Shown here: piece by piece, positions 1 to 64,000 of the stretch
Layout of the letters: each line of letters begins with the position of its first letter
How positions within the stretch are numbered: position 1 is the stretch's first letter
Source of the DNA: Thermomicrobium sp. 4228-Ro
Lineage (GTDB): Bacteria > Chloroflexota > Chloroflexia > Thermomicrobiales > Thermomicrobiaceae
DNA: 64,000 bases
Assembly: GCF_026241205.1 (NCBI RefSeq)
Contig: NZ_JAPFQM010000006.1
Span: forward strand, 248,001-312,000
Reading direction: 5' to 3'
Program-made: the position numbers and the translations under genes
Notes under the pieces: model-generated
Database searches by the model: none
What the model was told of the DNA's origin: nothing
Seen by the model: the letters and a program-made list of their open reading frames with translations, nothing else

Positions 1-252
1 GAGTTTCCCCCCGACGCCGAGTTGACACTGGTGGCTGGCAACCGCTATCGGACCGACGCGCAAGGCGTGCCCTCGCAGACTGCCGGTGTCAGCCAGGGGT
101 TCATCGAGGCCTCCAACGTCGATCTGACCCAGACGCTGACGGATATGCTAGCGGCGACACGCAGCTACCAGCTGGCAGCTCGGACGCTGCAACTCGCCGA
201 CGAGACGCTCCGGCTAGCGGTGAACTCGGTGGGCCGCATCAGCCAGGGATGA
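1..252 (+). CDS. Flagellar rod/hook protein, FlgF/FlgG family (3' part only)
   Basis: The reading frame is open from the first base of the window, so this is the C-terminal part (about 83 residues) of a longer gene that starts outside. The sequence carries the conserved C-terminal block of flagellar rod and hook proteins: a QGFIEASNVDL stretch followed by an amphipathic helix rich in Ala, Gln and Leu (SYQLAARTLQLADETL). In this family the C-terminal helix pairs with the N-terminal one to form the D0 coiled coil of the rod. It lies 11 bases before a second gene of the same family, as flgF and flgG often do. The family is clear; which paralogue it is cannot be told from this fragment. Confidence 0.85.
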   Translation, partial: EFPPDAELTLVAGNRYRTDAQGVPSQTAGVSQGFIEASNVDLTQTLTDMLAATRSYQLAARTLQLADETLRLAVNSVGRISQG

Positions 253-263
253 GGTGAGGCACG

Positions 264-1043
264 ATGGAAGCGCTGTACTTTCCGGCAGTCAGTGGCGCGC
301 GAGCCCAGCAAGTACGACTCGACACCATCGCGCACAACCTGGCGAACCTGGAGACCGATGGATTCAAAGCCGTGCGGGCCGAGTTCGCCGCAGTACCACC
401 GCAGCAGTACCTGGTCGCACGAGCTGGCGAGGCTGTCCTCGGCCCGGTGCGTGTCGGTGCCGGTGTGGAAGTCATCGGCACTACCCGGCAATACACGCTC
501 GGGCCGATCGAAGTCACCGGCGATCCCTTCGACCTCACCTTGAGTGGACCGGACACCTTCGTCGCCACGCAGCTCGCCGACGGTACGATCGCCTACCGTC
601 GCAGCGGCCGCCTCAGCCTCGACGGAGCCGGTCGACTCATCTTCGAGGACGGAAGCCTCCTCCAGCCACCCGTCACACTCCCAGCTGGGACGCAACTCGA
701 CCGGATCGCACCGGACGGCACCATCTACGCGCGGACAGCCGATGGCACCGGAACGCAAGCGATCGGACAGATTCAGCTGGTGCGCTTCCCCAACCCACAG
801 GGACTGCTCGCAGCCGGACAGGGTCGCTGGCTGGCGACCGAGGCAGCCGGGCAACCGGAAACCGGCATTCCTGGGGAAGCGACCTGGCCACCGGTGCTGA
901 GCGGAGTCCGCGAGCATTCCAACGTGGACCTCGTCGATCAGATGACGCAGCTCATCATGGCGCAACGTGCCTACACCGCGAACCTCCGCGCGCTCCAGAC
1001 GATCGACGAACTGATCGAGATCGCCACGCGCTTGCGGCAGTAG
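264..1043 (+). CDS. Flagellar basal-body rod protein, FlgF/FlgG family
   Basis: This 259-aa protein has both signature ends of the rod/hook family: the N-terminal motif NLANLETDGFKA at residues about 29-40 (family form NLANxxTxGFKA) and a C-terminal EHSNVDLVDQMTQLIMAQRAY block followed by an ALQTIDEL helix. The length matches FlgG (about 260 aa) and FlgF (about 250 aa). The protein would be exported by the flagellar type III apparatus and built into the distal rod. The ATG follows a GAGGTGAGG ribosome site and sits 11 bases after the previous rod gene, so both are probably co-transcribed with the flgM-flgK genes downstream. Confidence 0.9.
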   Translation: MEALYFPAVSGARAQQVRLDTIAHNLANLETDGFKAVRAEFAAVPPQQYLVARAGEAVLGPVRVGAGVEVIGTTRQYTLGPIEVTGDPFDLTLSGPDTFVATQLADGTIAYRRSGRLSLDGAGRLIFEDGSLLQPPVTLPAGTQLDRIAPDGTIYARTADGTGTQAIGQIQLVRFPNPQGLLAAGQGRWLATEAAGQPETGIPGEATWPPVLSGVREHSNVDLVDQMTQLIMAQRAYTANLRALQTIDELIEIATRLRQ

Positions 1044-1148
1044 TAGGAAATCCAGCACGGCCCCTTCAGAGCCATCCGAGCTCTGCCGATAGAGTAGGAT
1101 GAGCGGCGAGCGGATGCCGCAGCGAGAGCGAACCCGAGGGAAGGGACG

Positions 1149-1457
1149 ATGGTCAACCAGGTCGGCAGTATCGGGCACGATCCCTCGATCCAGCGGATCG
1201 AGACGCCCGAGCAGCAGGCACGGCAGCCAGTCGCCCCGCCGGCTCGTCCGGATCGCCCGTCGCAGGCAGCGGAGTTGACGCCGGAACTCCAAGAGGTGCA
1301 GCGGGCGATCGAGGTGGTGCGGCAGGCACCGGACGTGCGCGAAGGGCGCGTCGCGGCGATCCGGAAGCTCCTGGAGGCCGGACGCTACCAGGTGCCACTG
1401 GAGGCGGTTGCTGATCGGGTAGCGAACGAACTCCGGCCGACGCTCGAGAGCGAGTAG
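1149..1457 (+). CDS. flgM: Anti-sigma-28 factor FlgM
   Basis: A 102-aa protein with a Pro/Gln-rich, probably disordered N-terminal half and a C-terminal half matching the FlgM sigma-binding region: valine-rich helix, then VREGRVAAIRKLLEAGRYQV, then PLEAVADRVANEL. In FlgM this part (family pattern R-V-x-x-I-x-x-x-I-x-x-G-x-Y) binds sigma-28 until hook completion, when FlgM is exported. The gene stands between rod genes and flgK, a usual place for flgM. A GAGGGAAGGGACG ribosome site precedes the ATG. No sigma-28 gene is in the window. Confidence 0.85.
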   Translation: MVNQVGSIGHDPSIQRIETPEQQARQPVAPPARPDRPSQAAELTPELQEVQRAIEVVRQAPDVREGRVAAIRKLLEAGRYQVPLEAVADRVANELRPTLESE

Positions 1458-1477
1458 GCGCTGGAGGAGACCAGACC

Positions 1478-1873
1478 ATGGGCAAAGCGCCGCAGGGAGG
1501 CGGCAGCAGCGACGAGCTGGCTGCCATCGGTGAGCTTTTGGCTGCGCTCGCACAGGCACTGGTGGCGGGAACGCCCGAGGAGATTACCGCATTGGCGCGA
1601 CTCCTCGAGCAGCGTGCGAACGAGCTGCAACCGACCACCGCGGACGCAGCGCGCCTGGCAGCGATCGCGACGCTACGCGAGCGTGCCGCTTCGCTCGTGC
1701 AGACTCTTTTCGTCACGACCGACCGCTTCCTCGCCCGGGCGATGGAAGTGCAAGCCCGAGGTCAGAGCTACCGGCCGAGGCCGGGTGCACTACCATCAGG
1801 CACATCGATCGGGAACGGCACTGCCGCGAGCTTGGCCGACTACCGCAACAGCCTGTCAGACCTGCGCGCATAG
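1478..1873 (+). CDS. FlgN-like flagellar export chaperone (putative)
   Basis: A 131-aa, almost entirely helical, Ala/Leu/Glu-rich protein. Residues about 10-105 form long amphipathic helices with heptad character, and the last 30 residues look disordered. This is the size and make-up of FlgN, the chaperone for FlgK and FlgL, and the gene lies exactly where flgN is expected, between flgM (20 bases upstream) and flgK. Primary sequence in this family is poorly conserved, so the call rests mainly on position, size and predicted helicity. An unrelated small helical protein cannot be excluded. Confidence 0.6.
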   Translation: MGKAPQGGGSSDELAAIGELLAALAQALVAGTPEEITALARLLEQRANELQPTTADAARLAAIATLRERAASLVQTLFVTTDRFLARAMEVQARGQSYRPRPGALPSGTSIGNGTAASLADYRNSLSDLRA

Positions 1874-1941
1874 GGGTTCAGCGCGAGGCGGCTACTGCCG
1901 ATCATTTTCCGAGAAGAGGTCTCGGCGGAGGGATTGCGGCG

Positions 1942-3348
1942 ATGGTCTTTCGGGCACTGGAGACAGCGTTCCGCGGCCTCATGGCCCAGCAACGCGCCGT
2001 CGATACGACGAACCACAACATCGCCAACGCGAACACGCCGGGCTTCGCACGGCAACGCGTGGCTCTAGTGCCGAGCGCACCGTACACGGTGCCTGCCTTC
2101 AACCGCTCCGGCTTGGCCGGGCAGATCGGAACCGGTGTCCTGGTGGCGAGCATCACGCGCATCCGCGAGTCGGTCTTCGACCAACAGTACCGCGTACAGT
2201 CGCAAGCGCTCGGGGAAAGCTCGACGCTGGTCGATGCGTACGCACAGATCGAGGCCGTCTTCAACGAGCCGACCGCATCGGGGCTGGGTGCCCTGCTCGA
2301 CCGCTTCTGGCGGGCCTGGCAGGCGGTGAGCAACCAGCCGGAAGACCTGGCAGCGCGGGCTGCCCTGGTCCAGGACGCTACGACGCTCGCGGCGAACCTC
2401 AACCGGATGCGGACGCAGTTGCAACAGCTCCAGAGCGACGCGGCGGTCAAGCTGACGCTCCAAGTGAGCGAAGTGAACGGCATCGCACAGCGCGTTGCAG
2501 CGCTCAACCAGCAGATCGTCGCAGCGCTGGCGACGGGGCAGACGCCGAACGACCTCCTGGACCAGCGTGACCTGCTCCTCGACAAACTCGCGAGCTTCAC
2601 CGGTGCGACGATCCGAACCCTTCCGAATGGGGCCGTCAACATCTACCTCGGTGGCTACCCGCTGGTCGATCAAGAGCAGTCGTTCCCCCTGACCGTGCAG
2701 GTCGCTGGAGGCACCGCCAGCATCGCCTGGCAGGGGACGAACAGTCCCGTCGCATTGGAGCGTGGCTCGTTGCAAGCGCTTCTCGATATACACAACTCGA
2801 CCCTGCCGGGCCTAGTGGGCAAGCTGGAGGCGATCCGCGACGCCCTCGCCAACGAAGTGAACGCACTGCACACGACCGGCTACGGGCTCACCGATCCAGC
2901 GGGACCACCACCAGCGCGCCCGTTCTTTGTGATCAACCCGGACGGCTCGCTCGAGGTCGAACCGACGATCGTCGCCGATCCTCAGTTAGTCGCGGCTGCC
3001 GATGCAGCCGCCGAACCCGGGAACAACGCGATCGCCCGGGCGATCGCTGAGCTTCGCTCCAAGCTCGTCCTCAACGGCAACACCGCAACGATCAACGATT
3101 TCTACAACACGCTCGTTGCGGAGGTCGGCGGCGCATCGCAGACCGCGCAGGTGACCCGTGACAACCAGCAAGCGCTCGTCGACGCGATCGACCGGCAACG
3201 CAAGGAGATCATGTCAGTCTCGCTCGACGAAGAAATGGCCAACCTCATCAAGTACCAGCAGGCATACGGGGCGGCCGCGCGGGCGATCACGGCGGTCGAC
3301 GAGATGCTCGACCGGATCATCAACGGTATGGGCCTGGTGGGACGCTAG
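1942..3348 (+). CDS. flgK: Flagellar hook-associated protein 1 FlgK
   Basis: This 468-aa protein has the N-terminal rod/hook motif NIANANTPGFARQRVAL near residue 30, a long middle region with Asp/Gln-rich helices (ALNQQIVAALATGQTPNDLLDQRDLLLDKL is typical of FlgK), and the C-terminal block SVSLDEEMANLIKYQQAY followed by ITAVDEMLDRIINGMGLVGR. FlgK forms the junction between hook and filament and is exported with help from FlgN. Length is in the normal FlgK range (450-550 aa). It is followed 33 bases later by flgL. Confidence 0.95.
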   Translation: MVFRALETAFRGLMAQQRAVDTTNHNIANANTPGFARQRVALVPSAPYTVPAFNRSGLAGQIGTGVLVASITRIRESVFDQQYRVQSQALGESSTLVDAYAQIEAVFNEPTASGLGALLDRFWRAWQAVSNQPEDLAARAALVQDATTLAANLNRMRTQLQQLQSDAAVKLTLQVSEVNGIAQRVAALNQQIVAALATGQTPNDLLDQRDLLLDKLASFTGATIRTLPNGAVNIYLGGYPLVDQEQSFPLTVQVAGGTASIAWQGTNSPVALERGSLQALLDIHNSTLPGLVGKLEAIRDALANEVNALHTTGYGLTDPAGPPPARPFFVINPDGSLEVEPTIVADPQLVAAADAAAEPGNNAIARAIAELRSKLVLNGNTATINDFYNTLVAEVGGASQTAQVTRDNQQALVDAIDRQRKEIMSVSLDEEMANLIKYQQAYGAAARAITAVDEMLDRIINGMGLVGR

Positions 3349-3381
3349 CGACGGTGCAGTAGGGTGGAAGGATAGTGTGGG

Positions 3382-4257
3382 ATGCGCGTCACACACGGTA
3401 TGCTGGTCGACACCTTGCTGAAGAACCTCTCCGGAAACCTGGCACGGATGGAACGGGTGTACCAGCAGATCACCTCGGCCCGGCGCATTTCGCGTCCCTC
3501 GGACTATCCTGTCGGAACCGCAACGGTGCTCCGTCTCGGTTCAGCGGCACAAGAGATCGAGCAGTACCTGGCGAACGTCGAACAGGCCCGAACCTGGCTC
3601 GACCTCACCGATCAGGCGCTGACGACGATCGGGCAGTCGCTGCAGCGCGTCCGCGAACTGGTCGTGCAGGCTGCGAACGACACGCTTTCGGCCGACGACC
3701 GGCAGGCTATCTGGGCCGAGCTGACCGCGCTGCAGGAGCAGATCGCGACCACTGGCAACTACGCGCACGCCGGACAGTACCTCTTCGCCGGCAGTACGAC
3801 GCAGACGGAGCCGTTCGATCTCTCGACCGATCCACCGACCTATCGAGGGAACAACGACCAGCTACTGCGCCTGATCGATCGCGGCGTCACGGTGGACATC
3901 AACGTCCCGGGCAGCGTCGCGATCGTGCCAGTTCTCCAGGCGGTGAAGCAAGCGCGCGATGCGGTCGCGTCGAACGACCCGAACGCGATTCGTGCCACCC
4001 TCGCGACGATCGATGCCGCCCAGACACAGCTTCTGGCAGCGCAGGCCTCGGTGGGCGCGCGCGTCAACCGGCTGGACGCCCAGCGTGACCGTCTGCTCGA
4101 CGCGCACACGAGCACGCTTCGGCTCCTGAGCGAAGCCGGTGACACCGACATGGCCGAAGCAGTCACCCGGTTCTCGAAAGAGGAACTCACCTACCGAGCG
4201 GCGCTGCAGGCGGGAGCCCGGGCGATCCAGCCGACGCTCCTCGACTTCCTGCGGTAA
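3382..4257 (+). CDS. flgL: Flagellar hook-associated protein 3 FlgL
   Basis: The 291-aa product starts with a flagellin-like N-terminal helix containing the motif SARRISRPSDYPVG (family: G.RI.RPSDDP), then LTDQALTTIGQSLQRVRELVVQAANDTLS, which is the standard flagellin/FlgL D0-D1 region, and GQYLFAGSTTQTEPF in the middle. The C-terminal helix ends with ...AIQPTLLDFLR. FlgL caps the hook-filament junction distal to FlgK. The short length and the absence of a hypervariable domain argue for FlgL and against flagellin. Confidence 0.93.
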   Translation: MRVTHGMLVDTLLKNLSGNLARMERVYQQITSARRISRPSDYPVGTATVLRLGSAAQEIEQYLANVEQARTWLDLTDQALTTIGQSLQRVRELVVQAANDTLSADDRQAIWAELTALQEQIATTGNYAHAGQYLFAGSTTQTEPFDLSTDPPTYRGNNDQLLRLIDRGVTVDINVPGSVAIVPVLQAVKQARDAVASNDPNAIRATLATIDAAQTQLLAAQASVGARVNRLDAQRDRLLDAHTSTLRLLSEAGDTDMAEAVTRFSKEELTYRAALQAGARAIQPTLLDFLR

Positions 4258-4274
4258 GCCCGAGAGGAGGAGCG

Positions 4275-4700
4275 ATGGCTCGACCGATTCAGAACGTGGC
4301 CACAGAAGTCGCCGAGCGGACGATCATCTTCCCCAACGGCCTCATCGGTTGCCCAGAATGGCGGCACTTCGCTGTCGAGGCTCCCGACGAGCTCCCGGGC
4401 CTTCTCGTGCTCCGCTCGCTCGACGAACCGGGGATCGAATTCGTGCTCGCGCCAGTCCCCGAGCTGGTGCCGGACTTCCTCGATCAACTGGCGCAGGTGG
4501 ACCGAGCAGCGCTGGCAGCGCTTGGTGTGGGAACGGCAGCGGAGGTCGAACTCTGGGCGACCTTGAGTGTCCACGAGGACGGAACCGTTACCGCGAACCT
4601 CCTGGGGCCGCTTGTGCTGGACTTCGCCCGTGGCTGCGGGATCCAGGTGGTTCTCGCCGATTCGGGTTGGGGCACTCGCCACCTGATCGTGACGGCATGA
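4275..4700 (+). CDS. fliW: Flagellar assembly factor FliW
   Basis: A 141-aa protein of FliW size. It has the FliW features TIIFPNGLIGCPEWRHFAV near the N-terminus (family: F..GipGF......), the D-x-x-F-V-LAPVPELVPDF segment, and a C-terminal VTANLLGPLVLD stretch (family: T.NL.aPivin). In Bacillus and Campylobacter FliW binds flagellin and also sequesters CsrA, so that flagellin synthesis follows hook completion. Here fliW starts 17 bases after flgL behind a GAGAGGAGGAG ribosome site and is followed 13 bases later by csrA, so the partner-switch module is complete. Confidence 0.92.
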   Translation: MARPIQNVATEVAERTIIFPNGLIGCPEWRHFAVEAPDELPGLLVLRSLDEPGIEFVLAPVPELVPDFLDQLAQVDRAALAALGVGTAAEVELWATLSVHEDGTVTANLLGPLVLDFARGCGIQVVLADSGWGTRHLIVTA

Positions 4701-4713
4701 AGGGGATGGTGCG

Positions 4714-4959
4714 ATGCTCGTGCTCACCCGGCGACCAGGCGAGGCCCTGCTGATCGGCCAGGACATCCGGCTCGTCGTGCTCGGCGTCGAAGGCGAACGC
4801 GTCAAGCTTGGCATCGAGGCACCACGGGAGGTCACGGTCGTCCGTTCCGAGCTCCTGGAGGCCGTCCGCGAGGCGAACCTGCAGGCTGCACGAGCACCCG
4901 CGCGCGTGCTGGAGCGGCTGCAGCGAGCGCTCGCTGGCTCGCCGACCGAACGACCTTGA
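4714..4959 (+). CDS. csrA: Carbon storage regulator CsrA (translational repressor)
   Basis: The 81-aa product begins MLVLTRRPGEALLIGQDI, the invariant CsrA start, continues with VVLGVEGERVKLGIEAPREVTVVR (RNA-binding strands and the GIEAP..V.V.R motif) and ends with a basic helix plus a tail. CsrA dimers bind GGA motifs in mRNA leaders. Its position directly after fliW is the Gram-positive-type arrangement in which CsrA represses flagellin mRNA. The 20-residue tail is somewhat longer than in enterobacterial CsrA (61 aa) and similar to CsrA proteins that bind FliW through a C-terminal extension. Confidence 0.95.
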   Translation: MLVLTRRPGEALLIGQDIRLVVLGVEGERVKLGIEAPREVTVVRSELLEAVREANLQAARAPARVLERLQRALAGSPTERP

Positions 4960-5285
4960 CGACCCCTACCTGCTATTCGCCGAGAGGCCGCGTCCCTCGC
5001 CCTTCTGTCCTGCCGCGCAGCATCCGCCACTGCATGACGAGCTGGAACCCTCACGGGCCGGCTCGCTACCGTTGCGGGTGGCGACCTGCCGCCACGTTGC
5101 GTTCCCAACTCGTTCCCCAGTAGAAGAAGCGTCCTGCAACCGGGCCACGCGCTCGCTCGTTGTATCCAAACAGGAGAAGGCCGCACGGCGGCGCCCCGAA
5201 CGAGCCACCGCGTCTGGCTCGGCGAGGAACCGCGACCGACCAGGTGGGGTTGTCTGGCAGATAGGATTGACCAGGGAGCGAGAGT
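4960..5285. other. Intergenic stretch after the flagellar genes
   Basis: These 326 bases hold no reading frame with recognisable protein features on either strand. I see no strong hairpin followed by T residues, so no terminator for the flagellar unit can be marked. The last bases, AGGGAGCGAGAGT, form the ribosome site of the next gene. Confidence 0.5.
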
Positions 5286-5987
5286 ATGACGGGCTACCTG
5301 CCGTGGCGAGTACTCGCCGAGCAGTGGGAGACTCACTGGGTCGGCTACGTCGTCGAACTCCCCGGCTGCCAGTTCGCGGCGGCTACGCTCGATGAACTCC
5401 TGCAACGGGTACCGCTGGCGATTTCCAGCCATGTAGCGTGGTTGCGCGGACACGGTTTGCAGGGGATGAACCGGCCCTCCGACGTCTTTCTTCTGACCGA
5501 GCGCGCTCAGGCGCTTCCGGGTCAATGCGGACCGCTCTTCGACGCGGACCGGCGGAACATTTCGGCCGGCGAGCTCGACGTCGCGATCCGTGTCGGGGAG
5601 GCCGCTATCGAGGAACTGCTGGCACTCGCCGTACGCGCCCACGACTGGGACACGCTTCCGGAATCGCAGCGACCGCCCGGTTGGCCACCCCCGACCGTTC
5701 TCCGTCACGTCGCTGAAATGGACCGCTGGTATGCGGCACGCCTCATGCCGGATATCGGCGCGTTGGCACTGCCGGACGATCCGCGCGAGGCAGTCCGCCG
5801 CGCCCACCAGGCGTTCGTCTCCGGGATCCGAGCGTGGTGGGCGATCTGGAGAGACCGGGTCGTCGAGCGCGACGGTGAACAGTGGACGGTTGCCAAGGTG
5901 CTCCGTCGTCGCACTGGGCACCTGCGCGAGCACGCCGAGCAGCTGCTCGCCTGGGTCAGGGTTGCCGGCCAGTCCAACCGGAGTTGA
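5286..5987 (+). CDS. HicB-like plus DinB-like two-domain protein
   Basis: A 233-aa protein. Residues about 1-60 look like the partly degenerate RNase-H-like fold of HicB antitoxins: WVGYVVELPGCQFAAATLDELLQRV matches the family pattern (f.v..Pdlpgc.t.GdT.eEA..n). Residues about 95-233 look like a DinB/YfiT four-helix bundle, with the likely metal-binding histidines in LRHVAEMDRWY and in HLREH near the C-terminus. DinB-like proteins are metal-dependent thiol transferases or of unknown role. No hicA-like toxin gene is adjacent, so the N-terminal domain is unlikely to act as a classical antitoxin. The substrate is unknown. Confidence 0.65.
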   Translation: MTGYLPWRVLAEQWETHWVGYVVELPGCQFAAATLDELLQRVPLAISSHVAWLRGHGLQGMNRPSDVFLLTERAQALPGQCGPLFDADRRNISAGELDVAIRVGEAAIEELLALAVRAHDWDTLPESQRPPGWPPPTVLRHVAEMDRWYAARLMPDIGALALPDDPREAVRRAHQAFVSGIRAWWAIWRDRVVERDGEQWTVAKVLRRRTGHLREHAEQLLAWVRVAGQSNRS

Positions 5988-6054
5988 GCAGGATGCCGCA
6001 GACACGGACTCGTGTCCGAGCGCATCCCGTGCAACAGTGGCAAAGCGCGACCGC

Positions 6055-6543
6055 TCAACAGAAGAGGCGCCACGTGGCGGGATCGCGACCGGCAGCAGCG
6101 TAGTCGAAGTCGGCGGCGAACGGCTGGACGGTACAGCGCCCCTCGAGGACACGCACGGCGACGTAGCGGGAGAGCGCCGTGATCGGCGCCGCTGGATCGC
6201 GGAGTTCCTCCAGGGTGAAGAAGCGCGCATCGTCGATCTCGTGACCATCCGGTTGCGGCTCACCGGCGAGCCAATCGAGCAAGAACATCACGTAGGTATC
6301 ATTGCGATCGCCATCGCAGCGTGTCCGCAAGCCGACGATGCCGTGCACTGCCGCTGTGATCCCAGTTTCCTCGGCGACCTCGCGCACGACTGCCTGGTCG
6401 AGCGTCTCACCGGGCTCGACGAGTCCGCCGGGGAAGAGATAGAGACCACGGGAGGGCCCATAGCGCTGTCGGACGAGCAGGATCGCCCGCTCGCGTTGGA
6501 CGATGCCACCGACAGCGACGACGTGTCCCACTATCCCTGACAC
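6055..6543 (-). CDS. Nudix hydrolase
   Basis: A 162-aa protein with a complete Nudix box from Gly40 to Ile62 (GLVEPGE, then REVAEETGI; pattern G-x5-E-x7-R-E-U-x-E-E-x-G-U). The glutamates of the box bind the metal used to cleave a nucleoside-diphosphate-linked substrate. The rest of the Nudix fold is present, including a strand before the box (AILLVRQRYG) and a C-terminal GHEIDDARFFTLEELRD segment typical of ADP-ribose or NADH pyrophosphatase-like members. GTG start; the ribosome site GGAGGGAG is well placed. The specific substrate cannot be read from sequence. Confidence 0.88.
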   Translation of the reverse strand: MSGIVGHVVAVGGIVQRERAILLVRQRYGPSRGLYLFPGGLVEPGETLDQAVVREVAEETGITAAVHGIVGLRTRCDGDRNDTYVMFLLDWLAGEPQPDGHEIDDARFFTLEELRDPAAPITALSRYVAVRVLEGRCTVQPFAADFDYAAAGRDPATWRLFC

Positions 6544-6716
6544 TGCTCACTCCCTCCGAGGCCATTCTGGAAGAGTATGGACGATGGATGCCACAGTCGG
6601 CGAGTAAAGTGAGCAGGAGCGGGGGATGAGTGCGTCCGACCGACCGTCCTGTCCAGGCTCGGGTTGGCGGGCATGGGCCACAGCGACTCGAAAGGGAACC
6701 CGGGCGAGAAGGCCGG

Positions 6717-7148
6717 TCATGGCTGAGGAACGAGATCACGCGGGTTGTGGATCTTCCAGACGCCATCTTCGTAAACCAGATGGAACATATACGTCGAGAC
6801 ACGTGGGCCGAGACGCTGGACGACGATGACGGAGGCCTCGTTGCCGCGGATTTCGGGTTGGTCGATCTCGAGGATCTCGATACGCGAACCGATCTCGGCT
6901 GCCGCCTGGACGACCGCCATGAACTCGTCGAACGACTCGCCGTCATTGGTCGCCCGGGAATGCATGAGCCAGGCCTCGCCAGCGCGACCGTGATAGATCG
7001 CGTCCAAGTAGCGCGTGACGACGGCACGGACCTCGTCTGCTGGGTCGGTGAACGGGGTGGGAGTTGGAACCGGCGCAGCGCGAGAGCAGGCGAGGAAGAA
7101 GACGCTTGACAGGGTGAAAAAGAACCAGGCAGCGAGAACTCGACGCAT
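6717..7148 (-). CDS. Small secreted lipoprotein, NTF2/DUF4878-like
   Basis: The 143-aa product starts MRRVLAAWFFFTLSSVFFLAC, a signal peptide with lipobox FLAC and lipidation at Cys21, followed by a Pro/Thr linker. The mature part has an NTF2-like pattern: a first helix VRAVVTRYLDAIYHGRAGEAW, a strand with RIEILEIDQPEI, and a final STYMFHLVYEDGVWKIHN strand, as in DUF4878-type proteins. The function is unknown. I chose the ATG at 7148 because upstream codons would put 30 non-signal residues before the signal peptide. It diverges from the formate dehydrogenase promoter. Confidence 0.7.
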   Translation of the reverse strand: MRRVLAAWFFFTLSSVFFLACSRAAPVPTPTPFTDPADEVRAVVTRYLDAIYHGRAGEAWLMHSRATNDGESFDEFMAVVQAAAEIGSRIEILEIDQPEIRGNEASVIVVQRLGPRVSTYMFHLVYEDGVWKIHNPRDLVPQP

Positions 7149-7198
7149 CGAGCGACCTCCCGGTGCTCTCCTGCAGAGCCAACGATAGCCGCTCACTC

Positions 7199-7227
7199 TT
7201 GACAAAGTCAACCGATGAGCATAGAAT
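7199..7227 (+). promoter_or_regulatory. Promoter of the formate dehydrogenase operon
   Basis: A perfect -35 box TTGACA (7199-7204), a 17-base spacer and a -10 box TAGAAT (7222-7227) lie 70 bases upstream of the fdhA ATG. This is a near-consensus housekeeping promoter. The predicted leader is about 60 nt long, and I saw no clear operator. Confidence 0.7.
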
Positions 7228-7296
7228 GGCTCTAGCATTGGTCATGCCCCGATATCCAGAGTACGGCAGTGTCGAGCAGAGCGAGGAGGTCGTTCG

Positions 7297-10200
7297 ATGG
7301 CTGTGACGGTGTCGCGCCGCACATTCCTGAAATTCGGTGGCGCGGCAGCGGGAACCGCAGTGGGTGCCTTAGCTGGCCTGGGCGTGGATCTGCGTCCCAA
7401 GCAGGTGCGGGCACAGCAGCTGCGGATCGCGAACGCGCAGGTGTTCCCGAGCGTGTGCCCCTACTGTGCAGTGGGCTGTGGAACCCTCGTGCACGTGGTC
7501 AACGGGCAGATCGTCAATATCGAGGGGAACCCGAAGAGCCCGATCAACAAGGGGAACCTGTGCCCGAAGGGAGCAGCGCAGTTCCAGCTGCACGTGAATC
7601 CCAACCGGCTGACCAAGGTCCTCTACCGGAAGCCTTATGGCACCCAGTGGGAAGTCGTCGACCTCGACTGGGCGATGGACCGTGTCGCGGAACTGGTGAA
7701 GAAGACGCGCGACGAGACGTTCGTCGAGACGCTACCGAACGGCAAGCGGGTGATGCACACGACGGCGATCTTCTCGCTGGGTGGCGCGACGATCGATAAC
7801 GAGTGGAACCACATCCACCAGAAACTGATGCGTGGCCTGGGGATCGTCCGGATCGAGAACCAGGCACGGATATGACACAGCTCGACCGTCCCCGGTCTGG
7901 GGACTCGGCTCGGGCGCGGTGGTTCGACCACCTTCCCCGGTGACCTCGTCAACGCGGACCTGATCATCATCATGGGTTCCAACATGGCCGAGAACCACCC
8001 GGTGGCATTCCGCTGGGTGGCGGAGGCGAAGCGACGCGGTGCGAAGCTGATCCACGTCGACCCGCGCTTCACGCGCACCTCGGCGATGGCGGATCTCTAC
8101 GTGCCGCTCCGCTCCGGGACGGATATCGCCTTCCTCGGCGGACTCATCCACTACATGATCGAGAACGAGAAGTATTTCAAGGACTACGTCGTCAACTACA
8201 CGAACGCGGCGACGATCATCCGCGACGATTTCCAGGACACCGAGGATCTCGAGGGGGTCTTCTCGGGTCTGAAGGAAGCTCCCGAAGGGACGTTCCAGAA
8301 GTACGTCTACGACAATGCGACGTGGCAATACAAGCGCACGCAGCCGTGGGATGCGGCCAAGGCGCGTGAGGAGGCGAAGAAGGCAGCGACCTTCGCGGAG
8401 ATGATCCAGAAGATGGTGCCGCCACCGGCCGAGAAGGATCCCACCCTGCAACACCCACGGACGGTGTTCCAGATCGTCCGGCGTCACTTCTCGCGCTACA
8501 CGCCGGAGATGGTCGAGCAGATCTGTGGGACGCCGAAAGAGCTGTTCCTCAAGGTGGCCGAGATGCTGGCCGAGAATTCCGGCCCGGAGCGCACGACGAC
8601 GTTCGTCTACGCGATGGGCTGGACGCAGCACACCTACGGCGTCCAGAACATCGGTTGCGCGGCGCTCCTGCAGCTCCTGATGGGGAACATGGGCCGACCA
8701 GGCGGTGGCATCCTGGCCTTGCGCGGGCACGCCACGATCCAAGGCTCGACCGATATTCCGACGCTCTACCATTCGATCCAAGGGTACATGGCGCACCCGG
8801 ACGCACGGCGCAATCACGATACGTTGCGCGACTACATCCTCACCGAGACGCGGCCGACCGGGTACTGGGCGAACCTGCCCAAGTTCATGGTGAGCTACCT
8901 CAAGTCGATGTACGGCGCTGCCGCCAAGCCGGAGAACGACTTCGGCTACGACTGGCACCCGAAGATCAACGGCGACTACTCGTTCATGGCCAGCTTCCAC
9001 GCCATGGCGCGGGGCGAGATCAAGGGTGCGTTCTTCTTCGGTCAGAATCCCGCCACCTCGATCAACGCGGGGCTCATCCGCCGCGCCCTCGCGAATCTGG
9101 ACTGGCTGGTCGTCAAGGACAACTTCGAGACCGAGACGGCCGCCTTCTGGTACAAGTCGCCGGAAGTCCAGAGCGGCGAGATGAAGCCGGAGGAGATCAA
9201 GACCGAGGTCTTCCTGTTCCCCTCCGCACAGGTGGCGGAAATCGAGGGGACGTATACCAATACGCAGCGACTCATCCAGTTCCACGAGAAGGCAGCCGAC
9301 CCGCCCGGCGACTGCCGTTCGGATGCGTGGTTCACGCACCAGCTCGCACTGCGCTTGAAGAAGCTCTATGCCGACTCGACCCTGCCGCGCGACGAAGGGT
9401 TCAAGAACCTGACCTGGGACTACGACTACGAGCCAGGCAAGTACCCGACGAACACGCGCATCCAGGGTGAGCCGGACGTCATGAAGATCTGGCGCGAGGT
9501 CAACGGGTTCAAGACCGACACGGGCGAACTCCTCAAGGGGTTCGGCGACCTCAAGGACGACGGTTCGACGACTTGCGCGTCGTGGATCTATTGCGGCGCC
9601 TATCCGGAGGAGGGGAAGTTCCTGCCGGCGAGCCGCAACCCGGATCCGGACGACAAGCCGGGTACCCACCTCGGTTGGGGCTACGCCTGGCCAGCCAACC
9701 GGCGCATCCTCTACAACCGGGCTTCGGCCGACCCCAATGGCAATCCCTGGTCGGAGCGGAAGAAGTACATCTGGTGGGACGCTGGACAGAAGAAGTGGGT
9801 CGGTAACGACGTACCGGACTTCCCGGCGACGAAAGCGCCGGACACGCCGGCCAAGCCGGGTGCGACTGGCCTCGATGCCCACGACGGCAAGAGCCCGTTC
9901 ATCATGATGGCCGACGGCAAGGGCTGGCTCTTCGTGCCGACCGGGTTGCAGGACGGACCGCTGCCGACGCACTACGAGCCGATTGAGTCGCCGGTTCCGA
10001 ACTTGCTGTATCCGAAGCAGCAGAACAACCCGATCGCCAAGTACTACGAGCACGAGCGGAACCAGCTGGCTGCAGTCAGCGACCCGCAGTTCCCGATCGT
10101 GCTGACGACCTACCGCCTGACGGAACACCACCTCTCCGGCGCGATGAGCCGCTGGCTGCCGTGGCTGGCGGAGCTCCAGCCGGAGCTGTTCGTCGAGATC

Positions 10201-10482
10201 AGCCCGGAGCTGGCGCAGGAGAAGGGGATCAAGAACCTCGACTTGGTGCGCATCACCTCGAAGCGCGGCACGATCGTTGCCAAGGCCCTGGTGACGCCGC
10301 GGCTGCGGCCGCTCACGGTGAACGGCAAGACGATCCACCAGATCGGTATGCCGTGGCACTGGGGCTTCATGGGGATCGTGGTCGGCGACGTGGTCAACGA
10401 TCTCGGTGCCTGGGTGGCCGATCCGAACGTGCAGATCCACGAGATGAAGGCGCTCACGGTCAACGTCGAGAAGGCGAAGTAG
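7297..10482 (+). CDS. fdhA: Formate dehydrogenase catalytic subunit, selenocysteine-containing (UGA at 7873-7875)
   Basis: One continuous gene of 1061 residues if UGA codon 193 is read as selenocysteine; the parts before and after it are in the same frame. Residues 1-40 are a Tat signal (SRRTFLK). Cys54, Cys57, Cys61 and Cys89 form the [4Fe-4S] site. The UGA lies in the FdnG-type context IENQARI-Sec-HSSTVPGLG, where Sec ligates Mo or W. Then follow typical formate dehydrogenase segments (MGSNMAENHPVAFRW, FFFGQNPATS) and a C-terminal molybdopterin domain (TSKRGTIVAKA). The length equals that of E. coli FdnG/FdoG. It oxidises formate outside the membrane, passing electrons to the Fe-S and NrfD-like subunits encoded next. 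The organism must also have selA, selB, selC and selD; none is in this window. Confidence 0.95.
7873..7904 (+). promoter_or_regulatory. Selenocysteine UGA codon and bacterial SECIS hairpin
   Basis: The UGA is at 7873-7875. Starting 12 bases later, GTCCCC (7888-7893) and GGGGAC (7899-7904) form a perfect six-base-pair stem around the loop GGTCT (7894-7898). The E. coli fdhF SECIS element has the same GGUCU loop, also 18 bases after its UGA; the loop and its spacing are what SelB recognises. Both the loop and the spacing are therefore conserved here although the stem sequence is different. Confidence 0.88.
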
Positions 10483-10501
10483 GTGGAGAACGGAGGGGGA
10501 A

Positions 10502-10531
10502 GCCGGTGCGGCGGGACACCACCGCACCGGC
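10502..10531 (+). other. Intercistronic hairpin between fdhA and fdhB
   Basis: GCCGGTGCGG (10502-10511) and CCGCACCGGC (10522-10531) form a perfect ten-base-pair stem with a ten-base loop in the 71-base gap between fdhA and fdhB. There is no T run, so it is more likely an mRNA-stabilising or differential-expression element than a terminator. Confidence 0.5.
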
Positions 10532-10553
10532 CATGCCCTGGGGGAGATGAGCG

Positions 10554-11378
10554 ATGGCCGAACCGATGGGCTTCTTCACCGACACGTCCGTCTGCATCGG
10601 CTGTAAAGCCTGCGAGGTGGCCTGCAAGGAGTGGAACCAGCTACCAGCTCGGAACGGCGGCAAGATCCAGCTGAGCGGGCAGTCGTACGACAACACGGTC
10701 TCGCTGAGCGGCATCCAGTGGCGGCACGTCAAGTTCGTCGAGCAGTTCAGCCCCGACCGGTCGACCGGCCGCTGGCTGATGATGAGCGACGTGTGCAAGC
10801 ACTGTGTGCAGGCAGCGTGCCTCGAGGTCTGCCCAACCGGTGCCATCATCCGGACGGAGTTCGACACCGTCGTGATCCAGCAGGACGTCTGCAACGGGTG
10901 CCGGGCCTGCATCGCGGCCTGCCCGTTCGGCGTCATCGAGATCAATCCCGAGACGAACACCGCGATGAAGTGCACCCTCTGCTACGACCGGCTGCAGGCC
11001 GGCATGGTACCGGCGTGTGCGCAGGCCTGCCCGACACAGTCGATCCAGTTCGGGCCGATCTCGGAACTCAAGCAGCGTGCCCAGGAACGCTTGCAGCAGC
11101 TGCACGAACAAGGCGTCACACAAGCTCGTCTCTACGGGCACGACGAGTCGATCTTGGGCGGCTTGAACGCGTTCTATCTTTTGCTCGACAAGCCGGAAGT
11201 CTACGGCTTGCCCTCCAATCCGCAGCTCCCTTCACGGAACGTCGCTCCCTCGGCTGCCTTGTCGGCAGCAGGCGCAGTCGCGCTCGGTCTTCTCGGGCTC
11301 GTCGGTCTGCGCAAGCAGCGGATGGATCGGCTCGCAGCGGAGGCACGTGGCGAAGGGGAGGGCAGCCATGCCGGATAG
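10554..11378 (+). CDS. fdhB: Formate dehydrogenase iron-sulfur subunit
   Basis: A 274-aa protein with four ferredoxin-type cysteine clusters: CIGCKACEVAC (Cys14-24), CKHCVQAACLEVCP, CNGCRACIAACP and CTLCYDRLQ...CAQACP. This is the four-[4Fe-4S] arrangement of FdnH/FdoH, which wires the catalytic subunit to the quinone-reactive membrane subunit. Near the C-terminus there is one hydrophobic segment (AALSAAGAVALGLLGLVGL), followed by basic residues, as in FdnH, anchoring the protein in the membrane. The stop codon overlaps the start of the next gene by 11 bases, indicating translational coupling. Confidence 0.93.
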   Translation: MAEPMGFFTDTSVCIGCKACEVACKEWNQLPARNGGKIQLSGQSYDNTVSLSGIQWRHVKFVEQFSPDRSTGRWLMMSDVCKHCVQAACLEVCPTGAIIRTEFDTVVIQQDVCNGCRACIAACPFGVIEINPETNTAMKCTLCYDRLQAGMVPACAQACPTQSIQFGPISELKQRAQERLQQLHEQGVTQARLYGHDESILGGLNAFYLLLDKPEVYGLPSNPQLPSRNVAPSAALSAAGAVALGLLGLVGLRKQRMDRLAAEARGEGEGSHAG

Positions 11379-12252
11379 CTTTTTCACGCACTCGCCGGAA
11401 TGGCGGTGGTGGATCGTCTTCTACTTCTTCATCGGCGGCATCTCCGGCGGCGCATTCGCACTCGCTGCGCTCTTGCGCCTTTTCGGGCAACCGGGTGACC
11501 GTCCGGTTTCACGTCTCGGGTACTACATCGCGTTTCCCGGTAGCCTGATCAGTGGTCTCTTGCTGATCCTCGACCTGAAGCGGCCGGAGCGCTTCTGGCA
11601 CATGTTGATCCAATCGGAGACCTTCCGACCGGCGTTCAAGTGGTGGTCGCCGATCTCTGTCGGATCGTGGGGACTGCTCGCCTTCGGCTTCTTCTCTTTC
11701 CTCGCGTTCGTGGGTGCGCTCGCTGAAGTCGGTATCCTGCCACGTGGGCTCTCAGCATTTGTCACCGGGACGCTCGGGGCCATCGTCAATGTCCTCGGTG
11801 GTCTCTCCGGGTTCTTCTTAGCCGGCTATACTGGGGTGCTCCTGTCGACGACCAATCGGCCACTCTGGAGCGATACGGTTTGGCTCGGGTTGCTCTTCCT
11901 CGTCTCCGGCTTCTCGACTGGTGCAGCGCTCTTGATCCTGCTGAGCTGGCGGAGCGATTCGCCGGCGGTCCGGTGGCTGAAAGAACTCGATTCCTGGACA
12001 CTCATCCTGGAACTCGTCGTCCTGATCGTCCTACTGGCATCGGTCGGCACGGCGGTGCTCCGGCCGGTTCTGTTCAACGCCTGGGGCGTTCTCTTGCTCG
12101 TCGGTGTCGTCCTGGTCGGTATTCTGGTCCCGTTGCTTCTTCACTTCCGGCCGCTGCTCGGGCGGTTGACGGTGCCGAGTGCGGCCGTGCTGGTCCTGGT
12201 CGGAGGGTTCATTCTCCGTGTCGTGATGTTGCTCTCGTCGGAGGCTGTGTGA
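11368..12252 (+). CDS. NrfD-like membrane subunit of formate dehydrogenase
   Basis: A 294-aa integral membrane protein with about eight hydrophobic segments, opening with WWIVFYFFIGGISGGAFALAA, which matches the NrfD/PsrC start (family: ....yFflgGlagGaf.la). NrfD-type subunits lack haem and exchange electrons with menaquinone. Here one replaces the cytochrome b subunit (FdnI) of the E. coli enzyme. The ATG at 11368 was chosen over a GTG at 11347 because of the ribosome site AGGGGAGGG just before it. Both starts overlap the Fe-S subunit gene. Confidence 0.85.
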   Translation: MPDSFFTHSPEWRWWIVFYFFIGGISGGAFALAALLRLFGQPGDRPVSRLGYYIAFPGSLISGLLLILDLKRPERFWHMLIQSETFRPAFKWWSPISVGSWGLLAFGFFSFLAFVGALAEVGILPRGLSAFVTGTLGAIVNVLGGLSGFFLAGYTGVLLSTTNRPLWSDTVWLGLLFLVSGFSTGAALLILLSWRSDSPAVRWLKELDSWTLILELVVLIVLLASVGTAVLRPVLFNAWGVLLLVGVVLVGILVPLLLHFRPLLGRLTVPSAAVLVLVGGFILRVVMLLSSEAV

Positions 12253-12253
12253 G

Positions 12254-12493
12254 GTGGGGCGAGCAAGACGAGTGGTCAGCTGGGCACTCCGGATCCTGGC
12301 AATCACGGTGCTCTCGGGTGCACTCATCGCCTGTGGGCCGGAGGCATCGCGCACACGCGGCGGCGGTCCGGGTGCGGATATCGGTAATCGCGGGAGCGAA
12401 ATCCAGCTCCATCCCTTCGGCCCAAAGGTGATCTACTCGAATACTCCGAAGGAGGGCGAGGCCAGCCAGGTCGCTGGGATGCCGGTCGAATGA
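12254..12493 (+). CDS. Small lipoprotein of the formate dehydrogenase operon
   Basis: A 79-aa protein with a GTG start one base after the previous stop. It has a basic N-terminus, a hydrophobic segment and lipobox GALIAC with lipidation at Cys27. The mature part is only about 52 residues, Gly-rich at first, then charged, with no recognised domain. Its stop overlaps the fdhE start in ATGA. Tight coupling to both neighbours suggests that it belongs to the dehydrogenase complex or its assembly outside the membrane. That is inference; I do not recognise the family. Confidence 0.7.
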   Translation: MGRARRVVSWALRILAITVLSGALIACGPEASRTRGGGPGADIGNRGSEIQLHPFGPKVIYSNTPKEGEASQVAGMPVE

Positions 12494-13359
12494 GTACGAT
12501 CGTCGACAAGTTCGAGCAGTTGGCGGAGCAGGACGCTGTCCTGGCTCCGCTGGCCCGTCTGTATGCGCTGGCATTACGGTTCGCCGCTGCGCCGGGAAGC
12601 CAGCTGTTGGCGAGCGTTCTCGACGCGCAGCCGGTCACGGATGGTGTGACGCCGGCTCTGCACGGGCGGACGCTCGTCGTCGACGTCGGACAGGCGACGC
12701 AGCTCGTCACCGAGGCAGCCGAGCTCCTCACCCGCAGCGGGATCGCAGCCGGTGATGACCTCGCTCTGGCCGTACGATCCGGTCGGTTGGTTGTGCTGGA
12801 CCTGGTTCGGGTAGGGATCGTTACCACTCCGGAACGTCTCGAGGAGCTTGGACAGCGAGCTGGCGTTTCTCCGGGGGTCGTCGCCACGCTAGCGCAGACT
12901 GTGGCGATACCGTTTCTGGTCACGGCCGCCCGTGCGATCGGCGGGCAACCCGCCAGCACGTGGCACGCCGGCTACTGTCCCCTTTGCGCGGCCTGGCCCG
13001 TAGTCGCCGAGTTCCGCGGGCTGGAACGTGACCGCTGGTTGCGGTGCGCGCGGTGCGGAGCCGGCTGGCGCTTCCCGCACCAGCACTGTCCGTTCTGTGG
13101 GAACAGTGACCACCGGAGCCTGCGCTATCTGGCAGAAGAAGGGAAACAGGACGCTCAGCGTGTCGAGGTCTGCGAGGTCTGTCACGGGTACGTGAAGACA
13201 TTCGCGACCCTGGGCGCCTGGAGCCACGGCGAGGTGCTCTTGCAGGACCTGACGACGATCGAACTCGACCTCGTCGCGGTGGAGCGCGGCTACCAGCGGC
13301 CAGGGAGCCTCGGGTTTCCCTTGGCCGTCACGGTCGTCGCACGGGAGCTCGTCGCCTGA
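12490..13359 (+). CDS. fdhE: Formate dehydrogenase accessory protein FdhE
   Basis: A 289-aa protein of FdhE length. The C-terminal half has four CxxC pairs (Cys163/166, 186/189, 200/203, 228/231) in the FdhE order, with the hallmark segments CPLCAAWPVV, CARCGAGWRFPHQHCPFCGN and CEVCHGYVKTF; these build rubredoxin-like iron sites. The N-terminal half is helical (ASVLDAQPVTDGVTPALHG). FdhE is needed for formate dehydrogenase maturation before or during Tat export, consistent with the Tat signal on the catalytic subunit and with the ATGA overlap with the preceding gene. Confidence 0.92.
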   Translation: MSTIVDKFEQLAEQDAVLAPLARLYALALRFAAAPGSQLLASVLDAQPVTDGVTPALHGRTLVVDVGQATQLVTEAAELLTRSGIAAGDDLALAVRSGRLVVLDLVRVGIVTTPERLEELGQRAGVSPGVVATLAQTVAIPFLVTAARAIGGQPASTWHAGYCPLCAAWPVVAEFRGLERDRWLRCARCGAGWRFPHQHCPFCGNSDHRSLRYLAEEGKQDAQRVEVCEVCHGYVKTFATLGAWSHGEVLLQDLTTIELDLVAVERGYQRPGSLGFPLAVTVVARELVA

Positions 13360-13449
13360 CACGGTTCCGAGCCAGCACTGTGGCGCCCCACTCGCACACT
13401 GGGTCCGTCCGAGGCCGGCGAGGTGCACAAGCCGAAGAGGTAGCGCCCC

Positions 13450-13812
13450 ATGGGACACAGACTCGATCCCCCAACGCTCGTACGCCCAGCAATTTTCTGC
13501 CAGGCTCTCTTGCAGGCGCTCCAGGTGAGCGAGGAACGCCGGAAGCGACGCAAGCGCGACCAAACACCCGACCAGCTCGGCCAGGAGCTCAAGCGCTGGA
13601 TCCTCGAGCAGGCCATCGCGGCCGATCCGGAACCGGAGCAATTCGAGCAGTGGCTGCTCGAACTCGTACTCCGCACCCCCGGTAGTGGTGGCCTCCGGGC
13701 GATGTGCCAGGAAGTTTATTCGGAATACCAGCTCGCCCAGTACGATCCGGACTTTCGGACGTGGCTCGCGCTGGGGGCGCCGAGTGCGGACAAGCCAGCG
13801 AAGCGGTGCTGA
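13450..13812 (+). CDS. Conserved-looking hypothetical protein after fdhE
   Basis: A 120-aa, strongly charged, helical protein not recognised as any family. It has a very basic patch (ERRKRRKRDQ, residues about 30-40), acidic and Glu/Gln-rich helices in the middle, and Cys17, Cys76 and the last residue Cys120. No signal peptide or membrane segment. It begins 90 bases after fdhE, on the same strand, and is followed by a strong terminator, so it is probably the last gene of the dehydrogenase operon. Confidence 0.55.
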   Translation: MGHRLDPPTLVRPAIFCQALLQALQVSEERRKRRKRDQTPDQLGQELKRWILEQAIAADPEPEQFEQWLLELVLRTPGSGGLRAMCQEVYSEYQLAQYDPDFRTWLALGAPSADKPAKRC

Positions 13813-13940
13813 ATCCGGCTGCCGTTCTGCATCGCCAACGCGATCACCTGTCTCCCTTTCGGTCATGCCGCCTGGAGGCTCGCTAGGGAATGTCGCTGGC
13901 ACGGCTTAGAGTAGCCCTCACACGTGCACTCCGACGGAAA

Positions 13941-13973
13941 GCTGGGACGGTACCAGTGACGCACCGTCCCAGC
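13941..13973. terminator. Bidirectional terminator hairpin
   Basis: GCTGGGACGGT (13941-13951) and ACCGTCCCAGC (13963-13973) form a perfect 11-base-pair stem with an 11-base loop between two convergent genes. No long T run follows, but position and stem strength favour a terminator serving both directions. Confidence 0.65.
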
Positions 13974-13997
13974 TCGACCATCCTCGCGCCGGTCGTG

Positions 13998-15350
13998 CTA
14001 TCGGAGGAAGGCGAGTCCTGCCGCAGCACTCAGGGCGACGACGACCACGACGAGTAGGGCGGGCACACGCCAGTCACGCAGGGCTGCCCCGTAGATCACC
14101 AGGCTCGGCAGACTCACTGCCGGCAGGGCGAGGAGCAAGGCCGCTGCTGGGCCCGTGAGTCCTTGCTGGATGAGCGCTGCGGCAATCGCCAGCTCCGTCC
14201 AGGTCGGGATCATGAAGAGCACCCCGATGAGCGTCGCGAAGAGGACGGTCGCGGCCGTGTTCCCGCCGCTGAGCGCCGTCACGACCGGGGCGACCCAGCC
14301 GATGACCGTCGCTGCGACGAGCAGCATCGGCACGGCAACTCGGGCGATCCGCCAGGCGGTCGCGAGCCAGGCGGCGACCAGATCGGCCGGAGACTCGATA
14401 CGCCGTCCGCGGAGATGGTCTTCGAGGGCAAACGCGCGCAGCGAGCGCTCCAACCAGCGGAGACCGCGTCCACTCCTCTCGCTGGCGACGACCGGTGGGC
14501 GCCGCCGCACCGTCAGGGCGACGAGCCAGGTGCCGAACACCGCCAGGACGGCACCACCCACGATGCGCAAGAGCGCGAAGTCAGCGGGAAGGAGAGCGGT
14601 GGCGAGGAAGAGCGTGGTGACGTTGAGCAAAGGTGCCGCCACGACGAAGGCGAGCGTCGACTCGAGCGAAGCGCCACCACGATAGAGGCTCGCACCGACC
14701 GGCCCGGCACAGCACGAACAGAAGGGGTAGGCGACAGCACTGGCACTCCCCAGGAGGTGCGCGCGGAGACCACGCAGCTGGTAGACCTGCTTCAACCGCT
14801 GGCTCGAGCACAACAGGACGAGGAAGAGCGCGCCGATGAGCATGCCGAGCAGCGTGGCATGCCAGACGACGAGGAGGAAGTTGACCGCTTCACCGAGGGG
14901 ACGGAGCCAGGCCGGCAGCGCATCGACCGCGAAGGTCTTGGCAACGCCGGCCTTGCCAGCTGCCGCAACGCGCTCGGCCTGGACGATCCGGTACGTGAAG
15001 AGGTCGACGATCAGCACGGCCATCAAGATAGCGGCGAGAGCCGTGCGGGCACGCTTCAGGTCATCCCGAGCGGACACTGACTCGACAGAACGCAATACGC
15101 GATAAGAGGCGACGCCACCGACGAGCGCCAGGACAAGCACGAGGATGTGCCAGGGTGTGTAGGAGAGGAACGCGGAGGGCGAGCCGAGCTTCTGGTAGCT
15201 GGCGGCATCGAGGAGAAAGGCACGCCGCATATCGACGATGGTCGCGAGCGTGACCACGACGCTCGCGACAAAGGCGATCAGCGCGATCAGCAGGGCTGCA
15301 CCCGAACGCTCCACCGCAGGCATCGACCGACCGGATAGGGTTCCGCCCAT
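13998..15350 (-). CDS. Putative permease, UPF0718/DUF318 (SO_0444-like) family
   Basis: A 450-aa membrane protein with about ten hydrophobic segments. The segment PFCSCCAGPVGASLYRGGAS followed by AFVVAAPLLN matches the family hallmark (P.CSC...P.a......G....a..Fl.a.P..n); its cysteines are thought to bind metal or metalloid in related efflux carriers (SO_0444-type, ArsP). The hallmark recurs in weaker form in the second half (FATLIGVLFMIPTWTELA), consistent with two repeats. The start at 15350 is set by GGGAGGAGGA; the open frame extends upstream but without another ribosome site. The transported species is unknown. Confidence 0.75.
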   Translation of the reverse strand: MGGTLSGRSMPAVERSGAALLIALIAFVASVVVTLATIVDMRRAFLLDAASYQKLGSPSAFLSYTPWHILVLVLALVGGVASYRVLRSVESVSARDDLKRARTALAAILMAVLIVDLFTYRIVQAERVAAAGKAGVAKTFAVDALPAWLRPLGEAVNFLLVVWHATLLGMLIGALFLVLLCSSQRLKQVYQLRGLRAHLLGSASAVAYPFCSCCAGPVGASLYRGGASLESTLAFVVAAPLLNVTTLFLATALLPADFALLRIVGGAVLAVFGTWLVALTVRRRPPVVASERSGRGLRWLERSLRAFALEDHLRGRRIESPADLVAAWLATAWRIARVAVPMLLVAATVIGWVAPVVTALSGGNTAATVLFATLIGVLFMIPTWTELAIAAALIQQGLTGPAAALLLALPAVSLPSLVIYGAALRDWRVPALLVVVVVALSAAAGLAFLR

Positions 15351-15603
15351 CGGAATCCTCCTCCCGAGACAACTGAACGACCCATGGCGCGCGACCGCGC
15401 GGGTCGCGTGCAGGATGCACCTGTTTTCCGTGGGAGAGGTCAAACGCGACCGGACCGGCCGCCAGAGGAGGATCAGGGACCACGCGGGACGCTCGGTCCG
15501 GCGTCCTGAACCAGGAGCCAGGCCCGTCCCGGTGTCTTGTACCGTTGCCCGCGTCGGTCGTCCATCGGCACCGGATCGACTTTCGAACCGAACCGCTATC
15601 AGC
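15351..15603 (-). other. Long untranslated leader of the permease gene
   Basis: If transcription starts at the promoter near 15604-15632, the permease mRNA has a leader of about 245 nt. It contains several GC-rich inverted repeats, for example GCGACC/GGTCGC around 15400. I do not recognise a known riboswitch class: no B12 box and no TPP, NiCo or yybP consensus is visible. Confidence 0.35.
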
Positions 15604-15632
15604 ATGCTAGTCGGTATGGAAAATGGTGTCAA
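15604..15632 (-). promoter_or_regulatory. Promoter of the permease gene
   Basis: On the minus strand, -35 TTGACA (15627-15632), a 17-base spacer and -10 TAGCAT (15604-15609). The perfect -35 and exact 17-base spacing match the other strong promoters seen in this window. Confidence 0.55.
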
Positions 15633-15990
15633 GCGCGACGCAGGGGGAAGACCCACCGAGCGTGGCCCTCAGCCCGACAGAAGGTCCTGGTGTTGTCACG
15701 AGCGCTCGGGTGACGCCCGCGAGCAGGAGCACGCTCGGCAGCCGCGATACTCGGTCGTACGCACGGTCAGGCCGCGTGCATCAGGGCACCGCTCGTGTGA
15801 CGACACATGGGCCACCCGATCCCACCGCGAGCGCGGGAAGGTAGTCTCGTTCCGCCCCGCACCGACCGGGCGGGCCAGGCACGCATGACCCGACGGGTCA
15901 CGCACGCGTGACCCCTACAGGGGACGACGGTGAGCAATGGGGGCCGGTCGGCGATGAGGCAGATCACCGTCGGCAATGCGTGTCGCCCGG

Positions 15991-16073
15991 AAAACACCCC
16001 TCACCCCGCCTCGCTCCGCTCGGCACCCCCTCTCCCACGGGATCGTGGGAGAGGGGGCCGGGGGATGAGGGGG
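15991..16073. repeat. Long-hairpin repeat, copy 1
   Basis: An 83-base unit starting AAAACACCCCTCACCCC. Inside it CCCCCTCTCCCAC (16026-16038) and GTGGGAGAGGGGG (16045-16057) form a perfect 13-base-pair stem with a six-base loop. A second copy lies at 16676-16762 and the flanks of both copies are also related, so the larger block has been duplicated. Confidence 0.8.
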
Positions 16074-16675
16074 ACTTCGACGCATGCCGCGCCCTGCGGC
16101 ACGCCAAGGCACGGGAATGGGTTCCGATTCCCGGCCCTTCGGGCCGGGCGGGTCAGGCACGCCTGACCCCTACAGGGATGGACGGTGGTCGACAGCACGC
16201 GGGTCGGCGGTTTGCAGGCCACTGTCCCGAACTGGCCACGCCTCGTCGGGACGCGGCATGCCACGTTCGCGTTTTCCCCGCAGGGGCGAGGCGTGCCGCG
16301 CCAGTCTAGGCAGGATTGGGTGGGAACGGGTTCGGTTTTCCGGGCCTGACGGCCCGGCCGGGTCAGGCACGCCTGACCCCTACAGGGAACGGCGGTGAGC
16401 GATGGAGGCCGGTGGGCGACCGGCTGGCGACCGTCGCTGTCGCGTGCCGGCACGACACCCCCGACTCGCTGACGCTCGGCATCCCATCCACGTTTTCCCC
16501 GTAGGGGCGACGCGTGCGTCGCCCGGCCGCGCCGAAAGGCGCGGGACCTGGGCCGGTTCCCGGCCCTGACGGACCGGACGGGTAACGCGTCCGTGACCCC
16601 TACAGGGACGACCGGAATCGATCGGGTACCGGTGAACGATGGGCAGGCGACCGTCGGCAACGCGTATCGCCTGCA

Positions 16676-16762
16676 AAACACCCCTCACCCCCCCGCCTCG
16701 CTGGCACTCGGCACCCCCTCTCCCGCGCCGTGCGGGAGAGGGGGCCGGGGGGTAAGGGGGGC
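16676..16762. repeat. Long-hairpin repeat, copy 2
   Basis: Related to the copy at 15991-16073. The stem here is CCCCCTCTCCCGC (16714-16726) with GCGGGAGAGGGGG (16732-16744), also a perfect 13 base pairs. The A-T pair of copy 1 is a G-C pair here, so both sides of the stem changed together. Confidence 0.8.
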
Positions 16763-17200
16763 CGCAGGTCTACCGCGCCGATCCACGCCGCCAGACGCGG
16801 GTACGTGGTCTGTTCCCCGGCCCTGGCGGGCCGGACGGGTCACGCACGCGTGACCCCTACAGGGGGCGGAGGTGGTCGATGGGGACCGGTGGCCGATCAC
16901 CACGCGACCCTCCCGAACCGTCCATGTTCTCCCTGTAGGGGCGAGGCGCGTCGCGCCCGTCCGCGCCGCAAGCGCGGGGACATGAGGTGGTTCCTGCACC
17001 TGCCGGGCCGGGGCACGCACGCGTGGTCCGTTCAGGAGCGAAAGTGCAGGGAACGGGCTCCGGGTGTGTCCTCGTGTTTCAGTACTGCGCACCTGCTCAT
17101 CGGGACCTGTTGCGCCAGTCAGGCGGCAGGGTACGGGAACAGTTCAACCGCGCTGGCTCGCTGCGCCGGAAGCGTCCAGGTGCGCCGCGTGTACTGCTCG

Positions 17201-17779
17201 TTAGATCGCACTCTCGGGCAGTGTTCGCTCGGCATCCGGTTCTGCCGCTGGGTAGGTCACCAGCCCGTCGCGCACGCGTGCGAAGAGGGGCAACCGATGG
17301 GGCTGCAGACGCGTTTCGGAGAGGATGTGGAAGACCGGAATCCCGCGAACGGTCAGCACATCGGCGATGAGGCTGCGATGACAGCGCCACGGGACCGCTT
17401 CGGCGCAGAGAAGTGCGACCGGCCCCTCGCGTTCGGCGAGCGCGATCAGCCGGTGGATCGCCGCTGCGAACTCGGCCGTCTGCATGTGATCGGCGAAGCC
17501 GCGAAAGCCAGCGTTCTCCCAGGCGGTGTTCACCGAATCGGGACGCGGCTGCCGGCGACCCCCGAGGGCTGGACAGTGGTGATAGGCGATACCGGAACGA
17601 GCGAGCGCCTCGGCGAAACGTTCCCGATCGTACTGGGGATTCCGCCTGGAAAAGGGGAACCGCCGCACATCGACGACCGTCCGCACCCGATGCGCACGGA
17701 GCAGCGCCAGAAACACCCCGAGGGGCCGACTCGAATGACCGATCGTCAGCATCGCTTTGTGCAGCGTCTCCTGGCTCAT
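17201..17779 (-). CDS. DUF488 family protein
   Basis: A 192-aa protein beginning (after eight residues) MLTIGHSSRPLGVFLALL, the DUF488 start (family: i.TIGhS......f...L). It continues with TVVDVRRFPFSRRNPQYD and YHHCPALGG, all typical, and a later ALLCAEAVPWRCHRSLIADVL matching the conserved C..E....CHR..ia motif. The conserved Cys and His residues suggest a catalytic or nucleic-acid-related role; the function is not established. The ATG at 17779 was chosen because upstream residues do not resemble the family. It stands alone, after the repeat cluster. Confidence 0.85.
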   Translation of the reverse strand: MSQETLHKAMLTIGHSSRPLGVFLALLRAHRVRTVVDVRRFPFSRRNPQYDRERFAEALARSGIAYHHCPALGGRRQPRPDSVNTAWENAGFRGFADHMQTAEFAAAIHRLIALAEREGPVALLCAEAVPWRCHRSLIADVLTVRGIPVFHILSETRLQPHRLPLFARVRDGLVTYPAAEPDAERTLPESAI

Positions 17780-18033
17780 CGCAGCATCGCGGAGCAGTCG
17801 CACAGGAATGTCGAGTCCGTCACCCGCATCACCAACCGGAGGATCGGCATCCCACCATCGGTGTCGAAGCACTGAACGAAGGCGAACCGCGTCGCCGCTC
17901 CCACGCGAGCGTCCGCTGCCGAGTCAGTCCACGGAGCGAGCGCGCGTCTCCGTCCTCCTGGAAGCGTATCAGTACGTTCTCTCTCCGTCGCGGAGGTGGC
18001 AGCGCGACTGCCCAGGCGATCTGACCGGCGGGT

Positions 18034-18519
18034 TCAGCCGTTGCGTACGGTCTGCATCCTGGCAGCCGCCGCCTCGACGGCCGCCAGGATGCGGAGGTAC
18101 GAGCCGCAGCGGCAGAGGTTGCCAGCGAGATACTGCGCGATTTCCTGCCGGGTCGGGTTCGGACGTTCTCGCAAGAGCGCGATCGTGCTCAGAATCATAG
18201 CCGGCGTGCAGTAGCTGCACTGGAAAGCTTGGTGTTCGACGAAAGCCTCCTGGACCGGGTGCAGGGAACCATCGGGCCCCGCAATACCTTCGAGCGTCGT
18301 GACGTACGCACCGTCGGCCAACACGGTCAGGGCGAGGCAGCTCGAGATCGGGCGACCCTCGATCAAGACGGTGCACGCGCCGCAGATCCCGATGCCGCAC
18401 GTCTCACGCACGCTCGTGAGGCCGAGCCGCTCGCGCAAGGTCTCCAGGAGCGTCTCGTCACAGGGTACGGCGAACTCGTGGTCCTGATTATTGACACGCA
18501 GGCGGACCGTCTGTTGCAT
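18034..18519 (-). CDS. Molybdenum hydroxylase small subunit (two [2Fe-2S])
   Basis: A 161-aa protein of the xanthine dehydrogenase/CO dehydrogenase small-subunit family. A plant-ferredoxin-like [2Fe-2S] site is formed by Cys41, Cys46, Cys49 and Cys61 (ETCGIGICGACTVL...SC). A second helical [2Fe-2S] site has QCSYCTPAM and GNLCRCGSY. It carries electrons from the Mo site to the FAD subunit. The start ATG shares one base with the stop of the large-subunit gene (TGATG). It is the last gene of its unit, and the FAD subunit is encoded about 5.5 kb upstream at 24032-24925. Confidence 0.93.
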   Translation of the reverse strand: MQQTVRLRVNNQDHEFAVPCDETLLETLRERLGLTSVRETCGIGICGACTVLIEGRPISSCLALTVLADGAYVTTLEGIAGPDGSLHPVQEAFVEHQAFQCSYCTPAMILSTIALLRERPNPTRQEIAQYLAGNLCRCGSYLRILAAVEAAAARMQTVRNG

Positions 18520-20810
18520 CACCGCCCCTCCTCACGGGCCTCCCGCAGGGCACGCAGCACACGTTCCGGTGTAAGCGGGAGTTCGGTCAAGCGAGCACCA
18601 GTGGCACGGGCGACCGCGTTCCCGATCGCTGCTGGGACGGGCGGCAAGGCAGTCTCACCGACACCATGCACCTCAGCTCCCGGGCACTCGAGCAGGTCAT
18701 GGGACAGCTGGTCGGGCAGATCGAGGAAAGCGGGCACGAGATAGTCCGACAGGTTGGTCGTGAGCGGCTGTCCGTGCTCGTAGACGAGTTCCTCGAAGAG
18801 CGCGCTGCCCAGTCCCATGATCATGCTGCCTTCGTTCTGCAGCGCTGCAGTGAGCGCGTTGACGACCTCGCCCGCGTAGACAGCGGCATGGAGCCGCACG
18901 ACCTTGACCTGTCCGGTCTCCAGGTCGACCTCGACTTCCGCTCCGGCAGCTCCCTGGTGCCAGTGCGACGAGGCGATCCCGTGGCCCGTCTCGTCCAGAC
19001 CACCCTCGTTGTGGAACTCCGCATGCTCGCGGAGTTCCTCCAGGCCGAGGCCAGCCACGAGCTCGCCCCAGCCGATACAACGCTCGGGCGCACCGCGCAC
19101 GCAGACCGCACCCGGCACGAGCTCGAGATCCTCCGCCGCGGCCTCGAGCCGCTCGGCTGCGAGCGCACGCAAGCGATCGGCGAGCTGCCATGCCGCTCGC
19201 CGCACGGCGTTCCCCATCATGTAGGTCGAGCGGCTCGAGGTGGTGCGGTTGTCGAAGGGCGTCCGGTCGGTATCGGGATCGACCAGCTGAACGGACGTGT
19301 ACGGTACGCCGAGCGGCTCAGCAGCCAGTTGGGCGAGTACGGTGCGCGCTCCCTGGCCAAGCTCGACGGTCGAGGAGTAGACCGTCACGCGCCCGTCCCG
19401 ATCGACCGCGACAGCTGCTTCCGACCGGCTGGGCGTGGTCATGCCTTTGATCACGACGGCGAGGCCTTTCGCGCGCACGCGACCACCAGGCAACACGGTC
19501 CGCTCGGGGCTCCACGCGATCGCTCGAGCTGCCGCCTCCAGACACTCGCGGAAATGGACGTCGTGGAGTGTCTCGCCGGTGGCGAACTGGTCACCGTCGG
19601 CGAGGAGGTTGCGCAGACGGAACTCCAGCGGATCGAGGCCGAGCGCATCGGCCGCGATGTCCATCATCCGCTCGGAGGCCCAGACGATCTCGGTGACTGC
19701 ATAGCCGCGGAAGGCGCCGGCCGGCGGCAGGTTCGTATAGACGCAGTACGAGTCGACCGCGACATGTGGAATCCGGTAGGGTCCGACGCTGCCGAACCCG
19801 CCCTTGCGGGCGACGTCCGGCCCGCAGTCGGCATAGGCACCGGTACTCCAGTAGGCTTCCACCCGCTTGGCCGTGATGCGCCCATCGCGAGTCAGCCCGA
19901 GCCGGATCGTGACCACCGTCGCGTGCCGGGTAAGGGTGAGGAACTCCTCGTAGCGGTCGAGCACGAGCTTGACCGGTCGACCGGTCAAGTAGGAGAGCAC
20001 GGCGACCTGCGGCTCGATGCGCGGGAAGACCTTGCAGCCGAAGGAGCCGCCCATCGGCGGCACGACGATCCGGACTCGCTCCGCTGGTAGGCCGAAGATC
20101 TGGGCGAGTATCTGGCGCGTGTTGAACGGCGTCTGTGTCCCGCTGATCACGACCAGGCGCCCGTCGTCCCAGTACGCGAGCGCGGCATGCGGCTCCATCG
20201 CCACGTGCTGGGCGGCTGGCACGCGGAACGTCTCCTCGAGCACGAGATCGGCCTCGGCGAAGCCCTGCTCGATATCCCCGGTGTAGAGCCGGAAATGATT
20301 GCAGCAGTTGGTGCCGAAGAGCGGCCGCAGACCGAAGTAGACCGCATGCCCACGGAGCGGCTCGTCGGGCCGCAGCTCGTGGACGAGCGGTGCACCCGGC
20401 CGCATCGCCTCGACCGGATCGAAGACCGCTGGCAAGGGCTCGTAGTCGACGACCACCTGGCCGGCGGCCTCCCGTGCGGCCCGCGGCGTCTCGGCAGCGA
20501 CGAGCGCCACCATATCGCCGACGTAGCGCACCCGGTCGGCGGCCAGAATCGGCTGGTCTTCGATCTGCGGCCCATAAACGGGACGGATCCCGGGGATCCG
20601 GGCGAGATCGGCCGCGGTCACGACCGCAACGACGCCGGGAACGGCGCGCGCTGCGCTCGTCTCGATACGCCGGATGCGCGCATGCGGCTGGGTGCTGCGC
20701 ACGACCGCAGCGTGGAGCATCCCGGGCACCGCGACGTCCTGGCTGAAGCGGATGCGGCCAGTGACGCGCTCCAGCGCATCGATCATCGGAACCGCCCTAC
20801 CGACCGTCAT
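18519..20810 (-). CDS. Molybdenum hydroxylase large subunit (xanthine dehydrogenase family)
   Basis: A 763-aa molybdopterin-binding subunit. It starts with the a/b hammerhead domain (DALERVTGRIRFSQDVAVPGML) and has GGSFGCKVFPRIEPQVAVL, the loop PPAGAFRGYAVTE at the active site and, near the C-terminus, the segment GVGETALPPVPAAIGNAV carrying the catalytic Glu. The GAFRG loop is the xanthine dehydrogenase type; it is neither the AYxCSFR of form I CO dehydrogenase nor the AYRGAGR of form II. The enzyme should hydroxylate a C-H next to N or a carbonyl in a ring or aldehyde. The substrate is unknown. The ATG at 20810 gives the usual family length. Confidence 0.9.
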   Translation of the reverse strand: MTVGRAVPMIDALERVTGRIRFSQDVAVPGMLHAAVVRSTQPHARIRRIETSAARAVPGVVAVVTAADLARIPGIRPVYGPQIEDQPILAADRVRYVGDMVALVAAETPRAAREAAGQVVVDYEPLPAVFDPVEAMRPGAPLVHELRPDEPLRGHAVYFGLRPLFGTNCCNHFRLYTGDIEQGFAEADLVLEETFRVPAAQHVAMEPHAALAYWDDGRLVVISGTQTPFNTRQILAQIFGLPAERVRIVVPPMGGSFGCKVFPRIEPQVAVLSYLTGRPVKLVLDRYEEFLTLTRHATVVTIRLGLTRDGRITAKRVEAYWSTGAYADCGPDVARKGGFGSVGPYRIPHVAVDSYCVYTNLPPAGAFRGYAVTEIVWASERMMDIAADALGLDPLEFRLRNLLADGDQFATGETLHDVHFRECLEAAARAIAWSPERTVLPGGRVRAKGLAVVIKGMTTPSRSEAAVAVDRDGRVTVYSSTVELGQGARTVLAQLAAEPLGVPYTSVQLVDPDTDRTPFDNRTTSSRSTYMMGNAVRRAAWQLADRLRALAAERLEAAAEDLELVPGAVCVRGAPERCIGWGELVAGLGLEELREHAEFHNEGGLDETGHGIASSHWHQGAAGAEVEVDLETGQVKVVRLHAAVYAGEVVNALTAALQNEGSMIMGLGSALFEELVYEHGQPLTTNLSDYLVPAFLDLPDQLSHDLLECPGAEVHGVGETALPPVPAAIGNAVARATGARLTELPLTPERVLRALREAREEGR

Positions 20811-20982
20811 CGCGACTGCTCCCCGCTCGACCGGCTCGTGTACTCCGGTACCAGCGACCGTCCGCTGGACATCGAGGACCGTCCTCGAAGTGCCGGAGCT
20901 GGCTCGCCCACCAGCACAGTGGAGAAGGCAGTATCGGGACAACGGTGCTCCACTCGGACAGCAGTCGTCTCATACCGCCCCG

Positions 20983-22677
20983 TCAACCGAGGATCTCCAC
21001 CACGCCAGCCGAGCCGTTGACGCGGATCCGCTGGCCCGTCTTGATGACCTGGGTCGCCACACCAGTGCCGACGACCGCCGGGATACCGAACTCGCGCGAG
21101 ACCACCGCTGGGTGGGAGAGCTGCCCGCCGGAATCCGTGACGAGGCCGGCGATCTTGGTAAAGGCGATGACCCACGCTGGGTTCGTCATCCGGCAGACCA
21201 GGATCTCACCGCCCTTGAGCGCATCGACGTCTTCGAGCGTCTTGGCGACGAACGCCGTCCCCTCGATGACGCCCGCCGAAGCCGGTATCCCCTCGATCCG
21301 CTGGCTGACTTCGCGCGGCTTGAGCGAATCGAAGAAGCGCTGCGGGTAGCCCCAGAGCGTCTTGTACGGTTCCTGGAACAGCGCCCACTCGCTGGCCGTT
21401 CCGACCCAGTCCCGCGGCCGGATCGCGAAGGCGCGCTCGCGCGCCTCTCGGCGCTGGCGGACAAGTTCCTTGGCGTTGGGAAGGTTGGACGGCTCGGCAG
21501 CGAGCACCCGCAGCTCGTGGTAGCGGAGGAAGAGTACGTCGTCCGGTTGGTCGAGCAGACCCGACTCGACCAGGCGCCGGCCGATCGCGAGCAGGACGTA
21601 CCGCATCCGGGCGAACGTCCCCTGGTCGATGTAGAAGTGGTGGTCAGGTGTCAGCGGCATCATCTGGAGCACGCGGTGGAGCGCTGCCTCGACCCGCTCG
21701 CGTCCGCGCACGTCACCAGGTGGGATCTTGCTCAAGAGTTCCTGGATCGCCGCGTCCCGATCCTGCCGCAGCCGCTGGATCGCCTCCGGATAGGAATAGT
21801 CGGTCTGGAGATAGCCCTGGATCGCCGCGATGATCGGTGCGGGGTTCTCGTACCAGGTCGGATAGACGTACTCGTGGCTATACAGTGCTTTGTGGCCGAA
21901 CTCACGCTTGTATTCGTCGAGCCAGCGGAGGAACTCGCGGCCTTCGGCCGTCTTCTCCAGCTCGGCGAGGATCTCGGCCGGCGTCTCCTTACTGAAGGCC
22001 TCCATCAGCACAGCGTTGCGCTTGACCCGTTCCTTGAGCTCCCAGAGCCCGTGCACGGCGTCCCAGTTGCGGTCACTGTCCGAGACCATGATGCGCTCGA
22101 GCAAGGTCGGATCGACCTCGCCGATCACCTCGCGCACCGCCGTCTGGAAGTCGAGCGAAGCCTGGAACTGCGAGAGATTGAGGATCCAGTGGATCCGCCA
22201 GTGCCGCTCCTGGATGTCGATCGCGTCTTCGAGGAGCACCATGAGTTCCGGAAGCGTCGCGGTCTCGTAGGGATAGGTATCCAGATACTCGAAGTTCCGC
22301 TCGATCTCGGGGCGCAGGCGCTTCTGCCACCACTCGAGCCCCTTCTCGGCGTAGACCGGCATGACCATGCTGTAGTACGGGGCGAGTTCCTCCGCTTCCT
22401 TGGGGTCCCGCGGCACGACCGCGGTGAACAGGTAGCCGTTGATCAGCTTGGCCTTCCAATCGCGGCCGAAGGGAGCACCGAAGCGACGATAGAGATAGGC
22501 GCAGGTCGCCCACCAGCCGCCGAGCTCGAAGAACATCGGCGAGAGCGGGTTGGGACAGTGGAGATCATCCCACCACCAGAAAAGCTGCTTCTCTTCCTCG
22601 CTCTCCCACTCGACCGGGAAGGACTCGTCACCGAAGAACGTCACCGGGAGCTGGACATCCGGTCGTTCCTGGGCCAT
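20983..22677 (-). CDS. PEP-synthase-like subunit with phosphohistidine domain
   Basis: A 564-aa protein. The last 90 residues are the mobile swivelling domain of PEP-utilising enzymes: ILVCRMTNPAWVIAFTKIAGLVTDSGG then QLSHPAVVSREFGIPAVVGTG, with the phosphorylatable His at about residue 522 (family: GG.tsHaAivAreLGiPaVvG). The first 450 residues form a large substrate domain unlike pyruvate-binding TIM barrels, starting with FWWWDDLHCPNPLSPMFF. No ATP-grasp domain is present; one is encoded separately at 25551-26522. The pair has the layout of phenylphosphate synthase (a His subunit of about 70 kDa and an ATP subunit of about 40 kDa). The ATG follows GGAGGGAG. Confidence 0.8.
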   Translation of the reverse strand: MAQERPDVQLPVTFFGDESFPVEWESEEEKQLFWWWDDLHCPNPLSPMFFELGGWWATCAYLYRRFGAPFGRDWKAKLINGYLFTAVVPRDPKEAEELAPYYSMVMPVYAEKGLEWWQKRLRPEIERNFEYLDTYPYETATLPELMVLLEDAIDIQERHWRIHWILNLSQFQASLDFQTAVREVIGEVDPTLLERIMVSDSDRNWDAVHGLWELKERVKRNAVLMEAFSKETPAEILAELEKTAEGREFLRWLDEYKREFGHKALYSHEYVYPTWYENPAPIIAAIQGYLQTDYSYPEAIQRLRQDRDAAIQELLSKIPPGDVRGRERVEAALHRVLQMMPLTPDHHFYIDQGTFARMRYVLLAIGRRLVESGLLDQPDDVLFLRYHELRVLAAEPSNLPNAKELVRQRREARERAFAIRPRDWVGTASEWALFQEPYKTLWGYPQRFFDSLKPREVSQRIEGIPASAGVIEGTAFVAKTLEDVDALKGGEILVCRMTNPAWVIAFTKIAGLVTDSGGQLSHPAVVSREFGIPAVVGTGVATQVIKTGQRIRVNGSAGVVEILG

Positions 22678-22718
22678 GGGCTCCCTCCTCTCCGCTCGAT
22701 CTCTCCGATCCGGTTCGC

Positions 22719-23015
22719 TCACTCCGGTTCGATCAGGTCGTAGAACTCCGGCACGCGGCTCTCCAACATCGGGACGACCGTATTGAGGATCTTCTCTTGG
22801 AAGTACGGTGTCGCCTTGTGGGCCTCGTAGTCCTCCCGACTGCGGTACTGCTCGTAGAGCAGGAACTTGCGGGGGTCGTCCTGCGAGCGATTGACATAAT
22901 ACACAAGACACCCCGGCTCCGATCGGGACAGCGTCACCATTTCCTTGAGGATCGCCGCGATTTCGTCGGCCTTGCCTTCCTTAGCGTAGTAGTGCGCGAC
23001 GACGACGAACGGCAT
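22719..23015 (-). CDS. ABM-domain (antibiotic biosynthesis monooxygenase-like) protein
   Basis: A 98-aa protein with the ferredoxin-like dimeric a/b fold pattern of the ABM/YgiN family: a first strand FVVVAHYYAKEGKADEIAAIL, helix, EPGCLVYYVNRSQDDPRKFLLYEQYRSREDYEAHKATPYF (family: e.gc..y.v..d..dp..f...E.w.s..a...H..s.hf). Members are cofactor-free monooxygenases, haem-degrading enzymes or isomerase-like proteins. Inside this unit it may oxidise or isomerise a hydroxylated ring. Spacing to both neighbours is 30-40 bases, consistent with co-transcription. Confidence 0.85.
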   Translation of the reverse strand: MPFVVVAHYYAKEGKADEIAAILKEMVTLSRSEPGCLVYYVNRSQDDPRKFLLYEQYRSREDYEAHKATPYFQEKILNTVVPMLESRVPEFYDLIEPE

Positions 23016-23045
23016 CAGTCCTTCCTCCCTTCCTTTCCGAAGGCC

Positions 23046-24035
23046 TTACCCTTCCGGAGCTCGGACGACACGGTTGCGCAGGACACCGATCCCCTCGACC
23101 TCCAGCTCGACCAGATCGCCCGGCTGGAGGTACCGCCCCAATTCGAGACCGCACCCGTTGGTGACGGTCCCGGATCCCCACAGCTCACCAGGGTAGATCG
23201 TCTCGCTCTGTGAGACATGCGCGATCAGCTGTGCGAAGGTAAAATGCATCCCCCTCGACGAGCCTTCCGACCAGACCTCACCGTTGACCCGCGCGACCAT
23301 GCGGAGGTTCGAGACATCGAGCTCGTCCGGTGTCACGAGGTACGGGCCGATCGCGTTGCCGGTATCGAAATCTTTCCCCTTGCTCGGCCCCATCCCGATC
23401 GGCGCCTCGCGCATCTGCTGGTCGCGGGCGCTGAAGTCGTTGAAGATCGTGAACCCAGCGATATACCGGTCGGCTTCTTCGACCGGAATATCCTTGCCCC
23501 GGCGGCCGATCACCATCCCGAGCTCGAGTTCGAAGTCGAACTGCTGCGTGTACCGTGGCATCACGACATCAGCGTCCGGGCCGACGACCGTATCCGGGTC
23601 ACCCTTGTAGTAGGCAGGCACCTCGTACCAGGCCGGCGGGATCTCGCCGCCGCGACCGAGCGCCCGGCTGGCATTGCGCATGTGTCCCTCGAAGGTAAGG
23701 AAATCGCGGATCACCCGTGGGCGGGGCAGGGGTGCGAGCAGGCGCACTTCGTCCAGCCGGTAGCGCGTCCGGCGGCCGAATGCTTCCTCCCGGCGGAGTC
23801 CCTCCTCGAGCGCACGGGCGGCAGCGTCCCAACCGAGTGCCCCATGCCCGAGGAACGCCACCATATCGTCGGGGAGGAGCAGCGCAGCCAGCCGTTCCGC
23901 GTCGCAACCGGGATCGGTCCGGGCTAGGTAGCCCGCGTAGGCAGCCTGCAGATCGACCAGCCAGCCGTCGGCGAGCGCACCGATGCGCCGCACGGGGCCA
24001 GCTGGACTCGAGACGGCGAAAGTCGCGAGTTTCAT
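23046..24035 (-). CDS. Fumarylacetoacetate hydrolase family protein
   Basis: A 329-aa protein of the FAH superfamily, C-terminal domain from about residue 100. Metal-binding acidic residues are visible in FDFELELGMVIGRRGKDI (E-x-E in the family) and in the GFTIFNDFSARD segment; the C-terminal part has GSGTVTNGCGLELGRYLQPGDLVELEVEGIG, the classic FAH ending. The N-terminal 90 residues form the extra domain seen in FahA-like members. Enzymes of this family hydrolyse or decarboxylate C-C bonds of beta-dicarbonyl compounds or hydrate dienes. The start overlaps the stop of the FAD-subunit gene in ATGA. Confidence 0.9.
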   Translation of the reverse strand: MKLATFAVSSPAGPVRRIGALADGWLVDLQAAYAGYLARTDPGCDAERLAALLLPDDMVAFLGHGALGWDAAARALEEGLRREEAFGRRTRYRLDEVRLLAPLPRPRVIRDFLTFEGHMRNASRALGRGGEIPPAWYEVPAYYKGDPDTVVGPDADVVMPRYTQQFDFELELGMVIGRRGKDIPVEEADRYIAGFTIFNDFSARDQQMREAPIGMGPSKGKDFDTGNAIGPYLVTPDELDVSNLRMVARVNGEVWSEGSSRGMHFTFAQLIAHVSQSETIYPGELWGSGTVTNGCGLELGRYLQPGDLVELEVEGIGVLRNRVVRAPEG

Positions 24036-24925
24036 ACGCGTGGTCCCTCTCCTACGCACCAGCCCGCACGGTGTGCGGCGAGCCGCAACGCGCGGGCGAC
24101 GAAGACACGAACCATCTCGCGCCGATACCAAGCACTGGCGCGAAGATCCGAGACAGTCTCGACGGCTCCAGCATAGGCGTCAGCGAGGGCCGTCACGAGC
24201 TCGTCGTCGAACTCCGCACCAGGCACGGCGGCGAGCGCCTCGGGCACCCGTTGGGGCCGGTCGCCAGCAGCACCGACGACGACCTCGAGGTGAGTGACGC
24301 GTCCTGCGGAGTCGAGCGCGACGACGGCAGCCACGCCGACCGCCGGGCGATCCTCGTGTGAGCGCGTGCGGAACTTGCAATAGGCTGTACCGGCACCCGC
24401 GGGAAGCGGTGGGATTCGGATGGACGTGACGAGTTCGTCGGGATCCCGCGCTGTCTCGTAGGCACCGCGGATGAACTCGGCCACCGGCATAACACGCTGG
24501 CCTCGCCAGCTAGCCAGCTCGACCGTCGCTCCCAGCGCCGCCAGGACAGCGGGAGGATCGGAAGCCGGATCGGCCTCGCAGAGATTGCCGACGAGGGTTG
24601 CCTGCTCGCGGACGCGCACATTCGCGACGTCGGCGAGCGTCTCGGCCAGCACCGGCCAGTGGGCCCGGACGAGCGGTGACCGTTCGACTGCGCGGTGGGT
24701 CAGGAGCGCGCCGAGGCGGAGACTTCCATCGTGTTCGAGGGCGACGTCCCCGAGCTCGGCCAGACGGCGCAGGCTGAGCAGGACGCGTGGCCGGACGAGT
24801 CCACTCCGGAGCGTCAGCGTCACCCACACCCCACCGGCGACCGGCACTGCATCCTCACCCGCCTGCGCGAGCACGGCGAGTGTTTCCGCGAGCGTGGTGG
24901 GAACAACGACCGTGCAGTCAGCCAT
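24032..24925 (-). CDS. Molybdenum hydroxylase FAD-binding subunit
   Basis: A 297-aa protein of the CoxM/XdhB medium-subunit family. FAD-binding segments are visible: PVAGGVWVTLTLRSGLVRPRVLLSL near residues 28-55 (family: ..aGGTdl...mr.g...p..lidl) and RVREQATLVGNLCEADPASDPPAVLAALGA (family: vRn.aTigGnla.a.p.aD..p.L.aL.A). The C-terminal CO-dehydrogenase flavoprotein domain follows. It would pass electrons from the [2Fe-2S] subunit to an acceptor. Unusually, it is separated from the large and small subunit genes by the FAH, ABM and phosphohistidine genes. Confidence 0.9.
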   Translation of the reverse strand: MADCTVVVPTTLAETLAVLAQAGEDAVPVAGGVWVTLTLRSGLVRPRVLLSLRRLAELGDVALEHDGSLRLGALLTHRAVERSPLVRAHWPVLAETLADVANVRVREQATLVGNLCEADPASDPPAVLAALGATVELASWRGQRVMPVAEFIRGAYETARDPDELVTSIRIPPLPAGAGTAYCKFRTRSHEDRPAVGVAAVVALDSAGRVTHLEVVVGAAGDRPQRVPEALAAVPGAEFDDELVTALADAYAGAVETVSDLRASAWYRREMVRVFVARALRLAAHRAGWCVGEGPRV

Positions 24926-25535
24926 CGACGACCGCCTCCTCGAGGCGCGCCAACTCCGCGCCGGCATGACCGCTCTGCTCCTCGAGACGAGCCAGTGCTG
25001 CCCGGAGCAGAAGTTCGGCGAGGTGGCGCGCCCGGGGCACGCGAACCCGCTCGGCCATGTACCGGAAGTGCTCAGCAACGCGTTCCGGAGTATAGCCACG
25101 CTCGCCGGTGAGCCCGAGCCGGACGAAGCGGTCAACGTTGACCTCGAGAAAGGAGAGCGAATCAGCAGCCTGGAGGAGATCAGCTTCCGGCCAGCCGCCC
25201 CATTCGTGCACCGCGACGAGGGCACGGACAGCCTCGACGAGTTCCGGTGCCGCGCCCTGCTCGGTGAGCCAGCCCGTGACGATGCGCGCCGAGCGTTCCT
25301 GGTGTTGCCGCTCGTACTCGCGGTTCGGGATCCCTCGCTGTGCGTCCATCGTCGGCGAGTCGGGCCCCGGCACATGCCGCTCCATGTCGTGGGTGAGAGC
25401 GGCCAAGCGAAGGGCAATGTCCGCCTCAGGCTCGAGCACGAAGAGCCAGTCGAGCGTACGGTAGAGATGCCGCGCGTTCCAGTAGGGAGCGACCCATTCG
25501 CGTGCGCGCTCGAGCAGTCCTCGCTCACCCAGCAT
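24918..25535 (-). CDS. HD-domain-like protein (putative phosphohydrolase)
   Basis: A 205-aa helical protein with an HD-like arrangement: a first His in ARHLYRTLDW, an HD pair in LAALTHDMERHVPG, a later His in LVAVHEWGGW, and an Asp in LLQAADSLSFLEVN. These are the four metal ligand positions of HD phosphohydrolases. Its start is 15 bases after the ATP-grasp gene and its end overlaps the FAD-subunit start by eight bases, so it is made together with the pathway enzymes. A phosphatase or nucleotide-dependent regulatory role is possible; the family is not firmly identified. Confidence 0.6.
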   Translation of the reverse strand: MLGERGLLERAREWVAPYWNARHLYRTLDWLFVLEPEADIALRLAALTHDMERHVPGPDSPTMDAQRGIPNREYERQHQERSARIVTGWLTEQGAAPELVEAVRALVAVHEWGGWPEADLLQAADSLSFLEVNVDRFVRLGLTGERGYTPERVAEHFRYMAERVRVPRARHLAELLLRAALARLEEQSGHAGAELARLEEAVVDG

Positions 25536-25550
25536 CGCCTGCTCCTGTCC

Positions 25551-26522
25551 TCAGGCCAGCGTCGTGATCGGACGACTCTGGAGCACGAACAGCTCGCTTC
25601 GAGCGATCGCCCACTCGACGTCTTGGGGCGACCCGAAGAACGCCTCGACCTGCTCCGCGAGTTCGCGGAGTGTAGCAAGTTCGCGGTCGTCCAGGACACG
25701 GGCACGCTGGAGCTCGTCGGGCACCGCTCGTTCCGTCAGCCCACCGTCCTCGGCACGGACGGTCATCGACCGCTTGACCGGGACGATAGCACGGAGGAGC
25801 CGGCCACTCGTTCGCTCGATCTCGTAGTGGTCAGGCGTGACCTCGCCCGAAACCAGCGCTTCTCCGAAACCGAAGACCGCTTCGATCACCAGCACATCGC
25901 GACGTCGCTGCACCGGATCGACCGTGAAGAGCACGCCCGCCTTCTCGGGCTCGACGAGTTCTTGGACGACGACCGCGACGGCAAGATCGTCGAGCGACCC
26001 CTTGCGAGCCCGGTAGAAGAGCGCGCGGGGACTGAAGAACGACGCCCAGCAGGCCCGGACCCGATCGAGCACCGCATCGACTCCGCGGACATCGAGGAAC
26101 GTCTCCTGCTGACCAGCGAAAGAGGCCTGCTGGGAGTCCTCGGCGACCGCGCTCGAGCGGACCGCGACAGCGATCGGTTCCCCGTGACCGAGTTCCGCAT
26201 AGGCACCGGCAATGGCGGCGTCGAGCTCGATGGGCAACGGGGCTGTCAGGATGGCTCGACGGAGTTCTGCGGCGGCAGCTTCCAACACCCGGCGCTCGTT
26301 AGGGTCGACCTGCTGGAGCAGCGAACGGATCGTCGCAGCGAGTCCTGTCTCGGCGAGAAAGGTCGCGAAGGCAGCGCTGGTCACCACGAAGCCAGGTGGC
26401 ACGGGAAGGCCGGCAGCCGCAAGCCGGGCGAGACTCGCACCCTTCCCGCCGGCCTGTGCGACGTCGGTACAGGCCGGATCGTGGAACCAGCGGACCAGCG
26501 CGACGGTCGCAGCGCGGCTCAT
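25551..26522 (-). CDS. PEP-synthase-type ATP-grasp subunit (free-standing PPDK N-terminal domain)
   Basis: The 323-aa product is only the nucleotide-binding domain of PEP synthase/pyruvate phosphate dikinase. It has GGKGASLARLAAAGLPVPPGFVVT at about residue 27, VAVRSSAVAEDSQQASFAGQQETFL (family: vAVRSSA.aEDl..aSFAGqqeT.l), VVVQELVEPEKAGVLFTVDP and FGFGEALVSGEVTPD, and ends with EWAIARSELFVLQSRPIT. There is no swivelling His domain; that is in the separate protein at 20983-22677. Together they would transfer the beta-phosphate of ATP to the His and then to a substrate. Phenylphosphate synthase and rifampin phosphotransferase are precedents for such chemistry. Confidence 0.85.
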   Translation of the reverse strand: MSRAATVALVRWFHDPACTDVAQAGGKGASLARLAAAGLPVPPGFVVTSAAFATFLAETGLAATIRSLLQQVDPNERRVLEAAAAELRRAILTAPLPIELDAAIAGAYAELGHGEPIAVAVRSSAVAEDSQQASFAGQQETFLDVRGVDAVLDRVRACWASFFSPRALFYRARKGSLDDLAVAVVVQELVEPEKAGVLFTVDPVQRRRDVLVIEAVFGFGEALVSGEVTPDHYEIERTSGRLLRAIVPVKRSMTVRAEDGGLTERAVPDELQRARVLDDRELATLRELAEQVEAFFGSPQDVEWAIARSELFVLQSRPITTLA

Positions 26523-26526
26523 GGCG

Positions 26527-27270
26527 TCACTCCTCGACGATCGCGACGGCGCGTACCGGTGCCGCGGTCGTCCCCACCCACTTGATCGGGAAGGCAGCGA
26601 CCTTGAAGCCGAAGGGGCGTGGGATCTGGTCGAAGTTCGTCATGTTCTCGATGTGGTAGTACTCGCGCTCCCGCATGACGAGATGCGCCTCCCAGAACTG
26701 CTTCCGTTCGAACATCGCCCAGACCGGTGGATCGAAGGTGATGGCATCGATCCCCATCACCTTGATCCCCTGGTCGATGAGCCAGAGCGTCGCCTCGCGG
26801 GTCATACCGCAGTGATCAGTGAGGTAGCGCTGCTCGTTCTGGTAGGCACCCGCACCGGTCCAGATGAGGACGATATCGAGCGGCTTGAGGCGGTAGCCGA
26901 TCTTGTCGAGCGCTTCCTGGATCTCCGCGGCCGTGATCCCGGAACCTTTCTCTTTATGACGGAAATCGAGGAGCACACCGTCGGAATAGCAGTATTCGAG
27001 CGGAATCCCCTCCGGGCCGGGAGCCTCGGCGACGAGGTGCTTGCGGGCATCGATGTGCGTCCCGACGTGGTCGTTGAGTTCGAGTCGATAGCTGGCGGTA
27101 AGCCAGGTCGCGCCGTACTGCGCAGCACCGATCCGCTCGGCGAATTCCTCCCAGGACTCGTGCATCTCGATCTTGGGAGGCGGAACCCGCGGGAAGGTGA
27201 TCATATCGTTGTGCACGGGCATGGAGAGATCGATCAGGCGAACACCCACTGCAGTACTCCCTTCCTTCAT
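26527..27270 (-). CDS. Cyclase/kynurenine formamidase-type metal hydrolase
   Basis: A 247-aa protein of the cyclase family (PF04199). It contains the metal-binding signature HVGTHIDARKH (HxGTHxDxPxH in the family, here with Arg-Lys instead of the usual Pro) and opens with RLIDLSMPVHNDMITFP (family: .iDLs.pi..gm..yP). Members hydrolyse arylformamides (kynurenine formamidase), isatin, or related N-formyl and cyclic amide bonds. That fits a role after ring hydroxylation by the molybdenum enzyme of this unit. Its ATG overlaps the stop of the gntR gene in ATGA. Confidence 0.88.
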   Translation of the reverse strand: MKEGSTAVGVRLIDLSMPVHNDMITFPRVPPPKIEMHESWEEFAERIGAAQYGATWLTASYRLELNDHVGTHIDARKHLVAEAPGPEGIPLEYCYSDGVLLDFRHKEKGSGITAAEIQEALDKIGYRLKPLDIVLIWTGAGAYQNEQRYLTDHCGMTREATLWLIDQGIKVMGIDAITFDPPVWAMFERKQFWEAHLVMREREYYHIENMTNFDQIPRPFGFKVAAFPIKWVGTTAAPVRAVAIVEE

Positions 27271-28004
27271 CCTTCTTCCGGTGCCCCGCCAGCCGGATCG
27301 CCCGGATCGGAACCGCGCTCCTGTGCCAGGGCCTCGTACACCCAGCGGCCGGGCTCCTCGATATGGCGCCGCATCACTGCCTCCGCCAGGTCGGGATCGC
27401 GCGCCAGAAGCGCCTCCAGGATCGGCTCGTGCCGGGCAGCCAGCCCTTCGATCGCCCGGCGGTGTACCGAGAAGGTCAGAAACGTCGTTGTCGCGAGACT
27501 CAAGCTCGTCCAGAACTGTTGGAGAAGCCGGTTGCCGGACGCCTCGACGATGATGCGATGGAAGGCGATATCGGCTTCGATCGCTGTCGCCTCGTCGCCG
27601 AGCTCGCTCGCCTCGCGCATGCGGTCGATCTGCTCCTCCAGCGCGAGCAGTTGCTCGGTCGTGATACGGGTCGCGGCAGCACGGGCAGCGACCCCCTCGA
27701 TCGCCGCACGGATCGGATAGATCTGGACGAGCTCCTCATGCGTGAAGGCACGGACACGTGTGCCCCGGAACGGTTCGCTCGTCACGAAGCCGAGGAGTTC
27801 GAGGTCACGCAAAGCCTCCCGCACCGGAGTCTGGCTGACGCCGAGTTCCTGCGCGATCCGCGTCTCGACGATACGGTCACCGGGTTTGAGCGTGCCGCGG
27901 AGGATGGCATCGATCAGGTATTCCTTGATTTCCTCGCGGAGGACTCGCCGCGCGATCGGGCGGGGTAGCGAACGATCGGTCGACGCTGTGTTCGACTTCG
28001 GCAT
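27267..28004 (-). CDS. GntR-family (FadR/FCD) transcriptional regulator
   Basis: A 245-aa regulator. Residues about 15-85 are a GntR winged helix (LRGTLKPGDRIVETRIAQELGVSQTPVREALRDLELLGFV). The C-terminal FCD effector domain has IRAAIEGVAARAAATRI, ADIAFHRIIVEASGN and HEPILEALLARD, where Asp and His residues bind a metal and, commonly, an organic acid. The ATG at 28004, with GCGAGG before it, was preferred over one at 28052 because the latter would put the palindromic operator inside the coding region. It is the first gene of the second catabolic unit. Confidence 0.92.
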   Translation of the reverse strand: MPKSNTASTDRSLPRPIARRVLREEIKEYLIDAILRGTLKPGDRIVETRIAQELGVSQTPVREALRDLELLGFVTSEPFRGTRVRAFTHEELVQIYPIRAAIEGVAARAAATRITTEQLLALEEQIDRMREASELGDEATAIEADIAFHRIIVEASGNRLLQQFWTSLSLATTTFLTFSVHRRAIEGLAARHEPILEALLARDPDLAEAVMRRHIEEPGRWVYEALAQERGSDPGDPAGGAPEEG

Positions 28005-28027
28005 CGGTCGCCTCGCTCTGCTTCCAT

Positions 28028-28044
28028 GAATCGATAATCGATTC
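28028..28044. promoter_or_regulatory. Predicted GntR operator at its own promoter
   Basis: GAATCGATAATCGATTC is an inverted repeat of GAATCGA around three central bases. It lies just downstream of the gntR promoter -10 box, 24 bases before the chosen start. It contains the 11-mer ATCGATAATCG (28030-28040), which also occurs at the promoter of the transporter operon (35110-35120, opposite strand). Confidence 0.65.
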
Positions 28045-28050
28045 TTTTCC

Positions 28051-28079
28051 ATGGTAGCGTCATCAGCCGATCGTGTCAA
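28051..28079 (-). promoter_or_regulatory. Promoter of the gntR-catabolic unit
   Basis: On the minus strand, -35 TTGACA (28074-28079), a 17-base spacer and -10 TACCAT (28051-28056). The operator at 28028-28044 covers the expected transcription start. The -35 box overlaps the stop codon of the preceding gene. Confidence 0.65.
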
Positions 28080-28921
28080 GTCGAGCGGGGCTGCAGCGCT
28101 TTGAAGCGCTGCATCGTCTCGACCATGGCGCGCTCGGTCGGCAACCGCTCGACGCTGGAAGCGCCGAAGAAGCCGACGACACCGCGCGTCCGCTCGAGCA
28201 CGTAGGCGACATCCTCGGGTTCAGCGATCGGCCCACCGTGGCAGAGCACGATGACGTCCGGATTGACCGCCTTGGCAGCATCGCACATCGCCTGCACCCG
28301 TTCGACCGCTTCGTCCAGAGTGAGCGCCGTCTTGGCGCCGATCATCCCCTTCGTCGTCAAGCCGACGTGCGGCACGATGATGTCCGCACCGGCCTCCGCC
28401 ATCGCTCGTGCCTGATCGGGATCGAAGACGTAGGGAGCGGTCAGCATGTCCAGCTCGTGAGCGATCCGGATCGTTTCGATCTCGAGGTCGAACCCCATGC
28501 CGGTTTCTTCGAGGTTCTGGCGAAAGACACCGTCGATAAGGCCGACGGTCGGGAAGTTCTGCACGCCGACGAAACCGATCTCCTTGAGCTGGCGCAGGAA
28601 GACCGGCATCAGGCGGAAGGGATCGGTGCCGCACACGCCCGCGAGCACCGGAGTGTGCCGGACGACCGGGAGCACTTCAGCCGCCATCTCGACAACGATG
28701 GCATTGGCGTCCCCATACGGCATGAGGCCAGCGAGGGAACCTCTCCCCGCCATGCGATAGCGGCCGGAGTTGTAGATAATGATGAGGTCGGCACCCCCGG
28801 CTTCCGCGCACTTCGCTGAGAGACCGGTACCGGCTCCGGCGCCGATGATCGGCTTGCCTTCAGCTAGGGTCGCCCGCAACTTGGCGAGCGCTTCGGTACG
28901 CGTCATCGGTCGCCAGCTCAT
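28076..28921 (-). CDS. TIM-barrel protein, phosphoenolpyruvate hydrolase-like family
   Basis: A 281-aa protein of the TIM-barrel family PF09370. Recognisable segments are [63 protein letters not shown] and [11 protein letters not shown]-type [14 protein letters not shown] at the C-terminus. Members resemble PEP mutase/hydrolase barrels and are often next to, or fused with, Tm-1-like (UPF0261) proteins, as here, where the start overlaps the stop of that gene in ATGA. The reaction is not firmly known; C-C or P-C bond chemistry on a phosphorylated or keto acid is a reasonable guess. Confidence 0.85.
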
Positions 28922-30177
28922 CGTGCACCCTCCTGACTCGTCGATCCGCCTTCGTCTCGCTGCTGGCTGCGGATCAGCTCGTCGAGGCGCGCTGCCATCG
29001 CTCGGGCGAAGGCTGGGTCGTTGATGTCGGTCTCCCACTCGTGCACCTCGATGTGCGGAGCGAGATTCGCCTTCAACGCCTCGATCAGCGCTCGATCAGC
29101 CTCGGGATCGTAGAACGGCTTCCCTTCGACATCGATCGCTGAAAAGCCGCGCAGCGGGATGAACACCGCGACTGGCCCGCGGGCGGCATTCACTTTGCGG
29201 GCGATGATCCGACCGAGTTCGGCACATTCTTCCTTCGTCGTCCGCATCAGCGTCACCGTCGGATTGTGTTGGTAGAGACGGCGGTGCCGGAACCGCTCCG
29301 GCACCGTGTCCAGCGGGCCGAAATTGACCATGTCGAGCGCACCGAGCGAGACGACCTGCGGGATCCCCACAGCGCCGGCAGCCTCGAGTCGTTCCGGCCC
29401 AGCCGAGAGGACACCGCCGACGAGCTCGTCGGCCAGTTCCGTCGTGGTGATATCGAGCACGCCAGCCAGATACCCGCTCTTGACGAGATTTTCCATCGCC
29501 TGACCACCGGTTCCGGTGGCATGGAAAACGAGCACCTCGTACCCACGCGCCTCGAGTTCTTTGCGCGCTTCGGTGACGCACGGAGTCGTCACCCCGAACA
29601 TCGTCGCGCCGATCAATGGTTTGCTGGGAGCACTCGTTTGGAACGTCTCATACGCCTGCGCCATACCGGCGATGGCAGCCGCGGCATTGGTGAGAATCCG
29701 CTCGCTGATCCGGTTGATGCCGGCGATATCGACGACGGGATAGAGCATGGCGATATCGCTCGCCCCGACGTAGGGGCGCGTGTCACCCGATGCCAGTGTC
29801 GAAACCATCAGTTTCGGGACACCGATCGGCAACGCCCGCATCGCAGTCGTGGCGAGCGACGAGCCTCCGGAGCCACCGAGGGCGAGGATGCCGTGCAGGC
29901 GACCTTGGCGGAACAACTCGAGCACGATCGCCGTCGCACCGCGCGCCATCGTGGCGATCGCCGCCCCACGATCGCCCTGGGCTGCCAGCGTCGCCACGTC
30001 GGCCCCTGCCGCGCGGGCGACCTCCTCCCGTGTGATGTCCGGTTGTGCCTGTGGTTCGCCGAGCACACCGGCATCGACGAGCACCACGTCGCACCCACGT
30101 TCACGCAGGCGCTGGCACAAGTACTCGTACTCCACCCCTTTGGTGTCGAGCGTGCCGATCAAGACCACCGTCGGCAT
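28918..30177 (-). CDS. Tm-1-like ATP-binding protein (UPF0261)
   Basis: A 419-aa protein with the UPF0261 opening [17 protein letters not shown] (family: v..iGT.DTKg.E..yl), VVLVDAGV, a glycine-rich nucleotide-binding loop [36 protein letters not shown], and [23 protein letters not shown]. The plant homologue Tm-1 binds ATP and inhibits tobamovirus replication protein; bacterial roles are unknown. The start at 30177 was preferred because AGGGGAAGG is well spaced before it. It is followed by the PEP-hydrolase-like gene and preceded 16 bases earlier by livF. Confidence 0.85.
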
Positions 30178-30193
30178 CGGTATCACCTTCCCC

Positions 30194-30928
30194 TCACGCT
30201 GCCCGCCGGGCGCTCACTCCCAGGTACTGCTGCTGGAGCGCTGGATCGGCAAGCAGTGCCTCGGCGCTCGTCTCCAGGACGATGCGACCGGCGAGCATGA
30301 TAGCGATGCGGCTGGCGATCGCGGTAGCGACAGCCAGACGTTGCTCGACGAGCAAGATCGACAGGCCACTCGCCGCCAGCTGCCGCAGCGTGGCGACGAG
30401 CTGATCGACGATGACCGGCGCCAGCCCCTCCGACGGCTCGTCCATGACGAGCAGCCGCGGATTGGTGAGAAGGGCGCGCGCGATCGCGAGCATCTGCTGC
30501 TCGCCGCCCGAGAGCGTTCCAGCCACCTGCCGACGCCGCTCGGCCAGCCGGGGGAACAGGTCGTACACCCGCTCGATCGTCCAGACATCGTCACCGGACA
30601 GGCCTCGCCGACGGGGCAGGAGCCGCAGATGCTCCTCGACCGTGAGTGAGGGAAAAATGCGTCGTCCCTGCGGCACGTAGCCGATACCGAGTGCAGCGAT
30701 GCGATGCGGTGGCTTCCCGACGAGCTCCTGGCCGGCGAAACGGATCGAACCGCGAACACTCGGCAGGAGTCCCGTCAGCGCCAGACAGAGGGTCGTCTTC
30801 CCCATCCCATTGCGGCCGAGGAGCGCGAGCGGCTCGTGCCGTAGCGTGAGATCGATACCCTGCAGGATATGACTCTGGCCATAGTAGGCATGCAGGTCGC
30901 GGATCTCGAGGAGCGACGCGTCAGCCAT
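30194..30928 (-). CDS. livF: Branched-chain-type ABC importer ATP-binding protein LivF
   Basis: A 244-aa ABC ATPase. Walker A is GRNGMGKTTL; the signature is LSGGEQQMLAIARAL; Walker B is LLVMDEPSEGLAP, which is characteristic of LivF; the switch His is replaced in the usual LivF way by LLVEQ. The segment IGYVPQGRRIFPSLTVEEHL is the LivF Q-loop. The short start (30928) overlaps the livG stop by eight bases. With LivG it powers the importer encoded upstream. Confidence 0.93.
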   Translation of the reverse strand: MADASLLEIRDLHAYYGQSHILQGIDLTLRHEPLALLGRNGMGKTTLCLALTGLLPSVRGSIRFAGQELVGKPPHRIAALGIGYVPQGRRIFPSLTVEEHLRLLPRRRGLSGDDVWTIERVYDLFPRLAERRRQVAGTLSGGEQQMLAIARALLTNPRLLVMDEPSEGLAPVIVDQLVATLRQLAASGLSILLVEQRLAVATAIASRIAIMLAGRIVLETSAEALLADPALQQQYLGVSARRAA

Positions 30929-31700
30929 ACCCGCCTCCGAGGTACACGGCTTGGACGACCGGGTTCGCAGCGATCTCGTCCGGCGCTCCTTCGGCGATGA
31001 CGCTTCCTTCGTGCAGTACAGTGACCCGTTGCACCACCTGGAAGGCGACATCCATGTCGTGCTCGATGAGGAGGACTGTCATCCGAGGGTCGAGTCCCTG
31101 GAGGAGCGCCGTGAGCTGCTCGCGCTCACCCGGAGAGAGACCAGCCGCTGGCTCATCGAGAAGCAGGAGCTTCGGACGGCTGGCGAGCGCCATGCCCAGC
31201 TCGAGCTGGCGCTGCTCCCCGTGCGAAAGCGCGCCGGCCAGTGCCCGCAACGCATGACCGAGTCCGACTCGTTCCGCGAGTTCCTCGACTTCGCGAAATT
31301 CGGGATCGCTGCGGCGCGGGAGCCGCAGACTGAGCCGCCAGGGGCGAACGCCGCGTACGGCGAGGTACAGGTTCTCAGCGACGGTGAGCCGACGAAACAC
31401 GAGTGGCGTCTGATAGGTCCGCGCCAGACCCAGCCGGATGCGCTGGTACGGCGGAAGATGCGTAACGTCGCGGCCGAAGAAGCGGATCGTCCCAGCGGTC
31501 GGACGGAGTTCACCAGTGATGACGTTGAAGAGCGTCGTCTTGCCCGCTCCGTTCGGTCCGATGATCGCCCGGCGCTCACCCGGCTGAAGTGCGAGCGAGA
31601 CCTCGCGGACGGCGACGAGCCCGCCGAAGCGGCGACTCACGCCCTGGAGTTCCAGGGCGTGAGTCGCCGTCTGCAAGCGAGGAGACTGCACCGCGATCAT
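30921..31700 (-). CDS. livG: Branched-chain-type ABC importer ATP-binding protein LivG
   Basis: A 259-aa ABC ATPase with Walker A GPNGAGKTTLFNVITG, the LivG Q-loop LGLARTYQTPLVFRRLTVAENL, signature LSHGEQRQLELGMALA, Walker B LLLLDEPAAGLSPGE and the switch VLLIEHDMDVAF. All catalytic residues are present. It begins just two bases after the stop of the substrate-binding protein gene. The pairing of LivG and LivF types defines the HAAT (hydrophobic amino acid or aromatic acid) importer class. Confidence 0.93.
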   Translation of the reverse strand: MIAVQSPRLQTATHALELQGVSRRFGGLVAVREVSLALQPGERRAIIGPNGAGKTTLFNVITGELRPTAGTIRFFGRDVTHLPPYQRIRLGLARTYQTPLVFRRLTVAENLYLAVRGVRPWRLSLRLPRRSDPEFREVEELAERVGLGHALRALAGALSHGEQRQLELGMALASRPKLLLLDEPAAGLSPGEREQLTALLQGLDPRMTVLLIEHDMDVAFQVVQRVTVLHEGSVIAEGAPDEIAANPVVQAVYLGGGYG

Positions 31701-31702
31701 AG

Positions 31703-33133
31703 TCAGGATCCGAACGTCTGCTTGATCTTCTCACAAGTCGGATTCTCACGAGTGAACGAACCGAGCGAGAGGTACTTGTCCTCGGGAAGACCGAGCGTTT
31801 GGTTCACTCCTTCGACGACCTTGACGAGCTTATTGTACAAGTTGCCGTCGGGCCCCTCGGCGACCTCGGTCACGAAGTTGTTGGCGATCGCTTGCCGGTT
31901 CTTGTCCAGCTTGATGTGGCCAGTCGGCCCATCGAACTCGACCTTGGCGAGTGCTGCCTGGAGTTTCTTCTGGCCGTCGCTGAGATCACCATTGACCGCT
32001 TCGAGACCGAGGAGCAAGCCCTTCGCATTGACGTAATATCCCCAACAGAAGAGCGAAGGCGTGCTGAGCCCCTGTGGAAACTGCTTGCGGTACTGCTCGA
32101 CCCACGCTTTCCAGGCAGGGTCAGGATTGTCAGCCGCGACTGGCCCTGCCCCGGGAATACCGATGACCCGGGAACGCAGCGCTCCCTTGGTCTCGAGCAC
32201 GTTCTGGTCGATCGTCGAACTCCCCCCGATGAGAGCAGCCTTGCCACCGAATTCTGAATAGGCTTTGAGGAAATTGACGGCATCGGAACCGCCGAGGATG
32301 ACATAGATAGCATCGATATCGCTCGGCATCGAGCTGATGACCGAGCTGTAGTCTTTGGTCCCGATCGGCACCCAGAACTGGGCTACGCAGTCACCACCGA
32401 GACGACAGAATTCGAGCAGGAAGCCAGCGACCTGACTGTAGGGATACGAGTAATCCTCGCCCAACGTGGCAACGCGGCGATAGCCTTTCACCTGGTAGCA
32501 ATAGGTCCCGAGCCCGGCCATCCATTGGACACCATCCGTGGAGAACCGGAAGAAATTGGGCGCCGGGTCACGCAGCGTCGTATCCTGAGCAGCCGAGGTC
32601 CCATTGACGATCGTCTTGTCCGGGATCGTCTTGGCATAGTCACGCAATGCCAGACCTTCGTCACCCGAGAGTGGTCCGACGATACAGTCGACCTTGTCCT
32701 GCTCGATCAGCTTGCGGGCCTTCTCGCGGGCGACTTGCGGGGTCGCATCCGTGCTCTCCTTCACCAGTCGAATCTTCTTGCCGGCGATGGCGCCGCCGAA
32801 TTCAGCGACAGCCAGCTCGACGCCGCGCACAGCTTCCTCACCGTAGAGCGCGAAGGCTCCCTCGAGCGTCGCGAGGATACCGATCACGATCTCGCCTCCA
32901 GCTGCTCCGACGGTGATCGTCGGAGAGGCTGCCGGTGCTGGCGTGGTCGCGGCTGCAGCGGTCGGAGACGGAGCAGGTGCTGCCGTGGGGCTCGCAGCCG
33001 CTGGTGCGGGCGTCGGAGTCGCCTGTTGCCCGGCGCAGGCGGCCAGCAGCGCCGATGCGGTCACCGTCAGGCCGACGAAGCTCGCTCGGCGGAGGAACGT
33101 ACGCCGACTGTAGCGCAGGTCTTCTCTCGTCAT
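31703..33133 (-). CDS. LivJ-type substrate-binding lipoprotein
   Basis: A 476-aa protein with a Tat-like lipoprotein signal (SRRTFLRR, hydrophobic core, LLAAC with lipidation at Cys33), a Pro/Ala/Thr linker and a type I periplasmic binding domain (Peripla_BP_6): IVIGILATLEGAFALYGEEAVRGVELAVAE, VDCIVGPLSGDEGLALRDYA, a central YVILGGSDAVNFLKAYSEFG. These proteins capture amino acids, amides, urea or aromatic acids. The unit of catabolic enzymes downstream suggests a non-protein, possibly cyclic, substrate. Size is normal for thermophilic Chloroflexota homologues with long linkers. Confidence 0.9.
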   Translation of the reverse strand: MTREDLRYSRRTFLRRASFVGLTVTASALLAACAGQQATPTPAPAAASPTAAPAPSPTAAAATTPAPAASPTITVGAAGGEIVIGILATLEGAFALYGEEAVRGVELAVAEFGGAIAGKKIRLVKESTDATPQVAREKARKLIEQDKVDCIVGPLSGDEGLALRDYAKTIPDKTIVNGTSAAQDTTLRDPAPNFFRFSTDGVQWMAGLGTYCYQVKGYRRVATLGEDYSYPYSQVAGFLLEFCRLGGDCVAQFWVPIGTKDYSSVISSMPSDIDAIYVILGGSDAVNFLKAYSEFGGKAALIGGSSTIDQNVLETKGALRSRVIGIPGAGPVAADNPDPAWKAWVEQYRKQFPQGLSTPSLFCWGYYVNAKGLLLGLEAVNGDLSDGQKKLQAALAKVEFDGPTGHIKLDKNRQAIANNFVTEVAEGPDGNLYNKLVKVVEGVNQTLGLPEDKYLSLGSFTRENPTCEKIKQTFGS

Positions 33134-33202
33134 CGTTTCCCCTCCTCATCTGCTCACCCGTACGACCGGTACTGACCGGAGCGAAGTCACTCATACCCCC
33201 TT

Positions 33203-34183
33203 TCACTCCATCCCAGCTCGTTCGACCGGAGCGAGCCGTACCTGCAACCGACGCTGGAGCGCGCGTACGATCTGCAGCCCGATGCCGCTCAACCCTTCGG
33301 GTGAGAAGAGCACGATCAGCAGAAAGACGAGGCCGATCACGGTGTTGAACCGTTGCGTGAAGGAGCTCGCGAAGTTGGTGACGAGGATGAAGACGAGCGC
33401 CCCCAGAAAAGCACCCTCGGCGTAGGCCAGCCCACCGATTACCGCGATCACCATGATGTTGATGAGGCGCGTGAGATCGATCGTGGTGGGAGAGATCGCG
33501 CCGTTGTACCAAACGAGCAGCAGCCCACCGAGCCCAGCCAGAAAACCGGCGACCGTGAACGCGGCGACCCGATGGAGCGCGTTGTGGAACCCTAGCGCGG
33601 CGAGCCGGCGCGGGTCATCACGCAGCGCCTGCAACGACAGTCCGAACGGCGTCCGCGACAGGTAGCGGACGAAGGCATACGCCAGGAGGCCAACGAGGAG
33701 GGAAACGTAATAGAACGGCACACGCTCCGTGAGCCCCTGACCGAACAGCTCGGGTGGGCGGATGCCGAGGATACCGGTATGACCACCGAAGAGGGAGCGA
33801 TTTTGGTTGGCCAGTGCGTAAACCACCATGCCCAACGCGAGCGTGATCATCAGGAAGTAGATGCCAGTGGAGCGGACTGCGATCACGCCGAAGAGGAAGG
33901 CAACGAGCGTGGCGACGAGAAGCCCACCGAAAACGCCAACCCACCAGGGCTGGCCCAGGGTCACTGTCAGGTAACCGTATCCGTAACCAGCGAGCCCCGC
34001 CAGCGTCATCTGGGCGAGCGAGACCATCCCACCATAGCCAGCAAGCAGGCAGAGGCTGAGCGCGATCATCCCGAAGATGAACGCCGGAGTGAAGACACGT
34101 CCAACGAAGTAGGGACTGCCCCAGGTGGGAAAGCTGAGGAGCGCGAGGAGGACGAGTCCACCACCAAGCACACGCGGTCTCAT
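33203..34183 (-). CDS. livM: Branched-chain-type ABC importer permease LivM
   Basis: A 326-aa membrane protein with about nine hydrophobic segments and the LivM pattern ALSLCLLAGYGGMVSLAQMTLAGLAGYGYGYL (family: alsl.l..G..G..slG...f.giGaY), FGVIAVRSTGIYFLMITLALGMVVY and the coupling region FGLSLQALRDDPRRLAALGFH. The C-terminus ends LFSPEGLSGI as in most LivM proteins. The start overlaps the livH stop by four bases. Confidence 0.92.
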   Translation of the reverse strand: MRPRVLGGGLVLLALLSFPTWGSPYFVGRVFTPAFIFGMIALSLCLLAGYGGMVSLAQMTLAGLAGYGYGYLTVTLGQPWWVGVFGGLLVATLVAFLFGVIAVRSTGIYFLMITLALGMVVYALANQNRSLFGGHTGILGIRPPELFGQGLTERVPFYYVSLLVGLLAYAFVRYLSRTPFGLSLQALRDDPRRLAALGFHNALHRVAAFTVAGFLAGLGGLLLVWYNGAISPTTIDLTRLINIMVIAVIGGLAYAEGAFLGALVFILVTNFASSFTQRFNTVIGLVFLLIVLFSPEGLSGIGLQIVRALQRRLQVRLAPVERAGME

Positions 34184-35049
34184 GCTGCCCTCCCGAAAAG
34201 CCCCTGCGGACGAACCGCCAGCACGATGACCATCAGGAGAAAGCTGACGATTGCGGCATAGGTCGGGAAGAGCGCCAAGCTGTACTGCTCGACCAGTGCG
34301 ACGAGGAGCGCTGCGACGGCTGTTCCCGGAAGGCTCCCCATCCCGCCGACAATCACCACGATGAGCGAAGCGAGGAGGTAGCGAGCGTCTTCGCCGGACG
34401 AGATGGACAGCACCGACCCACCAACGACACCGGCCAGTCCGGCTAGGCCAGCTCCGAGCGCGAACATCAGCACGAAGAGCCGCTGGACATCGATCCCGAC
34501 TGCCGCGACCATATCCCGGTCATCGATGGCAGCGCGAACGGTCATACCGAACCGCGTCCGGGTAAGCAGGAACCAGAGCAGGAGGCCGAGCACGATGGCG
34601 AAGGCGAGGACGAAGAGCCGGTACTTTGGATAGCCGATATCGAGCAGGGGAATCCGGACGCCACCAGTGATCGCCTCGGGTGGGGAAAAGTCGTAGGTGA
34701 AGCCGCCCCACCGCGCGAGCATGAGATCAGCCGCGATGATCGAGACCCCGATCGTCACCAGCGCCTCACGCAAGTCCTGCCCGTGGATGGGGCGGAGCAG
34801 GCCGACCTCGAGGACAAGCCCAGCCAGCGCGGCTGCTAGGAGAGCAGCCAGCGCCCCCAGCGGCCAGCTCCCGGTACGGTCAGCGACGCTCCAGCCCACA
34901 TACCCGCCGAAGAGGTAGAGCGAGCCGTGGGCGAGGTTGACGACACGGAGCACACCGAAGATGAGCGTGAAGCCGATCGCAACGATGAAGTAGAGAGCCG
35001 CCAGCGTCAGGCCGTTCAAGGTGACGGTGACGAATTGCGGCCAGCTCAT
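34180..35049 (-). CDS. livH: Branched-chain-type ABC importer permease LivH
   Basis: A 289-aa membrane protein of LivH size: an N-terminal FVTVTLNGLTLAALYFIVAIGFTLIFGVLRVVNLAHGSLYLFGGY is the classic LivH start (g...g..yaLvA.Gl.li.G...viNfAhG....lGay). The coupling loop GMTVRAAIDDRDMVAAVGID follows and the C-terminal VLAVRPQGLFG is standard. It is the first gene behind the promoter at 35122-35150 and heads a seven-gene unit reaching to 28076. Confidence 0.92.
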   Translation of the reverse strand: MSWPQFVTVTLNGLTLAALYFIVAIGFTLIFGVLRVVNLAHGSLYLFGGYVGWSVADRTGSWPLGALAALLAAALAGLVLEVGLLRPIHGQDLREALVTIGVSIIAADLMLARWGGFTYDFSPPEAITGGVRIPLLDIGYPKYRLFVLAFAIVLGLLLWFLLTRTRFGMTVRAAIDDRDMVAAVGIDVQRLFVLMFALGAGLAGLAGVVGGSVLSISSGEDARYLLASLIVVIVGGMGSLPGTAVAALLVALVEQYSLALFPTYAAIVSFLLMVIVLAVRPQGLFGRAA

Positions 35050-35107
35050 CCGGGCTCCTTTCGTGCATGCCCCGCCGTGCGATCGCATTGTGTGGCGATC
35101 ATAGATC

Positions 35108-35125
35108 TGCGATTATCGATTATCA
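35108..35125. promoter_or_regulatory. Predicted operator shared with the gntR promoter
   Basis: On the minus strand the sequence reads TGATAATCGATAATCGCA. It contains the 11-mer ATCGATAATCG found in the gntR operator and a direct repeat of ATAATCG. It overlaps the -10 box of the livH promoter, so a bound regulator would block transcription. Confidence 0.6.
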
Positions 35126-35150
35126 TAGGAGTCGGACGAGAGGCTGTCAA
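35122..35150 (-). promoter_or_regulatory. Promoter of the transporter-catabolic unit
   Basis: On the minus strand, -35 TTGACA (35145-35150), a 17-base spacer and -10 TATGAT (35122-35127), about 75 bases upstream of the livH start. Near-consensus in all three parts. Confidence 0.7.
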
Positions 35151-35389
35151 GAGTACGGACACAGGCGGTATCGGCAGAGACGAGTCAGCGGGGCAGGAAA
35201 CAGGAAACCGGAGCGAGCGTCGAGGCCTGCGTGCATGCCGGCAGCGAGACACGTCGAAGCGGACGATGGCAGATACACAGCTGCTCACTGGCGAGTGGTG
35301 GATGAGGCAGACCTGTCACGGCATCGTGCGTCACGGCAGTCTGATATGCCTAAGACCAGTGACTGAACGAGCGCGAAGGGAGAGTGATG

Positions 35390-35767
35390 ATGGTCGCAGT
35401 CAAGCGGATCCAGCATGTCTCGATCACGGCACCCCTCGATGGGACAGAGCGAGCTCGCGCCTTCTACGGCGGCGTACTCGGTCTCCGCGAGAAGCCGGTG
35501 CCGGAGTCGCTCGCTGGGCTCAACATCTTGCTGTGGTTCGACGTCGGGTCAACCGAGCTCCACATCGTCGCCGAGGACGACGACACGCGCGGGCGCTCGC
35601 GCCGGCACGTCTGCTTCGAGGTCGAAGACCTGACAGCCATTCGCACCCGGTTGACGGAAGCTGGCTACCAGCCCTACGACGCAGCACCGATTCCCGGTCG
35701 CCCGCGCTTCTTCTGCCGCGATCCGTTCGGCAACCTGCTCGAGTTCATGGTATTCGCAGTGCAGTGA
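35390..35767 (+). CDS. Glyoxalase/VOC-fold protein
   Basis: A 125-aa protein with the glyoxalase/bleomycin-resistance fold: first metal-ligand position in IQHVSITAP, ARAFYGGVLGLREKP (family: a..FY...LGl), a second ligand in ELHIVAEDD, and the C-terminal RPRFFCRDPFGNLLEFMVF (family: ....f.DPdGn.iEl). Such proteins are metal-dependent lyases, dioxygenases, isomerases or simple resistance proteins. GTG at 35384 and ATG at 35387 are alternative starts; the ATG at 35390 is best spaced from AAGGGAG. It is divergent from livH and could be linked to the same pathway, but no shared regulation is visible for it. Confidence 0.82.
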   Translation: MVAVKRIQHVSITAPLDGTERARAFYGGVLGLREKPVPESLAGLNILLWFDVGSTELHIVAEDDDTRGRSRRHVCFEVEDLTAIRTRLTEAGYQPYDAAPIPGRPRFFCRDPFGNLLEFMVFAVQ

Positions 35768-35981
35768 AGTGCCAGTAAAGAGATCAGTCGCGTCACCCGG
35801 CGCGAAAACACGAGCACGGTCATCGACGAGACACGCCGGCTGGCCGGTCGGATGCGCTCGCAGCGGAAGCTCCTGACCGCCTTGTCATGGCCGACCGCTC
35901 GGCCCATACTCCTCTGAAGCGATGCGGAGTGGCGCCGGCCACGGCCGTCCGGCGCCGTGCGTTCGTCGAGGAGGTGGAGCG

Positions 35982-36773
35982 ATGGATCTCGGTCTCCGGG
36001 GCAAGGTCGCGATGGTCGCGGCCGCAAGTCAAGGACTCGGCAAGGCGGTCGCGCTCGGTTTCGCCCGCGAGGGAGCCAATCTCGCGATCTGCAGTCGCAA
36101 CCAGGCGGCGCTCGAGGCGGTCGCCGCCGAGGCACGCAGCTTCGGCGTCGACGTGCTGGCAGTTCCGGCAGACCTGACCCGGGCCGAGGATATCGCGAAA
36201 TTCGTCGAGAAATCCATCGCGCACTTCGGCGGCATCGATATCCTGGTGACCAATGCCGGTGGCCCGCCAGCCGGTACGTTCCAGGACTTCGCCGACGATG
36301 CGCCGTGGCAGGGGGCATTCGAACTCACCTTGCTGAGCGCCGTACGCTTGATCCGCGGTGTCCTCCCCTCGATGCGTGCTCGCGGCGGAGGCGCGATCAT
36401 CGTGATGACATCGTCATCGATCAAGATACCGATCCCGAACCTGATCCTGTCCAACGTCTTCCGGGCTGGTGTCGCGGCCCTCGCGAAGACGCTCGCCGAG
36501 GAGCTGGCGCCCTACAACATCCGCGTCAACAACGTGCTGCCGGGTCGCATCGCGACAGAGCGGCTCCTTTATCTCGACCAGGTGAATGCCGAGCGAGCCG
36601 GGGTGAGCGTCGAGGAAATGCGGCAACGGACGATCGCCCAGATCCCGATGGGACGCTACGGCGATCCCGAGGAATTCGCGAACGCGGTCGTCTTCCTGGC
36701 CTCCGAGCGCGCCAGTTACATCACCGGTGCCTCGCTCCAGGTCGATGGCGGCTACATCCGATGCATCTACTGA
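35982..36773 (+). CDS. SDR-family oxidoreductase lacking the usual catalytic Tyr and Lys
   Basis: A 263-aa short-chain dehydrogenase/reductase fold. The cofactor loop is AAASQGLGKA (residues 13-22; TGxxxGIG in most), followed by NAGG at 91-94, the serine stretch at 144-146 and the C-terminal PMGRYGDPEEFANAVVFLASERASYITGASLQVDGGY typical of FabG-like proteins. At the positions of the Tyr and Lys of YxxxK are Ser157 and Arg161 (SNVFR). A subgroup of FabG-like proteins with this change is known; their reactions are mostly unassigned. GAGGAGGTGGAG precedes the chosen ATG; a terminator follows. Confidence 0.85.
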   Translation: MDLGLRGKVAMVAAASQGLGKAVALGFAREGANLAICSRNQAALEAVAAEARSFGVDVLAVPADLTRAEDIAKFVEKSIAHFGGIDILVTNAGGPPAGTFQDFADDAPWQGAFELTLLSAVRLIRGVLPSMRARGGGAIIVMTSSSIKIPIPNLILSNVFRAGVAALAKTLAEELAPYNIRVNNVLPGRIATERLLYLDQVNAERAGVSVEEMRQRTIAQIPMGRYGDPEEFANAVVFLASERASYITGASLQVDGGYIRCIY

Positions 36774-36794
36774 GCACACCGGATACGGCTGATC

Positions 36795-36828
36795 GGGGCC
36801 GGGAGACGCTCGTCTCTCGGCCCCTTTT
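36795..36828 (+). terminator. Rho-independent terminator after the SDR gene
   Basis: GGGGCCGGGAGAC (36795-36807) pairs with GTCTCTCGGCCCC (36812-36824) with one G-T wobble and a four-base loop, followed directly by TTTT (36825-36828). It lies 21 bases after the SDR stop codon. Confidence 0.8.
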
Positions 36829-36863
36829 CGCGCCATACGGACGTGGGATGGGCGATCCGCTGC

Positions 36864-39530
36864 TCATCCGAGGGGCCAGAGCGGAGAACGCCCCAGACCA
36901 GCGAGCGTGAGGAGCAGCACGGCCAATTCCACGGCCAAACCCGCGAGCAACACGACCCAGTCGCGTCGCCGCAATCGGAGATCGCCGAACCGCAAGCGGG
37001 TGCCTCGCGCGCCCACACCGCGCACGGCGAGGACCCAGGCAAGCTGCTGCGCTTGCCGGAACGTGGCGGCCAGCGCGACCGAGAGGACCGGCAGCAAGGC
37101 CCGTAGCCGCGCCATTCCACGCTCCGGTATGACCCAGCCGCGCGTCTGCAGCGCCTCGGCCGCTGTCGCGAAGGTCTGGGCGAACACTGGCACGAAGCGG
37201 AGCCCGATCGCCAGCGCAAGCCCGATACCGGCCGGCAGGCCCAGGCGCACCAGGCTCTGGACGAGCGCACGCTCGCTGGTCGTCGCGAACCAGCTTAACG
37301 CAAGCAACGCCAGCGCCACGAGACGGAGCGCTGCAGACAATGCCGCGAGCACCGCCGGGACGGTGAGCACGACCGGGCCGATAGCCACGAGCACCGGTTC
37401 ACCGCTCCGGTCGAAGAGGGGTCGCAGGAGGAGCACGAGTAGGAGCAGCGGGGCGAGTGCCCGCCAGAGCTCGCCGAGGCGACGCCACGGAAAGCCGCCC
37501 AGGGAGCGGAGCAGCAGGTGCAGGAGTAGGGTACCGGCGAGCAAGGGGAGTGGACTTTCCCAGAGCAGTACCGGTATGGCGGCCCCGAGCGCGAGCGCCA
37601 GCTTGACGCGCGGATCCAGCCGAGCGAGGAACGGCAGCGCTCCGGTGCTCCCCGACGCGTGCACGGTGGCAGCGGTTCGTCGGGACGACGGATCCGGATA
37701 TCGGGGCTGCACAGCCTGACGCTGCTGCGTCCCACGCACGGCTGGGCCACGCAGCGCGGCGACGAGGTCGGCCGGCTCGAGCGCTGGCGGGAGTGCGAGC
37801 GCGTGGGCAACCGCGGTAACGGGCAGCGGCTCGAGGACGCAGGAACGCAAGAGTTCAGCATCGCCGAGCACGGCAGCGGGCGAGCCATCGGCGCGGATCA
37901 CGCCGTCATGCAGCAGGACGACTCGCCGTGCACAGCGGGCGACGAAGCGGAGGTCGTGACTGACGAGGAACACGCTGCCGCCAGCCGCCGCGTGCTCGAC
38001 GAGGAGAGCGGCGAGAAGCACTCGCCCGTTCTCGTCCAGCGCACTGGTCGGCTCGTCGAGGACGAGGAGTTCCGGCTCGCGGGCAACTGTTGCGGCGATG
38101 GCGACCAACTGCCGTTGACCGCGGCTGAGGAGGGGAAGCGGCAATTCGGCGACGGCCCGGAGTCCGAAGCGTACGAGCGTTTCCTCCGTGCGGCGGGCGA
38201 CAGTCGGTGCATCGAGTCCCAGCTGCTGGAGCGCGAAGGCGATCTCGGCCCGCGGAGTCGCGCGGACGAGCTGGTGATCGGGGTTCTGCGCCACATAGCC
38301 GACGCTCCGGGCCAGCTCAGCGACCGTCCGGTTCCGGGTATCCTGCCCAGCCACGAGCACGCGGCCTTCGGTCGGCCGCAAGGCACCGATGACGTGCCGA
38401 GCGAGGGTCGTCTTCCCTGAACCGTTCGGTCCGACCAGTGCCACGATCTCGCCTGGGGCGATCACGAGGTCGATGCCGCGGAGAACCTCGGGCCCACCGT
38501 CGTAGCGGAACCGCACGCGCTCGACGCAAAGCAGCGGCGAAGCTCCCGGAGGCGCAGGCGGAGCGGGAGCGTCCGGTTCAGCTGTCCGGATGGCTCCCCC
38601 GGCGGCTGCCCGAGCGCTGCACCGCTGCAGCACCGCGACCGCCTCGTCGACAGCGCGGAAGAGCGGCGGAGGCTGACAGCCGGGTACGTCTTCGAGAGCG
38701 CGAGCCAGCTCGGCCAGTTGGGGCGGCGCGGTGCCGAGCTGCGCCAATGTCGACCGATCGGTGAAGGCGACCTCCGGTGGTGCATCGAGCACGAGCCGAC
38801 CAGCAGCCAGACCGAGGACGCGTTCGACGAGCGGCAGGAGGAAATCCGTGTCCCGCTCGGCCAGCACGACGGTCAACCCGTCGGATGCAACGAGCGTTGC
38901 GAGGGCTTGGAGCAGCTCCTGCTTGCCGCGCGGGTCGAGCTGCGTCGCCGGCTGGTCGAGGACGAGCAACGCCGGTCGGCGTGCCAGCGCGACGGCCAGC
39001 GCCAGACGCTGCTTCTGCCCACCGGAGAGCTGGCCCGCTGGGCGGTCACGGAACTCCTGGAGACCGACCAGCTCGAGGGCACGGGTGACACGACGGCTCA
39101 CCTCGTCCGGTGGAAGGCCGACCAGCTCGAGCGCGAAGGCGACCTCGTCGGCGACGCTCAGGCCGATGAGGTTCGCTTCCGGGTCCTCGAAGACGATGCC
39201 GACCCGGTGAGCGAGCTCCAGAGGGCTGACGCTCGTCGTCTCGCAGCCAGCAACTTCCAGCCAGCCGCGGACCGTGCCACCGGTCTCGTGCGGCACGATG
39301 CCAGCCAGCGCGAGACACAACGTCGTGAGGCCACTGCCACTCGCACCGACGAGGCCGACGACCTGCCCAGTGGGGACAACGAAGTCCAGCTCCTCGAGCG
39401 CGGCAGGCGCTTCACCAGACGGAAGGAGCGGCGGATACCGGTAGGTGAACCGCTCGGCGCGGATCGCGTACGGAACCGGTGTTTCGCCCCGGCTGGCCGC
39501 TCCAGGGCGACACGGCTGCTGGGCAGTCAT
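36864..39530 (-). CDS. ECF transporter energy-coupling module: two ATPase domains and EcfT fused in one chain
   Basis: An 888-aa single chain replacing three usual proteins. Domain 1 (about 20-260) is an ABC ATPase with signature LSGGQKQRLALA but a degenerate active site: Walker A is GASGSGLTT (Leu for Lys), Walker B ends LLVLDQPA (Gln for catalytic Glu), the Q-loop reads VFEDPE and the switch His is Arg (LAERD). Domain 2 (about 330-570) is intact: GPNGSGKTT, AQNPDHQ, LSRGQRQ, LLVLDEPT, SHD. After a linker, domain 3 (about 630-880) is EcfT, with five to six membrane segments and the coupling motif region FATAAEALQTRGW. The S component is encoded just upstream. Natural fusions of A and A' are known; A-A'-T fusions are rarer. 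Confidence 0.88.
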   Translation of the reverse strand: MTAQQPCRPGAASRGETPVPYAIRAERFTYRYPPLLPSGEAPAALEELDFVVPTGQVVGLVGASGSGLTTLCLALAGIVPHETGGTVRGWLEVAGCETTSVSPLELAHRVGIVFEDPEANLIGLSVADEVAFALELVGLPPDEVSRRVTRALELVGLQEFRDRPAGQLSGGQKQRLALAVALARRPALLVLDQPATQLDPRGKQELLQALATLVASDGLTVVLAERDTDFLLPLVERVLGLAAGRLVLDAPPEVAFTDRSTLAQLGTAPPQLAELARALEDVPGCQPPPLFRAVDEAVAVLQRCSARAAAGGAIRTAEPDAPAPPAPPGASPLLCVERVRFRYDGGPEVLRGIDLVIAPGEIVALVGPNGSGKTTLARHVIGALRPTEGRVLVAGQDTRNRTVAELARSVGYVAQNPDHQLVRATPRAEIAFALQQLGLDAPTVARRTEETLVRFGLRAVAELPLPLLSRGQRQLVAIAATVAREPELLVLDEPTSALDENGRVLLAALLVEHAAAGGSVFLVSHDLRFVARCARRVVLLHDGVIRADGSPAAVLGDAELLRSCVLEPLPVTAVAHALALPPALEPADLVAALRGPAVRGTQQRQAVQPRYPDPSSRRTAATVHASGSTGALPFLARLDPRVKLALALGAAIPVLLWESPLPLLAGTLLLHLLLRSLGGFPWRRLGELWRALAPLLLLVLLLRPLFDRSGEPVLVAIGPVVLTVPAVLAALSAALRLVALALLALSWFATTSERALVQSLVRLGLPAGIGLALAIGLRFVPVFAQTFATAAEALQTRGWVIPERGMARLRALLPVLSVALAATFRQAQQLAWVLAVRGVGARGTRLRFGDLRLRRRDWVVLLAGLAVELAVLLLTLAGLGRSPLWPLG

Positions 39531-39576
39531 GCGCGGTCGGTCCTGGCTGCGCTGGTCGCATGCACCCGGAAGACCG

Positions 39577-40131
39577 TCACGCTTCACGGCGGAAGCGGGA
39601 CGGTACCAGACGAGCGAGCGCGACGCCGAACGTCTCGCGGAGCAAGACCGTCAGGGCGATCCCGCCGACGGCACCCGACACGACCTGCCACACGTTGAAC
39701 GGAACGTTGGCCGTCGCGGTAGCGAGACCGATCCGGAGCACGGCGATTTCCCAGAGGAAGTAGCCGACGACGATGATGACGCCGCCGATGATTGTCGCCA
39801 GGATCATCCGCCAGACGCCAGCCCGCCAGCCGATCCAACCGGCCAGGAAGCCCTGCAGGCCGTGCAGGACGAACGTGGCTGGTGCGTATTGCCCGTAGCC
39901 GCTCGTCAGATCGGCCAGCATCGGGCCGAGCGCGCCGCTGATACCACCGACGATCGGGCCAAAGAGGAACGCGCCGGTGTAAATGGCGATATCGCCGAGA
40001 TGGATGTAACCGCTCGGAATCGGCACCTGGATGAAGCGCGTGGCGACGAAGACGACAGCGATCATCACGCCGCTCAGTGCGATCGCGAGCGGGGTGAGCA
40101 CGAGACGCTCTCGATCCGGTCGTTGCACCAT
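39577..40131 (-). CDS. ECF transporter substrate-binding S component
   Basis: A 184-aa membrane protein with about six hydrophobic segments matching PF07155-type S components: a first helix with VFVATRFIQVPIPSGYIHLGDIAIYTGAFLFGPIVGGISGALGPMLADL (family: ..f..ip.p.gyi.lGd..i...alLfGp..G...G.iG..laDll) and APATFVLHGLQGFLAGWIG. S components bind a vitamin or metal; family members have been linked to riboflavin, pyrimidines or other vitamins, so the cargo is not assigned. It lies 46 bases upstream of the fused energy-coupling gene and probably works with it. Confidence 0.82.
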   Translation of the reverse strand: MVQRPDRERLVLTPLAIALSGVMIAVVFVATRFIQVPIPSGYIHLGDIAIYTGAFLFGPIVGGISGALGPMLADLTSGYGQYAPATFVLHGLQGFLAGWIGWRAGVWRMILATIIGGVIIVVGYFLWEIAVLRIGLATATANVPFNVWQVVSGAVGGIALTVLLRETFGVALARLVPSRFRREA

Positions 40132-40380
40132 GCGAACCCGCCTCCTCTCCACAACAGGCAGCCTACCGGGCAACGAGCGGCTCGGCAACGACCAATTGGC
40201 ACCGTCCAATCGGTAATCGGTAACCTGCCAGTCCAGCGTATCCCTGCAGGCCGACTGGCGTCGCGCAACCGGACGAACTATGGTTGTGCGTGAACGGCGA
40301 GCCCGCTCCCGGAGCACATTACGAGCCTGAGGAGGCGGTCTCCTACGTTCCGGCGGAAAGAGACGAAAGGGCGAGTAGGG

Positions 40381-41322
40381 ATGACACACGCCGTCATCGT
40401 GGTGAGCGGGCTCGAACGGCGATTCGGGGAAACGGTCGCGCTCGCCGGGATCAGCTTCACGGTCGCGGCCGGTGAAGTCGTGGGACTCCTCGGTCACAAC
40501 GGGGCAGGGAAGACGACCACCATCCGCTCGCTGCTGGGACTGCTCGCGCCGCACGGTGGCACGGTCCGCGTCTTCGGCCTGGAGCCGACGGTCGACGGCG
40601 AGCGTGTCCGGGCTCGCACCGGGGTGGTGGGTGAATCGCCCGGGCTCGACGAGCGGCTGACCGCTCGCGAGCTGCTGCGGGTCTTCGCCGATCTGTACGA
40701 CGTTCCACCCGCGCTCCAGCGGACACGCATCCCGGAACTGCTGGAGCAGTTCGGGCTGACCGAGGCTGCCGACCGCCGGGTGGGAACGTTCAGCGCCGGG
40801 ATGCGCCAGCGGTTGGCTTTGGCCCGCTGCCTGCTGCACGACCCGGAACTCCTGCTCCTCGACGAGCCGACGACGGCGCTCGATCCGGTGGCAGCACATC
40901 AGGTACGCGAGCTGATCGCCGAGCGACGACGCGAGGGGCGGACGATCCTCCTGGCGACGCACAACCTCGACGAGGCGGAGCGTCTCTGCGACCGGGTGAT
41001 CATCCTGGAGCGCGGCCGGGTGCTGGTGGAAGGCCACCCGCGGGAACTCGCCGCTGCGCTCGGCGTTCCCAGCCGGCTCACGCTGGAGGTCGAGCCACTC
41101 TCGAGCGAACAGGCGCTGGCTGTGCTCCGCGGCTGTGGAGTGGTTGCCCAGGTCGAACCGCAACCCGGGCGGCTCACGGTCGACCGGGTGACGCGCCGGC
41201 AGGTCCCGGAACTCGTCGCGGCCCTGGTCGAGGCGGGTGTTCCCGTGTACGGCGTGACGGTGCAGGCACCGTCGCTGGAGGACGTCTACCTGGCGCTCCA
41301 CCAGCGGGCTACCCGGAGGTGA
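40381..41322 (+). CDS. ABC transporter ATP-binding protein (NatA/CcmA type)
   Basis: A 313-aa ABC ATPase: Walker A GHNGAGKTTT, Q-loop segment TGVVGESPGLDERLTARELL, signature FSAGMRQRLALARCLL, Walker B LLLLDEPTTALDP and switch LLATHNLDEAE. After about residue 215 there is an 80-residue C-terminal extension common in exporters of this group. It pairs with the ABC-2 permease gene that starts four bases after its stop. The substrate is unknown (Na+ in NatAB, lipids, peptides or drugs in others). Confidence 0.9.
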   Translation: MTHAVIVVSGLERRFGETVALAGISFTVAAGEVVGLLGHNGAGKTTTIRSLLGLLAPHGGTVRVFGLEPTVDGERVRARTGVVGESPGLDERLTARELLRVFADLYDVPPALQRTRIPELLEQFGLTEAADRRVGTFSAGMRQRLALARCLLHDPELLLLDEPTTALDPVAAHQVRELIAERRREGRTILLATHNLDEAERLCDRVIILERGRVLVEGHPRELAAALGVPSRLTLEVEPLSSEQALAVLRGCGVVAQVEPQPGRLTVDRVTRRQVPELVAALVEAGVPVYGVTVQAPSLEDVYLALHQRATRR

Positions 41323-41325
41323 ACG

Positions 41326-42138
41326 ATGCGGTGGTCACGCATCCGCGCCATCGTGCGGAAAGACCTCACGGCGATCCGGCGCAGCCGGGTCGTGGTGGTC
41401 CCCCTCGTGCTGGTACCGTTCATCTTTTTCGTCGCGATGCCGGTCGCGCTCGGCCTCGTCGCACGCCTGGTGCCGGTCGATCGAGGGGACGCACAGGATC
41501 TCGAGCGCCTGCTCCGCGCATTGCCCGGGACGGAGCGCGAGCGCTTCCAGGCACTCGAGCCCAGCCAGCAGCTGGCGGTACTCCTCTTCAGCTACCAGTT
41601 CGCGCCGCTGCTCCTGATCGTCCCGCTCGCGACGACGATGGTGATCGCCGCGGACGGGATCGCCGGCGAGCGCGAGCGGCGGACGCTCGAGGCACTGCTC
41701 GTGACACCGATACGCGACGACGAGCTCTTCCTCGGCAAACTTCTCGCGGCAGCGCTCCCGGCGATCCTGATCAGCTGGGGCGGAGCGCTCGTCTCGGCGC
41801 TGCTCGCTTCGATACTCAGCGGCGTCGGGCCACCGCTCTTGCCCAGCCTGTCCTGGCTCATCTTCGCTGTCCTCGGCGGGCCGGCTGTCACGCTCCTGGG
41901 TCTGGGAGTGATCACGCTCGTTTCCTCGCGGGTGCGCGGGATGCAAGAAGTCTCGCAGGTCAGTGGCCTGGTCGTCATCCCGATCATCGGACTCGTCATC
42001 GCGCAGTCGAGCGGCCTCGTCCTGCTCGACTGGCCGCTCGCGCTGCTCGCGTGCGCCGTCGTCTGGGCGCTCGCACTCGCTCTCTTGTCGGCGAGTCGCC
42101 GGTTGTTCCGTCGCGAAGCGCTGTTACGGCTCGGTTGA
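41326..42138 (+). CDS. ABC-2 type transporter permease
   Basis: A 270-aa membrane protein of the NatB-like ABC-2 family. The N-terminal helix precedes a first membrane segment (VVPLVLVPFIFFVAMPVALGLVA), an external loop of about 60 residues, then LLIVPLATTMVIAADGIAGERERRTLEALLVTPIRDDELFLGKLLAAALPAI, the coupling-helix motif of this class (ge.e.gTle.Ll..Pi...ell.GK), and four further membrane segments. Its 3' end overlaps the convergent MFS gene by 15 bases, leaving no room for separate terminators. Confidence 0.87.
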   Translation: MRWSRIRAIVRKDLTAIRRSRVVVVPLVLVPFIFFVAMPVALGLVARLVPVDRGDAQDLERLLRALPGTERERFQALEPSQQLAVLLFSYQFAPLLLIVPLATTMVIAADGIAGERERRTLEALLVTPIRDDELFLGKLLAAALPAILISWGGALVSALLASILSGVGPPLLPSLSWLIFAVLGGPAVTLLGLGVITLVSSRVRGMQEVSQVSGLVVIPIIGLVIAQSSGLVLLDWPLALLACAVVWALALALLSASRRLFRREALLRLG

Positions 42139-43347
42139 GCGCGCGAGACGCAGTGGGTGACGCGCCTTCGCTTCAGCGACCGCCGCAGCTCCGGCGGAGA
42201 GCGCCCCGAGGGCGAGGAGCCCCCACCAGACCGGCTCGTACCGGCCGAGCAGGGTATAGAGCGCGCCAGCACCGAGCGGGGCAGCGGCGCGGGCCAGCGT
42301 CACCGGCACGGTCATCGTCCCGGCGATCGCACCGTAGGCCGCGCTGCCGAAGAGTTCGGCCGGACGGGCAGCACGGACGATGGTGATCATGCCGTTGGCC
42401 ATGCCGAAGAGCGTCACGAAGGCGAGTACGCCGGCCTGTTGCTGCCCGGCGAAGAGCAGCACGAGCAACGCGCTACCCTGCGCGAGGAAGACGGCAGTCG
42501 TCAGGATCGGATCGGGCACCCAGCGGCCAAGCGGAGCGACCAGTACGCGCCCGGGAATCTGCATCAGCCCGACCAGCCCGGTAACGGTGGCGGCGAACGC
42601 CGGGCTGTAGCCGTGTCCGAGGAGGTAGGGGAGGAGGTGGACATTGACGGTGACGGTCACGAGTGCTGCGAGCGTGAGCGCGGTCGTGAGCGACCAGAAC
42701 GTGAGCGTGCGGAGCGCAGCCCGCGCTTCCCCAGCAGCCGCTGGTGCTCGCTGGGCCGGTTCGGTGGGCGGCGGACGCAGCAGCAGGGCATGAGGGAGGA
42801 CAGTGGTGGTCGCGAGTGCGGCAGCCAGGATGACCAAGGCTGAGCGCCAGCCGAACCGCTCGATGAGCCAGCTGTTGAGCGGCGTGAAGATGACACTGGC
42901 CAGACCACCGACGAGCGTGAGCGCGGTGATCGCCTGGCGACGACGCTGCGCGAACCACTTGGCGAGGGTCGTGAACGCTGGTTCGTAGAGGACGAGCGCC
43001 ATCGCCAGGCCGAGTCCAGCCCAGACGGCGTAGAAGGCTGGCAGGTGCGTGACTCGTGACCAGGCCAGGAGCAGCAGGGTCGCGGCGAACGAACCGAAGG
43101 TCATCGGCAGTCGCGGACCGATCCGATCGAGCAGCCGGCCGACCAGCGGCGCGGCGATCCCGGAGACGAGCAGCGCCAGCGAGAAGGCGCCGGTCAAGGA
43201 GGCGCGTGACCAGCCGAATTCACGTTCCATGGGGACGAGAAACACCGCGAAACCGTAGTAGAGGATGCCCCAGGAGACCGTTTCGGTCAGCGCGAGCGTC
43301 GCGACGATCACCCAGGCATAGCCGCGATCACGCTCGAAACGGAGCAC
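42124..43347 (-). CDS. MFS transporter
   Basis: A 407-aa carrier with twelve hydrophobic segments. The MFS loop 2-3 motif is LVGRLLDRIGPR (family: G..aDr.G.r), and the opening TETVSWGILYYGFAVFLVPMEREFGWSRASLTGAFSL is typical of OFA/monocarboxylate-porter-like MFS proteins. The start is GTG behind GAGGGGT. Substrate unknown. No regulator or enzyme gene is adjacent. Confidence 0.88.
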   Translation of the reverse strand: MLRFERDRGYAWVIVATLALTETVSWGILYYGFAVFLVPMEREFGWSRASLTGAFSLALLVSGIAAPLVGRLLDRIGPRLPMTFGSFAATLLLLAWSRVTHLPAFYAVWAGLGLAMALVLYEPAFTTLAKWFAQRRRQAITALTLVGGLASVIFTPLNSWLIERFGWRSALVILAAALATTTVLPHALLLRPPPTEPAQRAPAAAGEARAALRTLTFWSLTTALTLAALVTVTVNVHLLPYLLGHGYSPAFAATVTGLVGLMQIPGRVLVAPLGRWVPDPILTTAVFLAQGSALLVLLFAGQQQAGVLAFVTLFGMANGMITIVRAARPAELFGSAAYGAIAGTMTVPVTLARAAAPLGAGALYTLLGRYEPVWWGLLALGALSAGAAAVAEAKARHPLRLARSTEP

Positions 43348-43607
43348 CGTACCCCTCCGCGTGCGGATGATCGCACAGGAGCGCGAGACTGACGAGCCGC
43401 ATTCCTTGCGGCCAGAACGCGGCGTCCACCTCGAAGCACCGCGGGGCCCCTGATGCCCAGTCCACGTCGCTAGCGGACGAATCGTTCACTGGTGCAGGGC
43501 TGCATGGTGGGCGCCCAAGCGATACCGGCGCTCGCCGCTCGAAAACGGTGCATGCTCCGCACCGTGCGGTCGCGTCGCGGGACCCGGGCAACCAGCAGGC
43601 GTGCGAT

Positions 43608-44024
43608 TCACCGCACAGCACGCCGCACGAGTTCGACGATCCGTTCCTCCTCGGCCGGTGTCAGATCGACGATAGCGAAGGCGATCGGCCACATGTTGCC
43701 GTCGTCGAGGTGCGCGGCGTCGTTGAAACCGAGCGTGAGGTAGCGCTCGTCGAAGCGATCGGGACTGCGGAAGAAACAGACCACCTTGCCGTCCTTCGCG
43801 TAGGCCGGCATCCCGTACCAGAGACGCGGTACGAGTTCGGGAGCCGCCGAGCGGATCAACGCGTCCAGCCGCTGGGCGATCGCCCGCCACGGCTCGGGCA
43901 TCTCGGCGATCTTCTCGGTGACGAGCGCTGCACCGTCGGCCTTCACAGCCGAGGGCGCGGCTCGCCGAGGACGCGAGCGGTTACCCTTGTCCTGCTCGTT
44001 CGCGCCTTCCGACATGGCACCCAT
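43608..44024 (-). CDS. DUF1801 family protein (YdhG-like)
   Basis: A 138-aa protein: a basic, probably disordered first 25 residues, then the DUF1801 pattern EPWRAIAQRLDALIRSAAPELVPRLWYGMPAYAKDGKVVCFFR (family: ...l..Ir.......pe..E.i.yg.P.y...g..v..f) and a C-terminal FAIVDLTPAEEERIVELVRRAV. The fold is that of YdhG/YdeI-type small proteins; the function is not known. An in-frame ATG at 44015 is an alternative start. Confidence 0.8.
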   Translation of the reverse strand: MGAMSEGANEQDKGNRSRPRRAAPSAVKADGAALVTEKIAEMPEPWRAIAQRLDALIRSAAPELVPRLWYGMPAYAKDGKVVCFFRSPDRFDERYLTLGFNDAAHLDDGNMWPIAFAIVDLTPAEEERIVELVRRAVR

Positions 44025-44134
44025 TTCCTTCGTCGAGCTCCGACTTTCGGTACCCTACCACGGGCATACGGTCCCGGCGAACCAGTGGCGAGCGAAAGAA
44101 CCTCCGCAGTCGCTGTCGATCCACCACCAGGCTG

Positions 44135-44545
44135 TCAGCGGTCGAGCTGACTGCGGACCGCATCCAGGATGGCATGCGCCTCGACAAGTGCTCGTTCGGC
44201 CTCCGGGCGCGTGTACGCCTCGGCAGGAGTCAGCTCACCGAGCGCATCCGGGTAGCGGGTCGGTACGTACAGTTTGTCGAGCGCCAGAGCTGCCTGCTGG
44301 AGGGGTTCGAGTTCGTGGCGGAGCGGTTGCGGAAGCTCGACGATCAACCGGTAGACCGAATGTCCCCAGGGGTCGAGATCAGCGGCGAACCAGAGCGCCT
44401 TCAGCGCCTTCTCGGCAGCTTGTTGGGCGAAGAAGCAGGCCTGGGCATACTTGCCGGCCACGAAGAGCGCGTGCGCTGCCTCCAGATCGTCCTCAGCCTG
44501 GCGGAGCCAGCGTTTGGCCTCACGCCGGCGCTTCTCCACGCTCAT
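44135..44545 (-). CDS. HEPN-domain protein (partner of MNT nucleotidyltransferase)
   Basis: A 136-aa helical protein of PF05168 type: AKRWLRQAEDDLEAAHALFVAGKYAQACFFAQQAAEKALKALWF (family: a..wl..A..dl..A..l...g.y..a.f.aqQAaEkaLKall) then GHSVYRLIVEL (family: tHdl..L). HEPN domains are RNase-like toxins or partners in nucleotidyltransferase modules; the R-x4-6-H RNase motif is not clearly present. The 5' end overlaps the MNT gene by 26 bases, the normal layout of an MNT/HEPN pair. Confidence 0.85.
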   Translation of the reverse strand: MSVEKRRREAKRWLRQAEDDLEAAHALFVAGKYAQACFFAQQAAEKALKALWFAADLDPWGHSVYRLIVELPQPLRHELEPLQQAALALDKLYVPTRYPDALGELTPAEAYTRPEAERALVEAHAILDAVRSQLDR

Positions 44546-44870
44546 ACAGCACACGAGCCTCCCGCAGAACACCTCGCAGGAAGGGGAGGTCCGCCCGCTC
44601 GGCGAACTCGGCTGGAGTATAGACCAGGACATCGACCGACCGCGGCGCGTCAGCGAGGAGCGCGAGGACGCGTCCGATACGCTCGAGCGGCTCGAGCTGA
44701 GTGTCCCAGACGACGATGAGGTCGAGATCGGAACGTCGGCCGGCGGTCCCCCGGGCATGAGAACCGAAGAGCAGGATGCGCTCCGGATCGAGCTCACGCA
44801 CGAGACGCTCGACCGCAGCTGCGAGCCACGCCTCGACCGTTTCGTCGGCTATCCGGGCACCCCAGGACAT
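44520..44870 (-). CDS. MNT-type minimal nucleotidyltransferase
   Basis: A 116-aa protein with the polymerase-beta-like signature LFGSHARGTAGRRSDLDLIVV (G-S-x9-D-x-D) and a third acidic residue in SVDVLVYT. In characterised MntA/HepT systems such enzymes AMPylate the HEPN partner and neutralise it; other pairs have different partners. It is immediately upstream of and overlapping the HEPN gene. The start at 44870 was chosen because the upstream residues of the open frame lack similarity. Confidence 0.87.
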   Translation of the reverse strand: MSWGARIADETVEAWLAAAVERLVRELDPERILLFGSHARGTAGRRSDLDLIVVWDTQLEPLERIGRVLALLADAPRSVDVLVYTPAEFAERADLPFLRGVLREARVLYERGEAPA

Positions 44871-45002
44871 CCCCTCACGCCTCCTGTCCCGGACCGAGCA
44901 TACCCGATATCCCGGGGACGATCGTTCATCGTTCCGCAACGACTCGACCAGCTGCACATGTTACGCTACCGAGCAGGGACTCGACTGACGCGAGGTGGGA
45001 CG

Positions 45003-45464
45003 ATGAGCGCGCGAGCACGACCGATCCGGGTCTTGATCGTCTGCACACACAATGCTGCCCGATCCCAGATGGCCGAGGCACTCCTGCGCTGGATGGGTGG
45101 CGATGCCGTCGAAGTCCATTCGTCTGGTACGGAACCAACGCAGGTGCATCCGCTGACCGTTCGGGTTCTCGAAGAGATCGGCGTCGACGCGAGCGGGTTG
45201 CGGGCCAAATCGGTCGAGAAGTTCCGCGGGCAGGCGTTCGATTACGTGATCACTGTGTGCGATCAGGCTCGCGAGCGCTGTCCGTACGTTCCGGGCGGGG
45301 AGCAGATCCACTGGTCGTTTCCCGATCCGAGTGCGGTCGAGGGCAGCGAGGAGGAGCGACTGGAAGCGTTCCGGCAGGTTCGGGACGCCATCGCCCAGCG
45401 CCTGCGGCTGTGGCTGAGCGTCACTCTGCGCGACCCGAAGCTCCGCCAACTACCCCTGCCGTGA
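45003..45464 (+). CDS. Low-molecular-weight phosphatase/arsenate reductase (ArsC, thioredoxin type)
   Basis: A 153-aa protein. The phosphate loop VCTHNAARSQMAE (Cys14-x5-Arg20) matches ArsC of the tyrosine-phosphatase fold (family: CtgNsaRSqmAE). VHSSGTEPTQVHPLTVRVLEEIGVD and VITVCDQARERCPYVPGG follow; the cysteines in the latter stretch are those that form the redox relay of thioredoxin-coupled arsenate reductases. No arsenic regulator or pump is adjacent, so a phosphatase role remains possible. Its 3' end overlaps the convergent nitrilase-family gene by 44 bases. Confidence 0.85.
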   Translation: MSARARPIRVLIVCTHNAARSQMAEALLRWMGGDAVEVHSSGTEPTQVHPLTVRVLEEIGVDASGLRAKSVEKFRGQAFDYVITVCDQARERCPYVPGGEQIHWSFPDPSAVEGSEEERLEAFRQVRDAIAQRLRLWLSVTLRDPKLRQLPLP

Positions 45465-47211
45465 TCGTCAGCGGCGAAGCAGCAGGGGAGATCTGCAACA
45501 GGTCGTAGAGGTCAGTCCGCCGCATCCGCAGGAGATCTTTCGCACGCACCGGATTGGTCGGATAGCGCGTGGCGAGGTTCGTCGTATCGACCACCCCCCA
45601 GGCGAGACCAGTCGATCTCGGTTCGACCAGCTGTTCGCTCGCCCGCGTCTCCGGCACCGGGCCGAACAGGCCGCTCCAACCGGTTCCATCGGGTTCCGGC
45701 AACGCCGCGTAGGCGACGTACGTCATGTTCTCGAAAGCGCGGACGCGGGCGAGGTGGAAGTGCGTCGGATCCTCGCCGGTCACGGCTGGGGACGGCAGCG
45801 GTACGGCCGTGGGGCCGAGCCCGCGCACCGGTGGTAGGAGCGGGCCAGCTGGCGCAACGATGAGATCGCAGCCTGCCAGCGCGAGCACCCGCACGATCTC
45901 CGGGAAGAGCAGGTCGGTGCCGGCGAGCACACCCACCCGGCCGAGCGGGAGATCGACGACCGGCGGGCCGGCGTCACCGGGGAGCAGAAACGCTCGCTCG
46001 TGGCCGATGACGTGCACCTTGCGATAGTGCGCGAGGAGACCGTCCGGCGCAACGAGCAGCACAGTCGAGGCACACCCAGCGGTCAGTCGCTCGAGCACCC
46101 CGACCGCGAGCAGCGTCCGGTGCCGTCGCGCCAGGCGACGGAGCGTGGCGACGAGGTCGTCGGTGAGCGGGACGGCCAGCCGCTCGGCCGCGGAGGCATC
46201 GTGGGGGACTCCGGTGAGCGCGTACTCCGGAAGGACGACCAGCCGCACGCTACGCGGGAGCGTCGCGAGCGACTCGTCGATCCGAGCGACGTTGTCCGCG
46301 AGGGAACCGGGTAGCGGTTGCAGTTGCACCACAGCCACGCGGCTCCGGCGTCCGGGTGGGAGCGGCCGGTGGCCATAGAGTCCGTGGAACTCGAGCGGGT
46401 TCCAGAGATAGGCGTTGAGCGTCAGGGTGTCGTAGAACTCGGGACGGCGCGCTCCGAACAGGCGGGAACGATCAGCGCGAGCCGGCTCGAGATCGACCTC
46501 CCCGAGCACGACCCCGTCGCCGGTATCGAGCCGGCACTGGATCGTACCGTCCGGCGCGATGATCGCCGAACCGCCGGAGAACTGGACACCCCGCTCGCAG
46601 CCGTAGCGGTCGGCAGCGATGAGGTAGCAGCCATTCTCGAGCGCTCGAGCCATCCAGCTCGCACCGGGCCCCTTTTCGAGCAACCAGTTGGTCGGGAAAC
46701 AGAGCACGTCGGCGCCCTGCAGGGCGAGGAGACGAGCTGGCTCGAAGTAATCGGCGTCCATGCAGATGAGGATGCCGAGCCGCCCGAGCTCGGTCTCCCA
46801 GACCGGCAGACCATGATCACCGTCCTTCGCCCACTTCGGTTCGCTGATGAAACTGTGCGTCTTGCGATAGACACCGAGGACCCCGCCCGGACCGATGAGG
46901 GCAGCGCTGTTGTAGAAGATGCCGGTGCGGGGATCGACTTCGGGCAGGCCGACGACGAGGTAGCATGCGTGCTCGCGTGCCAGCGCCGCGAAGCGCTCGG
47001 TCGTCGGTCCAGGGACCGGCTCGACGAAAGGAGCGATTTCCGCCCGGTCGTACCAGCAATAGCCGGTGGTCGCCATCTCGGGCGTCACGACGAGGCGCGC
47101 ACCGGCGCGCACAGCCTCGGTGCAGAGCGCGAGCAACCGTTCGCGGTTGCGCTCCTTCGCTCCCAACTCCGGCTCGAACTGGATCGCCGCGACGCGATAG
47201 CGGCGTGGCAC
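45421..47211 (-). CDS. Tandem carbon-nitrogen hydrolase; second domain lacks the catalytic cysteine
   Basis: A 596-aa protein with two nitrilase-superfamily domains. Domain 1 (about 5-250) has a full triad: Glu45 (TPEMATTG), Lys117 (YRKTH) and Cys150 (LICMDADYFEP). Domain 2 (about 290-540) keeps Glu329 (LPEYALTG) and Lys398 (YRKVH), but the cysteine position is Gly431 (VLAGTDLLFPE). So one active and one probably non-catalytic domain are joined. The substrate is an amide, carbamate or nitrile of unknown kind. GTG start at 47211 with GGAGGGAG before it. It follows a metallophosphoesterase and an APC permease gene in one unit. Confidence 0.88.
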   Translation of the reverse strand: MPRRYRVAAIQFEPELGAKERNRERLLALCTEAVRAGARLVVTPEMATTGYCWYDRAEIAPFVEPVPGPTTERFAALAREHACYLVVGLPEVDPRTGIFYNSAALIGPGGVLGVYRKTHSFISEPKWAKDGDHGLPVWETELGRLGILICMDADYFEPARLLALQGADVLCFPTNWLLEKGPGASWMARALENGCYLIAADRYGCERGVQFSGGSAIIAPDGTIQCRLDTGDGVVLGEVDLEPARADRSRLFGARRPEFYDTLTLNAYLWNPLEFHGLYGHRPLPPGRRSRVAVVQLQPLPGSLADNVARIDESLATLPRSVRLVVLPEYALTGVPHDASAAERLAVPLTDDLVATLRRLARRHRTLLAVGVLERLTAGCASTVLLVAPDGLLAHYRKVHVIGHERAFLLPGDAGPPVVDLPLGRVGVLAGTDLLFPEIVRVLALAGCDLIVAPAGPLLPPVRGLGPTAVPLPSPAVTGEDPTHFHLARVRAFENMTYVAYAALPEPDGTGWSGLFGPVPETRASEQLVEPRSTGLAWGVVDTTNLATRYPTNPVRAKDLLRMRRTDLYDLLQISPAASPLTITAGVVGGASGRAE

Positions 47212-47230
47212 GACTGCTCCCTCCGCGCAC

Positions 47231-48220
47231 TCAGGCACTCACGAGGAGATAGTTTCGCACGGTATCCCCCTCGAAGTCGATGACCGCGGCACGCAAGGCA
47301 CCGTCCTGGTATTCGCTGCCGGGATTGAGACAGAGGGTCCGGCCGAGCCGTTGCGCACCGCGTGACTCGTGGATGTGGCCGTGCAGGCCGAGCTGGGGCT
47401 GGTACCGTTCGATCGCCTCCCGCACCGCCGTGCTGCCGACCGGTACCGTCTCGACGACCCCACCGACCACGACCGGCTTGAGCGTCTCGTCGAGACGGGG
47501 CGCCAGGTCGAGGCCGCTGCCGTACGGCGGGCAGTGGACATTGAAGACCGCTGTGGGAAGATCCTCCGGCGGGATCTGGGCAGCGACCGCGTCGAGACGG
47601 CGAGCGAGCTCTTCTTCGGGCACGTCGCGGGGACAGTGCCACGGGGTCAGATTGGCCGCACCCACGCTGGCGAGCCAGACTCGCCCGAACAGCGGAACGG
47701 CCCGACCCTCGAGGAACTCGGCCCCAGGAAGCTCGCTGAGGAACGGGTCGAGTTCGAGGGGATCGTCGTTTCCGCAGTTCCAGAGGAAGCGGATACCGCG
47801 CGGCGTCAGCCGTTCCTGCACGAGTGCGGCCCATCGCTCGAGCCGCTCGCGCATCAGTGCGAGAAAGGCCGCGTCGCGACGGGACGGATCGTGCTCGAGC
47901 GCGGCGTAGCTATCCGGGTCACAGCGCAGGACATAGGCACCGCGCGCAGCGAGGTCGTTCGCGTAGGTCTCCGCCTCGGCATCGCTCATGAGGCGGTCGA
48001 CCGCGCCATCGACGGAGGCCAGCCAGTTCCCATTGGGCTGGCGGACGAGTGGGACGAGCACCTTACCGGTCAGATCGCCACCGATGAGGACAGCGTTCGC
48101 TTCGTAGACGAGCGCGGCGTTCAGGAGCTTGCGAAAGACGAGATCAGCTCCGTGCAGGTCGGTCGCGAAGAGGAGGCGAGAGCGGGTGGGACGCGAGGCG
48201 GTGCGGCGGAACCAGCGCAT
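47231..48220 (-). CDS. Calcineurin-like metallophosphoesterase
   Basis: A 329-aa protein with the full set of metal-binding blocks: ATDLHGADLVFRKLL (D-x-H), LIGGDLTGK (GD), NCGNDDPLEL (GND), FNVHCPP (H) and LHGHIHES (GHxH). These coordinate a two-metal phosphoesterase centre. Substrates cannot be inferred. It lies between the APC permease and tandem nitrilase genes with gaps of 8 and 19 bases, so all three are expected to be co-expressed. The ATG at 48220 is preferred over a GTG at 48232 that overlaps the previous stop. Confidence 0.87.
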   Translation of the reverse strand: MRWFRRTASRPTRSRLLFATDLHGADLVFRKLLNAALVYEANAVLIGGDLTGKVLVPLVRQPNGNWLASVDGAVDRLMSDAEAETYANDLAARGAYVLRCDPDSYAALEHDPSRRDAAFLALMRERLERWAALVQERLTPRGIRFLWNCGNDDPLELDPFLSELPGAEFLEGRAVPLFGRVWLASVGAANLTPWHCPRDVPEEELARRLDAVAAQIPPEDLPTAVFNVHCPPYGSGLDLAPRLDETLKPVVVGGVVETVPVGSTAVREAIERYQPQLGLHGHIHESRGAQRLGRTLCLNPGSEYQDGALRAAVIDFEGDTVRNYLLVSA

Positions 48221-48228
48221 CGCCGACC

Positions 48229-49806
48229 TCACTCCGCTGGGACTTCACGATAGACGAGCGAGAGATCGATGCCCTGGCGACGCCGGACCTGCCAACTGAC
48301 GAGGAAAATCACGAGTCCGACGAACCAGTAGAGCGCGAATCCGACCAGACCGAGCCGTGCCAATCCGAAAGCCGGGTTGGTCAGGAAGGCCCAGAAGAGG
48401 AAGGCGAAGTAGAGGAGTGTCCCAGCTCCAGCGATCTGGATCAGCGGCAGCCCGAAGAGCTGGACGGCCGCAGGCGACCGGCGGAACGAATCGGGCCGCA
48501 GCAGCGGCCAGAGCAGGCCAGCCAGCGCAGTCGTACCGAAAGCGAGGAGATACCCGAGCGTGCTCCCGCCGAAGAAGGTGGCCGTATCGCCCCAGAAGGT
48601 AAAGACGATCAGGAACAGTTCCGCACCGATCGCGCTCAACAGGATCGCGACCACCGGGCTTCCCGTCCGCTCGTTCACCTCAGCCAGCTTCTCCGGGAGC
48701 AAGCGGTCGAAAGCCCAGGCGAACATGCAGCGGCTGTTGGCGAGATGGTTCATGATGATCGCCGCCATCGGCCAGGCGATGAAGGCGAGGGCCATGAGCC
48801 AGACGAGAACCGGGTTGTCGGTGAGGAGGCTCTGGAGCAACTGCCAACTGGGTGGTACCGTGAAGGGGTAGGCATCCGGAGCGTTCGCGAAGACGTGGTT
48901 GAAGGCGGCGAGGAAATCGGGCCCGAAGGTCTTGGCGGCTGCCCAGGCCATGAGCGTGATCATGGCAGTGCCGGCGGCCAGAGAACCGAGGACAGCCCGC
49001 GGCAGGGTTCGCCGCACATTCTGGATCTCGCCACCAGCATATTGGACGAACCACATGAAGAGCAGCGCCAGCGCATTGAGACCGGTCGCGTAGAACGTCT
49101 GCCGGAGGTCGTTCCAGGAAGCCGGGAGTTCCAGCCCCGCTTGCTGAGCCGACTGCTGGAGTGCAGCCGGATCGAAGAATCGCTGGGCGTGCGCGAGGAA
49201 TTCGGCGTGGGAAGCGAGCGCGACGACGAGCACTCCCAAGGCGAGCGAGAGGAACGCGACCAGGAAGAGCGTGCGCTGGACGAGCAGGGCACGGCGCAAG
49301 CCACTGACCAGCACGGCGGCGAGCAGGACATTGACCACGGTGCCGATCAGGAGCGTGCTCCACGGCGTCGCCAAACGGTCGGCCAGCTGCGTGAGGGCTG
49401 TATTGCCGAAGAGTGTCCCGGTGATCGAGAGGCTTGCCGCGATTCCCTGGGTCGTGACCCAGTTCGCGTAGGCTCCCATCCAGGACATGTTCCAGAGCAC
49501 GACGGAGCAGTTCGCGGCGAAGCCGAGCGCTGGATGCAACGTGCGGCTGATGTAGACATAATCCCCACCGGACCGCGGCATGGCGAGACCGTAGAGCATG
49601 TAGACGGTGCCGGGAAAGAGGACGAGCGGAGCCGTCATGAGGACCGAGAGCGGGAGGTTCAGGCCCGGGAAGAGCCAGGGCATGAGGACGATCTGGGTGG
49701 CCGTGATGACGAGATTGATGATCAAGAGATTGCCGATGAAGGCATCGACTGCGGAGATGCTCCGGACCAGTCCAGACGACTGCCGGACAAAGAGCCGAGC
49801 CGACAT
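48229..49806 (-). CDS. APC-family amino acid/amine permease
   Basis: A 525-aa membrane protein with about twelve to fourteen hydrophobic segments. Early in the chain the segment VYMLYGLAMPRSGGDYVYISRTLHPALGF matches the APC hallmark (l.......Pr.GG.Y.y.sr...p..gf). The family carries amino acids, polyamines and related compounds. With a downstream phosphoesterase and an amidase-type nitrilase, uptake of an amide-containing nutrient is plausible. Start at 49806. Confidence 0.88.
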   Translation of the reverse strand: MSARLFVRQSSGLVRSISAVDAFIGNLLIINLVITATQIVLMPWLFPGLNLPLSVLMTAPLVLFPGTVYMLYGLAMPRSGGDYVYISRTLHPALGFAANCSVVLWNMSWMGAYANWVTTQGIAASLSITGTLFGNTALTQLADRLATPWSTLLIGTVVNVLLAAVLVSGLRRALLVQRTLFLVAFLSLALGVLVVALASHAEFLAHAQRFFDPAALQQSAQQAGLELPASWNDLRQTFYATGLNALALLFMWFVQYAGGEIQNVRRTLPRAVLGSLAAGTAMITLMAWAAAKTFGPDFLAAFNHVFANAPDAYPFTVPPSWQLLQSLLTDNPVLVWLMALAFIAWPMAAIIMNHLANSRCMFAWAFDRLLPEKLAEVNERTGSPVVAILLSAIGAELFLIVFTFWGDTATFFGGSTLGYLLAFGTTALAGLLWPLLRPDSFRRSPAAVQLFGLPLIQIAGAGTLLYFAFLFWAFLTNPAFGLARLGLVGFALYWFVGLVIFLVSWQVRRRQGIDLSLVYREVPAE

Positions 49807-50495
49807 TGCCGTTCTCTCCCTTTCCTGATGTTTTCTGCGCTGTTCCAGCACGGTAGCGCATGCAGTCGACCGTCTTCAGAGTAACTCGTCCGCGCGGATA
49901 CTGCAAGCGGTATCGCCGACCGACTCCGACCGGACCGTTTCGGCGTCACGAGCGACGCGCTCCCAGCACAGCCGGAAACCGTGAGGGTGCTCAGCGTACA
50001 AGGGGGTAAGGCTGGTCGGAACGAGGGTCGATTCGACCGTCATGCGCACTGGTCATGCCGAAAAGGGTTCGACAAGTGGCACGGGATGTTTCCGGCAGCT
50101 CGTCTCCGGTGCGTCATGTTGCAGGAGCAGCAGGGAACCGAGGAAGGCAAGTGCGACCAGACCGAGAGCGCGCACCACGGCCGACAGTGTCGCCGAGCCG
50201 ACGCGCCACGCCGGTTCGCGCGACGGGACGGAAAGGGCAAAGAGGAGACCACACGGAGACGGGTGCGTTCGCGGATCGCACCTCGGCGGACCGCCTCTCG
50301 TGACGATCGTGAGCGACGACACGCTTCGACTGGAGTCAGCACGCGCCCGTCCATGCCCCCGGAGCACCCTGCCGCTCCTCCTGCAGTCGCTCCCATCCGC
50401 AGCCCACCGATCGGCCAGGATGGGAGAGCGGCGTGGAGGAGGCGCACCATGTTATGGGAAAACTCGTTCAGACGAGCCTGGTCACTCTCACACGA
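49807..50495. other. Intergenic stretch without a supported gene
   Basis: About 690 bases between the APC permease gene and the terminator of the next unit. Several frames are open on both strands, but they overlap one another and none has recognisable protein features. One minus-strand frame ends in a hydrophobic segment (around 50110-50160) that could encode a small membrane peptide; this is not enough to call a gene. Confidence 0.4.
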
Positions 50496-50529
50496 AGCGG
50501 GGCGGTGAGCCGGCACGCACCGCCCCGCT
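50496..50529 (-). terminator. Terminator-like hairpin after the binding-protein gene
   Basis: AGCGGGGCGGTG (50496-50507) and CACCGCCCCGCT (50518-50529) form a perfect 12-base-pair stem with a ten-base loop, 22 bases after the stop codon of the minus-strand gene at 50551. No long T run follows. Confidence 0.65.
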
Positions 50530-50550
50530 GGTGCTCGCACACCGTTCGGT

Positions 50551-51888
50551 TCACATGAACGTTATATCGTCGACATTGGAGATCGTCTGGAGGATCTCGT
50601 TGTAGTAGCTCCCATCGGAGGCCTTCGCGACACGGCAGATGTAGACCGTGTGCACCGGCCCCTGCGACTCGGGATAGAAAGTGAACAACCCAGCCGGCGC
50701 CTCGACGCGCACCGACTTGATCGCCCGCAGGAACGCCTGCTTGTCCTCCACGTTCCCCTTCACCGCCGCGATCGCCGCGCGCGCCACCAGACCACCGAGA
50801 TAGCCGAGGTAGTCGACCTGCCCGGGGCGCCGGTTGTACTTCTGCTGGAACTTCTGCACGAACGCCTTGTTCTCCGGCGTATCGATCGAAGCGGTGTACA
50901 CGGTCCCGCTGACCAGCCCGACGGCCGCATCGCCCATCTCGGCGAGGATCGAGTCGTCGGTCGTCGCACCCGAGGCGACCAGCGGGATCTGGTCCTTCAG
51001 CCCGAACTCCTCGTACTGGACGACGAGCCGGATGGCATCGCTCGAGAGTCCGTGGAACTGGAACACGGCATCGATGTTGCCAGCCTGCTGCTGGATGCGC
51101 TGGAGGTACGGCCCGAAGTCTTGCGTCCCCATCGGCGAGTAGATCTCATCGACCCAGGTTCCACCAGCCTTGGTGAAGCGCGCCTTGAAGGCGGCCAGCT
51201 CCTCCTTACCAGCAGCGTAGTCGGCAGCGAAGCCCATCATCCGCTTGTAGCCGAGCGTGTTATAGGCATAATCAGCAACCGGCGAATCGTATTGACCGTT
51301 GGCGTAGGAGACTCGGAAGATATACGGGCTGCGCATGTTGGGATCACGCGTCAGCGCTTGCAGCGCCGCGTTGGTGACGATCGTCGGCACCGCGTTCTGG
51401 TGGATGTAATCGCGCAATGCTGCCGCCTCGTTACTGAGCGTGATCCCGAGCAGGAGATGAATCCGCTGTTGCTCGACCAGCTGCCGGATCTTGGTCAGTG
51501 CCTGCTCCGGGTTGCCGCCCGAGTCCTCGACGATCAGCTCGAACGGCCGCCCACCGATCGTCTGACCAGCCTCTTCGAACGCGAGCTCGATACCGCGCCG
51601 GTTCGCTTCACCGTTCGGACTAGCCGGGCCAGAGAGCGTGAGCAGTACACCGATCCGCATCGGCTCCTTGCTGACCGTCGCGGCTGCAGTCGGTGAGGCA
51701 GCCGCTGCCGCTGTAGGCGTCGCTGCGCTCGTCGGAGTCGGCGCAGGTGCTGCAGCGGTCGGCGACGCAGCAGGAGCCTGGGTCGGGGTCGGCGTCGCCT
51801 CCTGGCCACCGCACGCAGCCATTAGCGCCGAGACCCCGAGCAATCCGAGCGTTCGTCGCAAGAACGCACGTCGCTGCATCCGTTCCAT
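50551..51888 (-). CDS. LivJ-type substrate-binding lipoprotein (no permease adjacent)
   Basis: A 445-aa protein with a Tat-like lipoprotein signal (RRAFLRRTLGLLGVSALMAAC, lipidation at Cys26), a Pro/Ala/Thr linker and a Peripla_BP_6 domain beginning MRIGVLLTLSGPASPNGEANRRGIELAFEEAG. HLLLGITLSNEAAALRDYI and FQFHGLSSDAIRLVVQYEEFG follow. It differs clearly from the protein at 31703-33133. No LivHMGF genes are nearby, so it must use a transporter encoded elsewhere or act as a sensor. It is 51 bases downstream of the O-demethylase-like gene, suggesting an aromatic ligand. Confidence 0.88.
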   Translation of the reverse strand: MERMQRRAFLRRTLGLLGVSALMAACGGQEATPTPTQAPAASPTAAAPAPTPTSAATPTAAAAASPTAAATVSKEPMRIGVLLTLSGPASPNGEANRRGIELAFEEAGQTIGGRPFELIVEDSGGNPEQALTKIRQLVEQQRIHLLLGITLSNEAAALRDYIHQNAVPTIVTNAALQALTRDPNMRSPYIFRVSYANGQYDSPVADYAYNTLGYKRMMGFAADYAAGKEELAAFKARFTKAGGTWVDEIYSPMGTQDFGPYLQRIQQQAGNIDAVFQFHGLSSDAIRLVVQYEEFGLKDQIPLVASGATTDDSILAEMGDAAVGLVSGTVYTASIDTPENKAFVQKFQQKYNRRPGQVDYLGYLGGLVARAAIAAVKGNVEDKQAFLRAIKSVRVEAPAGLFTFYPESQGPVHTVYICRVAKASDGSYYNEILQTISNVDDITFM

Positions 51889-51939
51889 CGCTCCCTCCTC
51901 ACGTAGCTCGAACTCGACTCTCCCCGACACCAATCACCG

Positions 51940-53346
51940 TCAATGTCCACGAGCCGCCAGGAGATACTGGCGGGCATGGTCGGCGAACGGCACGGGTGCG
52001 ACCGTTGCCCGGATCGGCACCTGAACGTGCCGCTCGACGAGCGGCTTCTGCGAGCCTCCGTTGGGCTCGCCCCACAGCAAGGTTACACGCGTCCCCGGCT
52101 GGCTGTAGGCAGGATCGACGACAGCGAGCGAGAGGATCGCGCCGAAATTGGCCGAGTAGCCGCACGTCGTCGACACACCGATCCGCTCGCCGTGCTCGTT
52201 CAAGACAGTGTCGTATTGCCAGAGCGCATAGCGCGGGAGCGGCCAGTCAATGAACTTGGCACGCCGTCCCGGCGGCTCGGTGAACATGGTCCGGATCGCC
52301 TGCGTGACATCCTCGCCGTCCCAAACGAGGGTCACTTTGACGCGATGCGGCTCGTTCGCCATCCGCTCGAGCGCCGCACGCCCGATGAAATCATGGTCGA
52401 ACTTGACGAGATGTCCGTACCCGAGATCCCAGGGCGTGAAGTAATAGTCTTCGATGTTCGGCGAGTAGAAGCTCCCGCCGATCGAGCCGATCGCTTCCTC
52501 GCTCGTCGCCGGCAGCCACTCGCGGTAGGCCCGGAGTTCCGGGCTGGTATAGATCGCCGGCACCGGCGAGGGAATCCATCCGACCCCCTCGATCCCGCTC
52601 GTGATGTAGGCCTTGGAGCCGACCCGCCGCAGACCATACTTCTGCCCCGCCTCGGGGATCGCCTGGCGCACCACCTCGCGATCCTCCCACGGCCCGAAAA
52701 GCTCGGCGCCCGGCACCCCAGCCATCCCGTGACGCAGGAAGAACACCCGGCGCCCGGCGATCGTCGTCTCACCGATGCGGAAGTACTTCACCTCGGGCAG
52801 CGGCCCACCGTTGAGCTCCTCGAGGAGCGGGAGCGCCTGCGGCCCCTGCACCTCGAACCGGTAGACCGTCCGCGGCCGGTTGGGGTCAACGACCGACCAG
52901 GCGTCCTTTTCGACCGTGACGTCGTAGCCGCCCGTCTCGGCATGGAACTGCACCCAGTTGTTGATGCCGGGCCGCGACACCAGCTTGAGCCGACCGTCCG
53001 GCAGATAGAACAGAATACCGTCACCGATAACGTACCCTTCGGGGCTGACAGCGACCAGCTGCTTCGCCTGCCCCGGCTGGAAGTTCTTGAACGAGTTAAC
53101 ACCGACCCGTTCGAGCAAGGCGATCGCATCCGGCCCGCTGAGGTAGAGATTGGTCATGTGGTAGGACTGGTCGAACAGCGCAACCGTCTCGCGCCAGCTG
53201 TGCTGTTCGTCCCGCCAGTTGGTGAATTCCGGCGGCAAATCCGGAAACGTTCCGAGCAGCGTCAGCGGCTGGTTATAGAGGTGATCGACGATGCTCGGCA
53301 CGCGCTTGAGCAATGCCTGGAGGCTCGACACGGCCTGCTGCGTCAT
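51940..53346 (-). CDS. GcvT-family methyltransferase, like LigM/DesA O-demethylases
   Basis: A 468-aa protein of the aminomethyltransferase (GcvT) fold. Typical segments are ALFDQSYHMTNLYLSGPDAIALLERVGVNSF (family: lfD.s....l.v.GpdA...L..l...dv), GIEGVGWIPSPVPAIY, and YFTPWDLGYGHLVKFDHDFIGRAALE (family: ....leaG.g..v...k.fiGr.AL). The length agrees with tetrahydrofolate-dependent vanillate/syringate O-demethylases (LigM, DesA, about 470 aa) rather than GcvT (about 370 aa) or sarcosine oxidase. It would move a methyl group from an aromatic methoxyl to tetrahydrofolate. The aromatic role is inferred from length and the tannase-type neighbour. Confidence 0.75.
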   Translation of the reverse strand: MTQQAVSSLQALLKRVPSIVDHLYNQPLTLLGTFPDLPPEFTNWRDEQHSWRETVALFDQSYHMTNLYLSGPDAIALLERVGVNSFKNFQPGQAKQLVAVSPEGYVIGDGILFYLPDGRLKLVSRPGINNWVQFHAETGGYDVTVEKDAWSVVDPNRPRTVYRFEVQGPQALPLLEELNGGPLPEVKYFRIGETTIAGRRVFFLRHGMAGVPGAELFGPWEDREVVRQAIPEAGQKYGLRRVGSKAYITSGIEGVGWIPSPVPAIYTSPELRAYREWLPATSEEAIGSIGGSFYSPNIEDYYFTPWDLGYGHLVKFDHDFIGRAALERMANEPHRVKVTLVWDGEDVTQAIRTMFTEPPGRRAKFIDWPLPRYALWQYDTVLNEHGERIGVSTTCGYSANFGAILSLAVVDPAYSQPGTRVTLLWGEPNGGSQKPLVERHVQVPIRATVAPVPFADHARQYLLAARGH

Positions 53347-53434
53347 CGACTTCTCTCCGTTTCACGACTCGATAACCCCCACAGAATCCACGGGGGACAC
53401 CGAGCCACGAGCCCCGCAGAGTCCTTCAGTCTTC

Positions 53435-53463
53435 AAGTTATCGACCATTCACCGTTCGGTCAA
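53435..53463 (-). promoter_or_regulatory. Possible promoter of the O-demethylase gene
   Basis: On the minus strand, -35 TTGACC (53458-53463), a 17-base spacer and a weak -10 TAACTT (53435-53440), about 90 bases upstream of the start. Confidence 0.35.
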
Positions 53464-53581
53464 GGCAAGTGTTCCGATATCCCGAACACGAGACTCCTGT
53501 GGCACCGCGAGACTGGTTCCCGGCCCGATTCCCGTTCCTCATGCTGCTCCGGGACGAAGATGACGATCGGTGCGTCAGCCG

Positions 53582-55213
53582 TCATCGTTCGCGGAGGAAG
53601 CCCCGCGCCGGTCGGCAGAGGTAGCTCCGTGCATCATTGGGATCACCGCCCTGGTAGACCGGCCAGTTCGGATACCGGCAGGCCGGGAGGGTGCGAGCGA
53701 CCGGCTCCGTCTGGGAGAGCACGAGGTCTTCCGCCGGCGGGATGCCCTGCTCGACCCACTGCGCGAGGACCGTCAACCAGTCGGCCCGGCTGGGCGCGTT
53801 GCCGCCACCGTGATTGGCACCCGGCACGACGTAGAGCCGTGCGAACGCATCGACCGTCTCGGCCCCCAGCGTTTCGACGACCCGCTGGAGATACTCGATC
53901 CCCGCATACGGGCTCTGTGCGTAATCCGCCATGTATTCGACGAGGATCAGCTTGCCACCACGCGTGGCGAAGCGAGAGAGATCCGGGTCGGTCGAATCGA
54001 CGATGTGGGAGACCTCCACGATCCGCTCGCGCCAGCGCAGATCGTTGGGATCGAATTCGTATGTCTGAAACGTCGGATCGCGGACGATGGCATAGCGCAC
54101 GAACTGTGCACCGAAGTTGACGATGATCGAACCACCAGGATCCACCCCTTCGGGCTGTACTGGCGGCGGTGGCGCCGGCCCCATGACCCAGATATCCCAT
54201 CCACCCGGCAGGTCCTCGTTGCCGACTGGCCATCCCGGATAGGACCGGACACCGTTCGCCAGCGGATACTCGAGCTCCAGCCGCGAACGGAAGAGCCGCA
54301 CCGCTGCCAGCTGGGCATCGGTGAGGCACCCGTCCCGACGATCACCGGTGCAGCGGAGCGCGGCCGGGTCGAAGGTGCACGCCGCGTAGTCGATGAGGAG
54401 GCCGTCCAGTACCGCGTCCGGCCCACCACAGGCCGCGCGTTGCGCCTGCGCGAGCAGATGGATCCGCTCACGATCCATCCAGCCGCCATCGCGCAAGGCG
54501 CGGCCCATGCGGTTGCCAGCCAGCTGCAGCAGGGTGAAGTTGACGACCGGTACGATGCTCAAGACACCGTCGTAGTCGTCGGGAAAGCGCTGAGCGACCG
54601 TGAGTGCCTCGCGCCCGCCTTGCGAGAGCCCGGTGAAATACACCCGCTCCGGTGCCGCACCGTAGAAGGTGCACAGCAGCGTCACCGCAACGTCGTGGGT
54701 CTTCTTGAGCGCAGCGTACCCGAAATTCTCCAGCGCCTCGTCGTTGAGCGCGAACGCAGCGTTCATCCCTACGTGACCGGAGTCGCTCGCGAACGTCGCG
54801 TAGCCACGTGCCAGCGGTACCGGCACATCCGGCAACGATCCGGGCACTGGATCGGTTCCCGTCGGCACGAACCCGTTGTATCCGCCTCCCCCAAAGTGGA
54901 GAGCGCGCCCGTTCCACCTCGCTGGGAGGTTGACACGGAACCGGATAGGCGGCGCCGTTGCATCGACCGGCTCGATCACTCCCTCGACGCGACAATAGGC
55001 CGGAAGCCGGCCGTCGGACGGAACGAACTCCGCTTGCTCCACGCGCGCCCCACGGGTCGGTAACGCGATCGCCGGTGCCGGGATCGACAAACCAGCCAGT
55101 GCTGCGCACCGCCGTTCCGGTCCTGCTTCGCCCACTGCCCCCCCTCTCGGCTGCCCCTCCGAGACACTGATCCATGCGCAAAGACGACTGCATGATGGCA
55201 GGACTGCCCTCAT
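53582..55213 (-). CDS. Tannase/feruloyl esterase family protein
   Basis: A 543-aa protein of PF07519: ERRCAALAGLSIPAPAI near residue 33, YCRVEGVIEP, LPARWNGRALHFGGGGYNGFVP, FASDSGHVG, then the nucleophile elbow TGLSQGGREAL with Ser197 and, near the end, His468 in GANHGGG. These proteins hydrolyse gallate or ferulate esters. In the family the Ser and His are each next to a cysteine (CS-D-HC disulfide); here these are Leu196 and Gly469, so the bridge is absent. The first 30 residues do not make a clear signal peptide; start choice is uncertain (ATG 55213 or TTG 55240). Confidence 0.82.
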   Translation of the reverse strand: MRAVLPSCSRLCAWISVSEGQPRGGAVGEAGPERRCAALAGLSIPAPAIALPTRGARVEQAEFVPSDGRLPAYCRVEGVIEPVDATAPPIRFRVNLPARWNGRALHFGGGGYNGFVPTGTDPVPGSLPDVPVPLARGYATFASDSGHVGMNAAFALNDEALENFGYAALKKTHDVAVTLLCTFYGAAPERVYFTGLSQGGREALTVAQRFPDDYDGVLSIVPVVNFTLLQLAGNRMGRALRDGGWMDRERIHLLAQAQRAACGGPDAVLDGLLIDYAACTFDPAALRCTGDRRDGCLTDAQLAAVRLFRSRLELEYPLANGVRSYPGWPVGNEDLPGGWDIWVMGPAPPPPVQPEGVDPGGSIIVNFGAQFVRYAIVRDPTFQTYEFDPNDLRWRERIVEVSHIVDSTDPDLSRFATRGGKLILVEYMADYAQSPYAGIEYLQRVVETLGAETVDAFARLYVVPGANHGGGNAPSRADWLTVLAQWVEQGIPPAEDLVLSQTEPVARTLPACRYPNWPVYQGGDPNDARSYLCRPARGFLRER

Positions 55214-55303
55214 CCTGCGCGGCGCAGGCCGCCGGCGCAAGGAGATCGTTCAGGACTGAAGAACACAGCCTGAATGCCCATTCCTCGATGCTGCAGCCGA
55301 CCA

Positions 55304-56941
55304 TCACGGTGTCGAGATCGCGAGCTCTTTTCCGGTAATGAACTCCAGCAATGCTGGCGACCCGTCCTCGACAGCACGCAGGGCCCGCTGGATGGCCGGC
55401 ACGATCTGACTCGGCTCGGTGACCCGCTCGCCGTAGCCGCCCATCGCGCGGGCGAAGGCTGCGTAGTCGCCGCTGATATCGGTCGCGCGGTACTTCTCGG
55501 TCGCGACCGGCATTACCGGGATCTCGATCGCCATCGAGAAGTTGTTGAAGAGGATCGAGAGAATCGGGATCCGCTCGCGCACTGCCGTTTCGAAGTCCAT
55601 ACCGGTCATGCCGATCGCCGCATCGCCCCAAACGTTGACACAGAGCATGTCGGGCCGGGCGAGCTTGGCACCCATCGCCAGGCCGAGACCATAGCCGAGC
55701 TGGGTCGACTTCCCCCAGCCCAGGTAGGTGAGCGGCCGCTTGGCGACCCAGAACGGCGAGAGTTGGTCACGCGGGCTTCCAGCATCGTGGGTGATGATCG
55801 TCCGCTCGACATCGAGCGTGTGCATCAGCTCCCAGATGACTCGGTACGGTGTCAACGGCACTTCGTCCGAGGTGAGTTTCGGCAGCCACTGAGCGAGCCA
55901 CGCTTCACGGACGCGCCGGATTTCGGCGGCGACCTCCGGTAAGCGCCCGCGCGGTCTACCACCGAGTCGTTCGCTGACCGCTTCGTAGAGCGCCGCCAGC
56001 GTGAGCTTGGCGTCCCCGAGCAAGGCGTGCGTCACGGGAACGTCCTTGTTGAGATCGGCCGGATCGAGCGTGGCATGGACGATCGTCTTCCCCTCGTACG
56101 GGATACGCACGCCGTAGTTCGTCTTGGTGAAGCTGCAGCCGATACCGAAGATGACATCAGCTTCCCGCAGGAAATGCGAGACCGTCGCCGGATAGGCCCG
56201 ACCACCCGAGCCGAGCGCGAGTGGGTGATCCTCCGGAAAGGCGCTCTTACCCTGTAGACTCGTGCAGACCGGCGCCTCGAGGAGTTCCGCCAGCGCCCTG
56301 AGTTCTTCCCAGGCCTGCGCGTAGTGCACCCCTTGCCCGGCATAGATGACCGGGCGCTCGGCAGCGACGAGCACGGCCGCAACCTCGTCGACTGCGACCG
56401 GATCGGGCGCGACCCGCACCCGTGGCGCCGGGCGATACTCGAGCGTACCCGTGAACTCCTCCTGGACGAGATCGCGCGGCAGCTCGATGACGACCGGGCG
56501 CGGCCGACCGTTCTTGAGCTGTGTCCAGGCCCGCCGCAAAACGTTCGGCACCTCGCTGGGGAGCACGACCTGCTCAACCCACTTGGCGATTTCGCGGAAA
56601 TTGAGGAGCGCGCTGAAGTTCGGTGGCAGGTTCAGCATCGGTCGTGGGTACCCTTCGGGAAGAACGAGAACCGGAACACTGTCGGCATAGGCCTGCGCCA
56701 CCGCACCGAAGGCATTCTCCGTGCCCGGGCCATGCTGCATCGCGAAGACACCGATCCGCTGCCCCGAGGTCACCCGGCTCATCGCATCGGCCATGTGGAT
56801 ACCGACGCGCTCCTGCCGAACGATCACCGTCCGGATATCGGCGCGGGCAGCCGCCTCCAGGACATCGTTGACCGGGTACCCGATGATGAGGTCGACCCCC
56901 TCGCGCTTCAGGATCTCGGCAACTGCGTCTGCGACACGCAT
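55304..56941 (-). CDS. Thiamine-pyrophosphate-dependent enzyme (acetolactate synthase-like)
   Basis: A 545-aa protein with three TPP-enzyme domains. The catalytic Glu44 is in VRQERVGIHMADAMSR, the central domain has PVIYAGQGVHYA, and the TPP/Mg motif is GDAAIGMTGMDFE...LFNN (family: GDG....-NN). ALS-like enzymes, oxalyl-CoA decarboxylase and benzoylformate decarboxylase share this layout. No regulatory subunit (IlvN) is adjacent, so an ordinary acetolactate synthase is less likely than a decarboxylase or lyase acting on a 2-oxo acid. The start at 56941 is supported by AAGGGGG. Confidence 0.87.
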   Translation of the reverse strand: MRVADAVAEILKREGVDLIIGYPVNDVLEAAARADIRTVIVRQERVGIHMADAMSRVTSGQRIGVFAMQHGPGTENAFGAVAQAYADSVPVLVLPEGYPRPMLNLPPNFSALLNFREIAKWVEQVVLPSEVPNVLRRAWTQLKNGRPRPVVIELPRDLVQEEFTGTLEYRPAPRVRVAPDPVAVDEVAAVLVAAERPVIYAGQGVHYAQAWEELRALAELLEAPVCTSLQGKSAFPEDHPLALGSGGRAYPATVSHFLREADVIFGIGCSFTKTNYGVRIPYEGKTIVHATLDPADLNKDVPVTHALLGDAKLTLAALYEAVSERLGGRPRGRLPEVAAEIRRVREAWLAQWLPKLTSDEVPLTPYRVIWELMHTLDVERTIITHDAGSPRDQLSPFWVAKRPLTYLGWGKSTQLGYGLGLAMGAKLARPDMLCVNVWGDAAIGMTGMDFETAVRERIPILSILFNNFSMAIEIPVMPVATEKYRATDISGDYAAFARAMGGYGERVTEPSQIVPAIQRALRAVEDGSPALLEFITGKELAISTP

Positions 56942-57235
56942 GCTAGCCCCCTTCGGCTCTCTCCCGTCGTCCGGACACTGCACCGCGTGGAGGGGCGAGA
57001 CGGGTTCGGGGCGACAATGGCGATGCCGATCGCTCAGCAGCCGGGGTACGAACCATCTTTAGGCCCCACCGTCCCTCGGTGGAGTCTAACACGGTCGCGT
57101 TGCACGGTCGGCAGGCCCGGTGGATAGACCGACGCCCGCCCGGACGTCACCCGACTGCAGCGTCTCGCCGCTTCCGGCCGGTACGCCAGGTTTCGCTTCA
57201 GTTACGATAGATTCTGGTGAACGAGAGGAGACCGG

Positions 57236-58438
57236 GTGACCGGATCCCCGGTACCGGGAGAGGGCTCGGTGGAGCGACGGCCTCGCCGAGAACGGATCTT
57301 GGCGGCCCTGATCATCCTCATCCCGCCACTCGCTGCAGTCCTGCTCTTGGTACCTCGCTGGCGAGCGATCGCGGTGCGGGGGCTGCTGGCCTGGGGGCAC
57401 GCTGTCCTCGCCCTCGCTGCCTTCCTCTGGTTCGCCGCTGTCAACGCGCAACGACTCGACGAGGGTGACCGGTACGCCGACCTCGGTATGCTCTTCCTGT
57501 TCGTCTGGGTCGTCAGCGCCCTCGTGATCCCGTTCGGGCTGGCGATCCGCCAGCTCATCGCTGGGGGCAGCACGAGCGCCGCCCCACGCCCCTGGCAAGT
57601 CGCGCTGCACTTTCGCTCCGACGACAGGAGCGAGAGTCTGGTCAGGCGGGTGGAACAGTGGCTCGCCGAGCAGCGAGGTGTGCGAGCCGTGGACGGTGGC
57701 TGGATCGTCATCGAGCCGACGGTCGTCGACGAACAGAGCATGTGGTCCTCGTTGCTCGTAGTCCGCGGGGCACTCGCGCTGCTGCCGGACAACGACGGAA
57801 GGACGATGACCGCGCTCTACCGCGTGTATCCCCCGTCACGCTGGCCCCTCGCCCGGGACTTCTGGTCGCGTGCCGTCCGCCGCCAGGCGCTCCTCCTCGC
57901 CGAGCGGTGGAACGCCCATGCTGAGCCGACCGAGCCTCCGTCCCTGGCTCCGAAGATCGAGCGAGCACTCGAGGAGGGCCTCCGACTCACCTGGGAGCTG
58001 GACCGCCTGGCTGTCCGCGGCACCGACCTGATGACGCTCGCGGGAGTGGCTGTCGTGACGCTGGGTCTGGTCGTCGCTCTCGGGCTGCCACTGTTTCCGA
58101 CCATGGACGGCGCACTCGTCGGCGCGGCTGGGTTGCTCGCCGCTCTTTCGAGCGCGGCGATCATCAGCGCGGCCTGGTTCGCCTACCGCGTGCGCGTGTC
58201 GCTCCGCGCCTTCGCGGCTGGCAGCGATCGATCACCGCGGATGTCGCTCGCCGCATTCCTCCGGCGTCGCCCGCTGGTGCTGCTCCTCGCCGTTACTGGC
58301 GCAACCGCGTTCGTGGTCAGTCTCGGCTGGGCCTTGTCGCCCGAAGCACCGGAGTGGGCAGCGATCGTGAGCGTCGCGGTCCTGGTGCTCCCGCCGCTCG
58401 TCGCGCTGTGGCTCGGTACCCGGCTGGCCGAGCAGTAG
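57236..58438 (+). CDS. Membrane protein of unknown function
   Basis: A 400-aa protein with three N-terminal hydrophobic segments (about residues 20-110), a soluble region of about 170 residues, and four further hydrophobic segments at the C-terminus (about 265-398). The soluble part, VALHFRSDDRSESLVRRVEQWLAEQ and onward, looks like a mixed a/b domain, perhaps facing the cytoplasm. I recognise no family. GTG start with GAGGAG before it. It stands alone between two genes of other functions. Confidence 0.65.
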   Translation: MTGSPVPGEGSVERRPRRERILAALIILIPPLAAVLLLVPRWRAIAVRGLLAWGHAVLALAAFLWFAAVNAQRLDEGDRYADLGMLFLFVWVVSALVIPFGLAIRQLIAGGSTSAAPRPWQVALHFRSDDRSESLVRRVEQWLAEQRGVRAVDGGWIVIEPTVVDEQSMWSSLLVVRGALALLPDNDGRTMTALYRVYPPSRWPLARDFWSRAVRRQALLLAERWNAHAEPTEPPSLAPKIERALEEGLRLTWELDRLAVRGTDLMTLAGVAVVTLGLVVALGLPLFPTMDGALVGAAGLLAALSSAAIISAAWFAYRVRVSLRAFAAGSDRSPRMSLAAFLRRRPLVLLLAVTGATAFVVSLGWALSPEAPEWAAIVSVAVLVLPPLVALWLGTRLAEQ

Positions 58439-58604
58439 TGTCTCTCCGACCGGATGACCGCCTGGGGAAAGCCTGGCACTCTTCAGGTGTGTGCGCCGCA
58501 ACGGGGAAGCTCCCGCGTAGCCTGGCGCGCTTCGCTATAGTAAACGGCAAGACGTCCGCCGCGGGTGTGTCGAGCCAGCCGCGCCGCGAGAAGGGAGCTG
58601 ACGA

Positions 58605-60356
58605 GTGGGTGCGACGAGCCAGCTACCACAATCGCTACCACTGACAACCGAAGCTCGACCGTGGCTTCGCCATTACGAGCCTGGTGTGCCCCCACAGCTC
58701 GAGATCCCGGAAACGACGATGCCGGCATATCTGGCGCTCAACGCGGGACGCTATCCCCGCCGCGAGGCGATCCGTTTCTTCGGTAAGGCAATCACCTATC
58801 GGGAGCTCGACGAGGCCGTCAACCGGTTCGCCAACGTGCTCGTCCGGCTCGGCGTCCAGCCAGGTGACCGGGTCGCGCTCGTCCTGCCCAACTGCCCCCA
58901 GATCGTCATCGGCTACTACGGTGCCTTGCGCGCCGGCGCAGTCGTCGCACCCTGCAACCCGCTCTACGCCGAGCCGGAACTCGCGTACCAGCTGCGCGAT
59001 GCCGAGGTCAAGATCGTCCTCTGCCTCTCGCTCATGTTCCCCAAGGTCCAGACGATCCGCGACCAGGTTCCGACGCTCGAGCACGTCATCGTGACGAATA
59101 TCAAGGAGTATCTGCCACCGCTCGCCCGCGTCGGCTTCACGCTCTTCCGCGAGCGGAAAGAAGGACACGAGGTGACGTTACCGGAGGACGGTCGCACGCA
59201 CTGGCTGCAGCCGCTCCTCCAGAACGCTCCGGCCACACCACCGGGCGTCACGAGGGAGCCAGACGACCTGGCTGTCTTGCAGTACACCGCTGGGACGACC
59301 GGCATACCGAAGGGCGCGATGTTGACGCACCGGAACCTCGTGGCGGTCACCTTGCAGACGCACGCGTGGGCGCGCAATATCGAGGAGCCGGACGGTTCCG
59401 ACGTCGTCCTCGGTGTTATCCCGATTTTCCACATCTACGGTCAGACGGTCGTCATGAACTTCCCGATCGTCAGCGGCGGCTGCATGGTGCTCATTCCGCG
59501 GTTCAACCTGAAAGAGGTCCTCGAAGCGATCGACCACGAGCACCCGACTTTCTTTCCTGGCGTGCCGACCATGTATGCTGTCCTGGCGAACGCCCCCAAG
59601 GTCGAGAAGTACAACCTGCGCTCGCTCAAGGCCTGCATTTCCGGCGCCGCGCCGCTCCCGGTCGCTGTCCAGGAACAGTTCGAGCAGCTCACCGGCGCGC
59701 GGCTCGTCGAGGGGTACGGTCTTTCGGAAGCGCCGGTGACGCACTGTAACCCGATCCTCGGCGAGCGGCGTCCTGGGACGATCGGCCTGCCGCTTCCGAG
59801 CACCGAAGCGATCGTCGTCGACCTCGAGACCGGAACGCAGATGCTCCCACCGGGCGAGATCGGCGAACTCGCCGTGCGCGGTCCTCAGGTCATGCAGGGT
59901 TACTGGAAGCGGCTGGACGAGACGGAGCGCGTCTTCCGCGGCAGCTGGTTCCTGACCGGCGACATCGCACGCATGACCGAGGACGGTTACTTCCAGATCG
60001 TCGACCGTCGCAAGGACATGATCATCGTCGGTGGCCTCAAGGTCTTCCCGAGCGAGGTGGAATCGGTCCTCCTGCAGCACCCAGCGGTCAAGGAAGCGGT
60101 CGTGGTCGGGATTCCCGATCCCTACCGCGGCGAGACGGTCAAGGCGTACGTCGTCCTCCGCGAGGGGGCTCAAGTGGATGCCCGAGACCTCCTGGCCTTC
60201 TGCCGCGAGCGCCTGGCCCCGCATCGGGTGCCGCGCGAGATCGAGTTCCGGGCGGAACTGCCGAAGAACCTGATCGGCAAGGTGCTCCGGCGCAAGCTGG
60301 TGGAGGAGGAACTGGCCAAGCGGCAGGGCAGCGCCCCCACCGCGCCCGAGGGGTAG
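58605..60356 (+). CDS. Acyl-CoA synthetase (AMP-forming), FadD-like
   Basis: A 583-aa adenylate-forming ligase. The P-loop-like motif is YTAGTTGIPKGAMLTHRN at about residues 226-243, followed by VEGYGLSEAPVTHCNP, WFLTGDIARMTEDGYFQIVDRRKDMIIVGGLKVFPSEVE and a C-terminal LPKNLIGKVLRRKL with the acylation Lys. This set and length match long- or medium-chain fatty acid-CoA ligases. A role with aryl acids is possible given the neighbours, but sequence alone points to FadD. GTG start, ribosome site GAAGGGAG. It converges on lgt with a gap of six bases. Confidence 0.9.
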   Translation: MGATSQLPQSLPLTTEARPWLRHYEPGVPPQLEIPETTMPAYLALNAGRYPRREAIRFFGKAITYRELDEAVNRFANVLVRLGVQPGDRVALVLPNCPQIVIGYYGALRAGAVVAPCNPLYAEPELAYQLRDAEVKIVLCLSLMFPKVQTIRDQVPTLEHVIVTNIKEYLPPLARVGFTLFRERKEGHEVTLPEDGRTHWLQPLLQNAPATPPGVTREPDDLAVLQYTAGTTGIPKGAMLTHRNLVAVTLQTHAWARNIEEPDGSDVVLGVIPIFHIYGQTVVMNFPIVSGGCMVLIPRFNLKEVLEAIDHEHPTFFPGVPTMYAVLANAPKVEKYNLRSLKACISGAAPLPVAVQEQFEQLTGARLVEGYGLSEAPVTHCNPILGERRPGTIGLPLPSTEAIVVDLETGTQMLPPGEIGELAVRGPQVMQGYWKRLDETERVFRGSWFLTGDIARMTEDGYFQIVDRRKDMIIVGGLKVFPSEVESVLLQHPAVKEAVVVGIPDPYRGETVKAYVVLREGAQVDARDLLAFCRERLAPHRVPREIEFRAELPKNLIGKVLRRKLVEEELAKRQGSAPTAPEG

Positions 60357-60362
60357 GCGGAC

Positions 60363-61223
60363 TCAGGAGCGCGCCACGGCAGCCGCCGGTGTCCGCCGGC
60401 GCAGCAGCCAGACGAGCGCGACCGCGCCAGCCAATGCGGTGACCAGCGCGATGACTTGTGCTTGCTGGAGCCCCCAGATCCAGACGGCTTCCTGGCGGAC
60501 GAAGCTGATCCAGAAGCGACCGATACCGTAGAGCACCCAGTAGAGCGCGAAGAGCGAACCGTCGGGAAGCCCCCGGCGGCGCAAACGCCAGAGGATGGCC
60601 AGCACCAGAAAGTTGACCGCCATATCGTAGAGCGGATAGGGGTGGGTCGGGACACCGAGGAGATCGGCCGGGAGGAGCGCCTTCGGATTGGTGTACCGGA
60701 GCGCGAAGGGGCAATAGCCGAGCCCGTCGGCTGGCGTCCCGGCGGCAACACCAGCGCAGGCCAAGCAGGTGCACGGGCCACCCCAGGCGTCGCCGTTGAT
60801 GAGGCAGCCGAAACGCCCGATGCCTTGGGCGAGCAGAAGCCCCGGTGCGACCGCGTCCGCGACCGGCCCGATCGGCACGCGGTGGCGCCAGAGAAGCACG
60901 ATCGCTGTCACCGTGCCACCGATGATCGCTCCGTAGACGGCCAGCCCTCCTTCGGTGAAAGCGAGGATCCGCCAGGGTTGGCGGAGATACTCGCCGAGAT
61001 GGTCGAGGACGAAGAACAGCCGGGCACCGACGATGCCACCCAGAATCGTCACGATCGCGACGAGGTCGAAGTTGGGGAGCGTGATCCCTTTGCGGGTGAG
61101 CTCCCGGCTGGCCAGCCATACCGCTGCCAGAATCGCCAGCGCCGTGAAGAGCCCGTGCCACGTCAGGAGGACGGGGCCGATCCGCGCGATATCCGGATCC
61201 ATTCCGATCGTGACCGTGAACAT
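60363..61223 (-). CDS. lgt: Prolipoprotein diacylglyceryl transferase Lgt
   Basis: A 286-aa membrane protein with about seven hydrophobic segments, the Lgt hallmark GRFGCLINGDAWGGP (family: GRigNfiNgE..G), the early GLFTALAILAAVWLA and EGGLAVYGAIIGGTV (family: .GGm...Gg.iG), and the final VLYGIGRFWISFVRQE (family: ..Y...R...E..R). It attaches the diacylglyceryl group to the lipobox cysteine of prolipoproteins, such as the lipoproteins predicted in this window. A cysteine-rich insertion (about residues 148-170) after the GRF motif is a variation on the usual sequence. Confidence 0.93.
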   Translation of the reverse strand: MFTVTIGMDPDIARIGPVLLTWHGLFTALAILAAVWLASRELTRKGITLPNFDLVAIVTILGGIVGARLFFVLDHLGEYLRQPWRILAFTEGGLAVYGAIIGGTVTAIVLLWRHRVPIGPVADAVAPGLLLAQGIGRFGCLINGDAWGGPCTCLACAGVAAGTPADGLGYCPFALRYTNPKALLPADLLGVPTHPYPLYDMAVNFLVLAILWRLRRRGLPDGSLFALYWVLYGIGRFWISFVRQEAVWIWGLQQAQVIALVTALAGAVALVWLLRRRTPAAAVARS

Positions 61224-61290
61224 CGTCGACTCCTCTCAGCTGCTCCACCCAGCTCGAGTCTACCACCGATACCCCGGGCGGGTATAACGG

Positions 61291-62925
61291 TCACCGCGCG
61301 ACACGGACGCGCACCGCACGGATCGCGAGCCAGGGCTCATCATCACGGTCGCTGGACTCACCGAGATTCGACAAGGTCACCGTGACCGGCACATCCTCCG
61401 GCAGACGGTCGAACGCGACGATGACTGACCGCCGTGCCCAGTCCGGGCCTGGGAATGCGTCTTTCCCCTGCCAGAGGATCCGGTCACCGAGCGCGAGCGC
61501 GAGAATGGCTGGCGGGTTGCCCCGACTCTGCCGTCCCTCGATTTCGATGAGCAGTCGTTCGCTGCCCGCTGGCACGACGAAACGCACCGTTCCACTCTGC
61601 TGGCCGAAAAGCAGGGCTGCGTTCGCCAGGTCGCGGGTGAAGCCCGGCAGCGCACCGTCCCGATAGGGGAGATAGGCCCCCTCGACCTCCTCCGGGGCGA
61701 GCTCGAGCGCAGGCGCTTCTGCGAACCGACGCAACTCCGGCGGTGTCGGCTGCACGATCTCGAGAGAACCGAACAGTACAACGACTGCTGAAGGGGTCGG
61801 CTCGGGCGTCGGCGTCGGTTCAGGGGTCGCAGTCGGCACCGGAGTTGCTGTCGCAGTCGGGGTCGGAGCGACGGTCGGAGTGGCAGTCGATCGCGTCGCC
61901 TGGGCCACCGGCGATGGAACCGGCGTGGGTACGGGCTCGCCTCCGCCCAGCTGTGCCCAGGTCAGGACAGCGAGCACCGCCACCACCGCCAGCGAGAGCG
62001 CTGTCGCACCACCAGCGAGCGCGAGCAGGCGAGGACGTCCCACCTCGACACCGCTCCTCATCGCCACCGCGGCAGAGCGTCCAAGCACCGGTGCGCGTCC
62101 CGGTTGCTGCGCGGCAGCCTGCAGCGCAGCGAGCATCGCCTCAGCCGAGCGGTAGCGCGCTCCTGGATCCTTCGTCAGCGCCCGGAGCACGACCTGCTCG
62201 AGTGCTGGCGGGATATCGCGACGCCAGCGCCGGGGAGGAACCGGCACGGCGTGCAGATGCTGGGCGAGGAGTTCTTCGGGCGTTTGCCCGGGATAGGGGA
62301 GGTGCCCCGTCAAGAGCTCGTAGAGGATGACGCCGACTGCATAGAGGTCGCTCGCTGGGGTAGCTGGCTCACCGCGCACGCGCTCCGGGGCAACGTAGGC
62401 TGCAGTACCCACGAGTTCGACCGGGCCACTGAGCGTCGGATCATCGCTGCGCCGCGCGATCCCGAAATCGGTCAGCTTGGCCCGTCCCTGACGATCGAGG
62501 AGCACGTTGGCCGGCTTGACGTCGCGGTGGACGATGCCGGCCCGGTGGATCGCCGCGAGTCCCTGGAGGATGTCGACCGTGATCCGCACCGCCTCCTTGA
62601 CGGGAAGCGGCGCGCGCTCGCGGATGAGGCGCGCCAGGTCACCGCCATCGACCCACTCCATGACGATGTAGCGGCGTTCGCCATCCTGTCCCGCGTCGAA
62701 GACCTGCACCACGTTCGGGTGGGAGACGGCGGCGGCTGCCCGCGCTTCTCGCTCGAAGCGTGCGAGATCGGTCGCCTGGGAGCTAGTGAGACGCAGCACC
62801 TTGACTGCGACTGGGCGATCGAGCACCAGGTCACGGGCGAGATAGGTCGTCGCCATCCCACCGCTGCCGAGTGGGGCTTCGACCCGATAGCGACCAGCGA
62901 TGACCGTCGGCGGCGAGCTCGACAC
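61291..62925 (-). CDS. PknB-like serine/threonine protein kinase with membrane anchor
   Basis: A 544-aa protein. Residues 1-265 are a Hanks-type kinase: GSGGMA loop at 20-25, Lys42, HRDVKPANVLL (HRD 133-135), DFGIAR (153-155) and APERVRGEPA. After about residue 290 comes one membrane segment, then a Pro/Thr-rich linker and an outer domain of about 170 residues predicted as beta-rich (ALALGDRILWQGKDAFPGPDWARRSVIVAFD). No PASTA repeat is seen, so the outer sensor is of another kind. GTG start with GGGAG before it. The target is unknown. Confidence 0.92.
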   Translation of the reverse strand: MSSSPPTVIAGRYRVEAPLGSGGMATTYLARDLVLDRPVAVKVLRLTSSQATDLARFEREARAAAAVSHPNVVQVFDAGQDGERRYIVMEWVDGGDLARLIRERAPLPVKEAVRITVDILQGLAAIHRAGIVHRDVKPANVLLDRQGRAKLTDFGIARRSDDPTLSGPVELVGTAAYVAPERVRGEPATPASDLYAVGVILYELLTGHLPYPGQTPEELLAQHLHAVPVPPRRWRRDIPPALEQVVLRALTKDPGARYRSAEAMLAALQAAAQQPGRAPVLGRSAAVAMRSGVEVGRPRLLALAGGATALSLAVVAVLAVLTWAQLGGGEPVPTPVPSPVAQATRSTATPTVAPTPTATATPVPTATPEPTPTPEPTPSAVVVLFGSLEIVQPTPPELRRFAEAPALELAPEEVEGAYLPYRDGALPGFTRDLANAALLFGQQSGTVRFVVPAGSERLLIEIEGRQSRGNPPAILALALGDRILWQGKDAFPGPDWARRSVIVAFDRLPEDVPVTVTLSNLGESSDRDDEPWLAIRAVRVRVAR

Positions 62926-62990
62926 GACAGAACTCCCGAACCGCGCTCGTCGGGGCCGATTGTACGCGGGGCACGTCCGGCATGACGACC

Positions 62991-63839
62991 TCAGGGTGCC
63001 GCCGGATCGAGCGGGACGTTGTCGATCAGGCGCGTGGTGCCGACCCAGGCGGCGACGAGCAGCAGTGCTGGTCGCTCGACCCGCTCGACTTCTTCGAACG
63101 ATTCCCGGTCGCTCACGCTGACGTATTCGAGGCGCACCGGGGTGCCAGCGAGCCTCTCGCGCACCGTGCGCCGGAGCGCTTCAGCCGCGCGCTCGCCAGC
63201 CTGGAACTGCTCGAGCGCTGCGAAGAGGGCACGCGGCAACGCAGCAGCAGCTTGCCGTTCCTCCGGATCGAGGTAGACGTTACGGCTGCTCATCGCCAGC
63301 CCGTCGGGCTCGCGCACGGTCGGTACCGGGACGATCGCGACGGGTAGCGCGAGATCGCTGACCAGGCGCTGGACGACCAGCACCTGCTGCGCATCCTTCC
63401 AGCCGAAGTAGGCACGCTGCGGCTGGACGAGATTCAGGAGGCGCGCCACCACGGTGGCGACACCGCGGAAGTGGCCGGGTCGCGCCGCCCCCTCGAGCCG
63501 CTCGGCGACCGGCCCGCGCACGACGACCGTCGTCGCGAAGCCGGGCGGGTACATCTCCGCGACCGCTGGAGCGAAGACGAGGTCGACCCCTTCCGCTCGC
63601 AGCAAGGCGAGGTCGCGTTCCAGGTCGCGCGGGTACCGCTCGTAGTCTTCCTCTGGCCCGAACTGGAGCGGATTGACGAAGATGCTCACGACGACCCGCT
63701 CGTTCTCGACACGCGCCCGCCGGACGAGCGCGAGATGCCCGTCGTGGAGATACCCCATGGTCGGGACGAAACCGACCGAGCGACCAGCCTGCTCGGCTCG
63801 CCAGCGACGGAGCTCAGCCACAGTCCGAGCCACGTGCAT
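62991..63839 (-). CDS. panC: Pantothenate synthetase PanC
   Basis: A 282-aa protein of PanC length with PTMGYLHDGHLALVRRAR (HIGH-like ATP site, family: PTMG.LHeGHl.Li..a), SIFVNPLQFGPEEDYERYPRDLERD, PGHFRGVATVVARLLN, AYFGWKDAQQ and the KMSKS-like MSSRN. It joins pantoate and beta-alanine with ATP. Its start lies inside the end of panB (26-base overlap), the standard panBC arrangement. Confidence 0.95.
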   Translation of the reverse strand: MHVARTVAELRRWRAEQAGRSVGFVPTMGYLHDGHLALVRRARVENERVVVSIFVNPLQFGPEEDYERYPRDLERDLALLRAEGVDLVFAPAVAEMYPPGFATTVVVRGPVAERLEGAARPGHFRGVATVVARLLNLVQPQRAYFGWKDAQQVLVVQRLVSDLALPVAIVPVPTVREPDGLAMSSRNVYLDPEERQAAAALPRALFAALEQFQAGERAAEALRRTVRERLAGTPVRLEYVSVSDRESFEEVERVERPALLLVAAWVGTTRLIDNVPLDPAAP

Positions 63840-64000
63840 CGCGGCCTCCCTCCCGTCGAGCGCGGTACTCCTGCGCGATCGCCTCGACGGTCTCGGCATC
63901 GAGATCGCGCGGCAACCCGAAACTCTCCGCCTCGCCAGGGAAGGCACCGTTTCGCACGTCTTCGGCATAGCGCCGGAGCGCCTCGCTCACGATGCCCGCC
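63814..64000 (-). CDS. panB: 3-methyl-2-oxobutanoate hydroxymethyltransferase PanB, C-terminal end (partial)
   Basis: From the right edge of the window a minus-strand frame stays open to a TGA at 63814-63816. It encodes about 61 residues, including IVSEALRRYAEDVRNGAFPG and EAESFGLPRDL, which matches the PanB C-terminal end (family: ....a...Y..dV..g.FP..ehsf). The position directly before panC supports this. Most of the gene lies outside the window. Confidence 0.8.
   Translation of the reverse strand, partial: AGIVSEALRRYAEDVRNGAFPGEAESFGLPRDLDAETVEAIAQEYRARREGGRDARGSDCG

Follow-up and report, generated by a model that had tools for sequence, protein, structure and literature searches.

A predicted selenocysteine-containing FdnG-type formate dehydrogenase with a conserved SECIS hairpin in Thermomicrobium

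Introduction

In Escherichia coli, recognition of a hairpin by SelB with bound Sec-tRNA(Sec) is the established mechanism by which selenocysteine (Sec) is inserted at UGA. Thermomicrobium is known as an aerobic, CO-oxidising thermophile. The commonest bacterial selenoproteins are FdhA and SelD (PMC1794560). Chloroflexi are listed among the Sec users (PMC5322559), and the AhpC of Sphaerobacter thermophilus appears in a figure on Sec-AhpC (PMC5330540).

Here we analyse a formate dehydrogenase locus with an in-frame UGA in a 64,000-nucleotide stretch of Thermomicrobium DNA (the window), which lies on contig 6 of a genome from the order Thermomicrobiales that comprises 13 contigs and 3.07 Mb. The features of the locus are collected in Table 1.

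Results

The frame of the alpha subunit gene contains a single stop, the TGA of codon 193, and is otherwise uninterrupted in translation, with coding sequence conserved both 5' and 3' of that codon. Its product matches TIGR01553 (FDH-N alpha subunit) with 1083.6 bits, above the curated cut-off of 814.2, and NF041513 (formate_DH_Act) with 1420.1 bits (cut-off 1400), and is homologous over its whole length to PDB 1kqf (E=5.6e-242). The N-terminus carries a Tat-type (twin-arginine) signal, SRRTFLKFGG. The first-pass annotation had placed the UGA at the position where FdnG-type enzymes have the Sec or Cys ligand, and the alignment bears this out: residue 193 shares a column with X, which marks the active site in E. 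coli FDH-N 1kqf ('NQARVXHGPTV'). The gene is also broken in two by standard gene calling, as had been expected; ORF callers yield pieces of 192 aa (7297-7875) and 836 aa (7972-10482).

Table 1. Features of the formate dehydrogenase locus, in window coordinates.
Feature	Position	Strand	Product or size	Basis
fdnG-type selenocysteine formate dehydrogenase alpha subunit (predicted)	7297..10482	+	1061 aa with Sec193	translation, TIGR01553, NF041513, PDB 1kqf
AUA isoleucine codon directly 5' of UGA	7870..7872	+		codon-usage bias in homologues
In-frame UGA, predicted to be recoded as selenocysteine	7873..7875	+	codon 193	translation; homologue comparison
Spacer from UGA to apical stem	7876..7887	+	12 nt	equal length in aligned homologues
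SECIS apical stem, 5' arm	7888..7893	+	GUCCCC	folding, covariation
SECIS loop	7894..7898	+	GGUCU	codons 199-201 most constrained of the gene
SECIS apical stem, 3' arm	7899..7904	+	GGGGAC	folding, covariation
FdnH-like iron-sulfur beta subunit, C-terminal hydrophobic helix	10554..11378	+		Fer4 domains; TIGR01582 191 bits, under the cut-off of 334.7
NrfD-type membrane quinone-reducing subunit (predicted)	11347..12252	+		PF03916, 99.8 bits
FdhE-like formate dehydrogenase accessory protein	12490..13359	+		PF24860; TIGR01562 53 bits, under the cut-off

The hairpin downstream of the UGA had been described as a GTCCCC/GGGGAC stem beginning after 12 bases with its loop at 18 bases, and both coordinates and spacing proved exact. 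The likeness to E. coli fdhF that was claimed for loop and spacing also holds, the fdhF gene sequence reading TGA-18 nt-GGTCT. Of the 1336 TGAs on both strands of the 64-kb window, only that of codon 193 is followed at this offset by a perfect hairpin of 6 bp with a loop of 5 nt. The 46 nt from 7873 to 7918 fold into exactly the GTCCCC-GGTCT-GGGGAC hairpin at -22.4 kcal/mol, with a z-score of -1.89, and a 64-nt fold of the region gives a z-score of only -0.64. Folding energy by itself is thus modest evidence, and we rejected it as sole support for a SECIS element; the comparative data decide. The hairpin lies directly after the UGA and combines a short loop bearing G/GU with a covarying stem, as bacterial SECIS elements do.

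Mapping with tblastn shows that codon 193 is TGA in 108 of 109 homologues and TAG in one, with no Cys codon, and that the TGA is common to homologues across many phyla. Synonymous constraint was scored over 465 columns in 85 dereplicated homologues. The homologues are kin by descent, so that the counts are not independent events; the gene's remaining synonymous sites provide an internal control. The least synonymous freedom is found at codons 200, 199 and 201 (ranks 1, 2 and 3 of 465), which make up the loop and its flanks. Gly200 is encoded by GGT in 67 of 72 sequences despite the predominance of GGC across the gene. In the stem, the wobble base of codon 198 lies opposite that of codon 202, and the two make a standard pair in 82 of 84 sequences, by way of CG, GC, UA, AU, GU and UG; none of 20000 shuffles reached 82, the best giving 59. 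Among 30 sequences from outside Thermomicrobiales, 95.6% of the cells are paired, against 31-57% when the partners are slid by 1-3 columns.

A covariance model was trained on those 30 sequences and run on the genome. The two best hits were the site in the window, at 58.8 bits (E 5.3e-11), and a second fdnG, at 52.4 bits (E 2e-9); all else was noise at 19 bits or less. Modelling of the region as a bacterial SECIS element, as the first-pass annotation had suggested, succeeded with this model and fell short with Rfam SECIS_3 (RF01989), whose alignment spans 7870-7928, keeps the TGA in register and scores 21.4 bits. As this is far below the gathering score of 63, we do not assign the site to the SECIS_3 family.

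In a homologue from a Modestobacter MAG (Geodermatophilaceae), TAG replaces TGA and the hairpin is unchanged. This fits the UAG-Sec code with a CUA tRNA that is known from Geodermatophilaceae (PMC5330540).

Of the 81 homologues with Ile immediately 5' of the UGA, 61 encode it by ATA, compared with 4.4% ATA among the Ile codons of the same genes, and this column ranks 1 of 465 by divergence from background codon usage. AUA could aid recoding, for example through slow decoding or through the A that precedes the UGA, and the bias may also be due to shared descent.

A full Sec system had been predicted to exist in this lineage, and selA, selB, selC and selD are all present in the genome, including the selB and tRNA-Sec genes, whose absence would have counted against the Sec reading of the formate dehydrogenase. 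The tRNA-Sec (selC) with a UCA anticodon lies at C1:65290-65382 (73 bits, gathering score 47), SelB at C1:478106-479965 (359.4 bits, cut-off 242), SelA at C1:575750-577099 (548 bits, cut-off 268) and SelD at C1:1677655-1678590 (357 bits, cut-off 125). In a table compiled by hand for 61 Thermomicrobiales genomes, 31 have both the TGA-containing fdh and SelB above cut-off, 4 the fdh without SelB, 14 SelB without the TGA-containing fdh, and 12 neither (Fisher p 0.003). The four genomes with the fdh and no above-cut-off selB match are all incomplete drafts of 70-82% completeness.

Candidate selenoproteins were sought family by family, and the six genes found (the fdnG of the window and five others) are a lower bound. 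The second FdnG-type gene (C1:1200994-1203996) has an in-frame TGA and a variant hairpin, GTGCCC-GGTCT-GGGCGC, and adjoins its own Fe-S and NrfD-like genes, which were recognised by visual inspection of the translation. SelD, too, is a candidate; its gene has a TGA in frame within the motif SCAG-U-AGK and, about 26 nt downstream, a hairpin GGCGCA-GGUGC-UGCGCC that is kept across Thermomicrobiales. In three thioredoxin-fold genes the catalytic position is occupied by an in-frame TGA, and their products are likewise candidate selenoproteins: an AhpC-like protein (C1:1191305-1191688; FTGG-U-ANQ) and a peroxiredoxin-like protein (C6:816852-817325; U-PYC; TGA in 22 of 25 homologues), both with a hairpin after the TGA, and a thioredoxin-NHL (Trx-NHL) protein with the motif C-U-I-N-C (C1:789201-790181). 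The single genome copy of a CMD/AhpD-type protein (PF02627), sought as a further Sec protein, has no TGA.

In Thermomicrobiales, 28 of 30 Trx-NHL orthologues have the TGA, and in most of these a hairpin whose loop is AGUU or similar follows some 26 nt further on. In the two orthologues with TGC, the AGTTG loop sequence is missing and folding is weak (-6.3 and -9.0 kcal/mol). The literature searched, whose coverage is incomplete, yielded no paper on a Trx-NHL selenoprotein, and a search for NHLRC2 gave one unrelated paper. The C-U-I-N-C proteins are possibly an undescribed selenoprotein family.

No FdnI cytochrome b membrane subunit was found beside the alpha subunit gene; the neighbouring membrane protein is of the NrfD type (PF03916). 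Because this subunit differs from E. coli FdnI, the predicted enzyme is FDH-N-like and not an FdnGHI complex. Elsewhere in the window, near the formate dehydrogenase operon, ORFs on the minus strand (18034-20942) resemble, by eye, a molybdenum hydroxylase of the aerobic CO dehydrogenase type, namely its small [2Fe-2S] subunit and its large subunit.

Discussion

We propose that the gene encodes a respiratory FdnG-type formate dehydrogenase with Sec at residue 193, the UGA being decoded through SelB and the hairpin, and put the probability of this reading at roughly 97%. We regard it as almost certain that the UGA encodes selenocysteine, as it does in E. coli, since the genome has the Sec machinery complete, along with at least five more candidate genes of this sort. 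SelB with Sec-tRNA(Sec) would bind the GGUCU-loop hairpin that begins 12 nt after the UGA, Sec would be delivered, and translation would run on to the end of the frame. We infer the metal and the electron path of the enzyme from sequence comparison. Sec193 would be the Mo/W ligand of the catalytic subunit of a Tat-exported respiratory enzyme, electrons from formate would pass through the 4Fe-4S beta subunit to the NrfD-type quinone reductase, and FdhE would help in maturation. Given the Tat signal and the FdnH-like, NrfD-type and FdhE-like neighbours, the enzyme probably acts at the outer face of the membrane and passes these electrons to the quinone pool.

The two pieces returned by gene callers would also be expected of a pseudogene, in which the TGA is a nonsense mutation or a sequencing error. 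With the TGA recurring in 108 homologous records, a sequencing error is in practice excluded, and the sharing of this codon by homologues from many phyla, in a frame without other stops, next to a conserved hairpin and in a genome with the full Sec machinery, leaves the pseudogene with a vanishingly small probability; the comparative data already refute it. Very improbable, too, is that an ordinary tRNA reads the UGA (Trp suppression) or that two separate polypeptides are made, with the hairpin a mere protein-coding constraint. The stem does encode a conserved peptide, VPGLG, and an ATG is available downstream at 7972, but the strongest constraint falls on synonymous positions that covary across the stem, and a start at 7972 would lose the active-site residue and also some 32 residues that follow it and are aligned with 1kqf. 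A different question is whether Sec is inserted into an enzyme whose role is other than quinone-linked formate oxidation, such as CO2 reduction or formate removal. Such a role is suggested by a membrane subunit that is NrfD-like instead of FdnI and by the second Sec-fdnG copy elsewhere in the genome, but the Tat signal, the 4Fe-4S and NrfD subunits and the match to the TIGR01553 FDH-N equivalog fit respiratory formate oxidation, and we consider the other role unlikely.

The proposed reading corrects the annotation where standard callers split the gene, and the analysis shows that Thermomicrobium retains a full Sec system for at least six candidate genes. As FdhA is a common selenoprotein (PMC1794560) and Chloroflexi are Sec users (PMC5322559), we regard the gene as an ordinary new case of a well-known phenomenon. 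The first-pass annotation had called Sec use rarely discussed in this lineage. The trait itself has been reported (PMC5322559; PMC5330540, for Sphaerobacter thermophilus). The literature searched, with incomplete coverage, gave nothing direct on a Sec formate dehydrogenase of Thermomicrobium. Two points on bacterial recoding signals can be tested, namely the Sec/Cys contrast in the Trx-NHL proteins, where the hairpin is lost with Cys, and the AUA bias. We advance only tentatively, at somewhat less than even odds, the joint proposal of a broad, conserved Thermomicrobiales selenoproteome (at least six genes here), of previously undescribed C-U-I-N-C Trx-NHL selenoproteins and of AUA as part of the Sec-fdnG recoding signal.

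Compared with E. coli FdnG (FDH-N, 1kqf), the predicted enzyme shares full-length homology, the Tat signal, the Sec column and an FdnH-like beta subunit. It differs in its NrfD-type membrane subunit, where E. coli has the cytochrome b FdnI, and in the length of the alpha subunit, 1061 aa against the 1015-residue chain of 1kqf. The recoding site resembles that of E. coli fdhF in its GGUCU loop at a distance of 18 nt from the UGA and in the CAC that follows the UGA. In contrast to fdhF, the stem is GUCCCC/GGGGAC and the codon preceding the UGA is AUA instead of GUC; moreover, the fdhF protein is FDH-H, whereas the enzyme described here is of the FDH-N type. Family, UGA and hairpin alike are shared with the Sec-FdnG proteins of the NF041513 (formate_DH_Act) group from Actinomycetota, Gemmatimonadota and Ktedonobacteria, in which the wobble pair of the stem, C-G in Thermomicrobium, is often G-C or U-A.

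Follow-up and report, generated by a model that had tools for sequence, protein, structure and literature searches.

The window, the whole 64,000-nucleotide stretch of DNA analysed here from the heat-loving bacterium Thermomicrobium sp. 4228-Ro, carries a gene that joins two ECF ATPases and EcfT in one chain, and one of its two composite ATPase sites lacks residues that are normally essential. The locus thus raises the question of whether one working site is enough to drive an ECF importer.

A single chain encodes the ECF motor

One reverse-strand frame is open over 36864-39587 (Table 1). Its first start codon is a GTG at 39587, from which residue numbers of the fused protein are counted here. 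Because the S gene upstream still runs through this GTG, the ATG at 39530 is the better start. In profile searches the frame matched ABC_tran twice and CbiQ/EcfT once, and the NCBIfam ECF ATPase profiles TIGR04520 (354.8 bits, cut-off 315) and TIGR04521 (333.3 bits, cut-off 330) matched two stretches each. Together with the PF02361 match, these results bear out the claim of an earlier sequence-only reading that EcfA, EcfA' and EcfT form one polypeptide, in the order ATPase-ATPase-EcfT. The EcfT domain carries two X-Arg-X anchors, whose role is known from PMC10368641.

The gene directly upstream encodes an S component (PF07155, 104 bits, cut-off 26.7), which has an annotated counterpart in the same position in T. 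roseum. In both genomes the S gene adjoins the A/T gene, the arrangement of a dedicated (group I) transporter. Judged by their domains, the two genes are predicted with good confidence to form a complete ECF micronutrient importer. Elsewhere in the genome another S component match (PF12822) scored above its cut-off; that protein could share the motor.

Table 1. Features of the S gene and the fused ECF gene, in positions of the window.
Feature	Position	Strand	Basis or comparison
HmpT-like ECF S component of 184 aa; leads the two-gene operon	39577..40131	-	PF07155; 4hzu_S
Fused EcfA-EcfA'-EcfT protein	36864..39530	-	ATG start, 888 aa
NBD1, first of the two ECF ATPase domains; supplies the Walker side of degenerate site 1	38688..39467	-	profile matches; AlphaFold
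Leu codon CTC replacing Walker A1 Lys	39327..39329	-	Leu in 6/6 full-length genus sequences
Glu replacing Q-loop Gln, NBD1	39186..39188	-	genus comparison
Intact LSGGQ of signature 1, which completes site 2	39015..39029	-	homologue comparison
Gln replacing catalytic Glu, Walker B1 (LDQP)	38952..38954	-	genus comparison
Arg replacing switch His, NBD1	38853..38855	-	genus comparison
NBD2, second of the two ECF ATPase domains; supplies the Walker side of intact site 2	37788..38543	-	profile matches; AlphaFold
Walker A2 GPNGSGKTT with K392, intact	38406..38432	-	homologue comparison
Signature 2 LSRGQ, altered, completes site 1	38115..38129	-	LSRSQ in T. roseum, LGRGR in HR27
Walker B2 (LDEP) with intact catalytic Glu E512	38052..38054	-	genus comparison
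Switch His of NBD2 (SHD, H544), intact	37956..37958	-	homologue comparison
EcfT (CbiQ, PF02361) domain, fused to ATPases	36867..37667	-	PF02361 62.3 bits, cut-off 25
TRG, an X-Arg-X anchor of EcfT; by analogy the end of coupling helix 1	37137..37145	-	kept in 6/6 genus sequences
VRG, an X-Arg-X anchor of EcfT; by analogy the end of coupling helix 2	37017..37025	-	Arg-Gly in 6/6 genus sequences

The defects fall in one composite site

On the Walker side of site 1, Walker A reads GASGSGLTT with L87 in place of Lys, the Q-loop VFEDP with E134 in place of Gln, Walker B LDQP with Q212 in place of the catalytic Glu, and the switch region LAERD with R245 in place of His. The signature contributed by the opposite domain is LSRGQ. 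All key residues of site 2 are intact, including K392, Q434 of the NBD2 Q-loop, E512 and H544. The sequence-only reading had described both ATPases in just these terms, the first without its four residues and the second whole save for its signature. An ECF motor with two catalytic sites, such as the Lactobacillus delbrueckii module, would have Glu and the Walker A Lys at each; site 1 has Gln and Leu. The pattern is instead that of a degenerate site, with the catalytic Glu absent from one NBD only (Q212 versus E512, 6/6 sequences) and the opposite signature altered (LSRGQ, LSRSQ or LGRGR versus LSGGQ), in most sequences mildly, by replacement of the first Gly alone. We infer that site 1, previously called dead, would have lost hydrolysis.

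The defects are confined to one composite site although its parts belong to two domains, as had been claimed. This holds by the residues, and a structure model agrees. In the AlphaFold model, pLDDT is about 70-95 in NBD1 and mostly about 90 in NBD2, and both NBDs superpose jointly on one chain of ATP-bound DppD (484 residues, 3.0 Å), an arrangement consistent with a head-to-tail dimer. EcfT was modelled poorly, with pLDDT mostly under 50, so contacts between the coupling helices and the NBDs are not seen.

In a domain tree one branch separates the NBD1s, including those of Fusobacteriota and Vibrio plasmid relatives, from the NBD2s. Naming NBD1 and NBD2 as EcfA1 and EcfA2 by PDB similarity and this tree was dropped because the Subdoligranulum group II pair was not split between the two sides; EcfA and EcfA' roles are thus not transferable by homology.

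The site 1 substitutions are fixed in Thermomicrobium

We compared the window protein with five further full-length orthologues from the genus. All six sequences share the L, E, Q and R of site 1, and so does the N-terminal half from one more species, whose gene is split over two contigs. The codons vary: L is encoded by CTC, CTG, TTG or CTA, Q by CAG or CAA, and R by CGG, CGT or CGC. A sequencing error at the Leu codon, named earlier as a finding that would undo the claim, is thus excluded, with four different Leu codons among six genomes. The other such finding, recent decay, is also rejected. Homologues with intact residues exist, yet the changes have become fixed throughout the genus, where purifying selection acts on them. 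NG86 dN/dS (computable for 14 of 15 pairs) was 0.06-0.23 for NBD1, 0.10-0.26 for NBD2 and 0.10-0.23 for EcfT; NBD1 is thus no higher than the other two domains, and 59% of its columns are invariant among the six sequences versus 50% in NBD2.

The LSGGQ of NBD1, which serves site 2, and both EcfT anchors are also retained in the genus. The altered signature 2 was read correctly in the window as LSRGQ, but this form does not hold throughout the genus, T. roseum and HR27 having other variants.

Site 1 has changed repeatedly whilst site 2 is constant in the proteins compared

To place the genus in context, fused A-A' ECF ATPases were surveyed. A first set of 134 loci yielded 120 fused proteins; once trimmed, 116 sequences differed from one another (the locus of the window protein itself, L001, was dropped, leaving 115 plus the window's own row). 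We excluded proteins divided between contigs (the split genus MAG), loci outside the family, and ATPases in separate genes or frames such as L126/L145. A further 80 loci, all fused, and six other fused proteins brought the total to 202 among the matches listed, mostly from Chloroflexota. Besides loci supplied directly, 60 regions were fetched from the match table of the first search and 80 from that of the second. The first query was degenerate at site 1 and might favour degenerate proteins; the second was intact at both sites, and the 80 proteins fetched with it among the matches listed had one change at site 1 (L231) and none at site 2.

Among the matches listed, the six key residues of site 2 were kept in 202/202 proteins, with no change on the tree, and site 1 had at least one change in 48/202. 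At site 1 of these proteins the catalytic Glu was lost in 14 (4 changes on the tree) and the Walker A Lys in 7 (2 changes); 15 lacked Lys or Glu, and 30 lacked Lys, Glu or His. The switch His changed 8 times on the tree. Thinning to 96 proteins at 60% identity left 24 site 1 departures versus 0 at site 2. A sign test gave p = 0.008, resting on at most 8 changes and assuming independence and equal chances.

Two earlier points need narrowing. The Q-loop Gln, counted as a site 1 defect, is indeed missing, but a clade with K, E and H still in place has Glu at this position too. The defect had been tied to the A-A'-T fusion; it is fixed in the fused proteins of the genus, but site 1 has also changed repeatedly in fused A-A' ATPases with a separate EcfT. 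Coupled decay of the Walker side and the opposite signature was unsupported on the tree, with just 2 independent pairs on supported branches; of the 30 proteins lacking Lys, Glu or His, 20 still have the Ser and second Gly of signature 2.

The separate, partial losses of the same site in relatives suggest that these importers can run on one working site. In the ECF module of L. delbrueckii either single E->Q change abolishes ATPase activity and transport (PMC10368641). Set against this result, the site 1-degenerate fused proteins look, by their residues, like natural one-site ECF motors.

The S component resembles HmpT

The S component matched HmpT (4hzu_S) over query residues 19-162 (E = 2.8e-13). 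Four of the six HmpT ligand residues are identical in the alignment (His84, Tyr120, Asn140, Gln143) and two are similar (Glu41 to Asp, Trp76 to Tyr). No ThiC match was found in the genome by a search that, as a control, found ThiC in 13/14 genomes, whilst ThiD- and ThiE-family matches and PdxS (vitamin B6) were present. On these grounds the thiamin precursor HMP may be the cargo, an assignment to which we give slightly less than an even chance. HmpT itself is reported to carry pyridoxamine (PMC4860826); the Thermomicrobium genome differs in having PdxS and no ThiC match. Upstream of the S gene, no riboswitch was matched by Rfam at gathering score in the window, nor at E 0.1 within 39900-40500.

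A motor probably driven by site 2 alone

Taken as a whole, the locus is best explained by an S component served by a one-chain A-A'-T motor, in which site 2 alone probably hydrolyses ATP. NBD1 and NBD2 would pair head-to-tail beneath EcfT, with hydrolysis carried out by the Walker A and B motifs, Q-loop and switch His of NBD2 and the LSGGQ of NBD1. Site 1 would not hydrolyse ATP and, with Leu for Lys, would probably not bind it normally; it may act as a hinge that stays shut permanently or most of the time. In each cycle a single ATP at site 2 would then open and close the dimer and shift both coupling helices of EcfT. Dimer opening and closing is also what moves the coupling helices in the L. 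delbrueckii module (PMC10368641). A one-site motor contradicts the mutational result from that module, and compensating changes would therefore be needed.

The strongest alternative, itself unlikely, is that site 1 binds ATP tightly without hydrolysing it, the bound nucleotide acting as a standing glue. This has been proposed for degenerate sites of heterodimeric exporters (PMC7756269). NBD1 retains the Walker B Asp, the Thr following the Lys position and the aromatic Tyr before Walker A, and the Lys itself is kept in two other Chloroflexota clades and on a Rubrobacter plasmid that have lost the Glu. In Thermomicrobium, however, Lys is replaced in 6/6 sequences by Leu, which cannot touch the phosphates as Lys does, and the Q-loop Gln and switch His have changed too. 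We think it improbable that site 1 hydrolyses slowly, or senses nucleotide, through non-standard residues in an asymmetric motor using both sites. The constancy of its L, E, Q and R in the genus looks like the mark of a role, and an ordinary ECF complex is reported to retain ATP at one site and ADP at the second (PMC10368641), but the residues that normally contact the phosphates, activate the water and sense the gamma-phosphate have all been altered.

Very unlikely is a pairing of two A-A'-T chains through NBD2 and NBD2, giving two normal sites and leaving NBD1 as a mere structural appendage. Whilst NBD2 does retain every Walker-side residue, such a dimer would need signature 2, the very motif that varies in the genus; signature 1 has its Ser and second Gly in 202/202 proteins among the matches listed, conservation of NBD1 equals or exceeds that of NBD2, and the model joins NBD1 to NBD2 in the DppD manner. 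That the transporter is decaying and non-working, or its gene misassembled, is hardly credible despite the loss of four residues from one site, since all six full-length sequences have an intact frame, each of the three domains shows low dN/dS, the substitutions persist unchanged through synonymous turnover, and the S gene and its neighbours keep their order in T. roseum.

The one-site motor may extend beyond the genus. We regard it as an evenly balanced proposition that fused A-A' ECF ATPases are built-in asymmetric motors in which only the site formed by the NBD2 Walker motifs and the NBD1 signature is indispensable, the other being free to decay, with one ATP used per cycle. If so, the full loss of site 1 in Thermomicrobium would be the endpoint of repeated decay, and the single ATP per cycle would contrast with the group II module, where either site is essential. 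The order of ATP binding and hydrolysis at the two ECF sites is stated as open in PMC10368641. A natural ECF motor without the Lys, Glu and His of site 1, together with its partly degenerate and intact relatives, offers a ready test series for asking whether one site suffices and which changes allow it.

Comparison with known systems

In the open-access literature we found no report of a degenerate ECF site or of an A-A'-T fusion. The original ECF comparative genomics papers may tabulate such fusions. Among ECF transporters, the fused ATPases of the YkoD type (YkoEDC; PMC5037267) likewise have two ECF ATPase domains per chain and dedicated S and T components; the Thermomicrobium chain also contains EcfT and lacks K, Q, E and H at site 1. 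The group II EcfA-EcfA'-EcfT of Lactobacillus delbrueckii (PMC10368641) has the same parts, with X-Arg-X anchors on EcfT, but as separate subunits rather than one chain.

The sequence-only reading had likened the asymmetry to that of heterodimeric ABC exporters. The likeness holds, in that these also lose Glu in one NBD and have an altered signature in the other, with a canonical opposite site (PMC7756269). Thermomicrobium differs in being an ECF importer, with EcfT/CbiQ and not an exporter fold as its membrane domain, and in having lost the Walker A Lys, to Leu. For Lys loss in exporters the accessible text of PMC7756269 names ABCG5/G8 alone, with Lys to Arg, and the Lys loss here exceeds the usual exporter pattern. 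Nor are exporters the only precedent: RbsA and NupO, fused-NBD importers of B. subtilis, have a degenerate site (PMC11466899). By that account, which sets ECF transporters aside, they likewise carry two NBDs in one importer chain, with one degenerate site and one NBD without the Walker A Lys, but these importers are of another type, which uses a solute-binding protein, and the Lys is absent from their second Walker A rather than from the first as in Thermomicrobium. The present locus thus extends degenerate sites, mainly discussed for exporters, to the ECF importer class.

Gene organisation and domain architecture

Pfam places one CbiQ and two ABC_tran stretches in a single frame, and the protein exceeds the cut-offs of both NCBIfam ECF ATPase models. 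This confirms the sequence-only reading that two ATPases and EcfT form one polypeptide. The frame is open further, back to a GTG (39587) that falls within the last part of the S component gene; residues are numbered from this codon. Gene order is the same in T. roseum DSM 5159, where it lies on a 918-kb plasmid and runs MFS, ABC permease, CcmA-like ATPase, ECF S component, ATPase protein, SDR, VOC and branched-chain amino acid permeases. The CcmA-like pair, divergent from the S component gene, keeps its position there. The contig of the window has 907,128 bases and the T. roseum plasmid with the orthologous region 917,738; given this similar size, the window may be located on a megaplasmid.

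Genes and loci discussed (G000, genome of the window; C, contig; L, locus with a related fused A-A' ATPase)
Feature	Location	Strand	Start	Product
S component gene	window 39577-40131	-	ATG	184 aa
Fused A-A'-T gene	window 36864-39530	-	ATG	888 aa
CcmA-like ABC ATPase/permease pair	window 40381-42138	+		
Two tandem ThiE-family genes	G000:C1:595662-596846			
ThiD-family gene	G000:C1:597758-598492			
PF12822 S component match	G000:C1:724284-724790			
Further fused A-A' ATPase (L237)	G000:C1:1390559-1392031			
Fused A-A' ECF ATPase, Rubrobacter radiotolerans plasmid NZ_CP007515.1	L161:2120-3919			

One composite ATPase site is altered

ABC dimers are head-to-tail, and on this basis and that of an AlphaFold model the defects were assigned to composite sites. 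Site 1 (NBD1 Walker side with signature 2) has L87 in place of the Walker A Lys, E134 of the Q-loop Gln, Q212 of the catalytic Glu and R245 of the switch His, with LSRGQ as signature 2. In NBD1 the Walker B Asp is still present (D211), as is the Thr following the Lys position. Site 2 has K392, Q434, E512 and H544, with LSGGQ as signature 1. The model is good for both NBDs and poor for EcfT; NBD1 and NBD2 superposed jointly on a single chain of ATP-bound DppD (484 residues, 3.0 A) and on outward-facing ABCB1 (464 residues, 3.2 A). Motif assignment and the fit to DppD thus support the claim that all defects share one composite site, as far as the model predicts it.

L, E, Q and R recur at these positions in all five other full-length orthologues of the genus (HR27, HR28, CFH 73360, an uncultured Thermomicrobium and T. 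roseum). A sixth orthologue is divided between two contigs, and its N-terminal half carries them as well. Codons differ across the genus: CTC, CTG, TTG and CTA for Leu, CAG and CAA for Gln, and CGG, CGT and CGC for Arg. For NBD1, NG86 dN/dS in the 15 pairs of six sequences ranged over 0.06-0.23, with one pair saturated; NBD2 gave 0.10-0.26 and EcfT 0.10-0.23. These values are rough, as dS is high. Invariant columns made up 59% of NBD1, 50% of NBD2 and 55% of EcfT, and both EcfT X-Arg-X anchors were conserved in 6/6. Recent decay, which the sequence-only reading had named as a refuting alternative, is rejected on the constant residues, varied codons and low dN/dS.

Two sister-genus genomes (L007, L008), grouping with Thermomicrobium at 99% SH-aLRT, carry K, Q and E at site 1, but their switch His is replaced by Ser, their signature 2 is LGRGL and EcfT is encoded by its own gene. 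The His and signature changes thus came earlier than, or separately from, the K/E/Q changes and the EcfT fusion. Near other fused A-A' genes, in the contexts inspected, any EcfT found had its own reading frame.

Site 1 changes recur among fused ATPases

We aligned 202 fused A-A' proteins among the matches listed, mostly from one phylum: the window protein, 189 from Chloroflexota genomes, six from plasmid records (including T. roseum) and six from a related-locus search (four Chloroflexota, one Myxococcota, one Armatimonadota). Among these matches, site 2 kept Lys, Gln, Glu, His, Ser and the second Gly in 202/202, whilst at least one of six site 1 positions was altered in 48 (Lys 7, Gln 22, Glu 14, His 30, signature Ser 24, second Gly 14). 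Thinning to 96 proteins at 60% identity left 24 altered at site 1 versus none at site 2. Speaking of loss presumes that the ABC consensus is ancestral. Glu was lost to Gln in Thermomicrobium and L090/L096/L123/L124, to Asp or Asn in L122/L127/L132 and to Ser on the R. radiotolerans plasmid; among the matches listed, Lys was lost to Leu in Thermomicrobium and to Val in L119.

On a quick LG+G4 tree with some forks open, site 1 required at least 2 (Lys), 4 (Glu), 8 (His), 6 (Gln), 7 (Ser) and 5 (Gly) changes, whilst all six site 2 positions were invariant among the matches listed. A sign test on eight changes of the combined Lys/Glu/His state gave p = 0.008, a rough yardstick presuming independent changes equally likely at both sites. 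In raw counts, the opposite signature was lost in 10/30 proteins with Walker-side loss versus 17/172 others, a link that the tree does not support, two independent pairs lying on supported branches.

Several loci merit separate description. L161, a separate Actinomycetota instance outside Chloroflexota, reads DSS at the site 1 Walker B, with E in the Q-loop, N at the switch position and MPGGQ as signature 2; its site 2 is intact. The clade L037-L041 and L066 (mostly Chloroflexota, one Myxococcota) combines an NBD1 Q-loop Glu and signature 2 LPRGD, LPKGD or LPKGE with retained Lys, Glu and His, a half-way state of site 1. L119 (G445:C27) has Walker A1 GATGAGVST and retains the catalytic Glu, a second, separate Lys loss. 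L237 has both sites intact and offers a natural in-genome control for the degenerate protein.

In a 71-domain tree, a supported branch parts all 32 NBD1s from all 32 NBD2s. Subdoligranulum plasmid group II ATPases, EcfA1 and EcfA2 by PDB similarity, fall together beside the NBD1 side, not one per side. The fused proteins therefore seem to have an old duplication of their own, and EcfA/EcfA' roles are not transferable to NBD1/NBD2.

Likely cargo

Among solved structures the S component is closest to HmpT (4hzu_S, E 2.8e-13). In the alignment, HmpT His84, Tyr120, Asn140 and Gln143 are conserved, with Glu41 replaced by Asp and Trp76 by Tyr. ThiC had no match in the window's genome, the control search detecting it in 13/14 genomes, whilst a ThiD-family match, two ThiE-family matches and PdxS were found. 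HMP for thiamin salvage would thus be a likelier cargo than vitamin B6. The two ThiE-family genes lie near the ThiD-family gene. The PF12822 S component, on another contig than the genome's two EcfT genes found, may borrow the motor of one of them.

Motor mechanism and known systems

In the L. delbrueckii module, the account in PMC10368641 describes ATP binding closing the dimer, bending the coupling helices and expelling the S component; either E-to-Q mutation alone abolished ATPase and transport, and in one of the structures ATP occupied one site and ADP the other. In Thermomicrobium, E-to-Q at one site is natural and joined by further changes. Judged from its residues, the simplest account is that ATP would be burnt at site 2 alone, site 1 acting as a fixed contact that holds the dimer half-closed. 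By analogy with the ATP glue proposed for exporters with a degenerate site (PMC7756269), other Glu-losing lineages, which retain the Walker A Lys, may use ATP at site 1 as glue; Leu for Lys speaks against normal ATP binding there in Thermomicrobium.

Fused ECF ATPases (YkoD, PMC5037267) and degenerate sites in exporters (PMC7756269) are already described. RbsA and NupO, importers with fused NBDs, likewise have a degenerate site according to PMC11466899, a paper that sets ECF transporters aside. No report of a degenerate site in any ECF transporter was found in the open-access literature searched. The asymmetry that the sequence-only reading had likened to that of exporters appears to hold within an ECF importer, with site 1 altered and site 2 intact. 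Like YkoD, the protein fuses two ECF ATPases; like exporters, RbsA and NupO, it has one degenerate site, but in an ECF transporter.
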